Origin: Saururus chinensis
Lineage: Eukaryota; Streptophyta; Magnoliopsida; Piperales; Saururaceae
Direction: 5' to 3'
NCBI GenBank assembly: GCA_035235625.1
Contig: CP141149.1
Coordinates: 4,526,893-4,590,892 of the forward strand
DNA length: 64,000 nt
In this document: one piece after another, positions 1-64,000 of the stretch
Layout of the letters: each line of letters opens with the position of its first letter
Numbering within the stretch: position 1 is the first letter of the stretch
Notes under the pieces: model-generated
Told to the model about the DNA's origin: nothing
The model's database searches: none
The model's input: only the letters and a program-made list of their open reading frames with translations
Position numbers and translations under genes: made by a program

Positions 1-394
1 CTATGTGTCACAAATAATAAACATAATAAATAAATTAATAGTGATGCTTATGAAATCTTCCCTAATAAAAAAATTTAAAAAAATTAATAAAAAATCATTA
101 GCAACGCATTTAAAAAGCTCCACTAATAAAAACAAATTTAAAAAAGAAGACTTGTGGATTAGTGACACTTCCTAAAGGGTTGCTAATATTTAAAGAAATA
201 AAAATTCATATAACAGCCACTAGCGAAGCTTTTGAGTCCGTCTCTAATGACATCAAAAAATTTAAACAAAAAATCCCGCCGGAGGTGGGATGACTGAAGT
301 GGCATTGCGCCCCTCCTTTGGCATGGTGTGGGTAAGCAAAGGAGGGGGGCTGACTGGGGGGTTGGGCTAGGGACACACGGCAGGGGCTGACCAA

Positions 395-702
395 GGAGAG
401 GGGGGGGAGGAAAGATAGGAGAGAGAGTGGAGAGAGAGGAGAGAGGGAAGAGAGATAGAGTGAAGAGAGAAAGAGAGAAGAGGGAGAGAGGAGAGAGGAG
501 AGAGGAGAGAGGAGAGAGGAGAGAGGAGAGAGGAGAGAGAAAAGAGAGAGTGAAGAGAGATAGTGTGAAGAGAGAGTGGATGAGGGAGGAGAGAGAGAAA
601 GAGAAGAGAGAGAGAGAGGAAAGAGAAAGAGTGTAGAGAGAGATGAGAGAGAGAGAGAGAGAAAGGGTGTAGAGAGAGAGGAGAGAGAAAGAAGAGAGAT
701 TT
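395..702. repeat. (GA)n-rich low-complexity tract in CACTA element
   Basis: Nearly pure purine GAGAGA/GGAGAGA repeats, with a run of GAGAGAG-GA units near 485-540. The frame open across it encodes only Arg/Glu repeats and is a low-complexity artefact. Just upstream (275-395) is a short GC-rich, apparently unique piece of unknown origin. Confidence 0.9.
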
Positions 703-1196
703 AAAAATTCAGCCTATTTACTATGTTAAGAAAAGAGAGTCGCAAATAGTTATAACATTTGAGTGCTTATAAGCATCACAACTATTATAATTATTTTTGA
801 TGCACTTTACTAAGCGTCGTAAATAGTAACAATTATAAAAAATTAATCCAATTTTTGATGCTCATAAAAGAGCATCACAAATAGTTATAATAGTTGTGAT
901 ATTTAATTATAATTATCGCAACTATTATAACTATTTGCAGTGATCTTTACTAAGTGTCACAAAGAGGCTTAATTTTTTTTAAATCTCCCTTCTCTCTCCT
1001 CTCTCTCACCTCTCTCATCCTCACTTCTTTCTCTACCCTCTCTATCTCTGTCATCTCTCTCTCTTCACTCTCCCTCTCATCCCCCACTCTTCTCTCTCTC
1101 ATCACTCTCTCTTTCCTCTCTCATTCATTCTTCTCTCTCTCTCTTCACTCTTTCTTTCCTCTCATCCTCTCTACCCTCTCTCTTCACTCTCTCACC

Positions 1197-2285
1197 TAGG
1201 GCTGTAAATGAGCCGAGCTAGCTCATGAGCAAACTCGGCTCGGTTAGGCTCGGCTTGAATTAAACTTGACTTGAATCAGACTCGACTCGAACTCGATTCG
1301 AGTTCGAATAAGTTCAAGCCGAGTTTGAGCCGACCCCTGCTCGACTCGGCTCGGCTCGAATGAAACTCGAACTTGATGCTACTCGAGCTTAAGCTCGAAC
1401 TCGAATATAATTTTAAAATTATATATAAATAATATATATATATATGCATATTTTATATAAACATAATTGTTAATTTAAATACATATTTATAACATACTCC
1501 CTCCATTCTTAGATTAATAGCTCTATTTGATTAGTTCATTTTGAAAAATTTAATTGAGTTATTAATCTAAGACGAATGGAATATATAAAACAGCATATAA
1601 TCACATATTTATATACTAATACTATGTATTGTATTAATATATGAGACCCGTTTATATGAGTCAAGGCTCACTCACGACTATGTAAGTATAGATGTCATAC
1701 ATCATCATATTACGATATAAGAACACACATAACTTAGGAGGTAGATTAGTTTATGTCTTCTTGCGCATTTAGATCTCGATCTTGCCTGAATAATATTTTA
1801 TTTTTTACATCTTTTTTAGTGATTATATGTACATAAAGAGAGAAAAATAATAATGTTGCATTTTTTAGCATATATAACTAAAACTTATTTGTCATAGTTT
1901 TCTTCTTTCATAATGACTAGAATCAAATATTCACGGTGTAGTCGTAATACTTGTTGAAGTATATTAATTAATATTTAATACTAAAAATATATTAGTATAT
2001 GTGATACTTCATATACTTTATATTTATATTTATATTTATATATATATATATATTTTTATTTTTTTAATTCGAGCCTAGTTCGAGCCCATTTTGAGCCAAG
2101 GCTTATGATTCACTTATTCAAGTTCGAGCTCGAGCCAAGCTTTGGATTTCTAAATCGAGCCGAGCTCGAGCTGAAAAGTTCGAGTTTATTCGAGCTTTGA
2201 GCCAAGCTTGAGCCGAGCTTCAGCAGTTCAAGCTCGAGCCGAAACAGCCAAATACTCGGCTCAGCTCAGCTCGTTAACACCCCTA
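1197..2285. mobile_element. Non-autonomous hAT-like element, copy 1, with 8-bp target duplication
   Basis: The left end TAGGGCTGTAAATGAGC and the inverted right end TAGGGGTGTTAACGAGC form an imperfect terminal inverted repeat. The element is bracketed by CTCTCACC at 1,189-1,196 and 2,286-2,293. An 8-bp duplication with TAGGG-type ends indicates the hAT superfamily. Subterminal regions are dense in GAGCCGAGCTCGAG-type motifs on both sides, and the centre is AT-rich with no transposase. The duplication lies in (CT)n-rich DNA, so chance identity is possible. The second copy at 28,150-34,721, with an unrelated 8-bp duplication, confirms the ends. Confidence 0.8.
1497..1582. mobile_element. Stowaway-like MITE (Tc1/mariner type) inside hAT copy 1
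   Basis: This 86-bp foldback starts CTCCCTCCATTC and ends GACGAATGGAA. The arms share TTAGATTAATA(G/A)CTC. The CTCCCTCC ends flanked by TA fit plant Stowaway elements. A related foldback occupies the equivalent place in hAT copy 2 (34,325-34,411), so it was probably present in their common ancestor. Confidence 0.65.
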
Positions 2286-4010
2286 CTCTCACCTCTCTCT
2301 CGCTCTCCTCTATCACCTCTCTCTCTCTCGCTCTCCTCTATCTCCTCTCTCACACCCTCCATCCCCCCTCTCTTCTAACTCTCTCTCCTCCCTCTCTCAT
2401 CTTTTTGATCTCTCGCTTTGTCTCTCTCTTCCATACGCATCAATGTGAGCCCCAGCTCTGTGGATAAGAGGGGAGAGAATATAGGAATTTTAATTCTTAA
2501 AAAATTTTATAATTATATATTTTATTTAAAAAATAATAAATATAAAATAAACTGAATGTATTGTGACGCATAAGAAAAAACGTCACTAATACCCTTTGTA
2601 TTTGTGACGCAAATTCCTATGCATAACTAATACATTTTTTATTTCTTTTTAATTATTTTAAAAATATAATATTTAATAAAAAATTTAAAAAATCAAAATT
2701 AAATTCTACCTCTCTTTCTATTCCATCTTTATCTCTCCTCTCTCTCTTCACTCTCTCTCTTCTCTCTTCTTCTCACTTTTCTCTCTTCTATATCTCTCTC
2801 TTATCTATCTCCTCTCTCTCCCTACCCCTCTATCTCTCTATTCGAGCTCTCTCTCCTCTCCCTCTCTTTCCTCCCTCCTCTTTCTGATCTCTCTCTTTTC
2901 CGCACGCGTCAACGTGAACTCCGGCTTTGAGGATAAGAGGAAGAGAGTAAGGGAGTTTTATTTTATATTTTAGGATTTTTTAACTATATATTATATTTAA
3001 AAAATAATAAATATAAAATAAACTAAATGTACTAGCAATGCGTAGGAAAAGGCGTTGCTAATACCTAAGGTATTCACAACACAAATTCCTATGCATCGGT
3101 AATACATTTTTTTAAAATAAAATATAATATTTAATAATAAAAAAATCTAAAAAATTAAATTAAATTTCACCCTCTGTCACTACTCTCTTTTCTCACTTCA
3201 CCTCTCTCTCTCTCTATTCTCTCTCCCTCTCTCACTTCTCTTTGTTCTCTATCTCCTCTCTCTCCCCCTCCCTCCTCACTCTCCCTTCTAGCTCTTTCTC
3301 CTCTCTTTTCCCTCTCTACTCTATCCAATCTCTCTCTGTCTTCCATGAGCGTCAATATGAGACCCAGTTCTAACGATACTAGGGGAGAGAGTAGTGGAAT
3401 AGAATTTATTTTTTGAGATTTTAAAATTATATATTATATTTTTAAAATAATAAATAGCAAATTAAATAAATATATTAGTGACTCATAGTAAAAAGCATCA
3501 CTAATACCCTTTGTATCAGCAATGCGTATGCATAGCTAAAACCTAGGGTATTAGCTATGCAAATTCCTATGTAGCACTAATATATTTTCTTTTATTTTTA
3601 ATATAATATTTAATAAATAATCTATAAAATTAAAATTAAAATTTTCCCTCTCTCTACTCTCTATCTTCTCACTCTTCTCTCTCTCTACCCTCTCTCCTAT
3701 CTCTATCTCTTCACTCTCTCTCTCTACCCTATTTCTCTTTCATCTCTCTTCATCTTTATATCTCTCCTCTCATCTCTCACTATCTACTCTCACTCTCTCT
3801 TCTAGATCTCTACTCTCTCCCCTCTCTCTTCTAGATCTCTCTCTTCACTCTCTTTCTCGTCATTCTCACTCTTTAGCACTCTTCCTTTCTCTATGCTCTC
3901 CCATCTTTCTATCCTCTTTCTCTCTTCTCTTTCTCTTCTTTCTTCACTCCTCTCTCTCTTACAGGCACGAATGTGCGCCCCAGCTCTAAAGAAATTATAT
4001 TTATTTTTTA
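2286..4010. repeat. Tandem ~0.45-kb units in CACTA element
   Basis: Four successive blocks share one order: (CT)n tract; a marker like CATCAATGTGAGCCCCAGCTC (seen near 2,437, 2,905, 3,350 and 3,967); an AT-rich stretch; a dyad such as GTGACGCATAAG...CGTCACTAATAC; AT-rich DNA; then the next (CT)n tract. The marker spacing is about 468, 445 and 620 bp, so the last unit is expanded. The units have diverged from each other and have no coding frame. Confidence 0.7.
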
Positions 4011-4759
4011 TTATTTATTTTTTATATATAAATATTAAATAAAATATATTATATTTATGGATTTTCTTGAAATTTTTAATATTTATTTATCATATATTAT
4101 ATATTTTAATAATAAATATTAAATAATAAAACTGATAGCCCTATTTTTTTCAAAAAGATACTTCATTTTATTTGCGACACTTTAATTAAAGCATAACTAA
4201 TACGAATACTATTTGTAACGCTTATGAAAAAGTGTCACTAACACTTTTAAGTTTTTTCATCTTTTTTAAATTTTATAACTTTTAACGATGTTTTTTTAGA
4301 AGTGTCACTAATATACAAGTAATTAGGGATGCTTTTAGAAAAGTGTAACAAATTGTTCTATATTACTTATTTTTTTAAAGTTTATTAGTGACACATTTTT
4401 AGAAGCATAACTAATGGTATAACTATTAGAGACACTTTATTAACATCGTCACTATTATAAATACTATTTGCGATGCCTTTAGAAATGCATCGCAAATAGT
4501 TCTAAATTTTTATATTATTTTAAAAAAATATAACTATTAGCAATGCTTTTTCATAAGCATCGCCAATAGTACAATTTTATGGACGCTTTGTTAAAAACAT
4601 CGCTATGATTATTTCTTTTTGCGATGCTTTTAGTACAGTGTCACTACAGTTGTACTATTAGAGATGCTTTAACAATTATAAATTTTACGATGCTTTTGTA
4701 TTCTCAAAAAGTAATTTTTAACGATGCTTTGTATTGCGTTAATCCTTGTTGTTGTAGTG

Positions 4760-7440
4760 ATGGAAGTTATCTTGATAACTGGTGAACGTGTATCAAAGAA
4801 TCTTAACCTTCATTTTGCTTGTATTCTTTTATAATAAGTCAGGTTTTATATTATTTAATTAATCCATTAGCCTTCATCTTTCTCTTTAATGTCTACTTGT
4901 ATCCTTAAATGTTTACTTCCTGGTAAAAGATTTACCAACTTCCAGTATGATTTTATATAATGAATTTAATTTTACTATTTATAGTCTCTTTCTAATATTC
5001 TGCTTTAGGAAATGACAAAGCCTCCATAAAGCTTTGAGGATTATTTTCTAACAAATATGTTAGAAAATCTAGATCAAAGAATTTTGATATTTCAGCATAT
5101 ATTTGTTGTGTCTAAGTTCATCATTTTCTCTGTTTTGATCCCCATTCACTGTTGTCCTATGCAACATCAAAAGTTCTTTTAAAAGAACTCTTCTCTTGTA
5201 TTAAATTATAAACAAAAATATGTTTACAATATGAAACATTCATAGATTGAATTATAGAATTGACATTTACATCAAGAATCTCTAATTTATTAACAAGAAA
5301 GTAATCTGCATTACTATTATTAACATAACCAATAAATATACAATCAATACTCTTTGGTCCTATCTTTATCTTCTTGGAATAAGGGACCACCAGTTCTGCC
5401 AAACACCCCCAAAACTTTAAAAATTTGTAGAAAGACTTTTAACTTTTCCATAATTCATACAATATTTTCAAGGTTTTCTTATGTATTTTGTGAGAATATA
5501 ATTTACTGAAAATAAAGCTTCCTTTCATATTTTCAGGGGTAACCCATAAATTATTAACATGGCATTCATCATCTCTTTTAAAATTTTATTTTTTCGTTTA
5601 GCAACTTTATTTTTCTGAGGTAAATATGAGGCAATAGTTTAGTGTATAATACCATGTTGTGAATAAAATTCACCAAAAAATGATTTATATTCTCCACCTC
5701 TATCATTCATTAGAACTTTTAATTTCTTGTCAAATTAATTCTCAACCTCTTTTCTATATAGTATAAACATATCTATAGTTTCATCCTTTCTTCTTAACAA
5801 GTATACATAGCAATATCAAGTATAATCATCATTGAAAATAATAAAGTACTTTTTACCTCCTCTTATTTTGAAAAGTTAAAATCACAGACATCGCCATAAA
5901 TTAACTCAAGAGGTTCAGTACTTCTCTCAATCCTTTAGAATAATTTCCTTGTCAATTTTGAGTCCACATAACTCTCACATTTATGATTAGTCAATATTTA
6001 ATTTAGGCAAATATTTCATATTAATCAATCTTCGCATAGTATCGTAATTAACATGTCCTAATTTACCATATCACATATCAAATGACTCAATCATATAAGA
6101 ATAAAAAGCACTAACATTCTTAATAATAGCAGCATGTACAATAGTTAATATATTGAGTTTCAAAAGCCCCTCATTAAGATACATTTTCCCCACATACAAC
6201 CCACTCTTAGTCAATACAAACTTATCCGACAATTTGAACCCATTCTTGCTCCAGAATGATCCTAACACTAAATACTTTCAAATTTCTTGTACATACAACA
6301 CATTGTTGAGAGTAAGTTCCTTGTCCAAAGTCATCTTGTGCATTACTTTCTAATATCTTCTGCCTTAGCAGTAGAGAATTGTCTATGAAAAGTTGTTCAC
6401 CATTTTCCACCGGTTGATATGTGGAGAACATTTTTCTACTTAAACACACATGACGAGCAACCCAATTGTCCACCTACCAATCTCTTGCATTAGTAACCAT
6501 GTTCACTTCAGACATCATAGTAAAAATGCTGATGTCATTCACATTATTGGAGAGATTCTCCACTTTAGTCGTGTTGGCTTGTGCATTTTTTTTCTTGAAA
6601 TCCTCTTGTTTCTTATGCTTAGTTGGAGTCATTGCTTGAATTTCCTCCAAGATTTTTCATCTTCTTGTTGTTGAAGTTGTTATTTTCTACTCTTGTTGTA
6701 CAACATTAACTTTGGCTTCCATGTCATAACCCTCGGTATTTTTTTCAGAAGTATAGTTGTCCTCTTCAATGCTCAACCTTACAATAGATCCTCCATGTTT
6801 ATCTCTCGACACTTATGCTTCAAGTAATTATTAAAATCCCATGAGGATAGTGGTAATTTTTCAATTATATTATCCACATGAAAGGATTCACTCAAAGTCA
6901 TACATTTTTTATGCATATCATGTAGGATCACTTGGAGCTCTTAGACTTGATTAATCACAGTCCTAGAATTCATCATCTTGAAGTCCAAGAATTTGCCCAC
7001 AACGAATTTCTTCATACCGGTATCTTCCGTTTTATACTTCTTATCAAAGGATTCCCATAATGCTTGGACACTCTTTATTGGACTATTTATGTTGTAAGCA
7101 TGTTGTCCAGCCCATTGAGAATATAATTTTGACACAGAAAGTCTTTATGTTTCTATGAATCGACTGCTGCAACAACCTATTTATCATCTTCTTTCTCCCT
7201 AATGAGAACATGCACATCCTCTTGCTGAAATTGAGTCAAATTCAACGTTGTAAGATAAAATAGCATCTTCTATTACCATCTCTTAAAATTTGTACCACTT
7301 AATTTTTTCGGCTTCTACCCTTTCACTTGAATAGGAACATGAGCAGTCAAAGTAGTGGGAATTATGACTGAAGTAATATTGGTACACTCTTCAACTATTT
7401 TTATTCCACTAAATAGAAGATAATCTCAGTTTCAAAGTAT
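4760..7440 (-). mobile_element. Ty1/copia retrotransposon fossil: gag, protease-side region, integrase, start of RT
   Basis: Read on the minus strand, the copia order is recognisable. The gag part is near 7,440-6,900 (start resembling PTTLTAHVPIQ). The region leading into the integrase is near 6,480-6,070, with the GVYVGK/NGFKLSDKFVL type of motif. The integrase C-terminal part is at 5,402-5,157 (IGPKSIDCIFIGY). The N-terminal RT region lies between about 5,050 and 4,770. The rest of RT and RNase H should follow at lower coordinates, but CACTA sequence begins there at 4,759. Coding capacity is broken by many changes, so this is an old, dead copy. Lineage within copia is not assigned. Confidence 0.8.
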
Positions 7441-8380
7441 TTAGCTTTGAAATATTAATCACAACAGTAAAGTATGAAAAAAATTTATATAATTTTGTCT
7501 TAAAATTGTTAACTTCCTTACCTTAGTATTTGTTGCGATGAAGCAGAATTACAAAAAGCCAAGAACTAGATCGAATCAAGTGCACACACTTATCCTTAAG
7601 ACAAAATTATGCCCTCCTTACTAGTGCTTAAGAATCACTTGGGCATTTGTCTCCCAGGATAAGACGATTTACTATACGTTGTAGAAGCACCTTCACACAG
7701 CGTATACAACGAACCTCTATTATACAATTGCTCTAATAGAAGACGGTAATGAAATCTAGTAAAGAATGATTAAGAAAAATATTTTTTAGTGATTTACAAG
7801 AAATCTCGTTGAAGAAGACACCTCATCCCATTCAAACAGATGTGTTCGCCCGTTAACGGACATATTCAGGTTAAGAGAAAACTAAACTCATTTTGGGTTA
7901 AAAAAAATTAAATAAATTTATCCCAAAAATAATTATTTTGTTGACTAAACCCCACCTGACCGAGCCCAGTCTGGCCAGCCTTGCAAACTGAACCTAGCCA
8001 AATAGACAAAGTAGATTAGTCAAGCATGTATCTCCTCAACAAAAGTGAGGTGGCCCAAGGGCCTAACTTTAAAGGCCAAACTTATGTCCTGTATACTAAT
8101 GCTATCATCATTTCCTAGGTAATATATGACTATTCATAACCTTCAACCAATTTACATGTATGTTCTCATTCACATAAAAGTTTTACCCACTTTCTAACAA
8201 AGTAGACTCTAAAGGAAATGAAGGCTAAACAAAACTCATAACTTTTAACGAGTGAATCTTAAAAATGATCCTACATTAGATTAGAGAAAGAAAATGTTTA
8301 TTCAAACTTTTTTTATGTTAGATTACGAGGATAAAATAAAATAAAATAACACAAACAAATAGCAGAAATCGTTGACTAAC
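7441..8380 (-). other. Probable 5' leader/LTR region of the copia fossil (boundaries not resolved)
   Basis: For the minus-strand copia element, the primer-binding site and 5' LTR should lie here, above the gag start. The sequence near 7,530-7,760 looks like a transcribed copia leader. However, I see no clear tRNA-Met primer-binding site and no partner LTR in the window to compare. Inference from position only. Confidence 0.3.
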
Positions 8381-11300
8381 CTTCAGAAATAGTTGTCAAC
8401 TCCAGGTGATCCACATCCATGACAGAAGGTCATGTGGCCAATGAGAATGAAATTGCAAAGCTTTAAATTTCTTTGAAAGAACCCAATCGCCAATAAGAAA
8501 TGATCTACCTCCCTCGGACTTCAGCCATGAAGGAAGAGAAAAGATTAGCGAGAAATAGATAGGTGGCATGAGGGAACAAGGCAATGGAAAGAAGAGAAGA
8601 GACTAGAGAGATATAGATAGAAAGGAAATGAGAAAGCTACCATTTTCATCTAGTAGTTGTCAAGGAGTGACTGACGATATGGTGGAGGAATAATTGCTAG
8701 CTGTAGGGATGGAGATTTGGGAAGGTAGGGTATTTTTTTTACTAGGTTAGCCACTATCAAGGGCATAAAGTCCATAGTCATTGGATTATAACTGGATGGT
8801 CGAGACAAAAACTACAACTCAAAACTAGTCCCAAGCAACTACTATGGCTATCTTTTTCCTATAAAATTATAGTTGAACAACTAGAACAAGACAATCATGT
8901 GCGGAGATAGAGAGTCAAATCAAGAGTTGAGTTTTTTAAAGTGTGTGAGGATAAACTCGGGGTTAAGATAGTTGAAACAAAAATCCTGAATGGTAAGATT
9001 AAACCTTTAGAAAATATTTGCACTGATTTAGAATAAAAAAGTTGGAATAACTTAAAAAACAAAGTGATTTGGATAGTGAGATTGAATGTCTTAAGCTTAA
9101 TTAGAAGTCAAGCTTATTTGGAATAGATCAAAGCCTTTAAACAAGAGTTTGATGTCAATACTTAAACCTTTTTTAACTCTAATAAACATAAGGAAAACTC
9201 AGTGAAATGTTGTATGTTAGATAAACACTTGTTGATAAGACTAGTCTAGGATGTGAGGGTAGCTCTTCCACTAGTTGAAGTAAATTTGTCAACGCTTCCT
9301 TACAAACTTCTTTCGAATCTTACTATCTACATTGTCCTAAGTATGTTTCACACTTCAGAACAGTTCAAGTTTGTGATTGTCATGTGAGGAAGTTCTTCCA
9401 TAAGATCTTTCTTTGTTTCTGGCCAAACCATTGTAGAGTATCAGCCATCTTCCACTTAATTACACTAGAAAAATACAAGAAAATTAATAAAAAAAAATGG
9501 TGCATGTTAGAGAGAATAAGTAAATGTCTAGCCCAACAAAATCAAAGTGTGAAAAAGCCAAAAATGAGAATAAGGCATGGTCATTTGATTCAAGTGAAAA
9601 AACTATTAAGTGATAAAACTTGAGTTTTTTGTTCTAAATAAATTTTGTATTAAAATTACCTTGATTGTTTATAATTAAATACTTTATATATGTACAAGAT
9701 AATTATACTAGAATAAATATTTAAGGGTTGTCGAACTTTAGGAAATAAATTAATTACTAAATCAAAGGAAAAAATTTGTTAATTAAAAATTAAAAAAATT
9801 AAAACTTAAGTAAAATAAAGAAAATAAGCAACTGACTAAAAAAATGGGTCAATATAATAAAAATTACTTAGGAACTCGAATCCACTATACAACTATAATA
9901 ATTTTTTAATTTTTAATCTAAATCTAGTGTAAATATTAATAAGTATTCTCAATTATAAGCTAAAATTACTCTAAAAAGAATCATTAATTAAATCTATGAC
10001 ATGAACTCTCTTCGATAATAGCACGAATCATCTACACTAAACTAAACCATAGGCATGACTCGTTTAATCTTAATATAACTCATTTAATTCATTAGTTATA
10101 TAAACATTAAAATTATTCCATGAATATCTCATCTAAATCATATAAATTAGAATCGATGTAAATCTCAAAATCACATCAATCTATTATCTACAAGACAATA
10201 AATCAATATAAAATTTAATAAGCTTGGAAAACACTCCAATTAAAAAAAAAAAATTTATAAAATTATCATTAATCACAACTAAGATTTAAATTAAAAACTA
10301 AAACTAAAACTTATATATAGTTTTATCAATTCTTAAGTAAAAAAATAAATTAGCCTTATATGGTAAAATAAGGCTCTTAAATTTTCATTAAAACCTTTAA
10401 AAACTCCTCTATCTTCTCCATTTTTCTCTTTAAAAAAGATACTATAATTCATCTATTTCGAGCCTCATATGACTTTATATAGGCATAAGAGTCATACGAG
10501 GAAGTCTAAAAGGAAAAAACTTAAAACTAGCCTAAAATAAAAAATTGCACGTAATCCTGTTCGAACAGCCTGCCTACCTCTCTATTCGAATGGCTATATT
10601 ATTTCTACAATCTTGTTAGTTCTATTCAGTTTCGTGTCTAGTTTCTGTTAAGGAAGCTAATTTTGTTCACTGGATAATCAATGTCTAGTTTTTCACTTTA
10701 TTCGTTAAGCTCTTTTCTTTATGTCTATTTTAATTTCTAACTTGTTTGTAAAATCGACAAGTTGTCCAAATTATTTTAAAGCATGTCAAGAGTATTTTGA
10801 GTTATTTCATACATCATCAAAGGGCCTCGATTAGCACACCTTACCTACAAAACGTAAAAACTTTGTATTTTAGACGTAGAATATAAATAAAATCCCGACT
10901 TGATTCAAGTACATGTCTAAACTAGTAATAACTCCCAAATTAATTAATAATTTAATTAAAATATTAATATCTATCTTAACATTAATAAACCATAATTAAC
11001 TTAAACTTAACATTATAATATACTAACAAATAAGGTAAAAGGCCTTATAAAATAAATATATTTCACAGTCATTACTTACACTATTCAAGAATTTAATCAA
11101 TCCTAAATCTTAGGATCTTGGGTCTTTTGTGGATTGAATTGACACTTGTTTATTTGATTTTAAAAAGATTTTAATTTAGTTAATGTGGTAGCTCTTGGAG
11201 AACTTATTTTTCTATTTACTCGAGGAGTCTCATTGAAACTTATTGATTATGCCAATCAATTTCATGATATGGCTGAAAGAAAACATTATAATCTCATATG

Positions 11301-12984
11301 TGTCTAGCTAAGAATGGGCTTTATCTATGTTCTCATTTGGGCTCATGGTGTGCTAATCATTGGATCTTTGTATTTTTTATTTTGCAAAATATGTAAAAAT
11401 ATTTTGATCGCATAAAAACTTTGGAGTGATTTTCAAAAATATTTTGAATATCTCTTTTCACAAAAAATTAATTGGAAGATGAAATAAGAAATTGGGTCTA
11501 GTAAATGGGCTGATCAATTGATCATCTGATTGATTAGGGCAGAATATCTAACGGGTGAATTAAATATGCCCATTCAATGTTGGTCATTGTTCTCTCATTA
11601 AAGTCCCTTAAAATATTAGAACATATATAGGCATATGATTTTATTAGCTAATTTTAGTAATTAAAATAATATCAAATTGATATGTAATTTGAGTCATATG
11701 ATAGATTGGTTGTTGCTCAAAATCAATGGTAAAGATTAAGCAGATTAGAAGACTCAAAAGTATTTTGATAGGTAAAAATATATACGCACATTACATTCAC
11801 ACACTTGAGATAATGAAATTATCATATTATAGTATAAAAAAGTGTGTATGACCAATTATTTAGAACCTCGATTTTGTCTATTCATCAAATCTTTAATCTC
11901 CATGCTGATTTTACTTTAGTCATTCCCAACATCACAAAATGTTGTCTCAATTAACTTAATTCTACTAATCAAGAAGGGAAATAAGCCAACACAAACTTGT
12001 AACTTCACATGATCTAACAACATCCATACAAAACCCTATTTGGAGTAGTTATTTCAAGTATGAAATAGAACATAAACCCATGATAATCATCCAAACATTA
12101 ACCTTTTGGAATCAATGGATCAACTCACATAATCAAAGTGGCATACATGATATGCACAACAAGTAATTAATTTCACAATTCATCATGTGAAAACAAAACC
12201 AAAACCAAGTACACCTTAGCATGTTTTTTTACCATCATAGTGCTAATTTCTTCTTGTACTATGACAGAATTCTCATACCTAGTTCAACAATGGTGCAATT
12301 CAATCTTTCTCCCACGAACTCACCTGTATCGAGGACCTTGTCCATGGTAATATTGTGAGAGGTTGAAAATAATGAAAAAAGGAAGAAGAAGTTGTACAGG
12401 AAAGAGGCTAACTTGAAGGCGAAGAGAGAGGGGGGTGGTAGTTTGGGGGGGAGGGGGAGAGAGTGAGAGAGGCAGTAGTTATGCCTCTATCCTAAATAGT
12501 TATACCTCTATCCTATCTTATGATGGGCTAATTAGGGGAAATTTATTTTTTAGTTAAAAACACAAGATCTTCATTAGCCAATAGGGAATGAGTACTTGGA
12601 GATCTTTTCATTTTTATTCCCTCAAAATTTGAAATTTAAACTCAAATAAAGTATTAAGTTGGCACGCATCCCAAATAGCATAGAAGAGGGACTTGGGCAC
12701 ATACTTGTGCCAGTTATTAGGTTTTAGGTCACACCCCCTCTTCTAGATGATTTGCCTTGCTATTGCTTAACCTTGTTCCCAAAATTACAATTTAAATTCT
12801 CATAAAATATGAAAATAATTTGGTAAATTAATTGAGAGATATCACATTCCACCCATCCTAATGAACTCCATCCTTGGAGTTTGCTACCAAGAGGACAACA
12901 AAATTAACCGAACTAAACTAATCATTCACATAATGTCTAAGTAGTAAATTTACTACTAAGTTTTCAAAAGTTTAGAAATTAAGC
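8381..12984. other. AT-rich intergenic DNA, no gene recognised
   Basis: Both strands have only short frames without family resemblance. Notable content is a purine-rich patch at 12,370-12,480 and long A/T runs at 9,640-10,420. A stretch at 9,180-9,620 looks vaguely coding but matches nothing I recognise. It is probably decayed transposon DNA. Confidence 0.5.
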
Positions 12985-13334
12985 TCAAAGCCTCTTGCCG
13001 AAATGTAAAAAAATGCAAGGATGTAAATTTAGTTCTTCATTCCCGTTCATAATTGGTTACAGTGTCCTTGCCTTCAGATGCTCTGCCATCATCACAGCTG
13101 GTAATCACCTGATGCCCATGAAACCCAAATATAAGCTCAACACAAGTTTGTCGCAGCCCAACTTCTTTTGCCCATTTTTTAACTCTTCCTTCGTTAGATA
13201 CCATGTCCTCGTAAATCTTGGTCTATTGTGTCCCCTTCTTTACCGTGTACTTGTGACCCTTGTCCGCGGTAATAGTCTCACCTGCAATTCCCTCACATGC
13301 TGCTAATTCTTCCAATTGAGTTTCTTCCTCATTA
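12985..13334 (-). pseudogene. Unidentified decayed coding stretch (about 110 codons)
   Basis: On the minus strand one frame runs from about 13,334 to about 13,020 with a single in-frame TAG near 13,220. It gives a charged, protein-like sequence (KKWAKEVGLRQTCVELIF, then FGFHGHQVITSCDDG) ending in TGA. Upstream the frame is lost at once, so this is a fragment. The plus-strand frame over the same bases is Leu/Phe/Ser-rich and looks like its antisense shadow. I do not recognise the family. It could be a host gene piece or part of a transposon protein. Confidence 0.35.
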
Positions 13335-13639
13335 ACCACCTTTTTCCCGTTACTCCTCTATGGCATATGTGACTGTTTCCCATCAAGACTATATGTGCCC
13401 AATTTGGGAAACCTAAGTTCCTTTCTCTCCTAAGGAGCTATATACTTTTAGATCGATCTGAACTTTGGAGCATGAGAGTCAAGAATTAGTTTTCTTCCAG
13501 TGTGTGCTGGCTCTTTTGTTCCCATCGGTTTCCTTCCCCTTGCTTTTGTATCTCTTGATCATTTTTTCCCCCACTTTTATCTTCTTTATCATCTTTTTGA
13601 ATAAAATTTAGGGACTATTTAGATATAAATTATTGGTTA

Positions 13640-13800
13640 TAACAAATTTTAATTTATCTTAATTTAATTAGTTAAATTATATATTTCAGCCTATCCTAAA
13701 TAAAGCATATAAAATTTAATAATTTTATTTAAATTTTCTGCTTTGATCTCCTTTTTTCCCTTTTTCTTATTTTCTCTACGTAGATCCTCTTCAGTTTACA
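13640..13800 (+). repeat. Left copy of a diverged direct repeat flanking a GC-rich block
   Basis: The AT-rich, then pyrimidine-rich stretch around 13,673-13,800 (TTATATATTTCAGCCTATCC ... GTAGATCCTCTTCAG) resembles 15,273-15,380 (TTATATGCTTCAATCTATTC ... GTAGATCCTCTTTAC) in the same order and orientation. The two copies differ at many positions. Confidence 0.45.
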
Positions 13801-13849
13801 CCCCTCCCCCCCATTAATAGCTTAGGGCTATTCTGCTCCCTGGTACCTA

Positions 13850-15110
13850 CCCAACCCCCTTCCGCCCGTGAGATAGTCATGATAAAAGAGCCCGCTACAT
13901 CTACCAACCCCGATGCCCAATCTCACACGACTGCAGAATCTTCGTCTCTTATGATATACCCGTTTCAGACACTTCCCCCGCCCGCCTCCACGCTCACACA
14001 GGAGTTAAGTAAAATCAGACGTTCAAGAGGTTACCGAATGTGAAGACAGCCATTCATGTCTCTCGCGATGAGCACAGCAACCGTTGTAACGGCCTTGGGA
14101 ACTCAATTTCTTCGCTAGTGGATATCATTCCTAGGCTTGAGACCCGTTCACCGGTACCATCCGAGACTTCAGCCTCCACGGCACCCACCACCCCTTCGCC
14201 GATCGATTCTGCAGGCTCTGCTTCGATTCCACCGGCGTCGTTCCCGACCCCAGTCGCCGCCCATTTCTCTATGGTCCAGATCCGGCATCTGCGCCCTTGG
14301 TCTCGGCCCGCATTGCCTCCTCTGCTCCAGATCTGATGGCTGTGGCTCTGTTTCCGCACAAATCTGCCCCTTTTGTCTCGGATCCAGTAGTAGCTCAACC
14401 CTCACCGGCCAAGTCTCCGCCTTTGCCCTCCCATCTGATCCGCCAGAGTCCTGTAGTGCTCCGCCTGTCGACAGCTCGCCTCCTACACCGCGGTTTCCGC
14501 CGCCTATGTCCTCCGTCGGTCTGTTATCAGCCACCCAGCCCACTCCCCTGTCCATCTATCAGTCGTCTACTTCGATTACAGGTCCAACGACCGCTCCACC
14601 GCACCGTCCATTTCAGCTGTCGCCGTCGCCGCCGCACCTAGGATTTTGGCCAAATCCGCCTCGTCTGTGGCCGATCCCGCCGCCGCGCCTTGGTTTTGGC
14701 CAGATCTGCCTCGTCTGTGGCCAATCCTACTGCCGAGCCAAGGATTCTGGCCGGATCCAGCTCATCCGCGCCCAACCACGTCGGAATCGCTCTGTCCCCC
14801 CCCCCTCCCTTTTTTCCGCCTTCGAACCGTCCACCGTCTATCTCTACTCATCCGTCCTCCGCGACACCGACCATCCCCCAGGCCATGGTCACCTCCCGAT
14901 CGCCCCTTCCGCCCCTCATTTCACAGCCGTCGGTCGCCTCCATCCCGCTCTTGGTTCGCTCTGCCGCCCTAATGGATTCCGGTCCGGTCACCGATGATCC
15001 ACCAGCTTCATGCAATTTTAGAACGCCCGATGTGTTATTTTCGAAGTTCTTATTGCTCGGCGGCACCGCTCTTCATAAAATACTAATTGGATTTAGAAGA
15101 ATAAGTTCCG
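13850..15110. other. GC-rich block with overlapping open frames, identity unknown
   Basis: GC rises sharply here between AT-rich flanks, and all frames open up, giving Pro/Ser/Arg-rich translations on both strands. That pattern is expected of GC-rich DNA and does not prove coding. Around 14,641-14,760 a ~50-bp unit repeats about three times (TTTTGGCCAAATCCGCC, then CTCGTCTGTGGCC). In the plus strand it would encode SASSVADP / SASSVANP / SSSAP, separated by small indels. This could be the 5' region of a non-LTR element, a captured gene start, or a decayed island. Nothing downstream continues it. Confidence 0.35.
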
Positions 15111-15235
15111 CGATATTTTAATTGGTCTCCTTGAATAGTTATATGTTTACTTTAATTAGAATTTTAGTTATATTATTTAATTTACCTTTTTTAAATAGTT
15201 TATTTTTTATATTAATTAAGATTAGTTTTGTTTAC

Positions 15236-15380
15236 CTTTTTTATTAAAATTATTAATTTATTTTTAAAAAAATTATATGCTTCAATCTATTCTAAGTAGA
15301 GAATACAAAATATTTTACTTTAAACTCCTTTTCCTTATTTCTTTATTTTTTGTGTGTAGATCCTCTTTACCTACACCAAA
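15236..15380 (+). repeat. Right copy of the diverged direct repeat flanking the GC-rich block
   Basis: Partner of 13,640-13,800; both end in GTAGATCCTCTT followed by A/T and ACACC. The pair may be remnants of terminal repeats or a local duplication. Identity is too low by eye to choose. Confidence 0.45.
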
Positions 15381-16508
15381 GCCAACATATCTTGCTATAG
15401 ATCAAGCTCATAAATACCATCAAGGAAGCTGGCAATATTGAGGTAAAATCTTTGTATGGAGGTAAAGTTTTTGTACGGAGTATGCAAGATGAAGGTAGGT
15501 GGCTCAGCCATATTTATGGTTGGTAATGGTGAGTGAGCAATAGTTAATACAATGACGTCAAGAATGTTAAATTATGAGATAAAAACTCTAGGGAAAGCGA
15601 TTTAACATTTTTGTTGACTGACTTCTATTTTTGTGCGCTCCTTGTAAGAACTTCAATTCCCATTATAATGTTAGAAAGTAGATGATTTTTCTTTTTTGCT
15701 GCAGCCATGGAAGTTATAATTTTTTCTCTAATTTGCTCGTGATCTCGTACTCACGGTTTTAATACTCCTTTCTCACTCCAAAAACTCCTTGAGTCAACTT
15801 AGTTCCTTTACAAACTGAGTAAATTAAACTTATATTTTTAATTAACCATGACTCTTTTGTTGACTCAATTGATGTCTTAGACAACTCGAGACACTTATGC
15901 CTCGGTCAACTCTATTAACTCTTTATTCTCTATATTATTATTTTTATTTAAAATTTACTTATTTATACCTCATAAATAGAATCTAACATAAATTTATGAT
16001 AACTATTAGCTCTTTTACTAAAACTAATGCTACAATTAAGATGTTTTATTTATTATTTTGTTAGTAACTCAATGAAGGAGATCAAAAGGCATTCTCCACG
16101 GGTTATTTAATCTATCCATTAATTAAAGTAATTTTTTGAGAAACTACATATATAAACATCTTTTCACATGTTATCATTTTGCATAGTAAATGAAAATATT
16201 TAGATAACATTTAAACCTTAAAGTTTACAATTAGATATTTGTTATATTTCAAATATTTACACTAGGAGGAATAAACTATAATGTATATCATGTCTATATC
16301 CATTCTATGAGTTATTGTGAATTATTTTCTAGACGAAATTTTAGATCTAAAATATTTGATCTCGTGACTACGCAAAAGGAAGATTTGTTTGAATATATCT
16401 TCATGTTAAAGAAATAGATTATATTATCATCTTATTACCCAACATTTTTTTAGCTTACTAGGAAGTCTTTTTTGTTTACTAAGACTAAATATTTGATATT
16501 ATTGATTG
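15381..16508. other. AT-rich intergenic DNA, nothing recognised
   Basis: No frame or repeat with a recognisable identity. It ends at the left terminus of the second CACTA element. Confidence 0.5.
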
Positions 16509-16524
16509 CACTACAACAAAATAT

Positions 16525-17030
16525 ACTATAAGTAATGCTTTTATTATCGACGCAACAAAAAGAATCGCTAATAATTACTACTTGCGACACATAGATATGC
16601 ATCACAAAAAAATTAACTATTAGCAACGTTTTTTATTAAGTGTCCCTAATAGTAACTATTAGCGACGCTTAATAAAAAGTGTTGCTAATAAAACAACTAT
16701 TAGCGACGCTTCATTAAATAGTGTCACTAATGATTGCACTATTAGCGACATTTTATGAAACCATCACTAAAATTTATATATTTTAAATAGAAAATTAAAA
16801 CTATTAACGACGATATTTTCCAAGCGTCGTTAATAGTACTAATAATAGTGACACTTTTATAAAAACATCGCTAATAATTGCGCTAATAGCGACACTTCAA
16901 TAAATAAGTCACAAATAAAATAAATTTATTTTTTAAAAAATAATAATATTATTAGCAATGCTATATTAAAAGTGGGGCTAATATTACTACTATTAGCGAT
17001 GCTTTTAAGCAAGTGTTGCTAATCGGTTTT
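16525..17030. repeat. CACTA subterminal repeat array
   Basis: At least ten copies, in both orientations, of a 12-14 bp motif around TTAGCGACGCTT (examples near 16,660, 16,700 and 16,990). They are often paired as dyads around 10-15 bp of AT-rich DNA. In CACTA elements such repeats bind the TNPA-like regulator; that role is known for En/Spm and inferred here. Confidence 0.75.
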
Positions 17031-18625
17031 TATTTTGTTTTATTTTATATTTATTATTTCAATATAAAATAGGGTAGAGAAAGAAATATGACATAGAGAG
17101 AAGACAAAAGAGGAGAGAAAGAAAGAAGAGAGAGAGGAGGGAGACAATAGAGAGAGAGAGGAGAGGAGAGAGAGGGAGAGAGAAGAGAGAGTGGAGAGAG
17201 AGAGAGGAGAGAGAGTTAGCGGCTATAGAGAGTGTAGAGAGAGAGGAGAGGGAGATGAATATAAATTTTATTTTAAATTTTTTTTATAAAATATTATATT
17301 TTAAAAATAATATAAAAGATATAAAAAAATTATTAACGACACATAGAAATATGCATCACTAATACACTAGGTAGTAGCGACGCATACTTTTATGCATCGC
17401 TACTGCCTAGTATATGAGCGACACATATTTCTATGTGTCGCTGATAATTTTTTAAAATTTTTTTTAATATTTTTAAAATATAATTATAAAAATTAAAAAT
17501 TAAAATTAAAAGAGAGAGAAAGGAGGGGGCGAAAGAGAGAGAGTGAAGAGATAGAGACCAAGAAAGGTGATAGATAGAGAGGGAGAGATGAGAGAGAAAG
17601 AGGAGAGATGGTTGAGAGAGAGGGAGAGAGAAGATGAGAGAGAGAGTAAAGAGAGAAGGAGATAGAGAATGAGAGGCTAGAAAGAGAGAAGAGAGAGGGG
17701 CTAGAAAGAGAGTGTGTAGAGAGAGGGGAGAGGGAGAGTGAAGAGAGAAAGAGAGAGAAGAGAGATGGTAGATAAAGAGGGAGTGTGACACCCCGTGTTC
17801 CAATTACGCTTAACCTAAGAGGGTTAGGGGTAATTATATAGTTTTAATTAAATTTTTAGGGGTTTCAAAGGATGAAATTCTCGTATCTGGTTTAAACTCG
17901 AAGTAACGAGCGTAATGAATCAAAAAATACGCAAAACAGAGGTCGGGAACGAAAGTTACAATCTCAGGAAGCATGCCCCATGAGCGGGACTCACTTTAAA
18001 AGTGTAAAATAACCTACCCAAATGGAGTCTTAGTTTTGAATGGCTCATCAACACGTATGTTATAAAAATGACACGTATCATACACGCCTCAAATGCGTGT
18101 CACTTCTTGTTCCCTATTTAAACCCTAATCTTGGTTCGTTCTCTTACGGCTTTCCTTCATGTTCTCCCTTCAATTTCAGTTCTCCTCAAGTTCTTTGCAT
18201 GGAGGAGAAACTTGTTTCTGCCTTCAATTTTCGGCGTTTTTCAAATCTCGACGCCTTCAACTACCATTCCTCTATCCCTCCGGCCTCCTGCTGCTGAAAT
18301 CTGGATTGTAAGCTCCACACGCACCCCTTCAAGCTTGTTAATCCATTGCAAAAAGTTCCAAATTTTACCTCCCAACTGGGAGCCAAACCGTGGCTGCAGA
18401 AACCCGGCTAAGGTGGAAAGAGCTCTAGAAGTGTTTGAGAGGCATGCATCTGATCTTGAAGTCCATTTGGGGCAGCTGGATTTGGATTTTTTCGCTCATT
18501 TTGTGGTGAGAGTAATAGTCTATGAGCGAGCACCAGATTTCAGCTTTGCATTTATCACTTGGGTTAGGAAAATGCAAACCATTTTCATCCCATAACTTCA
18601 TGGTCAATAATTTGCTTCTAACTCC

Positions 18626-19415
18626 ATGCAGCTTGAAGAGTCTGTCAAGAGACTCCCAGAAACGCTTAATGGAGCAAGAGGGTCATGTCGTAGTTCTAGA
18701 AATTATAGCTTAATCAAGGTGCTCAATGATCTGAACCACTTTGATTTTGCCATTTTTGTGATAGAGGAGGCAACAAGGAGGACCTCTTACTACAACATTC
18801 TGATTGCAGTTAAATGCAAGATGGGCAGCTTTGAAGAAGCCCTGAAGTTGTTTGATGAAATGAGGAACTATGGTTGTGACCCAAATGTGAAATCCTATAA
18901 CTACTTATTGGGTAGTCTTTGTAAGAGAGGATGTATGGCTGAAGCCTGTGAATTTCTGGAAACAATGGAAGGTTTGGCTGTCTACCTGATGCAATTATAT
19001 TTGAAGTCTTTGCTGTTCATGCTTGTAGGCTAGGGAAGATTGAATATGCTTTAGATTTATTGTATCATATTCTATTGGAGGGAATTCAGCCTTGACTAAC
19101 GACCCATTCAGCTTTTATTAAGGGCTATTTTTGGTTTGGGAGGCTTGTACATGCATATGTCGTTGATATGAGTGAGTGGGATAGATACTCTAGGTGCATG
19201 AATTACAGTTCGCTTGCAAGACTTTTCTATAAATTAGGAAGGTTGGAGGAAGTGCAAAGGTTCTCGTAGAAATGATTGACAAAGGCCTTAAGCCCAATTT
19301 TCTTGTCTATGCCGACATCAAAAAGGATTTCTACATAAGGGATAAAGGAAATTTGGTTGTGGATTTGCCGGGAAGGTATTTGAAGTTCTGGCAAATCGGA
19401 AGTAATGAAAAATAA
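18626..19415 (+). pseudogene. Pentatricopeptide repeat (PPR) protein pseudogene fragment
   Basis: The plus strand encodes recognisable tandem PPR motifs of about 35 residues: SYYNILIAVKCKMGSFEEAL, then KLFDEMRNYGCDPNVKSYNY, LLGSLCKRGCMAEACEFLE, LPDAIIFEVFAVHACRLGK, IEYALDLLYHILLEGIQP. The tail KGLKPNFLVYADIKKD runs to TAA at 19,413-19,415. It is broken by a frameshift near 18,975, an in-frame TGA at 19,093-19,095 and at least one more shift between 19,130 and 19,270. PPR proteins bind organellar RNA in mitochondria or plastids. An upstream frame (18,131-18,595) is Ser/Pro-rich and might derive from a targeting region, but that is not certain. The copy sits inside the family C LTR in the same orientation as its TATA-like box, so it is probably captured or retroposed. 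Confidence 0.75.
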
Positions 19416-20028
19416 TTACTCTATGTTCACCAATACAAAGAATGGCAAAAGAACTCTCCAGAGCTAGAGGAGATTGTGCCGCCATCTCTGGACCTGATAG
19501 GGAGGACGCTATAAGAAAACAAGTAATATCGAATATTGCGACTTTTGGAACTACATGGGAGTAAGCATTTCTGACTTCCCGATTTTATTTTATTTATATG
19601 TATATATATCTAAATTAGTAATATTATATTAATTAAGGTGTATGATTATATGATTACATGTGTTACTTAAGATATATACTATGCTTTGATATGATGTATT
19701 TTGATATGCACTGATCTGATATGATCCAATCTACTCTTATGTATATTTTGTTCCGCTCTATAATAGAGTGGCGTGTGTGATTCTGCTAGGGTTTTGATTC
19801 TATTGATTTGCTGGCTTCTATTTGACTCAAATAATTTATAAGATTTCCATCTAACTCCGAATGATTATTTGAATATAAGCATATACATATTTTAACGTAT
19901 ATGATTTTGTAATGCTTGATGTAGAAATAGTCGTTAAGAAGAACTACGTTCGGATCCGATCGTATTGGAGTAATGTCAAAGATGCTATCCAATACGTACG
20001 TAGGCAACCAAAGGTACAATAGCGTTGG

Positions 20029-23000
20029 TGTCACGCGCCGGCGATGCCCGACCCGAGCCGAACCCGGTCCAATGGCCGATCAAGCACACGGGGGCGACGA
20101 AGTAAAATTGAGAAATGATTATAGCGGAAGACTTAATCCCTAACCACGGGCAATTAACAGAAATACGGAGTACGCACATTCCACTTTGAGCAAGAGTAAA
20201 TAAAATGGAAAGAAAGAGTTGTTTATCACAAAGTAAACAACAATCTCAAACCCACAAGCTTAATTTAAGTAAAGCCCACACCGGCTTAAAATAAGACTTA
20301 AGCAAACATAACTGTAACATGTGACATAAATCCAAAACAAAGAACCCTACACAAAGGTTCTAACATAAAGCATGAAACAAAAGAAGGTAAGTCACACAAC
20401 GATCTCCATGATCATATCCAAGCCACCTCCGACCTTTCCTCAAAGAGGAGATCCTGTCTAACTACGTGTCGCACCACGTAGCCCCAAATCAAAACACAAA
20501 AGAGGGGTGAGTTTAACAAACTCAGCAATGGTTTTAATATCACTATCAACATCGAAAGCACGATAGCATAGTAATAAGATCATTCAGATCAAAGATTTAC
20601 ATGGTGCATCATTTTCTGATCACACATACATATCACCTAACACAGCATTATAGTGCATAATTTAACCATGCATGGATATATCTCTAACATACATATTCTC
20701 ACATGCATTATATCAAATCAAATTACATGGATGTATCTCTAACATACATATTCCCACATGCATTATATCAAATCAAATTGCATGGATGTATCTCTAACAT
20801 ACATATTCCCACATGCATTATATCAAATCAAATTGCATGGATGTTCTCTAACATACATATTCCCACATGCATTATATCAAATCAAACTGCATGGATCTAT
20901 CTCTAACATACATATTCCCACATGTATTATATCATCACAACCTCCATCAAGGAGTAATCACACAATAATGTCACACAGACGGGAGCATAGACGAGGCCAC
21001 GAAGGCGTATCATGATCCAAAATTCTACACAATAATTAAAGAAAGATCGGGGTTGTCAATTCTTAATGTTGCTCGCCCTGGACGATCCTGGCCAAGGATG
21101 TCCCATTCTCACATAGAGAATCTAGAGCAGGAGTGTTCGCCCAGGGACATCTCCTGCGGAGGGAAGAGCCTGAGTTCTCACATAGAGAACCCTAGAACAC
21201 GTGGTAGCGGGGTGCACACAGCATACCACACTAGATTCTCAGGGTCCAGATGACACACATAATAATATTCTCACAATCCGCAAGACAAGTACACAACTCG
21301 TCCCCACATCATTCCATTTAACTAGACTCAACCCGGGGAGTGCACTCATTCCACACAGAAACTCAAATCAAAATATTTCCTTTCGGACCAATCAACTTGC
21401 GATTAATCCACGACCGATCAATTCAGCACACAATTCCATCACATTGCATCCAATCGGTCAAATTCGATTAATCACGATGAAGCCTCAATTGGAAATCCAT
21501 TTTCATGAATGCATGCAGCATGGTACATACGTGGGCAAAGCATACATGAATCCTAATCCATGATAAGTGCTCTCATCAGCCCCTAATGCATCATTGATAA
21601 TCACAATATCAAGCTTCAACATCATCATTTAACCCCACATGTGTGTGTACCTAGTAGAAGCATTTCACATAATGCATGCCAACATGCTTGAAATTAAACT
21701 CACTTTCACACTACACATGTGAATTTCCATCTAAATATGAATTCCAGCGGAAATCATAGGAGAAGAATTGTTGAAATCATATCTCAATTCAAAACTCAAC
21801 CACAAAGGCTAAATACATATAACATCACTCATTTCATCATTGAGTCATGGCATTCACCAACATCCACACACAACTAACCACAATCTATCATGACAAATCA
21901 GTCCAATAATAGGTTGTAGTCCTGCTGAAAGTATGCTTAACCAAAGGGAATCAACCATTCATAATTTCAAGATAACGATTCCAACATCATGCTACAAAAC
22001 ATAAGTCATTCCACAAATTTCCAAGCAATATCTCGATTCCATAACCTCAATAACATGCATTCCAGTAGCATAACATAGCTTAAAACACACCACATTTATA
22101 TGAAATTAGCAAGCTAAAGTAGAATCATCAAAATAAACATCATATGCACAACATACAAATTACTGTGTAGCCGATTAAATGCCCTTCAGGCCGTTCGATC
22201 GGTTACACCCAAAATTTGAAATTTACAGTTTCGTCGTTCGAACACCTAGCAGGCCGTTCTATCGGCTGAACTGGAAAAGTGTCGTTCCGGCTGTGTTGCC
22301 GTTCGAACGCCCTGCAGGGCCGATCGAACGCCAACAAGGTAGAACTGGTCATCTTCTTCCTTTCGCAAATCCAAACTGAAATATCATTGATAACACTTCA
22401 ACTCCACATCTAACACCCTAATCATCATCAAAAGTCCTTCTTAACTTCCAGAACATCAAACCATACCATAATAATGCAAAACCCTAAGAAATCGGGATTA
22501 AATAATTCTATTTTCTAATCTTACCATTAACACACTAAATCATGCAAACTCCATTCAAAATAAGCCAAAAATGAAGAGCTTTACCATGGATAAACAGAGA
22601 TTTCAAAAACCCATTACCTCAGCACTTGATTAAGCTCGGATTGAAGAGTCACCCTTCTTTAAATCCTTGAAAATACAATGAGTTTGAATTAAACACCATT
22701 AGAAATTGATTTACCCAAGAAATCCCTAATTAAATCTTAGATCTAGGGCTTGTTGGTAGTAAAAATCGAATTTTGAATGTTAGGGTTTGTAGTAAAACAC
22801 AAATCAGTAGTTTTCAATGTCCAAAAACGAATTGAAACAAGGGAAAAATGGTAGATTTGGAAGAAATTAAGAAGAAAGCTAAGGATTAGTGCTTAATTAG
22901 AGTAAGCTTACCTTAATCGGCTTCTAATTCAGGCCTAAATGGGGATTAGTCCAGCTTCCTTCCTTAGCCTATTCCCAAAAATAGAAATGGCTCTGGTTTG

Positions 23001-23422
23001 CCCTTTTATAGTAAGGGTTGGGGTATGCATGGGTAAGTTTTGGGGTGTAAATAGGAAAAGTAGGCTAAAAGTGGGTATTTTACAAATTTAAGCACTAATT
23101 AAGCCTAATAAAATTCTAAAAAATTTTGTATAACCTTAGGTAGATGTCTAGGTTCATTTGACACAAAAATAAAAATTTCGACGGTGGGGTCCACGGGGTC
23201 CCGTCAAAACCATAATTTTTGGAAAAATAGTAAAAATCCCAAAAAATCACAGTTATTTTGAAATCACTTAAAACCACTAATATTGAGGTTTATTTTGGTT
23301 AAAACCATCACAAACACTATTTATTTACGAAATCACCGAATAAGATCAGAAAACACGTTAATCTCACGATAACCAATAATTAAAGAAAACCAAAAACTGG
23401 TTTAGAGATGAGGGTCCTTACA
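20029..23422 (-). mobile_element. Solo LTR, family A, copy 1 (3,394 bp)
   Basis: Plus-strand ends are TGTCACGCGCCGGCG and GAGGGTCCTTACA. A perfect 5-bp duplication GTTGG flanks it (20,024-20,028 and 23,423-23,427). The sense strand is probably minus: CTATAAAAGGG, a good TATA box, lies on the minus strand at 23,001-23,011, with U3 to its right. It is closely related over its whole length to 49,241-52,664. No second LTR or internal domain adjoins it, so it looks like a solo LTR left by recombination. An intact duplication suggests fairly recent insertion. Confidence 0.85.
20672..20930. repeat. 55-bp tandem repeat inside LTR A copy 1
   Basis: About 4.5 units, phased on TATCTCTAACATACATATTC at 20,679, 20,734, 20,789, about 20,844 and 20,898. 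The open plus-strand frames over it (HALYQIKLHG repeats) are a by-product of the period. The same array has a 56-bp period in copy 2. Confidence 0.9.
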
Positions 23423-23645
23423 GTTGGCCCCATTGAAATTAGTTATAAAATTAGGTTTGTTCTAATTTACGTGCAATGGAACGCTATAGCTTCGTAGTTC
23501 ATAGAAGAACGTTATGACTCTCGCACTCAGAGTTCGTCGCTCTTGGTCGGTCTCGTTTTAATTTTTTTATTTTTTTAATATACTCCAAATTTTGTCTTCT
23601 GAATAATCCCCGGTCCGGGTTTGTTTTCCGGGTTGAGGTGTTACA

Positions 23646-24800
23646 GGGGGAGAGAGAGAGGATAGAGAGTGTCAAGAGAGATAGGGTAGAGAGAGTCAAG
23701 AGAGAGAGTGAGGAGAGAGAGAGGAGTGGATGAGAGAGAGAAACGGTAGAGAGAGTCAAGAAAGATAGGGTAGAGAGAGTGAGGAGAGAGAGAGAGGAGA
23801 GGATGAGAGATAGATGGTAGATAGATAGAAGAGAGGGTAGAGAGAGTGTGAAGAGAGATAGAGTAGAGAGAGTGAAGAGAGAGAGAGGAGAGAGAAAGAG
23901 AGGGTAGAGAGAGTGTGTGTGTAGAGAGAGGGTAGATAGAGTGAAGAGAGGGTGGAGAGAGACAAGAGAGAGTGAAGAGAGAGAGGAGATGATGAGAGAG
24001 AGGAGAGAAAAAGAGCGAGATGAAAGAGAGAGTGCATAGAGAGAGAGGGTAGAGAGAGCAAGAGAGAGAGAGGAAAGAGGAAAGAGAGGGGTGAAGAGAG
24101 GAGAGAAGAAAATATTTTTAAAATAATATTATGCTATTAGTTTTTTTAAAAAGAATTTGAGCTATTAGCGATGCTCGAAAGGAGGCGCCGCTAATAGTAT
24201 AAGTAATTGCAACACTAATTCTTAAGCATCGCAAATACATATGCTATTAGCGACGCTTGGAAGCGAGTGTCGGTAATAGTGTATGTAATTACGTCACTAA
24301 TAGTGTATGTGATTGTGACATTCTCCAGTCTCTTTAGCATCAAAAATAAGCATGCAATTAGCAATGCTCCTTACGAGTTCTCTTTAGCATCGGAAATAAG
24401 TATGCGATTAGTAATGCTCCTTACGAGTGTCGCTAACAGCCTTAGCTTTCTTTAAATAAAACTAAGGCTATTAGTAAAGCTCGTAAGTGAGCGTCACTAA
24501 TAGTATAAGTAATTGTGACACTAATACTTAAGTGTCGCAAATACTATTAACGACGCTCGCTTATGAGCATCGCTAATAGCCTTATTTTTTCCAAAAAAGT
24601 TTTCCTTTGCACACCTCTCTCTCCTCCCCTCTCTACCCTCTCCTCCCTCTCTCTCTACTGTCTTTCTATCTCTACCATCTCTCCTCTCTCTATCTCCTCC
24701 CTCTCTATCGTCCCTCTCTCTCTATCTATCTCTCTACCCTCTCTCCTCTCTCTCTGCCCCCTTCACCTTCCTGTTCCCCCCTCCTTCCCCTCCTCTGTTT
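23646..24800. repeat. (GA)n tract, GCGACGCT dyads and (CT)n tract of CACTA element 2
   Basis: Purine tract at 23,646-24,110, dyads such as TAGCGACGCTCG / CGAGCATCGCTAATAGC at 24,160-24,580, and a pyrimidine tract at 24,610-24,790. This matches the organisation left of the LTR insertion, so it is the continuation of the CACTA element. Frames here encode only Ser/Leu repeats and are not genes. Confidence 0.75.
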
Positions 24801-27800
24801 CTTGCTTACACACTGATTTGGCATTTGGAAACCTCTTTTACGGAGATTGTCTATGGTCATGGTCAACCAAGCAATAAAAGAATACTGATTAACTATATGC
24901 TTGTACCAAATTAAATCATAGAAATCGACCTTAGAACCATGGGATCTAATAAAATCCTCTCAACACTACCCTTGGAAAAAACTGGCTTATGAAAATTAAG
25001 TACCTCCCACTTTTCTTTAGTATGTTATGAAAAAGCCAATTGTAATTGCCAATCACCAGCCTGGAATGAATGAACAAATCTATCCTCCATGCTACCACCC
25101 AACTTGATAATAGGCCTTCTTCCAAATCTATAAAAAAGGGGAGTAGAATCCAATCAAGGATCCATCTAAGTGAACACGTGCTCACCACCTTCAATCGTTA
25201 AACAACATCCTTTTATCACGGTCTTACACAGAGCTAATATAGATTTCCATGCAAAAAGAACAAGAGCTTGGACTAGAAATCCAGAGACACTAATTATTTA
25301 AATAGACTACATGTATCCAAGCACCACAACAACTCCTTATTAGTAGAAATTCTCCAAAGTAATTTCAGTGAACCAACCCTATCAATGTCACTAATGTTAC
25401 ACACTCCTAATCACCCCCTACTTCAGTGGCCTGCAAACCCTCCACCAAGCAATATTATGCAAACAATAAATAGAGGAATTATTTTTTTTATAGAAAAGAG
25501 GAAAAAAGACTGTTAATCCTACAAATAACCTTATTAGGCAATTTAAAATGAAAAGTCCAATTAAGTTGCAATCAATTAAGTACAAACTTTATGAGTTAAG
25601 TCTTCCCGGATAAGATAAGATACTAGCCTTCCAACATAGAGATGGCTTCCAATAATGGTTTACACATTGAAAAATTTAGCTTCTTAGAGGAATGAGGGAT
25701 GCCCAAGTATCTTAATGTAAGGGAACCAATCTAGAAATGGAATATACCGGCTATTTCTTACTTGTTCAAGGTGCTAGCTGAGGAAAATATAAAGCTCTTG
25801 GAGAGACTTAACTCCAAACCGAAGCAATAAAGACATCCAATACCTCCTTAATATGCCAAGCGGGGTAAATAGTCTTTGGAAAAAAATGAGGGCATCATCT
25901 ACAAAAAGGAGATGAGAAATAGTGGGAGTAGTAGGAAACGTCGGTGGCATAATAAGACCTTTCTCAGACTTGGCATAGAACATGGCAAAAAGCGCCTCCA
26001 TGCATAGGATTAAAAGCGATGGGGAGACATCATGCAACCTTGCCTCAAACCACAACCACTCTTATAGAAACCATAATGTGTACCATTGATCAAGACACTA
26101 CAACTTGGGGTGCACATGCACTTAGAGATCTAAGAAACTCAAACATGACTAAATCCCAAAACATAAGCACATAAAGCATAAAATACCATCTAACTTTGAT
26201 GCAAAATCTCTTTGGAGTATTTTTAAGATGGAAATTCCTTACCAATTCATGAGCAACTAAAATATTCTCCCCAATTAATCTCCCCTTGGCGAATGCAGAT
26301 TAATTCTGATTAATAAAAAGAGGCAGAACCAAAGAAAGCATGTTAGCTAATGACTTGGAAATTATTTTATAGACAAAACTACAAAGAGAAATAGGCTAGA
26401 AGGCCTCAAAACACACAACATTAGGCTTTTTAGGAACCAAAGTAAGGAATGTATAATTTATTGGCTTCAATAGCTGACCCTATTAAAAGAATTCTTTAAC
26501 TGCCTCAATAAGAGTAGGGACAACGAAATCCCAAATGCCAAAAAAAACTCCATATGGAAACCATCAGGGCATGGCACCCTAAACTCCATATTAGGACAAG
26601 ACATGACAACTTCCCTAATCTCCTCATCATCAATGGCTCTAGTCAAACAAGAGACTTTATTCGGCACAAGTTTGTTGAGGAAAGGAATTTCCCACGGGTG
26701 TTGATCTATAGATGGAGAAAATATTTTCTTGAACCTCTCTTCTCCTGGGCATTATCATCTGGATTATTCAAAGAGTTACCCTGTGCATCAATAATCTCAT
26801 GAATTAAGTTCCTCACACAATGAGAAGCCACCATAGCATGGAAGAACCTAGTACACCAGTCACCCTCCATTAATTATTTTACACGGGACTTCAGCAAATA
26901 GAAACTTTCTTCAATATCTTCCTCATGTTGGGCATTAAGGTGTACCACTTTTTTGCTTCTTGAAGGATAATAAGAGGATCATTTTGGAATTGGACATGCA
27001 AATCAAAGAGTTCACCCTTAACTTTCTTGACACGGCTACCAACCATGCAGAAATGCTCAACATTTCACGTTTTAATAGCCTCCTTGACAGCTTTTAATTT
27101 CAAGAAGAGAATAAACAAAGAGTGCCGCTTCACATGAATATTTCAAGCGTTTTCAACAATTAATTGTAAAGATTCTTCCTTTAGCCACATGTTAAATAAC
27201 CTAGAAGGCTTAGGTCCCTAAGGACTAGAAGGCTTGAGGTTGAAAATAATATAGGAGTGATCTGCTATACCTAGCGGTGTGCAGTGAAAGGATAGCATTT
27301 GGAAACTTAAGAAGCCAAAAAACATTTGCAAAAGCCCGATCTATCCAACTCAAAATTAAGTCCACCCCACCGTATTTATTACTCAAAGTGTAAGCTTGAT
27401 TGCAAGGAATTTTCTGTAGCTCAGCCTAGAAAATACAACTATTAAATTGATTCAACTGCCAAGGGGGGTAGGGGTACGTCTAAACTTCTCTGAATTAGCT
27501 ATTATTGCATTGAAATCCACCATAAGGTACCTAGGAGATTGAATCCCTTATTGAAGTTAAATAATATCCTGCCAAAGTAGATTGTTATATTGCACAAAAT
27601 GATGCATATATAAGAGTAAAGAAGAAAGAGAAGTCATCAATAATAGAGTTCACTTGACAATGGATCATTTTAGTCACTTCATGAAGCATAATAACTTTGA
27701 AATTTTTATGATTCCACATTAAAAGTAAACGGCTGATAATTGTGCAAATAATCCCATCAACGAGCCATCCTATGTTTAACTCTTTGAAAAGTCTTATATT

Positions 27801-27930
27801 TCAATTTAGTTTCACATAGTCCCAACTTATCTAATTTATGATTTTTTATCTAAGTCCAGCATAGTGGACCTTTTATTTCCTCGGCCTAAGCCGTGGGTAT
27901 TCTAGGAGCTAATCATGAGGCCTCATAGAG
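24800..27930 (-). pseudogene. LINE (L1-type) ORF2: endonuclease, reverse transcriptase, zf-RVT; decayed
   Basis: Reading leftwards on the minus strand, the endonuclease domain starts near 27,920 (NTHGLGRGNKRS) and shows VDFNAI near 27,510. It ends with IADHSYIIFN near 27,260, where the usual motif is SDH. A linker contains FFHAMVASH. The RT domain has a PDGFHMEFF-type motif near 26,550, LILCMEALFAMFYAK near 25,990 and the catalytic box FVDD near 25,900 (usually F/YADD). A zf-RVT-like region lies at 25,190-24,820 (IWYKHIVNQYSFIAWL). Several stops and shifts break it. The C-terminal end and poly(A) tail are missing where CACTA sequence begins. ORF1 of the same element is at 34,861-35,561. Confidence 0.8.
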
Positions 27931-29929
27931 TCATAGATCCCCATTATGGTCCACGTGAGGCACTCCCAAGTTGGGCCTCGTTTCCTTATTTCATTCCTGA
28001 TATGGCTTGTTTTGAGGAATCTCTTGAAGGAGAGATTTCCCTAGAAGAACTTCTTCAGATAGAATGTGCTTGAATAGAAACTGGTCTAATAATAGAATGT
28101 TGACTAGAGTCACCCATACCCGCAACCCCATTAGGATATGGTCCATAATTAGAGGTGTTAACGAGCTAGCTGAGCCAAGTATTAGGTTTTTATGACTTGA
28201 ACTTGAATTGTTGAAGCTCGGCTCGAGTTTAACTCGAAGCTCAAATGAACTCGAAACTTTCAACTCAAGCTCAGCTCGAATTAAAAATTCAAAGCTTGGT
28301 TCGAGCTTTAGCTTAAACTTAAATAAGTGAATCATAAGCCTAAGTTCAAATTGGGCTCGAACTAAAAGAATAAAAATAATCTATATATAAATCTAAAGTA
28401 TATAAAGTATGATACATACTAATATACTTTTAGTATAAAATATTAATAAATATACTTCAACAAGTATTATGGCTACACCTTGAACATCTAATTATAATCA
28501 CTATGAAAGAAAAAAACAATGACAAATAAGTTTTAGTTACATATGCTCAAAAAATGCAACATTACTATTTTCCTTTCTTTATGTACATATAATCACTAAA
28601 AAAGATGCAAAAACTAAAAACTCATTTTGGCAACATTGCTATCTACTTCTTTGTGTCTTCTTTTCTTTATAAGCTTATTCTTTAGCCTTAGTGTGTCTAT
28701 AAAAAGTTCTAAAGTACATATAAAAAGATATACATTTTGTAAGATGAGGACAATCCCAGTGTCACTGTAACGCCCAAGATTTTTTATCCATTTTTCTTAA
28801 AACTCATAGAATTTTTTTTTTATACAATAAATTGGAGTCAAAATAACGAAATTAAAACATGTATAAACAGTTTATAATTTAAAACATCATACGGTTAAAC
28901 ATTGTACCGCCAAATCAAATATCCTAAGGCGCTACTCGAAAATACACGTATGACTAAATTACCATGATCATGGATTTTTAAATACAAATAACTCTCATGC
29001 GTCCCCGAGTACAAGTCCCATAAACAGTCTACTATCTGATCCAAATTAAAAGTCCAAAATATATAAATACTTAAATCTCACCAAATACATCAGATTATGG
29101 CACCAACTATACTCTCATCCAGTAAAAAATACTTGAGTCGAGAGGGAAACAATCCACCGCAGAAATGAGTGTCCAACTCCAAGAGCTCTTCAACACAACC
29201 TGCAAAAGCCTCCTGAACAATAGGGCTAAAAGAAGTAGGGTGAGTATCTTCATACTCAGTAGGAAAATACCCAATAGAGGAAATCCCAAATGGTGAACTT
29301 AATAAGTTCATAAATCATGCGTCATGCAACTCAACATGAGGCAAATAATGTATAACAAAATTATGAACATAAGCACATAAGCATGCATAACACACCACCA
29401 TATCAACTAACACAAACACCCTTAATCAGGGTCTTACAAACTTACTCGTACAATTGTATGCTAACTCATACAACTTGTACATACTTGTACGACCTAACTC
29501 GTATAATCTTACACTTACTCGTACGACCTTACTCGTACAGTCTTACCCTTACTGTCGAACTCATATTCAAACTCTTACAGTCGTGCTCAAACTCACACTA
29601 TTACAGTCGTACTCATCATCAATCTTACAGTCATGCACATACTCATCATCATACGCTTACTCAGAAATGTACAAACTCAGTCATATAGCCGTATACATAC
29701 TATCGACCACTGAAGTTTATTACAACTAATAAGCTCCAGCGTCGAAAAGGAAAAAAATGTCACTGGGGCATCACCTTAACCTCTGGGGAGTGACTAGACG
29801 CCATAGACTTTTTCAAAGGTAAGGTACACCTATGCTCATGGGGCACAGGATCAAACAGATAAGAGTAGATCCATGATACTACTTACCTGAGCGCGCAAAC
29901 ATACACCCACACAAGGGGTCATACAATTG

Positions 29930-30400
29930 CCCACACATAAGTGGTCTTCTAGTGCCATAGAATTGCCCACTATAATGAGTCTTATAGTGCCAGAGAATTG
30001 CCCACCATAATGGGTCTTATAGTGCCATAAAATTGCCCACCATAATGGGTCTTATAGTGCCATTGCCACTCTTGGGCAAAAAACATACAGTGCCACTTGG
30101 GCAAAAACGTACAATGTCACTCTTGGGCGGAAACATACAACGCTCTCAACAAAGCATCAAACATCTGGGCTTGTACAGCACACAGACCGAATCAAAAACA
30201 TACTTCACTCTCAACAGAGCATCAAACATCTGGGCTTCATACAGCACACAGACAAAGTCAGAAATGTACATCACTCTCAACAAAGCATCAAACGTCTGGG
30301 CTTATACAGCATGTAGACCAAATTAGAAACAACGTCGCTCTCAGTAGAGCATTAGACGTCTGGTGCTCTATACAGCACACAGACAATAATCTCGCAGGAT
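29930..30400. repeat. Tandem repeats in LTR B copy 1
   Basis: A ~35-bp unit (TTGCCCACCATAATGGGTCT, then TATAGTGCCA) repeats at 29,930-30,070. A ~60-bp unit (CTCTCAACAAAGCATCAAAC, then TCTGGGCTT...ACAGCACACAGAC) repeats about four times at 30,140-30,390. Both arrays have counterparts in copy 2 near 59,640-60,050. The overlapping open frames there are created by the repeats. Confidence 0.85.
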
Positions 30401-31429
30401 AACCACCATGGCAAGACATGAGAAATGCTTGGCCGACTCATTAGCGGCCAGCTCAAACACGGAACTTAATCCGTCAATCCCTCAGGTCTCAAACTCACAA
30501 CGCTATCATTAGCTGTGCTTATAATTCAAGTTTGAATTAAGTACATTATGTAGTACAATTATGCCAAACTAACTCACAGTCCTCGACTGATCAAACCGAA
30601 GCTTATCCCAATCGAAACCCTAGTTCATCGGGGCAGCAGACTTCACTTACCCGTCCAAGTCACACATAACTCACTGTACACAGATCCTTACATACGCATA
30701 CATCCTCTGACATCCACCTTATGATTAGACATCTTACTTACATCGTCAAACTGAGCTCCTCACGGCAGATCCCCGTTATCATCCTCTTACTTAATTCCTC
30801 ACTTATTATACTTACTTTTCACTTCAAAATTTGTACATTATGCTTGTACAATTATGCACGCTCTTACTGTCTAATAAACCCTCATAAGGCTCCAAGCCTA
30901 AGTCTTCTTACTTACCGAACTCCTGACGTATACTCCAAACCAAACTAGCCCATCTCAAATCCTCGCTCCTCAAACTTACCTTCTCTGTCTTCCATCATGT
31001 GCTTACACGTCCAAATCCACATCCAACTTCGTACCAAACCCTTACCACTTCTTACCATCCATCGCACATACCTCTGCCCACACACATAGTCCACATACAT
31101 AACTTACTCAAAATCGCTAGTCATCACTAGCACATACATCATACACATATGTATCACACTAACATATTCGCTAGCCATCACTAACGCATACATCATACAC
31201 ATATATAAACATGCTTATAACTCACATACATACATACATGTATCTCAATGTGGCATAATTCACTATCTTACATCATGCATACATGTCATGATTTAATATC
31301 CAAAGCATGAAATCATACAAGCCTAGCATGCGGCTACTCATTCAAAGCATGTTGTCATAAAATTACGAGTTCAAAGCTCCTCTACCTCGTAATCATGACC
31401 TTTGATGGCGAGCACACGACGGTGGCAAC

Positions 31430-33520
31430 GTTGGTGGCGGAGTCGGCGGTCAACACCATTGCCTAACTAAGAGAGCTGTTGTCCCAAGGTTTAGGAAGTG
31501 CTGGAACTACACACGGCCAAATGGGATGTCAAAATCAACGCAGCAAAATTTGCGATCCACGGCAGCACACTAGGGGCGGCCAGGACAAAGATCATGCCAA
31601 AGAGTGGCAGGTGCGACCGAAGGTCTAAGCGTACACACTAAAATTTGATCGGCGGTTGAAAAATACACAACCGATCACAAGACGTCAAAATCGGCCGTGG
31701 ACAGCACCCAACGGCGTCGATTTCACGTTCACAAGGACCCACATAAGGGCGGAGGGCGACACTAAAGAACGGAGGAGAGGTGGTGGAGGACTCCAATGTC
31801 AACTCTAGATGATGGCAAAGCCATCTAACAGTTGGGCGGTGTCAAAGCGGCACCAATACCCTAACCCACACACGTGGCTACTTGCACATGCTGCCAAAGG
31901 GAGGGGAGAGAGGGCTAGACGGCATCGGCCCAAAGCTCATAAGGGCGGTAGGGCCATACCCAAGGGTGGTGACCGACAAAGATGGCCTTTTTCATTGTCG
32001 TGTTGAGGTAGGTCGACTAGAGGCCATATGGTGTCCGATAGAGGTAGGACGGTAAGAGGGCAAAACATGGCGCTCTCTATAGCACGGTCAAACACACATC
32101 ATCGGTAGAGGGGGAACCTACCTCATGCCGAAGAAGAGGGGCGGTGCTGCACTAGGGCAGCCAGTCATCTCTAGGCTGAGACCCACCAAACTACAAGCGT
32201 CTAGAGGAGACGCTATAGTGGCCCAAAACGGGTGAAAAACCCTGGGGCACAAAGGAGCAGGGGTTACTGGTGGCTCTGGCCGACTCCATCGTGGCCCTAG
32301 CGGCTAGGAGGAGCTATCTCCAGCCAGAGGTGATGGCCAAAGTCAATAGCGACAGGCCGGACAAACAGCACAGTGAGGGACAGAGACCCTATTTTTCCCA
32401 GTGAGAGCACCCAAGTACGGGATGTAGATCTGGTTCCGACAAAGTGGAGGGAACGAACGCTCAACAGGGCCTGGAGGGGTGGCCCACTAGCATCACTCGG
32501 CCGAGGCAGAGCCAGACAAAGGTCCACATAGCCATGTTCGATGTCCGGCTGGCAATGGCAGTCGCAACGTCCAAAACGGACGTAACCCAAAAATAGGGGC
32601 TAGGGAGGGCGGAAGCAGAATAGTGCTAAGGTCGGCGAACCTAAGCTAGGACGGCGTCGGGGAGGCAGCCTGGCCGTCACCTGGCCATCATCAGGCCAAG
32701 GTCAGCCAGCGGCCTGCCCGCGGCGCTCCTCAGGCTCAGCCAGAACGCAAGGGGGCTTTGGGTGGTTCTGGCAAAAATCAGGGCCGGAATACAGCGGCGA
32801 AACAGGGCAGCGAGGGGAAAATGGGTGAGATGGCAGAGTAGAGGCCACTGGGGCCGGAAAAGGTGCCCATCACCGTCGCTGGACCAAGGTGGAGCTAGAC
32901 AGAGGTCCGGTCGACGGTGGCTCGCCACCGGCGGCAACTGTTGAACAAAAACAATGTGTGCGGTGAAAACAGGGTAGAGGGGGATCTGTGGACGGGGCGG
33001 CGGAACGGAGGCCCACCGGGCTGGGAGGGGTGGCCTCCCGCCTTCGCCGGCTCAGGGCGGAGCCGTGGCCAGCCGATCGGGCCTTGGTGGCCCACGGCGG
33101 TGGCGGCGGTACACAAGACAGTGAGAGAGGGAGAGAGAACTCACCAGAGGAAAAAGAACTCAAGGGCCGGCGGGACTGGCCAGTGCGGCGGCCTTGCCGT
33201 AGCCAGCCTAAGGCTAGCCGGATGGAGGCCGGGCGGAGCCACCGGCCACCGCCAGCGCCGTCCAAGTCATGAGACAGAGGGAGAGGCAGGATCGGGGAAA
33301 ACAGGGGAGAGGCGGGGCGGAGCGGCGGAGCGGTCGTGAGGCCTGGACGGTGGCCCCCCTGCCGTCGCACTGCCAGGGCAGAGCCGGAGCAGCAGCCCTG
33401 TGGCCCACCGGCGGCTGGGAGAGAGAGACGCCAGAGAAGGGGGGGAAGTACTGTTCCTCCTCTAGAACCATCTGGATCGGGCTCGGCCGAGCCCGAGCCC
33501 GAGCCCGATTTCCTCTTCTT
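31430..33520. other. GC-rich block of LTR B copy 1
   Basis: High GC with open frames on both strands (Arg/Gly/Pro-rich). The same block recurs inverted at 56,750-58,460. Diverged repeats of a GCCGGCGACGGTGG-like segment explain the many parallel frames, and none shows a known domain. It is treated as noncoding LTR sequence. Confidence 0.6.
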
Positions 33521-33872
33521 CTTTTTTTCTTTTTTTTCCAATTGTATCTCCATCATGCGTTAACTCATTGTTTACGCATTATAAGTCCAACAATCGCGCC
33601 GAAAAGTGCTCCCAATACTCACGCCAAAAGTGCGCCCAACACTCACGCCAAAAGTGCGCAGCGAGGCCCATGGCCCACAACTAAGCCCTACAAGTAAAAA
33701 TATAGCAAAAAAATACATAAATATAAATACGCTGAAATGTCACATTTTTCTGCCGAAAATAACCAAAAAAATTACAGAAAAATCACAGAAAATCGTAGAA
33801 AAATCAGGGACCTTACAGTCATGTTTCAACTTTTATAATTATTTTTAAGTATTTTAGTGTGATATTATATTT

Positions 33873-33977
33873 ACCCTCCATCATATACTTATAGCTCTAT
33901 TTGGTTTTTAAATTGAACTAATTTTAATTCATCTTCAAGAATCAAATAGAGCTATTAATTTAGGACAGAAGGAGAAT
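33873..33977. mobile_element. Stowaway-like MITE in hAT copy 2
   Basis: A ~105-bp foldback: the left arm CCCTCCATCATA...TAGCTCTATTTGG pairs with the inverted right arm TTCTCCTTCTGTCC...TAGCTCTATTTG. It lies immediately right of the LTR insertion and has no counterpart in hAT copy 1. Confidence 0.55.
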
Positions 33978-34324
33978 ATTACTATTTGTCTTTAATTTTT
34001 TTTTATAAAATATATATCATGTATAAAAATTATATATCCATTAAAATTTAACAAGGATATATAGCATGAAAAAAATTTATATAAATTTAGGCTCACATAT
34101 GTCAACATGAGCCAAAACATCATAGGCCATCAAATCGAGATCCAGGGCGCAAGAAGACAAACTAATCTGCCTCATTAGTTATGTGTATTGTTAGATTGTA
34201 ATATGAGGATGCATTACATTGATGCTCACGCAGTCGTGAGTGAGCCTTGACTCATATAAACAGGTCTCATATATTATATATGATACATAATATTGATATA
34301 TATGTGATTATACGTCGTTTATAT

Positions 34325-34411
34325 ATTCTATTCGTCGTAGATTAATAGCTCAATTAGATTTTGTAAAATGAACTAATCAAATAGAGTTATTAATCTAGAA
34401 TAGAGGGAGTA
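34325..34411. mobile_element. Stowaway-like MITE in hAT copy 2 (shared with copy 1)
   Basis: The foldback ATTCTATTCGTCGTAGATTA ... TAATCTAGAATAGAGGGAG matches the element at 1,497-1,582 in inverse orientation, as the two hAT copies are inverse to each other. It therefore predates the spread of this hAT family. Confidence 0.6.
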
Positions 34412-34860
34412 TGTTATAAATATATATTTAAATTAATAATTATATTTATATAAAATATGTATATACATATATTATTTAATATATATGTATATGTATTATT
34501 TAAATATATTTTAAAATTATATTTGAATTTGAGTTCGAGCTGAGTAGCATTGAGTTTGAGTTTTATTTGAACTGAGCTACATCGAGCAGGGGTATGCTCG
34601 AACTTCAAACTCTAATCAAATTCAAGTCAAGCCTGATTCGAGTCATACTTAATTCAAGCCGAGCCGAGCCGAGCCGAGTTGAGCCTACTCAACAAGCCAG
34701 CTTAGCTCATTAACATCCCTATCCATAATGAATGATGGTCAATTGGTCCACCTTATCTAGCCTGCGACATCGCATCCACCTATGTCATCTTCTCCCCAAG
34801 GTTAGAAGGTAATTTCATGGTGTCCTGGCTCCCAGTTTTTCCTGGATTTTCCACCTTTCT

Positions 34861-35561
34861 CTATTCCGTCCTGGCTGGACAATCAGCTATTGAATGATCA
34901 AAAGAGAGGCATTTGGAACATGGTTGAGGCTTCCATTCATTCTCCACCTTCTGAGAAAATGAAGACTCATCATCACATTCAAAAGTGTTTTCACTCGGAA
35001 AAGAGAAATCAATAACGATCTCAATACAGATCCTTGCATAGGTGAGACGGGTTAAATTAACAATAGAATAATCATATCGTAGAGGGGTCCCCAATGTGCT
35101 AGCAAACATGCCCATGCTTTCAATGGATAAATACTAGATCGGCAATTGAGGAAATCAAACCCACAAAAGAATAGTTTTAATAACCTGTCTAAAGGGCTTC
35201 ATACCGGATGTCATTGCCTGAGAGTAAGAGGTCGACCCCCCACCAACCACATAGAAGTTCAAATTTTTGTCACAATCTTGCTTGGAAAAACTTTTGAATA
35301 GAAAGAAACCATATGCCAATGATTGCATTTAAATGTACAAGCCACATTACAAACTTTTGTCTGAGTATTCTTCAGCCAAACAAAATATGGTCTCTTACCC
35401 AACATACCCGACAAGCGTATGCTGCCACCATTGGGCTTCACGATCGTGGGGATTTCCCCTGAAGGGTTTTGAATAAGTTCATGGAAATGAGGAATAGCTG
35501 ATGAGGAAGAAGCATTTGTGAATAGGCCATGCCAATCTAATCCAAAGGAAGAGTCCGCCAT
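34861..35561 (-). pseudogene. LINE ORF1 (DUF4283-like plus zinc knuckle), decayed
   Basis: It starts at ATG (minus strand, 35,559-35,561), beginning MADSSFGLDWHGLF, and runs into a DUF4283-type nucleic-acid-binding region. The second piece reads LGTPLRYDYSIVNLTRLTYA and contains a CCHC zinc knuckle CSKCLSFDHSIADC (CX2CX4HX4C), typical of plant L1 ORF1 proteins. The frame is lost between the two pieces, near 35,100-35,280. It lies directly 5' of the hAT insertion that separates it from ORF2. The 5' leader of the LINE probably reaches about 35,640, where pyrimidine-rich DNA occurs. Confidence 0.75.
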
Positions 35562-35639
35562 TCACCAAACTATTCTCTATTTCTACAAACTTGAGGTCTT
35601 ACTCCACCTCTCTCTTTCTCTCTCCTAATTTTAACAAGG

Positions 35640-37230
35640 GAAAATCATCATCTCCTCCTTTGATTAACGTAAAATTTTGATAATATCCTTTTCTTGTCAT
35701 TTTTATTGAACATCTGCAAGTTTTTTTCCATTTTGGAAAATAGCTAGTGAACTTACAAAAAATGCCACTAATTTTTCTTCAAAGGCAAAGCTGTTACTAG
35801 GCGAAGTTTAGTTTAATAAATTTCTAAAAACAGATTGAACACCGCCATCGCCCTTGGCTATGTCACTAGTTGTATCGTGGAATGCAGCCAAGTAGTTAGT
35901 TCTGGTTGCAGCCGCCAAAGGCGGCTTCTCTTCCAGGCGGAGGGCAGACTGCCTGCCCTTGCCATGGCTTCCAACGCCTGCCTTTTGGTGAGGCAGAAGA
36001 CAGCAGGGTAGTGATGAGGGCAACAACACGGTGCATGCATCGGCAAGTTTAAAAACAGTAGAACTACAGCTGAACTTATGTGATCTTGAAACGTGATGTG
36101 CATGGGTGTTTTCTTTCCTAGATTTTCCTCCACTTGTAAACTTTAATGTGCTTTCCTCTGAGTTGGGGAATTATATGCTACGGCTGATAGTCTGTTGTTT
36201 TTACTAAATTAAACTTAATTATACGCAATGACCTTTGTAAAAACTAGCATAGATCCCCTCATCTTTCACAACAATACTTTACCCCCCAATGTTTTCATCA
36301 AGACAAACATACACATCCCATTTACACCCTTTTTTCCACCCCCTCTCACCATTAACCAATTATTTTAAAAGAATATTGATATTTGCATAACAAAAACACC
36401 TACAAAAATTCTCACTTAAATTTTGGTTAGATTTAATAAGTGAGACTCACACAAAGTTCACTTCGGCTCAACCTAACCATAATTCATATAGGAGTTTTAA
36501 TTGTGTAAATATTATTTTCTAAAAAAAAATAATACAAGGTGGTTTCGGCTCCCCCAATATTAGAGCTCCTATTTCCTCCCAAAGTGGGCGTCAAAGTAGG
36601 TAGGGAATGAAAAAAAATGGTGTAATTAGAATGAACATTTATATTTTTCAAGAGAAGTCAAAGGGGGCAAGAGTAGCTTTAGAAAGCTACGGGGGAATTA
36701 TAATTTTCGCAATGATCGTGCATCATAAACAGAAATTGTTAACAAGTCATGCTCACGTGTGCCAGTTTGAGTCTAAGGCATCACAAGCCATCGGATCAAG
36801 ATCTACAACACGCATTAATAGAGTGAGTAAGTAGGTGATTTAAACCTATTTACATGATCATATTGCAAAAATAAAGGATTTCCAGCCAAAACCTTTGAGG
36901 ATAATTCCATATTTGTGTACCGTGTGCAATCCATCAGCCCAACACAACAACCCAAGAATGCTAGTTCACGCTGACGCATGTGTAACTGAGCCACCCATAA
37001 GTATATTTTATCTTTTTTGTGGAACTATCAATCATCATCTTATAAATAACTGAAATCAGGAATAACTATTCGCATTAACACAGCCTGACTGTAATTTATG
37101 AATAACTGCAGTCACACACAGCCTTTGCCCACATACATTGCCATACAAAATAACTGTAGTCCATAAATGCATCTCGTCTCTTCGAAATCAGGAAGGGCAG
37201 GCTTAGATTTTCCTCCACATACTGAAATGT
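35640..37230. other. Intergenic region between LINE and U2A' 3' end
   Basis: No gene is supported. A moderately GC-rich patch at 35,830-36,030 has open frames on both strands without recognised family. Around 36,745-36,815, GCATCACAAGCCATCGGATC followed by AAGATCT resembles CATCATAGGCCATCAAATCG in hAT copy 2 (near 34,110), so a scrap of that repeat family may be present. Confidence 0.45.
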
Positions 37231-37235
37231 TTGTT

Positions 37236-37806
37236 TTTATTTTTTAAACTATGATTGATGTTTCTTCTTATATATCAAATATTCCGGTTCTTCTGATGTA
37301 ACCATTTGCACTTCGTATAAATTATCATTCGCACTTTGGTTTTGCACAGCTAGGCGGATCACATTGAAAAAAAATATAATATTCGCATGAAACTTTTTCC
37401 TCATCTAGTTACTTTCTATCACAAAATTCAGATAAAAAAGCTGATAACCATGGGCAACATCTAAATACATGGATAGAATTACAGAGAGAGAACCTCTTCA
37501 TTTCCAAGTACAGAAGTTAAAAACCGTCTTCCTAGTTTTCAACAAAACAAATGGAAAAAATACTACCCCTCAGCTGAGTTACTCGAATAATCATGCCATA
37601 CACTTTATGTACCTCTCGCCTCTATTGTTGCGCCAGCTAATCAAGGTTTCAAATATTTGTGAGCTGCAGCAATCACGAAATTTGGTCATACTAGTACATT
37701 GATACAAATCCGGACTTCATGCAGTGGAAATTCCACATAATCCATGCACTCCTCGGAAATGAAAAACAATGACGGCCAAATTTCAGGACTGGGAATTGAA
37801 AAGGCC
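37236..37806 (-). other. Probable 3' untranslated region of U2A'
   Basis: It follows the stop codon at 37,807-37,809. An AATAAA hexamer lies on the minus strand at 37,236-37,241, about 570 bases past the stop. The true cleavage site cannot be fixed from sequence. Confidence 0.4.
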
Positions 37807-40800
37807 TCAGTCCTGGCAATAAAATAAGAACACATTAAACCAAGATTCCCCAAATGCAAAACAGAACTTCGAAAATAATCACACTTCCAACAAAAGAATA
37901 CACACATTTATAAAAACATAATTTACATTAACACCACAACGCAACACAAAAACTGAGACCAAGCACCTCAAAAATGAAAGAAATTTCCTGGAGGCAGTGA
38001 TAGTAGGAAAAACCTGTTCAATTTGGCGTTGGATCAGCATTATCCTGCTTTCACCACTACCATCCTCTTTAATATCAGCATTTCCTTCAGTCTGAACATC
38101 TGTATCCATCCTATCATATTTTTCTTCATTGTTAGCATCCATCCGGTCACCTTCATCATGAACTGCAGCTTCCGTCATATCATTATAGGGAATCTGTAGA
38201 CCTGCAGGTAATTGCCCTGTTTTTAACGCCTGTTCAAGACAAATTCCTAGTCAGAAAAAAATTTTCATAAATAGTTCCATGATGAACATTTGCTCAGAAA
38301 AAGAGTAGTAAACATTTCCTTCCAGAGCAAAGTAGTACCAGATAATATGAAAACAGCAGTAACTTTTTTCTTTGCTAAGTAAAACAAAAGTAACTTTCAG
38401 TTGGCAGAAAATGCACCTGTTCGAGCCTGGCAACTTCCTCAAGTGTTTGTGAATTCACAATGGCAGCCTACATAATATTGTCACATAGATGTCTACAGAG
38501 ACTCAAGAAATCAGAAAATCACACCCAAGAAAAAAATCCAAAAATAGCCTACAACTGAAAAATTAATACCGGACCCAAGGTAATAATTTAGTGCACCACA
38601 TTCTCCAAAACTAAAAACACAATAATGAATTGATTCAGCAGTTTTTTAACTCAAGGGATCTTACATCACATATTCTTGCATTGGGCAGTTTATAAGCTGT
38701 ATGGATCTTACACCACATATTCTAGCAATTTATAAAAACTTCATTATATCACCCTTTTGGAGTAACAATATTTGGTTATTTATGTTTCTTTGTATGATGC
38801 CTGCTACACACATCTTTGAATATAAAACCAGTTTGTCATCAACCAGCTGTACTTAACAGATTAGCTCACATAAAGGGCTTCGGAGAACAATGCTGATAAC
38901 TGTACACCAAACCCATACACCCGTGAGGTAGCGGGGTTTTGTTGGGTAATAAATGTGGGCCTCACATAGCCCACTTTTTCACTGCCCAACAAAAACCAGC
39001 CACCTGGCCCACCTCACAGGTGTATGGGTTTGGTGTAGCATTATCATTTTACTTTTAAAAGCCATCAGATATTACCGTCCAACAAAAATAGTCTTAAAAT
39101 TAGCAAAAAACGAACTGGCCATTAGACATAAATCAAGCATACTACATTTCATCCGGCCTGACAGGTCAATAGCGCAGCTTCTATATCATCATTTGTTTTG
39201 TTACACTAAATTTAAGATAAAAATGCTATACACAATCCTTTTATACTAATTTAATAAAAAAACACTTGGTATAGCTGGAATCATTTTACAACAGTGGATA
39301 ACCAATGCATGGAAAAATAGAAAGAAAACTTTGCCAATGCCTCGTGACCCTTCTCTTTTTTGCAACCATAAATGGCAACCGAAGTCTCTCCTTTATCCCT
39401 CTTCAGCATCATATTACCCTAATCATACTACTGTATAAAGCAAGACGGGCGACAATAGATTTTTGCCAAATTTCCTGTATTACCCTTATATTTTCAAAGA
39501 TCCTCTAATACAAGTTTGAATTGGTAATTTATTTGAGGGCATTTTAGTAAAATTATTTACACAGATTCTTTTCAATTACTGTCACAAGTCAACATAATAC
39601 TAGTTGTTGATGCAGCATAGGCCCTATTTTTTAGGTAAAGTTAATTTTAACTTTATAAGGTCATATCTTGCACTCGTGAACTCCAATTTGCATATTCTAA
39701 GTATAGTTGAAAAGCTCTCAACAAGTTCTATCAAACAAAATCCCACGAGTGTGTTTTCTCCAACTTTTGTATGGGTCCCACGCATACAACACGCTTCTCA
39801 ATAAAATATTTATCTATTTTTTCCTATATTAAACTTGTTCGGATTAGCACATTTTTTACACCATTCAAAATTTCTAACAAGCTCTATCAAATGAGACGCC
39901 CCACCAAAATAGTATTGAATATGATTGGGACACTCTACCAAGCAAAGACCTTTGACACCATTGTCTTCACTAATCTATGACCTAATCTTAAGCCTATGAG
40001 ATCTGGACTCGGAGTTGCCTACTATAAGTGTAAATGGGTTAGTATAGTGCTTATAATTATGTGCGTGTAATTTATGATCATTATGATCTTGAAGGCATGT
40101 ACTGTAAACTATAGGATGCAAAGGAGACCATTCATTACATATTTTATTTCCAAGTTCTTTTATTTTTTCTTGTTTAATCAGGTTTTATACACATAATGGG
40201 TGTGCATTCTTGCTAATACATTTAAATAGAAGGCAACAACAATATATGACCAGTGTAGGAGCAAGGTTCATTGATGCAGCAAGCAAGTACCTTTATTGCA
40301 ATAATTTGCTCCGGTGTGGGTGCAACAGCCTGCGGTGCCTGCTCTTCTTTTGGCATCTCATTAGCATTTGGAACTTCACCTGGGGTAAATGTCTTGACTG
40401 ATTCTTTTTTAACCTCCTCTTCTGCTTCTTTTGTAGAAAATGGCTTTTCAGCCTCATTCCTCTCCCGAAAACAAAAGGTCATATAAAAATAACAAATAAT
40501 TCAAGCAACCTGCAAACATAGAATAGCTTGTCCGCTCACCCCTTGTTATGGCCCTTTTTTGTCAGCAATTCGGTTATAGACATTCTATAGCTATTAGGAC
40601 TTTCCTTGTTTATGTAACTATTTAAGCAAACTCAACAAAACTAGGAAATAATCAAAACTAATATTAGCCCTACTTGAAATAGAATTTCTCCTGAAAACAT
40701 GAAATTATACAACGATAAAAAAATATTCATGCAACTGCCAAAAGAGACTGGAAACGAACTGCAAGTCACCTCCTTTATTTGTAAAACAACATGCACAAAA

Positions 40801-43800
40801 TATGCCAGAAACACCTCGAGAAAACTTATTTTTAACCACTTAGACACTAATAGAAGTTGTTTCACGGTCTGTGATGCAATAACCATTTTAGTTGGAGATT
40901 TCCTTAAAATGTAAAAGAATTATCATGTGTTTAAACCAATAAAAAAACAGAGCAAAATCGTACCCAATAAACAAGAGTAAAGGATTCGATAAAGCATTCA
41001 CTGAAGAACAAAGTTTCCACTGATATAGAAAGGTAACAAAATGACCTTGAGTTCACTAAGAGAGAAGGCACTAAGATTGACCAACATAAAAGGTCAACAA
41101 ACACCATCTTCCTTCGCTCAGTTTATAAATGAAAATAAAAATTTAAAGCCCAACAACACTTGAACACTCCCATGCAATTCAAGTGTCTCAAACAAAATAA
41201 AGTCCAAACAAATATTTACCAGAGCTACTCATCAACCAATAATAGCCTGTTTGAGAGCATTTTAAATGGAGATTTTCTCCTAGGTTGTGAATTCGGGGAC
41301 AGGGAAGGGCCCAAGTCTTGTTTGGTACTGCATTCCCCAAAATACTGGCAGCCCAACTCCCTTCATAAATCTTCCCAAGGAACAAAACACCCCTGGCCTG
41401 TTTTTCCCTCAAAAATGCACAGGTCAGGAATCGCACACCTGGACTTTTGGCTCATCCTCCTTCCTCCCACTCTCGTCTCCCTCAGGACCTTACCCTTACA
41501 GCTTCCGTTCCATTCCCGTTGGCGCTTTCTCACCCATCAACATCTTTTCTCTGATAGAAACCTCATCCGTGTTGGCACCTCTTCTCTGGTCAAGCATCCC
41601 CTCCCAATAGCACTTCCCTCTAACAGCAGCCTCCATCCTGCAGCATGCAAACTGCTTTTTCCCTGGTCTCTCGCCTTTCTGGTATGCGTTCGTGAAATTC
41701 TCAGTGTTACATAAAGAGAGGCTTAAATATGTAAACTCCCATATCATTTGGTTACCAAGTTTGGATTCGGCTGCAAGGTTTTTCAGATGGGCTGCTGTAA
41801 GATTTTTCCCTGTTAATTTGCAACAAGTTGGTGGTTTTGCCTTGTTTTTGGCCAGATTCTTGATAATTTCTATCTTTGCATCTGGAAATTTGCAATTGCG
41901 CTATCTTATTTGTAGTTTCTATACACTTTTTTTTTGGTCCAAGTACTAATTGTAGGTCATTTTCTCTGTAATCATACTTTGCTCCTAATGGAAACATAAG
42001 TCTATTGCTTATACGTTGTTTGAGTATCCTGATGTTGTGATCTTTTATGCTCCCTCTGTCCCATATTAATGGTCTTATTAGGAAAAAGTGTAATTTTTAT
42101 GAAAGATGAGAAGCACCTTAGACCACAAAAAAGATAAAACTCTTCCAACCAACTCAGCACCTTTTCAGGTCACAAAAAGACAATTTTTCCATAGCATTTC
42201 TGACTTAGATTCCCATGCTCTTTTTACTATAGGAAGAAGCATTTGAAAAGCTTTCTGGTCGGTAGGAGAATGGGAAATGGGACAATTAATGTGGAACCAG
42301 AATTTTTTTTTTAAATGAGAATTAATATGAAAGCAGGGTGCAGTTCGCAGATTTATAAGTTCTAAGATTTAGCTGCGTGCCATTACAGTGTTATAGCTAA
42401 AGAATTTTCTGTTCTCATGACTTTTTGTTTTCCACTTATGCAAAGCACAAGTACCATGCAAATTGAACTCTCTTCTTATTTCAGAATTTAGGCAGTGGTA
42501 GGAGTTGCTAGGGAGTAAAGACACATTATTGAATGATTTTAGGCACCAAAATTGCATGATGCAACTACTTAAAAAAGTTCACTATGCGTTGCTGATGTAG
42601 TCATTGATGGAAGATTATGAGAGCAAGGAATTACAGTCATGGTGCCTTCGGGTAACACACAAGGTTGGTAATTCTCCTTTGACTGTTGCTGACGAAAATT
42701 GTTTGGCAGTAAACATATTGCTCATGATCTGCAACAGTACCGAAAGAGATGTTCCAGCTGTGTCTTCATCCAAAAAAATTACAAACAAAACTAATGACAA
42801 CTTGAATAGACAGAAAATAGAAAAATAGAGATGGAACAACGATGCAGGATGGTGTATCTTAGCAGTAAAGAGTAGTTATTTGGGGAGGGGATAGGGGATA
42901 AACCTTGTAGTCCACCAGATGGACGGCAACTGGAATCCACCAGCAGTCGTGGTTGGAATCCACTGAACACAAGAGAGAACTCTTCACAAAGAACCAAAAA
43001 CTCAAATTTTCATTGCGTAATTTAGGCCTTTTTATAAGGCTTAACATAAGTCTTTAGTTGGATATCTACTGGATCCCAGGTGGTTTTGGTTACCACTAAC
43101 CATTGTCCAGTAGCTATGTAACAAGTTAGGCCAAGTCATAATATGGTACATAGCTACCTGATCGGTATTTTCTTTTTTTTCCTAAATTTTTAAGATCTCT
43201 GTTACCATTTGATAGAGGTGGACATGAACGTCCACAGTTACAATCAACTATATGTCCATGTAGGCAGCTGCCTATTAGGGTGGATAGAAAAGATTGGCCT
43301 ACATCTGTGTCCGCCTCAGACATGAAAAAATATCTGCGCTATTTAAATAGGAACACGGGCATAAATAGACAGCCAGATTACACACGTATGTAAGCACAAC
43401 TATTTTGACCAATATATTTTCCTTATTTTATCAGGTAACAGCTATAGATTCGGAAATTGAAGAACATAAGAGAACAAAGAAAAAGAAACAACAAAAAAAC
43501 AGCCTCAAGTACCTACTTCAGAATAACATCTTGGGGAGGAGCTTTGTGATGGAATTGCTTCACAAACGTAGGGAGACTATATTACTAGGGGTAATAGATG
43601 ATCATCAACAGCATTTGTAAGGGGTTTAACTTTTCTCTGACAGATTTTTAGACTACGATATTTACATATTGTGTATTCTATAAATTTGATATTTGTGATT
43701 TAGTATTGAGGTTGTCAAAGTGAATGTTCATTTTTGAAGGTGATTTTATGGTTGTGGCTTGGATATTCTTGGCTTATTCACATCCTTTCATTAAATTAGT

Positions 43801-46466
43801 TTTATTTGAAATTCCTCAAAATATTGAGTTTTCTACCAGATAGGTGCTTCATAATTTCTGAAAATCAATACAGTTCTGCCAACAGGTTAACTTGAAATAT
43901 AGCAACTTTGAAAAGTAGGACAAAAATTAAAATCTAGATCATGGGAAAAAATCACTTCAAGTAAAAAAATGCTTCCAAACAGGCTACAAGTAAAACATAT
44001 ATTACCTTCAATATCTATCCAACAAGTGATGAAGTAATAGCAGATAACAACACACCATCTGACCTTCTGTTTCATCTTTCGGAAGTCTAACAATCGGAGG
44101 TGTTTCAATTTATGAATCACATATAACCTATAGTTGGGCTTCTTGGTAATATTGTTGTCCAGAAGGCTGAGGAATTGAAGTTTAGACAAAGACGAAAGGG
44201 GATCAATCTCCACCAAGTTTACAAGTCTGTTGTTAGTGAGTATCAAGGTGTGCAGCTTTGGTAAGAATTCTGTAGATACCAAGGCAGTAACATGTTAAGA
44301 CAACACCTACATGCATACCATGCCTGATACAAGATAGATGAGTATTCTTACCTCCAATATTAGGGTTAATGCGAGTGATTCTGTTATTGTTTACCAGCAG
44401 AGTACCAAGACGGCTTAGATAAGGAAAGTTCTCCAGCTTGACAAGCTCATTGTCGGACAAGTCAATCGTATCGAATTGGTCCTACATAGCAAGATAAAAA
44501 TTATGTTTTAAAAAAAACTACACTCTGAAAATGCAACTATCACTATAATACTCTGTCCACAATAAGTTAACACCAAATAAGATGAAGAGGCTAGCATCCA
44601 AATTATGGTAAATCTTACAGAAAAGTACACAATTGCAAACATTGTGGAAACAATCAAAATTTCCAAACATACATCTCACAAAATAACCGTCAGAAATATA
44701 ACAGAATGAGCAGGTGATGACAGAATGAACAGGTAATATCATATCTTTCTTCAGATGCAAAAATATGCACAAAGAAATTGTACAGTTTTTTATTTATTTT
44801 GTTGCTTTATACTAGTTAAAAATTTTAGTGAATGACAAGATAAGTTAACAGGAGGTTGAACAGAGTAAGAAAATTATCAGGAATGCAAATTTACAAGATT
44901 TACCAGTTTTTCCATAGAATCCATTCAAACATGCAAGAAACCTAACTACATCATATAAACGAAACTCAACCAATATTTTTCACATAATTATTATATATAT
45001 GCTAAACCGATGATCCTTATGGAGAATTCAATCATGAAAGGCACATCCAAGTTAAATCCAACTAGAAATTCATTACAATGGCATCCAGGTTCACTAGTTG
45101 GCAACTAGTGAAGAAAAGCCATGCCCATTATATATGTCAATTGCAGCTAAATGTAACTGTCACGGAGGAGCGCAAGGATAATGATACCTCTAACAACTAA
45201 TCTCTATTTTATTTGGCCGCATGGGCCCAAAGTTGGACCGAACTAGACATTATGGGTCCTAACAGATAAAACACAATACCGTTTGAAAAAAACACTTCAC
45301 TAAGGTAATTAAGAGTGTCCCAAATAACAATTTAAAAAAGAAAATGAACTCTTTAAGATAGTATGCGCTTGTACAAAGAAGATGAATTGTTGCACCAATG
45401 AGAAATCTAACCAACAAGCTGCTCAAGATCAGAAAGAGCCTCAGGATAATGTGGACCTAGTTAAAAGGGAATCAAAGACACACCTGTGCAATTTGGACAG
45501 CATTTGTAGCAATGCAAAAGGGGAAAATAGGGTTCAATTTACCAAGCCTTACAAATAGATGAATAGTATTGTTAATAGCAATTAAAGACGAAAATTTGGA
45601 AGACTATGGGAAAATATGGGCTCCAACTATGATCCAGGAGATCACTATGACTATTGAAAAAAGAAAGCAAAAAGAAAAAAAAGTGTAAAAAATCATATTG
45701 TGAAGGATGCAAAACTCCAACAAGTGTCCCCGTTATCAAGGACTTCTTTCTTTTTTTCAGAATTCAAAACTCCATTCCAATTCGAAATGCAGCTCCAGCA
45801 ACTGTAAATTGTAAACTAATGAACAAAAGATGTGTGCTTCAGTTCCTACGTTTTCTTTCACAAAGTTGTTACTTTGCATACGAGCACTTGTGTAACTTCC
45901 ACAACAGCTTACGTAATTGTATGAGATTCAGCTAAAAAGGGAGAATGGCTGAGCAGTAGAACAGCACTTGACCTAATTAACTTCCAGCGCCTTACTAGAA
46001 CCGAAATTTAAAACACAAAATGCATGGCCATAGCCACTTTTACATGAATCGGAAGTTAAACACAAAAAAACACCAAATACTGCAGAGAAGGAAATGAACA
46101 ATTTAAGATCACTATATGGATACAGAAAACAAAGAGAGCAAGATTATTCAAATTTCATCAAGTAGCTCCTCACCTCAGTCGCACCCAAATTCTCAATAAC
46201 TGGAATTATGTTTCCTGCACCACACAAATTTCAAAACAATTCTAAGTAATAAGTCCCACCATAACTGCACAAACACTGCAAAATCTAAAGGGCGAATCAA
46301 GAAAGAAGACACAAAATGAAAACAAAGCTGCAGAATATGATGAGAACTACAAAACACTGGCGCCTTCATGGACCGAAAACGAACCTCTCAAGTCGAGCTC
46401 GCGGTCGCCGACAGCGTTGAAGAAATGGGGGCATTTCCAGATGAAATCCGCCGTAAGCCTCACCAT
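37807..46466 (-). CDS. U2A': U2 small nuclear ribonucleoprotein A' (U2A'), eight coding exons
   Basis: U2A' is the leucine-rich-repeat protein that, with U2B'', binds stem-loop IV of U2 snRNA in the nuclear spliceosome. Exons (minus strand): 46,466-46,385; 46,214-46,174; 44,481-44,352; 44,269-44,064; 40,461-40,291; 38,467-38,417; 38,229-38,014; 37,812-37,807 (GAC TGA). They join in phase to 900 nt, about 300 residues. Residues 1-27 are MVRLTADFIWKCPHFFNA... Leucine-rich repeats span about 20-150, with DTIDLSDNELVKLENFPYL, LLVNNNRITRINPNIG and LHTLILTNNRLVNLVEIDPL. The conserved EAEKPF and APTPEQIIAIK segments follow. All introns are GT-AG, but the exon 5 acceptor (GGGAG/AGG) would drop one conserved Glu. 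Known homologues are about 250 residues; here an acidic tail (about 242-300) extends the protein. The last exon codes for only Asp plus stop. Introns 2, 4 and 5 are 1.7-3.6 kb and hold repeats. Confidence 0.93.
38888..39048. mobile_element. MITE-like foldback in U2A' intron 5
   Basis: The left arm GTACACCAAACCCATACACC and the inverted right arm GCTACACCAAACCCATACACC-type sequence, both followed by a (C/T)GTGAGGT segment, form terminal inverted repeats of about 30 bp. The loop is GC-richer (TGTGGGCCTCACATAGCCCA). No clear target duplication is found, so the superfamily is not assigned. Confidence 0.65.
41243..43986. mobile_element. Possible 2.7-kb inverted-repeat element in U2A' intron 4
   Basis: The left end TAGCCTGTTTGAGAGCATTT and the inverted right end TAGCCTGTTTGGAAGCATTT match at all but two positions. 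The flanking bases do not give a convincing target duplication. The right end lies 77 bp from exon 4. Inside are a GC-richer stretch (41,290-41,690) and plus-strand frames at 42,604-42,828 and 43,405-43,620. The second follows a splice-acceptor-like TTTTATCAG, so the element may carry captured exons. Alternatively these are unrelated copies of a common intergenic motif. Confidence 0.4.
42047..42100. repeat. Stowaway-type terminus, single arm
   Basis: CTCCCTCTGTCCCATATTAA is the typical end of a Stowaway MITE, but I find no clear matching opposite arm nearby. A truncated element or chance similarity. Confidence 0.35.
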
Positions 46467-46531
46467 TGTCGCCGCTCAGCCTGAAAAATGGAATTTCAGC
46501 GCATGGACATTGGCTGTGATTAGGGGTTTTT

Positions 46532-46540
46532 TTAGGGTTT
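46532..46540 (-). promoter_or_regulatory. Telo-box in the U2A' 5' leader
   Basis: AAACCCTAA on the minus strand, about 66 bases upstream of the ATG. Telo-boxes are common just downstream of transcription starts of plant genes for the translation and RNA-processing machinery. The leader around it is pyrimidine-rich, as expected for such genes, and a TTTTTCAG acceptor-like site lies close to the ATG. Confidence 0.5.
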
Positions 46541-46619
46541 AAGGAGGAAGAGAGCAGAAGAGGCTGGGAAGGAGTGACTGAAGCAAAAGCGACTCGAGAG
46601 AAGGGGAAGATAAAATTGA

Positions 46620-48921
46620 ATAATCGGACTTCCGCCTCCGTACGTGTCCGGGTCCGATTACATACGGTTTGTGTTTGCCATGCTTTTTTGCATATTTTTT
46701 GCCTTTGATTTCAAAAATGTTTTGGCCCACCTTTCACTTCAAGTTGCCAAATTAAACTTCCCCTGCTCCTTAATTAAAGTTAAACTTTTTCAAAAGCTAT
46801 TCTGTTAATTTAAGTAACTTAGTTGATTGTATTTCTTAGTTAAAGACTTATATTTGAGTTCGCATTTGATGTAAATAATGATATTTCCACTACTTTTATT
46901 TACGCCTTTAGGCTTTATACTATTAGGAAAAAGTAAATCTTAATTATTTTTATATAAATAAGTATATAATAGTACTCTTTATAAGTAAGAAATAAATTGA
47001 TTAAATTTATTTCCACTACTTTTATTTACGCTTTTAGACCTTATTAGCTCTGAATTAGATTAAATTTTTAAAATAAGCAAAGTCTCCAAAGTAGACAAAG
47101 TCTAAAAAAGAGAAAAGAAGCTAAACATAATCCTACATATGTGGGAATAGGCAAACGCTTCTATTAAAAAATTTATTATAAAAAATAATAAATTAGGTGA
47201 AGATGTCATTAAACCCCCCCCCTACACTCAAAGTTAACCACAAAAATTAAATTGGTTAAGTAAGGATTCGTAAGCCTTACGTAGTCATATCAAAATGATT
47301 ACCAAATCAATAAAGCAAAAAATTATGTGAGACTCCAAGAGATTCATGGCCCCACATTAAGTTTTGTTTTTTAAAAATATTTAGCTATAAAAGGCTAAAA
47401 TGGCTAAAACACAAAAAAAGTTAAATTTCAAAGAACTTGAAGTTCAAAGAAAAATACAAAGAGATTATGTAAAAGACTCTGTGTGCCCCACATAGAAAAT
47501 AGGAAGTCTAAGTCAAAACCTAGAGGCTTATGATCCCCTTCTCTAAAGCAAATATAGATTAATGAAATGATAAAAAAATGAATAAAAATTAAAAAGAAGA
47601 ATATGTAAAGAGAGTAATGGAGTGGGGGAAGACAAATTTCAAGATATGATGTAAGGACTTGTCTCACTACTTTCAAAATTGTCTTCACCACACACCCCAC
47701 TAATTTGACTCTAACCAACTATCCCACTAACTCACTCTTCATTTTCCATGAACTACGCTGTAAATTCACCACCCACTACTTTACTTAAATAAATATTATC
47801 TTGTTTTTACAGGAGAGACTTTTGGCCTTCAAGTGTAAGGAACCTTCAAAAGAAAGTATTGATGCCCATCACCCACCAAGAGACGTCTAGGGGTTATTTG
47901 TGTGTAGAATTTCTATAAGATTCCACTCATTCCACCCTAATTGTGGCATGAATTATCGTAATCATGTTTATGTGTAGAAGGTGTGGGCAAAATTATAAAT
48001 TCCATCCAAAAGTTGATTCAAAGCCATTTCGAGCCAGAATCGGCCAGGATCACTGAATCACCTCTTGAGGTGATTTCGTCGATTCTGGCTCCCAGCCCCT
48101 ATTTCAAAATTATAGATTCAATTATTTTTCAACAGTTACTTCTCATATCAATTTGAGCCTAAAGAAGTATATCATATAGGTGGGGCTCACTTTAAAAGTT
48201 TAAAATTACTTACCCTTGTGGGATTTATTTGATAGAGCTTGAATTTAGGAGCATAATAGTACCAAGAACATGTATATCTGAGTTTGGGAGAGAGAGTTAT
48301 ATTAGCTTATAGTTTAAAAATTAGGTTTAATGCAACATTCGAATTTATTCTAAAAAATTTCATTACAAACTCTAATTCACATTCGGCAATGAATTTTTTG
48401 AATTAATTTAAAAAAAATCCACTTTCATTTCTAAAAAATTAAATACCCAAACAAACCCTAGAAATTCCAAAAGCCTTGACCTTTTTCAAAAGTTGAAGAA
48501 GTTAGAGGGATTAGAAGACAAATAGAAGTGTTGCATCACATGAATGAAGTAGAAATTGTGTAAAGGAGCCCTCATCTTTCATAATGAGTTTCTTTCTTTT
48601 ATTTTTTTTACTTGAAAATTGTAATCACTTCTCCTGAAATTTTTTATTATTATTTTAATAAATTCTAAGTTGTCTTATTCTTTTTGCCATTTAATCTAAG
48701 GGTTTCAAAAATTAATTTATCACCACTACTCTACTCCATATTGTAAAGAGTAATCTTAATTAACAAAAAGAAGTTTGTTACATACAAAAAAAAAGTTCTT
48801 TTTTATCTCTTGCAAATAAGGATTATCTGATATCTTATCCTGACTTGTGCATAGGGAACTACCGAAATCTACCAACATATTTCTGGCACGTCCAGTATGA
48901 CCTTTTCCTCCATCCATCTTT
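46620..48921. other. Promoter-side intergenic region of U2A', no other gene recognised
   Basis: AT-rich DNA with only short frames. The proximal 46,600-46,680 part is GC-richer and probably holds the promoter. No TATA box can be chosen with confidence. A hairpin at 48,031-48,091 is listed separately. Confidence 0.5.
48031..48091. repeat. Double-stem hairpin
   Basis: GAGCCAGAATCG (48,031-48,042) pairs perfectly with CGATTCTGGCTC (48,080-48,091). Inside it AATCACCTC (48,056-48,064) pairs with GAGGTGATT (48,067-48,075) around a 2-base loop. It is probably the core of a small foldback element. Confidence 0.7.
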
Positions 48922-49240
48922 TTGGCAAAACTGAAGGGTACTGAAAATTTCAAACTTGTCATTAATTTTGATGATGCTAACTTTCAAGCCTCCTTGGCTA
49001 GACAAAAACATAAAGACAAAATGTTGATCCCTATGGACACCAAAATGGATGCACCCTGTAGCTCCAAGAAGAAGACTAAAGTGAAAGCTCCACTACCTAA
49101 GACCACTCACTCCCCTCACTTTGCCTATGACAAAGTTTTGAGCAGTGACAATGTGTTTACAAGGCTAATGTACATTAGTAATGAAGACTTTGTGAACCAA
49201 GCTCATCTAGAGCTTACGACCACTCATTCCCCTCACTTTG
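48922..49240 (+). pseudogene. Unassigned coding sequence with 39-residue repeats, segment 1
   Basis: An open plus-strand frame encodes a Lys-rich N-terminal part (TKMDAPCSSKKKTKVKAPLP). Repeats follow that start (T/K)TTHSPHF; the first full unit is 117 bp (49,101 to 49,217). The second unit is interrupted at 49,240 by LTR A copy 2. The same sequence resumes at 52,665, 56,181 and 61,370. It looks like part of a retroelement gag-side frame or a repetitive host gene. No domain is recognised. Confidence 0.45.
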
Positions 49241-52200
49241 TGTCACACCCCGGCGATGCCCGACCCGAGCCGAACCTGGTCCAAGGGCCAGTCAAGCGCG
49301 CAGGGGCGACAAAGGGAAATTGAGAAACAATTTAGCGAAAGACTTAACCCTAACCACGGGCGATTAACAGAATTACGGAGCACGTACAATCCTTTAAGCA
49401 AGAGTAAATAAAAGGAAAGAAAGAGAGTTGCTTATCACAAAGTAAACAACTAATCTCAAACCCACATGCTTAGTTAACTATAACCCACACCGGCTCAAAA
49501 TAAGTCTTAAGCAAACATAACTGTAAATGTGACATAAATCCAACAAAGAACCCTACACAAAGGTTCTAAACATAAGCATAAAACCAAAGAAGATAAGTCA
49601 CACAACGATCTCCATGATCACATCCAAGCCATCTCCGGCCTTTCCTCAAAGAGGAGATCCTGTCCGTCTGCGTGTCACACCACGTAGCCCCAAAACAAAA
49701 CACAAGAAAGAGGGGTGAGTTTAACAAACTCAGCAATGGTTTTTAATATCACTATCAACATCGAAAATACGATCGCATAGCAATATAATCATTCAGATCA
49801 CAGATTTACATGGTGCATCATTTTCTGTTCACACATACACATCACCTAAAACTGCATCATAGTGCATAATCCACATAATTTCATTCTCATCATAACATCC
49901 TACATGAACGTATCTCTAACATACATAATCCATCATGCATCATATCATAATCAACCTGCATGAATGTATCTCTAACATACATGTTCCATCATGCATCATA
50001 TCAAGATCAACCTGAATGGATGTATCTCTAACATACATATTCCCACATGCATCACATCATAATCAACCTGCATGGATGTATCTCTAACATACATATTCCC
50101 ACATGCATCACATCATAATCAACCTGCATGGATGTATCTCTAATATACATAATCCATCATGCATCATATCATAATCAACCTCCATCAAGGAGTAATCACA
50201 AATTTGGTATCACACAGACGGGACATAGACAAGGCCACGAAGGTGGGTCATGGTCCAAAATTCTACACAAGAATTCAAGAAAGATCAGGGTTGTCAATCC
50301 CTAATGTTGTTCGCCCTGGATGATCCTGGCCAAAGATGTCTCATTCTCACACAGAGAATCTAGAGCAGGGGTGTTCTCCCAGGGACATCTCCTGCGGAGG
50401 GAAGAGCCCGAGTTCTCACACAGAGAACCCTAGAACATGTGGTAGCGGGGTGCACATGACATACCACACTGGATTCTCAGGGTCCAGATGACACTCATAA
50501 TAACATTCTCACAAATCCGCAAGACAAGTACACAACTCATCCCTACATAGTTCCATTTAATTAGACTCAACCTGGGGAGTGCACTCGTTCCACACAGGAA
50601 CTCAAATCAAAACGTGTCCTTTCGGACCAATCAACTTTCGATTAATCCATGACCGATCAATCCGGCACACAATTTTACCACATTGCATCCAATTGGTCAA
50701 ATTCGATTAACCTCAATGAAGCCTCAATTGGAAATCCATTTTCATGATGTATGCAGCATGGTACATACGTGAGCAAGGCATACATGAATCCTAATTCATG
50801 ATAAGTGCTCTCATCAGCCCCTAATGCATCATTCATAATCACAATATCAAGCTTCAATATCATCATTTAACCCCCACATGTGTGTGTAACTAGTAGAAGC
50901 ATTTCACACAATGCATGTCAACATGCTTGAAATTAAACTCACTACTACATTACATATGTGAATTACCATCTAACATGAATTCCAGCGGAAATCATAGGAG
51001 AAAAATCATTGAAATCATAACTCAAATCAAAACTCAACCACAAAGGTTAAACACATATAAGATCATTCATTTCATCATTGAGTCATGGCATTCACCAACC
51101 TCCACACATCAACTAACCACATTTTATCATGACAAATCAGTCCAATAATAGGTTGTAGTTCTACTGAAAATATGTTTAACAATGAGGAACCAACCATTCA
51201 CAATTTCCAAGATGACGATTCCAACATCATGCCACAAAAAATAAGTCATTCCACAAATCTCTAAGCATATATCTCAACTCCATAACCTCAATAGCATGCC
51301 TTTCCAATAGCATAATATAGCTTAAAATACTCCACATCCATATGAAATTGGCAAGCTAAAGTGGAATCATCGAAATAAACATCATGCATTAGAACATCAA
51401 TTTGTTGTGTAGCCGTTCGAACGCCCTTTAGGCCGTTCGATCGGTTAAAAGCAAAAATTTAAAATTCACAGTTTGGCAGTTCGAACGCCTAGCAGGCCAT
51501 TCGATCGGCTGAATTGGAGAACTGTCGTTCCGACAGTGTTGCCGTTTGAACGCCTAGAAAGGCCGTTCGAACGCCAACAAGGCAGAACTGGTCATCTTCT
51601 TCCTTTCACAAATCCAAACCGAAACACCATTGATAACACTTTAAATCCACATCTAACACCCTAATCATCATCAAAAGTCCTTCATGACTTCCAGAAAGTT
51701 AAACCATACCATAATAATACAAAACCCTAAGAAATCGGGATTAAATATTTCCATTTTCTAATCATACCATTAACACTCCAAATCAAGTAATCTCCATTCG
51801 AAATAAGCCAAAAATCAAGAATTTTACCATGGATAAACTGAGATTTTGAAGACCCATTACCTTAGCACTTGATTAAGCTCGGTTTTGAGGGTCACCCTTC
51901 TTGAAAACCTTACAAACACATTGAGTTTGAATTAAACTCCAATCAAAATCGATTTACCAAAGAAATCCCTAATTAAAACTTAGATCTAGGGTTTGTTAAA
52001 CATAAAAATCGAATTTTAAACAATAGGGTTTGTAGTAAAACACAAATTAGTAGCTTTTGAGGTCTAAAAATGAATTGAAACATAGGGAAAATAGTAGATT
52101 TGGAAAAGATTAGGATGAAAGCTAGGGTTTAGTGCTTGATTAGAGTAGGCTTACCTTAATAGTCTTCTAATCCGGCCTAAGTGGGGATTAGGCCAGCTCT

Positions 52201-52664
52201 CCCTCCTTAGCCTATTCCCAAAAATGGAAATGGCTCAGGTTTTCCCTTATATAGTAAGGGTTGGGGTATGCATGGGTAAGTTATGGGGTGTAAATAGGAA
52301 AAGTAGGCTAAAAGTGGGTATTATGCAAATTTAAGCGCTAATTAAGCCTAATAAAATTTTTAAAATTTTTGCATGACCTTAAGTAGATGTCAAGGTTCAA
52401 TTGGCACAAAAATCAAAATTTTGTCGGTGGGGCCCACTGGGGTCCTACTAAAACCCTAATTTTTGGAAAAATAGTAAAAATTCAGAAAAATCCTAAAAAA
52501 TCATATTTGATTTAAAATCACTAATCTTAAAGTTGATTTTGGTTAAAACCATTATAAACACTATTTATTTATGAAATCGCTGAATAGATCAGAAAACACG
52601 TAAATCTCACGATAACCGACAATCAAAGAAAACCAAAACCGGTTTAGAGATGAGGGTCCTTACA
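49241..52664 (-). mobile_element. Solo LTR, family A, copy 2 (3,424 bp)
   Basis: Plus-strand ends are TGTCACACCCCGGCG and GAGGGTCCTTACA. A perfect 5-bp duplication CTTTG lies at 49,236-49,240 and 52,665-52,669. The empty site can be checked inside the window: the neighbouring repeat unit at 49,118-49,145 reads through CCCCTCACTTTGCCTATG without an insertion. A minus-strand TATA-like CTATATAAGG lies near 52,240-52,252. It is closely related to copy 1 over the full length. Confidence 0.9.
49905..50175. repeat. 56-bp tandem repeat inside LTR A copy 2
   Basis: Five units with exact 56-bp phase: TATCTCTAA(C/T)ATACAT begins at 49,911, 49,967, 50,023, 50,079 and 50,135. Copy 1 has the homologous array with a 55-bp period and slightly different units, so the array was amplified or homogenised separately in each copy. 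Confidence 0.92.
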
Positions 52665-52776
52665 CTTTGCCTATGGCAAAGCTTTGAGCAATGACAGTAT
52701 GTTTTGAAAATTAGGTCACAATACTCATGAAGACCTTGTGAAGCAATTTCATTTGAAGCCTAAGACCACTCACTCT
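52665..52776 (+). pseudogene. Unassigned coding sequence with 39-residue repeats, segment 2
   Basis: The 112 bases between LTR A copies 2 and 3. It begins with the duplicated CTTTG, completes the second repeat unit (again 117 bp long when measured from GACCACTCA to GACCACTCA) and starts a third unit that is cut at 52,776 by the next LTR. Confidence 0.5.
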
Positions 52777-55700
52777 TGTCACGCCCCGGCACCGCCAGAC
52801 CCAAGTCGAACCCGGTCCAAGGGTCGGTCAAGCACGGGGGGCGACAGGATTGAAAGAGATAAATGGATAGAGGATTACTTGCCCCTCCTACGGGTGGTTT
52901 AACTAGTGGAGTCAGGCACCACATAACCTTTGAGCAAGAGTAATAAGTAGAATAAAAGAGAACCTTAACTCTGCACTAATTTACAAGTCTTATACCCACA
53001 TACTTTTAATCTTGAGCCAAACACGCATGGCTTGAAAACAAGGTTTCAAACAGATCCAAAACATAATATAAACTCAAGTCTAAAAATTAGAACCACCATA
53101 CATGATGTTCTATCATCATAATAGAGTAATCAGAAAAATATAACAATGGGGGCATCCACGCCTAATCTCATGCTCTCCCCGACCGTTCCTCAAACAGAGA
53201 GTCTTGCCCGACTGCATGTCGCACCATACAACCCCAAAACAAAAACACATAAAGTGGGGTGAGCAAAACTCAGTAAGGTTTTAAATATAGTGATAAGAAT
53301 AAGAAAACCATCATGACATGACAACATAGTAATTCAGATTCATAATTGACATGATATACCCTTTTTTAATCATCACCTTGTTAAACCCTTAGCATGCATA
53401 TGACACACCTATCAAAGTCAAAGAATAAATAGTCTTAGCATCCATCCTGCATAAGTAATGAACTTCATCTAATCAAATCAAGTATGATATCATCATAAAC
53501 CGCATGAGAAGTGTCTTTCACAAACTTTTTGATCATGTGACCAAATGACATAAACCTACATAATAGTCTCAATCACATGATTCAGATCGTGTATTCGTAT
53601 CACATCAACCTGCATGATAGAGTGTATCTAACATATAATTTAGTTCATGCATTCATATAAATCTCATACATTCCATAGGTCATTCACCTACATGACAAGT
53701 ATCTAAACCACACTACATCAAGATCATGTATAATAAATGGCACCCACATGTGTCTCATAATCTCAAATATCCCTACACAACTTGTGTAATTTAGGCATAA
53801 TATTATCACATACACATGCATTATCATCAAATAGTGAATGCCTCCATCAAGAAGAGGAATACAATCATATCACCCATTATGGACGTAGTCTAATTTCCTA
53901 TCCAAAAACCTAGGGCATTGCCTGCTCTAGACACAGTTTGAATTTCATACAAAAAATTAAGGTGTAGGGGTAGTCAGCCCCTCTACTCACTCTGGACAAT
54001 CCACATGGTAAGTTCGAATTAACTAGAGCAGGTCTACTCACTCTGGACAGTTCGGGCCAGGAATGTCCGAATTAACTAGAGCAATGCGTTCACTCTAGAC
54101 ATCTCAGCGGCAGGGAGAGTCTAATTTCCTCTCGATAAACCTAGAACAAGTGGTAGCCGGTGCACAAAGGCATACCACACTGGATTCTCAAGGTCCAGGT
54201 TTGACTGTCTCAATAAATAAATCTCAACTACATTAACAATTCAAATTGACTCAACCCGGGGAGTATACATATTCCACATAGAAACTTAAATTGAAATGAT
54301 GTCCTTTCAGACTAGCCAAGTTCTAATTAAGTCAACGATCGATTAATCCAGCACGCAATCTCACATCATTGCATACAATCGATCAATCACGACTAAACAT
54401 CGGTAAAACCTCATTCATGAAGTTCATTCCATGATGCATGAAATCATAAGACATTTGTGAACAAGATCTACGTGAGTTCCAACACATGGACCGTGCTCCC
54501 ATCAGTCCCCACATGCATCATAATCGAATCATAAATAACCATGATTTCATAGTAAATTCCCCACACGTGTGTGTTCATGCATTTCCTAAGCACATGACCA
54601 ATGCTTTGATATAAGCTCACAAGGCAATACATGCATGCTTAAACACATTCAAATCATGATTACTAACTGAAATCTAGGGTGAAATTTACTATAAATCATA
54701 AATCCATTCATGTTAAATCAAATGCTTAACTCCTACAAACATGATTAGTTTACACATGAAGCTATAATATAATGACATCATTCACCCACAATCCATTCTC
54801 ATGATATGTTGACATATCTTATCATTTACTATGTAATATCCCTGCTGAAAACATGCTCCAATCATAAGAATTCTATTATCCATAGATTCAAGATAATTCA
54901 ATGTTAACATGTATGACTATCAACATATAATTCCACATAACAAGTACTTAAGCATGCTTCATAAATCTCCATCATAAATTTTACACCCTTCTAGTAGCTT
55001 AATTCTAGTATAAAACACTCCCCATAAACATTGGAAACATCAATTGGGAGGAAAACACCGAAATAAGCATGAAAATAAAAAAAGGCAAAATTGATGTGTG
55101 GCCGATCAATCGCCAACATATAGTTCAAGCCTTCTTCTTCGTTTCGAAATTCAAAACCGAAACACTATTGTTGAACTATAAAACCTTCATCCCAAGCCTA
55201 ATACACCATCAAAATTCACTCAAACATTTCAAAAAACTAATTGAACCCATTCCAAGGTAAAACCCTAAGAAATTAAGGCAAGAAATTAATATTTCATAAA
55301 TCTACCATTAAAACCCTAATCAAAGAAACCCATTCAAGTAAAACCTATAAAAATTGAGATTTTTACTATAACAAGACTGACATTTGAAAACTCATTATCT
55401 CTACACTTGATTTGAGTTAGATTAATCCTTCAATCACCTCCGAAACCTTCCGAAAGCAAAATTTTTATGTTAAAACACACCTAAACTCAATTTAGACTTG
55501 AAAATCATAAAGCAAATGCTAGATCTAAAGCTTAAGAGACATAAAAAACAAAAATTTGAGGGTTAAGGCTTGAAATTGAGAAATAAAAAAGTGATTTAAT
55601 ACTTTCAAAATGGATTGAATCGATAGGGGAAGATAAGATTAAGAGGATTTTAAGAAAAACCCTAAAGATTAAGTAAAACCCACCTTTAATCGTTTCATTT

Positions 55701-56180
55701 TTGGGCCTAATTAGGGATTAGGCTCCAAATCTCCTATCTTAGCCTATTCCTAATTTGGAAATGGCTTAGCACCTTTCCTTTTATAGGAAGGGTTGGGCTA
55801 TACTTAATTAAAATTTGGCGTAAAAATAGAGCTTTTAACTAGAATTAGAAAATTTTGTAATTTAACCCAAAATTATGACCAGAAAAATTCTAAAATTTTT
55901 ATAATGACTTCTTTTGATGTCTAGGGTATTTTGGACTAAAAACCCTAAATTCGACCATAGGGCCTATAGGGGCCAAACCCTAATTTTAAAAAATATCCAA
56001 AAATTCATAAATAGTTTAGAATCACTTAAAATTCATAAACATGTAGTTATTTTCCTTTAAAAACTTTAGAAATCACTTTTATTTTTGAAAATTATCGAAA
56101 TTAATTAGAAACGACTTAAACCACATAAAAGTAATTACACATAATGAATTTAAAACCGGTTCAAGTTCAATGCTCTTACA
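52777..56180 (-). mobile_element. Solo LTR, family A, copy 3 (3,404 bp), diverged subfamily
   Basis: Plus-strand ends are TGTCACGCCCCGGC and AATGCTCTTACA. A minus-strand TATA box CCTATAAAAGG lies at 55,777-55,787, in the same place as in copies 1 and 2. Similarity to them is clear at the ends and patchy inside, and the 55/56-bp array is not recognisable. The flanks ACTCT and AATCC match at only 3 of 5 positions. It is an older insertion or a separate subfamily. The sequence on either side belongs to one 117-bp repeat unit, which supports the boundaries. Confidence 0.78.
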
Positions 56181-56501
56181 AATCCCCTCAATTAGTTTTT
56201 GGCAAAAGATTGAGTGGCGAAAGTGTTTTCTTAAGGCTAGTGAACAAAGTTCTTAGTGAAATGTCGATAATATAAAAAAGTCGAGAATATCAAAAAAATC
56301 TCTGAATGTTTTAAGACCTATGAAAAAGACAAAAGCTATTGTTCAATGGACTAAATGTGAATAATAGCCTCATTTATGTTTGTATATGGGATCGATTAGG
56401 TCATTTTCTAACCTCTTTCAAAGAGTTATGACAAAACAGTTAGTTCAATCCATTGACAGGTCAAAGTTCTGTTGAAGGAGAGAATTTTTGAAGAATGATA
56501 G
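56181..56501 (+). pseudogene. Unassigned coding sequence with 39-residue repeats, segment 3
   Basis: It continues the third repeat unit (CCCCTCAATTAG, then a segment parallel to the earlier SSDNVFTRL part) and about 200 bases beyond it, up to the GATAG target duplication of LTR B copy 2. Badly decayed. Confidence 0.4.
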
Positions 56502-56749
56502 TGTAAGGTCCCTGATTTTTCTACGATTTTCTGGGATTTTTCTGGTCATTTTCGGCAGGAAAATGTGACGTTTCAGCATATGCGTATCTGTATTTTTCCC
56601 CATATTTATACCTGTAGAGTCGGGTGTGGGGCTTAGTCGCGGGCCACGGGCCTTGCTGCGCGCTTACGGCGCGAATTTTGGAGGTTTGACGCGTAACCAA
56701 TGGGTTAACGCGCATTGGGGACGTAAGTGGAAAAAAAACAAGGAGAACG

Positions 56750-58460
56750 GATAAAAGATCGGGCTCGGCCCGATCCAGAAAAATGTGAACAGTGCAACCG
56801 CCGCCCCCATTTCCGTCTGATCCTTGTGTCCGGCTGCCGCCAGCCGCCGGCAAGCCAGTGGGCCACCGCACGGGCTCCGTCCCGGCCGTGCGACGGTAGG
56901 AGAGCCGCTGTCCCGGCCCCCACGGCCGCGCCGCCTCCTCCCCTGGTGAGCCCCTTTTTCTCTGTGATTTGCGATTCCGCCGTTGTCGTAGGCCGGCAAG
57001 GACCGGCCGGCTGCCCACGGCTCCGCCATGGGCCGGCGACGGTGGGAGGACACTTCCCCCGGCCCCAGACGGCCCCAGCTCCGCCGTCCCGCTCCCTTTT
57101 TCTCTGCTGCCCCTGTTTGCCGCCCGTCTGTTTCACGCCGTTCCGTCTCCGCCACGGGCCGGCTCGGCCCGACCGGCCGGCCACGGCTCCGCCCTGGGCC
57201 GGCGACGGCGAGGAGCCCCTCCTCCCGGCCCGGTGGGCCTCGGCACCGCCGCCCCATCCTCTTTCCCCCTCTGTGCACTGTTCCGCCGACGGACTGTTTT
57301 GGGCAAACAGTGGCCGCCGACGGTGATCTGCGGCCAATTCGGCCTTCCCCCAGCCTCGCCTTGCTCCGGCGAAGGCAATGGACTACATCTCCATGCCCGA
57401 TTCAGCCGCCGCCCCCATGGCCGCTCCGCCCTTATGGGTTTTCCCCTGTCGTCCCTTATTTTTGGCCTACGTCCGTTTTGGACGTTGTGACTGACGTTAT
57501 AGTCGGACGCCGGATTTGTTTTAGCGGACCTTAGTTTGGCTCCGCCCCGACCCGGTGATGCCAATGGGCTACCCCTCTGGGTCTTGTTCAGCCTTGCGGC
57601 CCGTAGCCGCAGCTAGTCTGCCTTACCGGCATGTGTGCCGTTGACCCTTCTTGCCCATTTTACGCCGTCGGTACCGGACGGCCTCGGGCAAGAGATTGTA
57701 TGTCTTACCTTGACAGAAGGTGGACGAGTTCACCTGCTCAGGCCTTGGCCAGTGACGGCCTCATAGCCTTTGCTCGACCGTGAACCCTTGCTCTCTGCCG
57801 TGCGAGATGCACAGCTGCCCGCACCATCGGTTTTGGTTGTGGGTGGCGATCGGCGATGTTGCCGCTTTGATTGGCCACAGCTAAGGGCCTTAGCCCTGTT
57901 GGCTTTTGTGGGCTTTGGGTCGCCCCCTTTCAGCCCTCTCCCCCGCCCTTTGGGCCGCGTGTGCATGTGGCCACGCGTGTACTTCTGGGTTTAGGCGCCG
58001 CATTCGTGCCGCCTAACCATCGGTTGGCTTTGCCACCGAGTGGAGTTGACCACTAGAGCCGTCCTCCACCTCTCCTTTGATTCTCGAGCGTTGCCCCACG
58101 CTCTCCGCCCTTATGTGGGCCTTTGTTGACCGGAATCGTTGCCGTTGGGTGCTGTCCACGGCCGATTTCGACGTCTTTGTGGCCGGCTGAGCACGTTTTA
58201 GCCAGCGGCCGATCTTCAGTGTACACCATCGACTTCGGGTTGCACCGCCACTTAGGTTGGCACGATATTTCTCTCGGCCGCCCTAGGGTGCCACCGTGGA
58301 TCGCGGGTTTTGCCGCATTGATATCTGACACTCTGTTTGGCCGTGATAGTTCCAGCGCATCCTAAAATCCTCGGGACAGCAGCTCTCTCAGCCAGGCAAC
58401 GGTTTTGACCGCCAACTCCGTCGCCGACGCCGCCACCGTCGTGTGCTCGCCATCGAACGT
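56750..58460. other. GC-rich block of LTR B copy 2
   Basis: Strongly GC-rich, with long open frames on both strands (up to about 210 codons), all Pro/Arg/Gly/Ala-rich. About three diverged repeats of roughly 150 bp (core GGGCCGGCGACGG) at 56,850-57,280 keep several frames open at once. There are no recognised domains. In copy 1 different frames are open over the same block, which argues against coding. Confidence 0.6.
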
Positions 58461-58649
58461 CATGATTACGAGGTAGGGGAGCTTTGAACTCGTAAATTCA
58501 TGAAGCATGCTTTGAATGAGTAGCAGCATGCTAGGATTGTATGATTCCATGCTTGGATGTTAAGTAACGATCCGATTGCATGATGTGCGTGTAAGCATGA
58601 TTGGATGGTATGATTGATATGCATGAGATGTATGCATGTTTTATGGATG

Positions 58650-58880
58650 TGGACTATGTATGCGCTAGCGATGGCTAGCAAATATGTCAGTATGCTACGT
58701 ATGTGTTATGCATGTGCTAGTGATGGCTAGCGTGCATGTTTGAAGTATGTATGAATGTGTGTGCACGTGCTAGAGATGACTAGCGTGTACGTTTGATGTA
58801 TGCATGTGCTAGTGATGGCTAGCGTGCATGTTTGACGTGTGGATGCATGTGCTAGTGATGGCTAGCGTGCATGTTTGTAA
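58650..58880. repeat. GCTAGTGATGGCTAGC-type repeats in LTR B copy 2
   Basis: Irregularly spaced copies of GCTAG(C/T)GATGGCTAGC, a near palindrome, about five times among TGCATGT/GTATG-rich DNA. The counterpart in copy 1 is the CGCTAGTCATCACTAGC region near 31,110-31,190, with fewer copies. Confidence 0.7.
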
Positions 58881-59639
58881 GTTATGTATGTATGATCGTA
58901 TGTGTATGTTATACGTATGTGTGAGACATACGTGTGTATGATGGCATTTTGCCTATGCTTGGGATATGTGTAAGTGTTGTGGGCAGAAGTATGGGCGATG
59001 GACAGTAAGAGGTGACAGAAGCTCTGTCTGAATTTGGATACGGTTGTGTAAGCGTATGACAGAGGATATGAGTATGGCGGGCAAGGATTAGAATGGTTTG
59101 GTTTGGGGTGGATTGTATGTTGGGCGTTTGTCAGACAGTAAGAGTGTTCATAATTGTACAAGCATAACGTACAGATTATGAAGTGAAAAATAAGTATACT
59201 AAGTGAGATATAAGTAAGAGGGCGACAACTAGGTTGGCTCTGAGGAGCGTTATTTGAGGATGTCAATGTAAGAGGATTTGGCCATAAGATGGATGGCAAA
59301 GTGTAAGACTGTAAGGGTTTGTTGTACGATGAGTTTTGTCCATGATGTGGACGGGTAAGTGAAGTCTGCTGCCCTAACGAACTTGGGTTTCAGATCGGGC
59401 TCAGCTTCGGTTTGACCAGTTGAGGACTGTGAGTTTGTGTGGCATAATTGTACCGCATAATATACTTAATTCAAATTGGAATTATAAGCACAGCTAATGA
59501 TAGCGTTGTGAGTTTGAGACCTGAGGGTTCGACGGATTAAGTTCCGTGTTTGAGCTGGCCGCTGATGAGTTGGCCGAGCGTTTATCATGTCTTGCCATGG
59601 TGTTTATCCTGCGGGATGTTGTCTGTGTGCTATGTAGAG

Positions 59640-59870
59640 CACCGGACGTCTGATGCTCTGCTGAGAGCGACGTTGTTTCTGATTTGGTCTGCATGTTGTA
59701 TAAGCCCAGACGTTTGATGCTCTGTTGAGAGCGATGTACGTTTCTGAGTTTGTCTGCGTGCTGTATGAAGCCCAGACGTCTGATGCTCTGCTGAGAGCGA
59801 CGTATGTTTCTGATTTGGTCTGTGTGCTGTGTAAGCCCGTACGTTTGATGCCTGTTGAGAGCGTTGTATG
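59640..59870. repeat. ~65-bp tandem repeat in LTR B copy 2
   Basis: Four units phased on GACGT(C/T)TGATGCTCTG at 59,645, 59,709, 59,775 and 59,840, each followed by TTGAGAGCGA or CTGAGAGCGA and a TCTGATTTGGTCTG segment. Confidence 0.88.
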
Positions 59871-59942
59871 ATTCTGCCCAAGAGTGGCACTGTATGTTTC
59901 TGCCCAAGTGGCACTGTATGTTTTCTGCCCAAGAGTGGCAAT

Positions 59943-60050
59943 GGCACTATAAGACCCATTATGGTGGGCAATTCTCTGGCACTATAAGACCCATTATGGT
60001 GGGCGATTCTATGGCACTATAAGACCCATTATGGTGGGCAACTGTATGAC
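59943..60050. repeat. 35-bp tandem repeat in LTR B copy 2
   Basis: Three units at exact 35-bp spacing: GGCACTATAAGACCCATTAT at 59,943, 59,978 and 60,013, followed by GGTGGGCAATTCT. Confidence 0.9.
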
Positions 60051-60289
60051 CCCTTATGTGTGGGTGTTTATGTTTGCACGCTCAGGTAAGTAGTATCATG
60101 GATCTACTCTTACCTGTTTGATCCAGTGCCCCATGAGCATTGGTGTGCCTTACCTTTGGAAAAGTCCATGGCGTCTAGTCACTCCCCTGAGGTTAAGGTG
60201 TTGCCCCAGTGGCATTCTTTTCCATTTCGACGTTGGAGCTTATTAGTTGTAATGAGCTTCAATGGTCGTTGATATGTGTACGATTATGA

Positions 60290-60425
60290 GTGTGAGTACG
60301 ACTGTATGTGTATGAGCAGGACTGTAAGTGTATGAGTATGAGCAAGACTGTAAGCGTATGAGTATGAGTAAGACTGTAAGCGTATGAGTATGAGCACGAT
60401 TGTAAGAGTATGAGTACGATTGTGA
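60290..60425. repeat. 26-bp tandem repeat in LTR B copy 2
   Basis: GACTGTAAGCGTATGAGTAT units spaced about 26 bp from near 60,294 to 60,420. They create long Ser/Tyr/Thr-rich open frames on the minus strand that are not genes. Confidence 0.8.
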
Positions 60426-60616
60426 GAATATGGTTCTGAGTAAGACAGTAAGTATGATTTTGTGCAGACTGTACGAGTGAGGTCGTACGAGTCTGATTGT
60501 ACGAGTAAGGTCGTACAAGTATGCGTATGTTGTATGAGTATGCGTACGGTGGTACGAGTAAGTTTGTATGACCCTGGATAAGGGTGTTTGTGTAAGTTGT
60601 TTGGATAGTATGATTT

Positions 60617-60755
60617 TGGCACGATGGTGCCTTTGGTATGATTCTGGCACGATGGTGCCTTCGGTATGATTCTGGCACGATGATGCCTTGATATGATTTT
60701 GGCACGATGGTGCCTTCGGTATGTCTGTGGCACGATGGTGCCTTTGGTATGATCG
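60617..60755. repeat. 28-bp tandem hairpin array in LTR B copy 2
   Basis: Five units at 60,618, 60,646, 60,674, 60,701 and 60,729. Each contains GGCACGATGGTGCC, a 5-bp stem with a 4-base loop, joined by TT(C/T)GGTATGATTCT. The corresponding place in copy 1 (near 29,385-29,410) has no such array. Confidence 0.88.
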
Positions 60756-61369
60756 TATGCGTTTGAGCATGTTATGATTATTATGTTGACTGCTTCATGT
60801 TTGTGTTGCATGACGCATGATTTATGAACTTGTGAGTTCACCGTTTGGGGTTTCCCCTACTAGGTATTTTCCTACTGAGTATGAAAATACTCACCCTACT
60901 ACTTTTAGCCCCGTTGTACGGGAGGTTTTGCAGGTTGTGCGAAGAGCTCCTGGAGATGGACGCTCGTTTCAGCGGTGGATTGATTCCCGTTGACTCAGGT
61001 ATCTGCTTGACTCTCTACGAGTTTATTTATGCCACGATCTCCTGTATTGGGTGAGATGAGAACATAAGATGTTTATTCTGGACTTTCATTTGGATCAGTT
61101 AGTGGACTGTTATGGGACTTGTACTCAGGGATGCCCGGGAGAGTGATTTGTATTTAAAAGTCTATGATCATAGCAGAATTTATTCGTACGTGTGTTTTCG
61201 AGTAGCGCCTGAGGATATTTGATTTGGCAGTACGATGTTTAACCGTATGATGTTTTAAATTATAAACAGGTTTTGATTTTATCGTTTTGACTCCGATTTA
61301 TGGAAAGAAAAAAAAAATTTCTATGAGTTTTAAGAAAAAGGGATGAAAAATCTCGGGCGTTACAGATAG

Positions 61370-62053
61370 CATTAACAAGTCTTCACAACATGAGAAAAAG
61401 GAACTCCTGACTCTTGAGGAGGGCATGATGCATGAAAGTTCTAAAATATTATCTTCTCCTAGTGGGACTGATTCTTCAATGAAATTTGCCCCAAGAAGGA
61501 AAATAAATTTTAGAAAATCAAGCCCAATAACTAGTGGTAGTTGGGAAAAATTGTCTTTAGGTGATGAACTTTAGAATTTGAGCTCAAGTTCTCCCAAAAT
61601 CTTGAAAGTAACCCAACAATAGATGCCTAAGGAAAAGAATCCTCATGTTGCAATTATAAACATGGTTTGCTCAAAGAATGAAAAAGAACAAACCATGAAA
61701 ATAACTCAATACTACACAAGGAGTAAAAAGAAAATTTCTTTGAAAGACGGGGTTGTAGGGATTTCTTCATGGTCTCCTAAATTCACTTTTGCAACAAGTG
61801 AATTCCCTTCAATTATTCCTTAGAAAGAAAATGATGATGATAAAGAGGAGGTTTAAGTTTCTACATCTTTCAATTCTATCCATGTAACTTTATCTTCCTT
61901 GGAATCTAGAAAAGTTGAAGTACATATGGCAACATGAAAAAAAGATGACATAGAGATAGACCAAGTTCCAACTCATTTTATCAAATTCATGGCAGATCAA
62001 GAGAAGTAGATAGAAGAACTAAACGTTATGATTAGAGCATTAGCCATAAGAAC
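61370..62053 (+). pseudogene. Unassigned decayed coding sequence, segment 4
   Basis: It continues rightwards after the GATAG duplication. Pieces of a Lys/Ser-rich protein are readable on the plus strand, for example QYYTRSKKKISLKDG and, near the end, FMADQEK...IEELNVMIRALA, a coiled-coil-like stretch. The latter resembles gag-side frames of plant Ty3/gypsy elements, but the match is from memory and weak. Broken in several places. It ends where a family B relic begins. Confidence 0.4.
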
Positions 62054-63380
62054 TATAATGTCCTTTACTTTTCTATACTTTTTTGTGAATTTTTTTCTAT
62101 TTTTTTGATCATTTTCTGCTGGAAAATGCGACACTTTGGTGTATTTATATTTGTGTATTTGACCTCAGTATTTAAACCTGTAGAGTCGGGTGTGGGGCTT
62201 AGTAGAGGCCGTTGGGCTTCGACATGTCACATATGCTTTCAGCACAAATTTTGGATATATGACGCATAAATAGGAGGTTGGTGCATGATAGGGACATGAA
62301 AAGAAAAAAAAAGTATAAAAATATGAAACGACTCGTGGCAGAAAGCCACAATACATTCTATAACTTCCCCAGAACATCCAGAAGAGTGGAGAAGAAATGC
62401 AAGAGAGTTTTTGGTCACTTTGTTGTGCCTCCTTCACAAGATTCTGCTACTTCTTGCCAGAATCCACTTCACCTTGCCATCATGAGTCTAGTGGTACTAG
62501 CTAAGGCCACTGCCAACATCTCCTCACTCCTCCACGAGCTACCGATCTTTTCCTCAAATTTTCTCACCATCTAAATTTGTTTTTGGGTTGTTGGAGGGCT
62601 ATTTTGTCATCGTTTGTTGTCGCCCTCCACCAGATTTAGCTTCGTCCGACCGCCGGGATCCCATAGGTGCTGGCTAGGGCATCTGCCATGCTCTCCTTGC
62701 TCCTCCGTGAGCTACTGATATTTTTCCTGATTTCTCACTATGTCAAAATGAATTTGACCATCAAAGTTTTCCTGGTTGTCGTCTAGCCACCTGTCCACTT
62801 CCTTCCAGCCGGCCATTGGTTGGTTAAGGCATGTCCACCACCCCAGCCTACCCTGCTGCCTCTGTACTTTTGTTTCCTATTGCACCTGACAGCCATGCCA
62901 GCACACCCTCTCCCTCTTTTTGTTCTTTGTATGAGGTGGCATCAGTGTTGGCCAGTGGCCTTCGTCAGGCTAGCCACATAGCCTGGCGATAGCATAATTG
63001 CTGTCCCAACCCGACCACCATGAATGCGATTGCACCGGCTAGAGCCGCCGCCATCACCTACCAGCCCTTCTTGTGCAATTGTCGGGTACTTCCCCAGTTA
63101 TTTTGTTTGTGTTCGTAGAGCAAACTACTTTGTCAAAGGACCATGTTGTTGCGACCATAAACCATTTCTGGTCAGTCGACCTTGGTACAACGACAGCCCT
63201 GTGGCCTTCGTTCCATCTCGAATCGACTATGAGAAAGCCCTTCAACCTTTTACCATGCTAGATGCATAGTCTCTTGCACCAATTGTTTTGGTTGTGGGTG
63301 GCGATTGGCGATGTTGCAGCTTCGATCAGCCACCACCAATGCCCTAGCCTTGTCACCCTTTGTGGGCTTTGAGCTGTGTT
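62054..63380 (+). mobile_element. Relic of LTR family B, copy 3 (old, incomplete)
   Basis: The start TATAATGTCC, then TTTTCTGCTGGAAAATGCGACA and CTGTAGAGTCGGGTGTGGGG parallel 56,502-56,640. GGTTGTGGGTGGCGATTGGC near 63,291 parallels 57,835. Between these, the GC-rich block is present but much altered and lower in GC, as expected from CpG decay. The right part of the LTR is missing. Oldest of the three B copies. Confidence 0.7.
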
Positions 63381-64000
63381 GTTACGTCCAAACTAAGACT
63401 ATGAAGTAGTCTAGTTTAGATTTTTTTTTACTTGTCAACTATAGTAAACAAGGTCGATCCATATAGAAAGCCTTGTGTGACAGAAAAGTATTACGAAGAG
63501 AATAGAATAGAGAAGAAAAGTGAAATAGATAATAAGAGACAATCAAAGAGAAAGTGCTAAGGCATCGAAAATCCACTTGCAATAAATCTCTAATGTATAC
63601 TTTATTCAAATGATAACTCAATTAAGATCAAATGAAAATTTGTCTCAATCGGAAAATCTATCTTTTAAAGAACTTTGAAATAGAACAATAGTAATTGATT
63701 GTTTACAACGTGAAAGTATTAAGTGTATAATCACAGGGAATTATAAGCATTTGGCGTGCCTTTCGTCAACGCTAAATCAAATAATTATATAGATTATAAA
63801 CTCCTTAAATATGAAACATCAATTTAAAATGATAAAGAACTTACTTGAATTAAAGTATCCATTAAACATCAAGTACAAGCTTCATTCGTAGCCTTAGCTT
63901 GAGAGCTTTAGAAAACCATTACAATAAAACTAAAAACAAAATTACAAAATAAGAGAATAAAATAGGAGAAGAGAGCTCCAAAGAGGAGAGAATGATCCAT
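63381..64000. other. Unassigned AT-rich sequence at window end
   Basis: After a TGTTACGTCC sequence the DNA is AT-rich without a recognisable frame. A short (GA)-rich patch lies at the very end. It may be leader or LTR sequence of another retroelement, but no terminus is visible. Confidence 0.35.

Follow-up and report, generated by a model that had tools for sequence, protein, structure and literature searches.

Probable capture of a host PPR gene inside the LTR of a non-autonomous retrotransposon family in Saururus chinensis

Coding sequences inside long terminal repeats (LTRs) are found in retroviruses, where nef of HIV and sag of MMTV are functional viral genes. In plants, the passages of PMC10853983 that deal with Cassandra describe non-autonomous retrotransposons with 5S rDNA inside the LTR. 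The capture of genes in elements with two LTRs is, according to the sections on this subject in several papers, well known (PMC13317346, PMC5664825, PMC3726574), and the PPR repeat domain is named there among the captured genes of rice and sorghum. Surveys of captured genes, e.g., the one in pepper (PMC5664825), are described as searching inside predicted two-LTR elements. Furthermore, BARE-2 and Veju have, in the account given by a review (PMC13317346), gained foreign sequence by template switching.

Here, a stretch of 64,000 nucleotides of Saururus chinensis DNA, which is part of contig 10 and is called the window below, was analysed and compared with the genome (516 Mb in 11 contigs). It contains a PPR pseudogene inside an LTR. 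Very probably, as far as can be read from the sequences, a non-autonomous LTR family captured a near-full-length sense copy of an intronless host PPR gene in its LTR, most likely once, and the passenger then travelled with the LTR.

The outer LTR of the window and its passenger

The outer LTR, its passenger and the element nested in it have the following components.

17784 to 20028, forward strand: left part of the outer solo LTR, which carries the PPR passenger and starts with TGTGACACCCCG.
23428 to 23645, forward strand: right part of the outer LTR, with the final letters ...GGTGTTACA; it joins the left part in L010 and L012.
20029 to 23422, no strand assigned: nested LTR-like element of 3394 bp, TGTCAC...TTACA, with GTTGG at 20024-20028 and at 23423-23427 and a relative at 49237-52489.
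18120 to 19453, forward strand: PPR pseudogene, recognised by alignment to the intact gene L013 and by Pfam PPR.
18115 to 18122, forward strand: TATA-like box TATTTAAA, read from the sequence, where LTR and PPR meet on the left in the derived copies.
19454 to 19458, forward strand: right PPR/LTR junction, GGCAAAAGAA/CTCTCCAGAGC, the same in L009-L012, L015, L016 and L017 when substitutions are allowed.

When the pieces 17784-20028 and 23427-23645 were searched separately, they abutted at a single point in two other PPR-bearing LTRs, L010 and L012. Since what separates them in the window is a nested insert between two GTTGG sequences, 17784-23645 represents one LTR of ~2.46 kb. The first-pass annotation had treated the two ends as one element, and the opposite idea, that positions 17,784 and 23,645 are the ends of two unrelated elements, was ruled out by the same abutting parts and GTTGG-flanked insert of 3394 bp. 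Judged by this arrangement, the nested element is a later insertion into the outer LTR. It is related to the LTR-like element at 49237-52489; both are ~3.3-3.4 kb in length, are 84-95% identical by blocks and contain 54-56-bp tandem repeats. Elsewhere in the window, inverted-repeat blocks at 28865-33106 and 57143-61272, which are 80-94% complementary and lie 24-32 kb apart, are apparently two copies of another element in opposite orientation.

The outer LTR has TG...CA termini (TGTGACACC...TGTTACA in the window), which are similar in its relatives, but L010 starts with TA. Its left 270 bp correspond to the LTR starts of six other PPR-bearing LTRs and of ten fetched LTRs without PPR. The sequences that flank it in the window, GGGAG (17779-17783) and GGGGG (23646-23650), agree in 4 of 5 bases within purine-rich surroundings and are only suggestive of a target duplication. 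GA-rich simple-sequence tracts enclose the LTR (17000-17780 and 23650-24700), a 121-nt inverted repeat is located nearby (17266-17511), and L012 lies in a similar context of GA-rich simple sequence. Rfam families, 5S rDNA included, gave no match in positions 17700-23700 of the window up to E=1.

The PPR copy in the window spans the host coding sequence from about codon 4-5 to ~38 nt beyond the stop codon and is without the start codon. An open reading frame within it (18626-19033) matches PPR_2 of Pfam with E=1.7e-20, and the homology to L013 over 18120-19453 agrees with the extent of 18,1xx-19,4xx given earlier for a PPR pseudogene inside the LTR, on its strand and to the right of a TATA-like box. 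This box, which had been placed near the left end of the LTR, is indeed present there as TATTTAAA at 18115-18122 and overlaps the first bases of the PPR homology. Thus, PPR copy and LTR have the same orientation, and the former lies between the box and the conserved 3' part of the LTR, with ordinary LTR homology starting again at ~19457, to the right of the PPR sequence. In the other derived copies, the box is found at the same place, with substitutions in L010, L011, L015 and L016.

PPR loci, the donor gene and ordinary LTRs

A search of the genome with positions 18200-19420 of the window yielded 19 matches from 13 candidates, all of which were scored, at 11 loci. With 2001 bases of the donor locus as the query, at least 54 matches were obtained from the best 40 of 45 candidates; the PPR part detected the same 11 loci, and the remaining matches were short and confined to query bases 1-146, which precede the gene. 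Of the 11 loci, one is an intact gene (L013), seven are LTRs in which both junctions are present, one (L017) has the right junction, and two are fragments. In the seven LTRs (the window, L009, L010, L011, L012, L015 and L016), here called the derived copies, the left part, the PPR sequence and the 3' part follow each other on one strand.

L013, which is located on contig 4, contains an open PPR frame of 478 aa and is intronless over the captured stretch. In the 10 kb fetched at this locus, no LTR flanks were found; the only matches to LTR parts there cover 34 bp of the gene's own sequence. The copies are 88-90% identical to L013 in their PPR sequence and up to 95.6% identical to each other. 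When a query of 135 residues was compared with other PPR genes, the best match showed 48% over 60 residues and the highest value was 52% over 46 residues among the best 150 of 1334. Because the other PPR genes listed are only distantly similar, the donor is expected to be L013 or a close lost relative, and L013 is the probable donor gene.

L017 has the same right junction as the seven derived copies and continues from there to the LTR end. On its left side, it contains the native 5' UTR of the gene, which is preceded by a short, AT-rich stretch of ordinary LTR (best match 38 bp, 92%); in 8 of 10 LTRs, this stretch gave matches of 31-46 bp, with 83-92% identity, to LTR positions 337-384. L017 apparently represents an earlier state than the derived copies. 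L018 also keeps native 5' UTR sequence; both L018 and L014 are pieces of PPR sequence at which LTR flanks are not recognisable. LTR sequence that is found in L017 and in ordinary LTRs is missing from all seven derived copies. The left flank in these seven is a 140-bp stretch that ends in the TATA-like box; it is located at L010:5238-5377 on the minus strand and, partly lost, at about 18060-18119 in the window. It was not found outside PPR-bearing LTRs: its 8 matches lie at 7 loci, which are all seven derived LTRs (7/7 candidates scored). In L011 (contig 2, 40321507-40321872), the left flank segment that adjoins the PPR sequence is tandemly duplicated.

Ordinary LTRs of the family were recovered in the first search, which scored the best 40 of 3528 candidates and gave at least 53 matches, 29 of them (by hand count) at loci that matched only the first 275 bases of the LTR. 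The ten best of these loci, L019-L028, were fetched; all ten contain the left part and 3'-part sequence, and PPR is present in none. To the question, raised earlier, whether other LTRs of family C carry PPR at the same position, the answer is yes for six further LTRs and no for the ten fetched ordinary ones, so that PPR marks a small subfamily and not family C at large. The middle of the ordinary LTRs consists of a GC-rich stretch and a tandem array, for which a period of 56 bp was reported by TRF in 10/10; in the LTR of L034, one TRF run did not report the 56-bp array. PPR takes the place of ~0.8 kb of ordinary LTR, from LTR position ~385 to the conserved 3' part.

Three relatives without PPR, L034, L035 and L036, have two LTRs and an internal region of ~1.8-3.2 kb, with the reservation that the boundary of L035 is unsure, since its internal region matches only LTR left parts. 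None of these three PPR-less relatives contains a sense open reading frame of at least 120 aa, the length by which they were judged. A PBS-like sequence, TGGTATCGGAGC, which we take to be a match to tRNA-Met, follows L028, and a purine tract precedes L020, L024 and L027, all of which are PPR-less. On the basis of two-LTR relatives without long open reading frames, the PBS-like site and the purine tracts, the family is taken as one of non-autonomous LTR retrotransposons. PBS, PPT and paired LTRs were seen in PPR-less relatives only and in no PPR-bearing copy, and the 8 kb that follow the first locus of L028 contained no second LTR. As the genome searches found no PPR-bearing element with two LTRs, the duplication of the passenger at both ends of an element is only deduced from the retrotransposon cycle.

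The stretches taken as internal beside L028, L020, L024 and L027 match PPR-bearing loci over up to 635 bp; the one adjoining L028 matches L016 over 635 bp (68%) and L014 over 395 bp (73%). This stretch was considered as the internal region of the PPR element and rejected, because it has no match in L034-L036 and no purine tract precedes the LTR of L016. It is taken for a separate dispersed repeat (L028:9312-9888, L016:1083-1699 and, oriented, L014 1126-1512; 68-73% identical), which is positioned downstream of one ordinary LTR (L028) and upstream of two PPR copies. The internal regions of L034 and L036 produced one match to the PPR-bearing loci, i.e., 87 bp in L014.

Capture, spread and passage through RNA

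Substitutions aside, the seven derived LTRs have both junctions in common; the left one reads ...CTATTTAAACCCTA and the right one GGGCAAAAGAA/CTCTCCAGAGCTAGAGG. A tree built from the 3' part of the LTR, in which nine PPR-less sequences were included, groups all eight PPR-bearing LTRs in a clade (0.993) and the seven without L017 in another (0.991), with L017 as the sister of these seven. LTR alignments between PPR-bearing loci stop at the LTR, and the adjoining flanks are unmatched; several additional matches (150-1044 bp) at other places in the fetched sequences look like dispersed repeats. When flanks of 1.5 kb were compared, only those of L012 and the window, besides the two flanks of L012 itself, matched (66-83%, repeat-rich). 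Both LTR termini are kept in only three PPR-bearing LTRs, i.e., the window, L010 and L012, the others being without one end. L010 has a perfect 5-bp duplication, CTAAC, on both sides, and the flanks of L012, TGTGA and TGCAC, show no matching duplication. Together, the common junctions, the tree of the 3' part and the different insertion sites point to a single capture inside the LTR, followed by spread to several chromosomes by retrotransposition.

Two other explanations for this distribution can be considered. The first-pass annotation named as the alternative to capture that a PPR transcript was retroposed into an existing solo LTR, and to this simple event at one site we give hardly any credence. 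Although an intronless PPR sequence within an LTR and the ordinary LTRs fetched without PPR would be consistent with it, seven LTRs at seven sites have the same junctions. Neither a poly(A) tail nor the short target duplication that had been envisaged was found directly around the PPR sequence, the LTR being joined directly on both sides as in all seven copies, and the ordinary LTR sequence at that place is missing, not duplicated. The capture within the LTR proposed in that annotation is supported by the same left and right junctions at seven sites; expression of the passenger from the LTR promoter, also raised there, is conceivable. Alternatively, the copies might have been spread by segmental or ectopic duplication of DNA instead of by LTR retrotransposition. 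The lack of a two-LTR PPR element among the loci found, the restriction of a perfect target duplication to L010 and the location of L012 and the window in similar purine-rich repeats would fit such a spread; yet, it is very unlikely, as the LTR alignments end before the adjoining flanks, CTAAC is found on both sides of L010, and the exact GT-AG excisions in different copies, discussed below, would imply RNA intermediates.

In the left ~270 bp, the PPR-bearing LTRs do not form a clade. Here, the window is 83-86% identical to L019-L028, against 75-79% for the remaining PPR-bearing LTRs, a comparison that is biased because L019-L028 were picked as the best matches to the left part of the window; LTR recombination is possibly also behind this pattern. 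In L015, common indels make the PPR copy look like a composite of two lineages of PPR-bearing LTRs, and trees of the gene halves weakly support it as a recombinant. Possibly, this mosaic arose by recombination between co-packaged RNAs.

The start codon is absent from every one of the seven derived copies, and all have a 1-nt frameshift in common, which indicates that the passenger had become defective before their spread. On these two grounds, a coding role was rejected for the derived copies. The differences between copies are spread about equally over the codon positions; to judge from its sequence, the passenger is decaying neutrally and is not kept for its protein.

Nine internal deletions relative to L013 were tested; in addition, L014, whose 5' end is broken, has a gap of 183 nt there. 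Of the nine, the three that exceed 41 nt, i.e., of 103, 97 and 91 nt, can all be placed as exact GT-AG excisions, and the six others, of 10-41 nt, are not GT-AG. Two of the sites concerned have the following positions in the window.

18614 to 18616, forward strand: point where 103 nt of the host coding sequence are missing relative to L013, as an exact GT-AG excision.
18719 to 18809, forward strand: 91-nt GT...AG segment that is kept in the window and is precisely absent in L014, L015 and L016.

With slashes marking the ends of the missing segments, the loss of 103 nt is found in the window, L009-L012 and L015 (TTTGG/GTCTG...TATAG/TTC), that of 97 nt, across the end of the coding sequence, in L017 (AAGGG/GTAAAG...TACAG/AGA), and that of 91 nt in L014, L015 and L016 (CAAG/GTGCTC...TGCAG/CTA). 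L015 has both the 103- and the 91-nt loss. No deletion of the three has a length divisible by three, and in L013 the 103- and 91-nt segments are part of the open frame. As L017 keeps these two segments, both were lost after the capture. The simplest reading suggested by the excisions is that they are cryptic introns, which were spliced from sense-strand RNA of the element in separate copying rounds. They might instead be ordinary deletions with chance ends, silent on passage through RNA. The six shorter deletions without GT-AG ends and the possibility that L014, L015 and L016 inherited the 91-nt loss from a single event would be compatible with this, but it is highly improbable, given that 3/3 tested deletions of more than 41 nt fit, while a random deletion in the gene can be placed as GT-AG by chance in 23/2600 cases (91 or 103 nt) or 2/1300 (97 nt). 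Such GT-AG losses offer a sign of RNA passage for an intronless gene that is readable from sequence only.

As the mechanism of the capture itself, we infer, by preference, template switching. Reverse transcriptase on the element RNA would go back through U5 and R and, perhaps near the start of R, switch onto PPR mRNA at ~38 nt beyond its stop codon. After copying this mRNA to near its 5' end, the enzyme would switch back into U3 at ~385 bp from the LTR start, by which the repeat array would be skipped. The resulting order would be U3, sense PPR and LTR 3' part, as observed. Because reverse transcription regenerates both LTRs, the passenger would be carried as a part of the LTR to new sites, and recombination between LTRs would leave solo LTRs behind.

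Since the donor is intronless over the captured stretch, capture from RNA and capture from DNA look alike at the first step. In the latter case, recombination or the repair of a double-strand break would have placed a genomic PPR gene or pseudogene in the LTR, and retrotransposition would have accounted only for the later spread. This is a serious, if rather unlikely, possibility. It accords with the host gene having no intron in the captured stretch, with the native 5' UTR kept in L017 and L018, and with the 103- and 91-nt segments kept in L017, which were hence not spliced out at capture. It accounts less readily for a stretch that runs from ~30-45 nt upstream of the ATG to ~38 nt past the stop codon, close to the extent of the mRNA, and for its sense orientation, although both may be due to chance. 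Template switching, the preferred mechanism, can be extended to a more elaborate scenario, which is offered tentatively and seems doubtful as a whole: a misdirected first strand transfer onto host mRNA may have brought an almost whole host coding sequence into the LTR where U3 borders on R, after which the LTR would have acquired a new flank on its left, provided with a TATA-like box and present in this genome only in PPR-bearing LTRs. This would have created a new class of LTR promoter and leader, spliced at hidden introns in separate copying rounds.

Comparison with known systems

Each new insertion adds two copies of a passenger that is located inside an LTR, and solo LTRs preserve it after the rest of the element is gone. 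As surveys look inside two-LTR elements, passengers of solo LTRs would be missed, and some scattered plant pseudogenes may originate in this way. In the present case, the succession of events can be read because an intermediate, L017, exists alongside the derived LTRs. In addition, PPR sequence that lies in LTRs in sense orientation might give rise to putative small RNAs directed at the donor gene.

Like nef of HIV and sag of MMTV, the passenger is a coding sequence located in an LTR; unlike these, it is a broken host gene. As far as the relevant passages of PMC10853983 describe it, Cassandra is the nearest precedent for a host gene inside an LTR. In both cases, host-derived sequence is located within the LTR, not at its ends, of a non-autonomous plant element; however, whereas Cassandra contains a short conserved 5S promoter sequence, the passenger here is a protein-coding sequence of 1.3 kb that appears to decay neutrally (PMC10853983). 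The likeness to BARE-2 and Veju, in the account of the review, is that template-switched foreign sequence, which in BARE-2 is located within the LTR, founded a new subfamily; in contrast to their donors, which were another retrotransposon or unknown DNA, the donor here would be a known host gene (PMC13317346). With gene capture by LTR retrotransposons, as it is presented in the sections consulted, the family shares that a host coding sequence was copied into an often non-autonomous element and multiplied with it. Unlike the genes in the surveys, which are inside predicted two-LTR elements, this gene lies within the LTR itself (PMC13317346, PMC5664825, PMC3726574), where two copies per element, and persistence in solo LTRs, would be expected. 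In the open-access literature searched, as judged by titles, abstract openings and passages, there was no report of plant LTRs that contain a protein-coding gene of the host. Thus, while gene capture by LTR retrotransposons is known, we call its occurrence within the LTR, an unusual place for a captured gene, a new variation on it.
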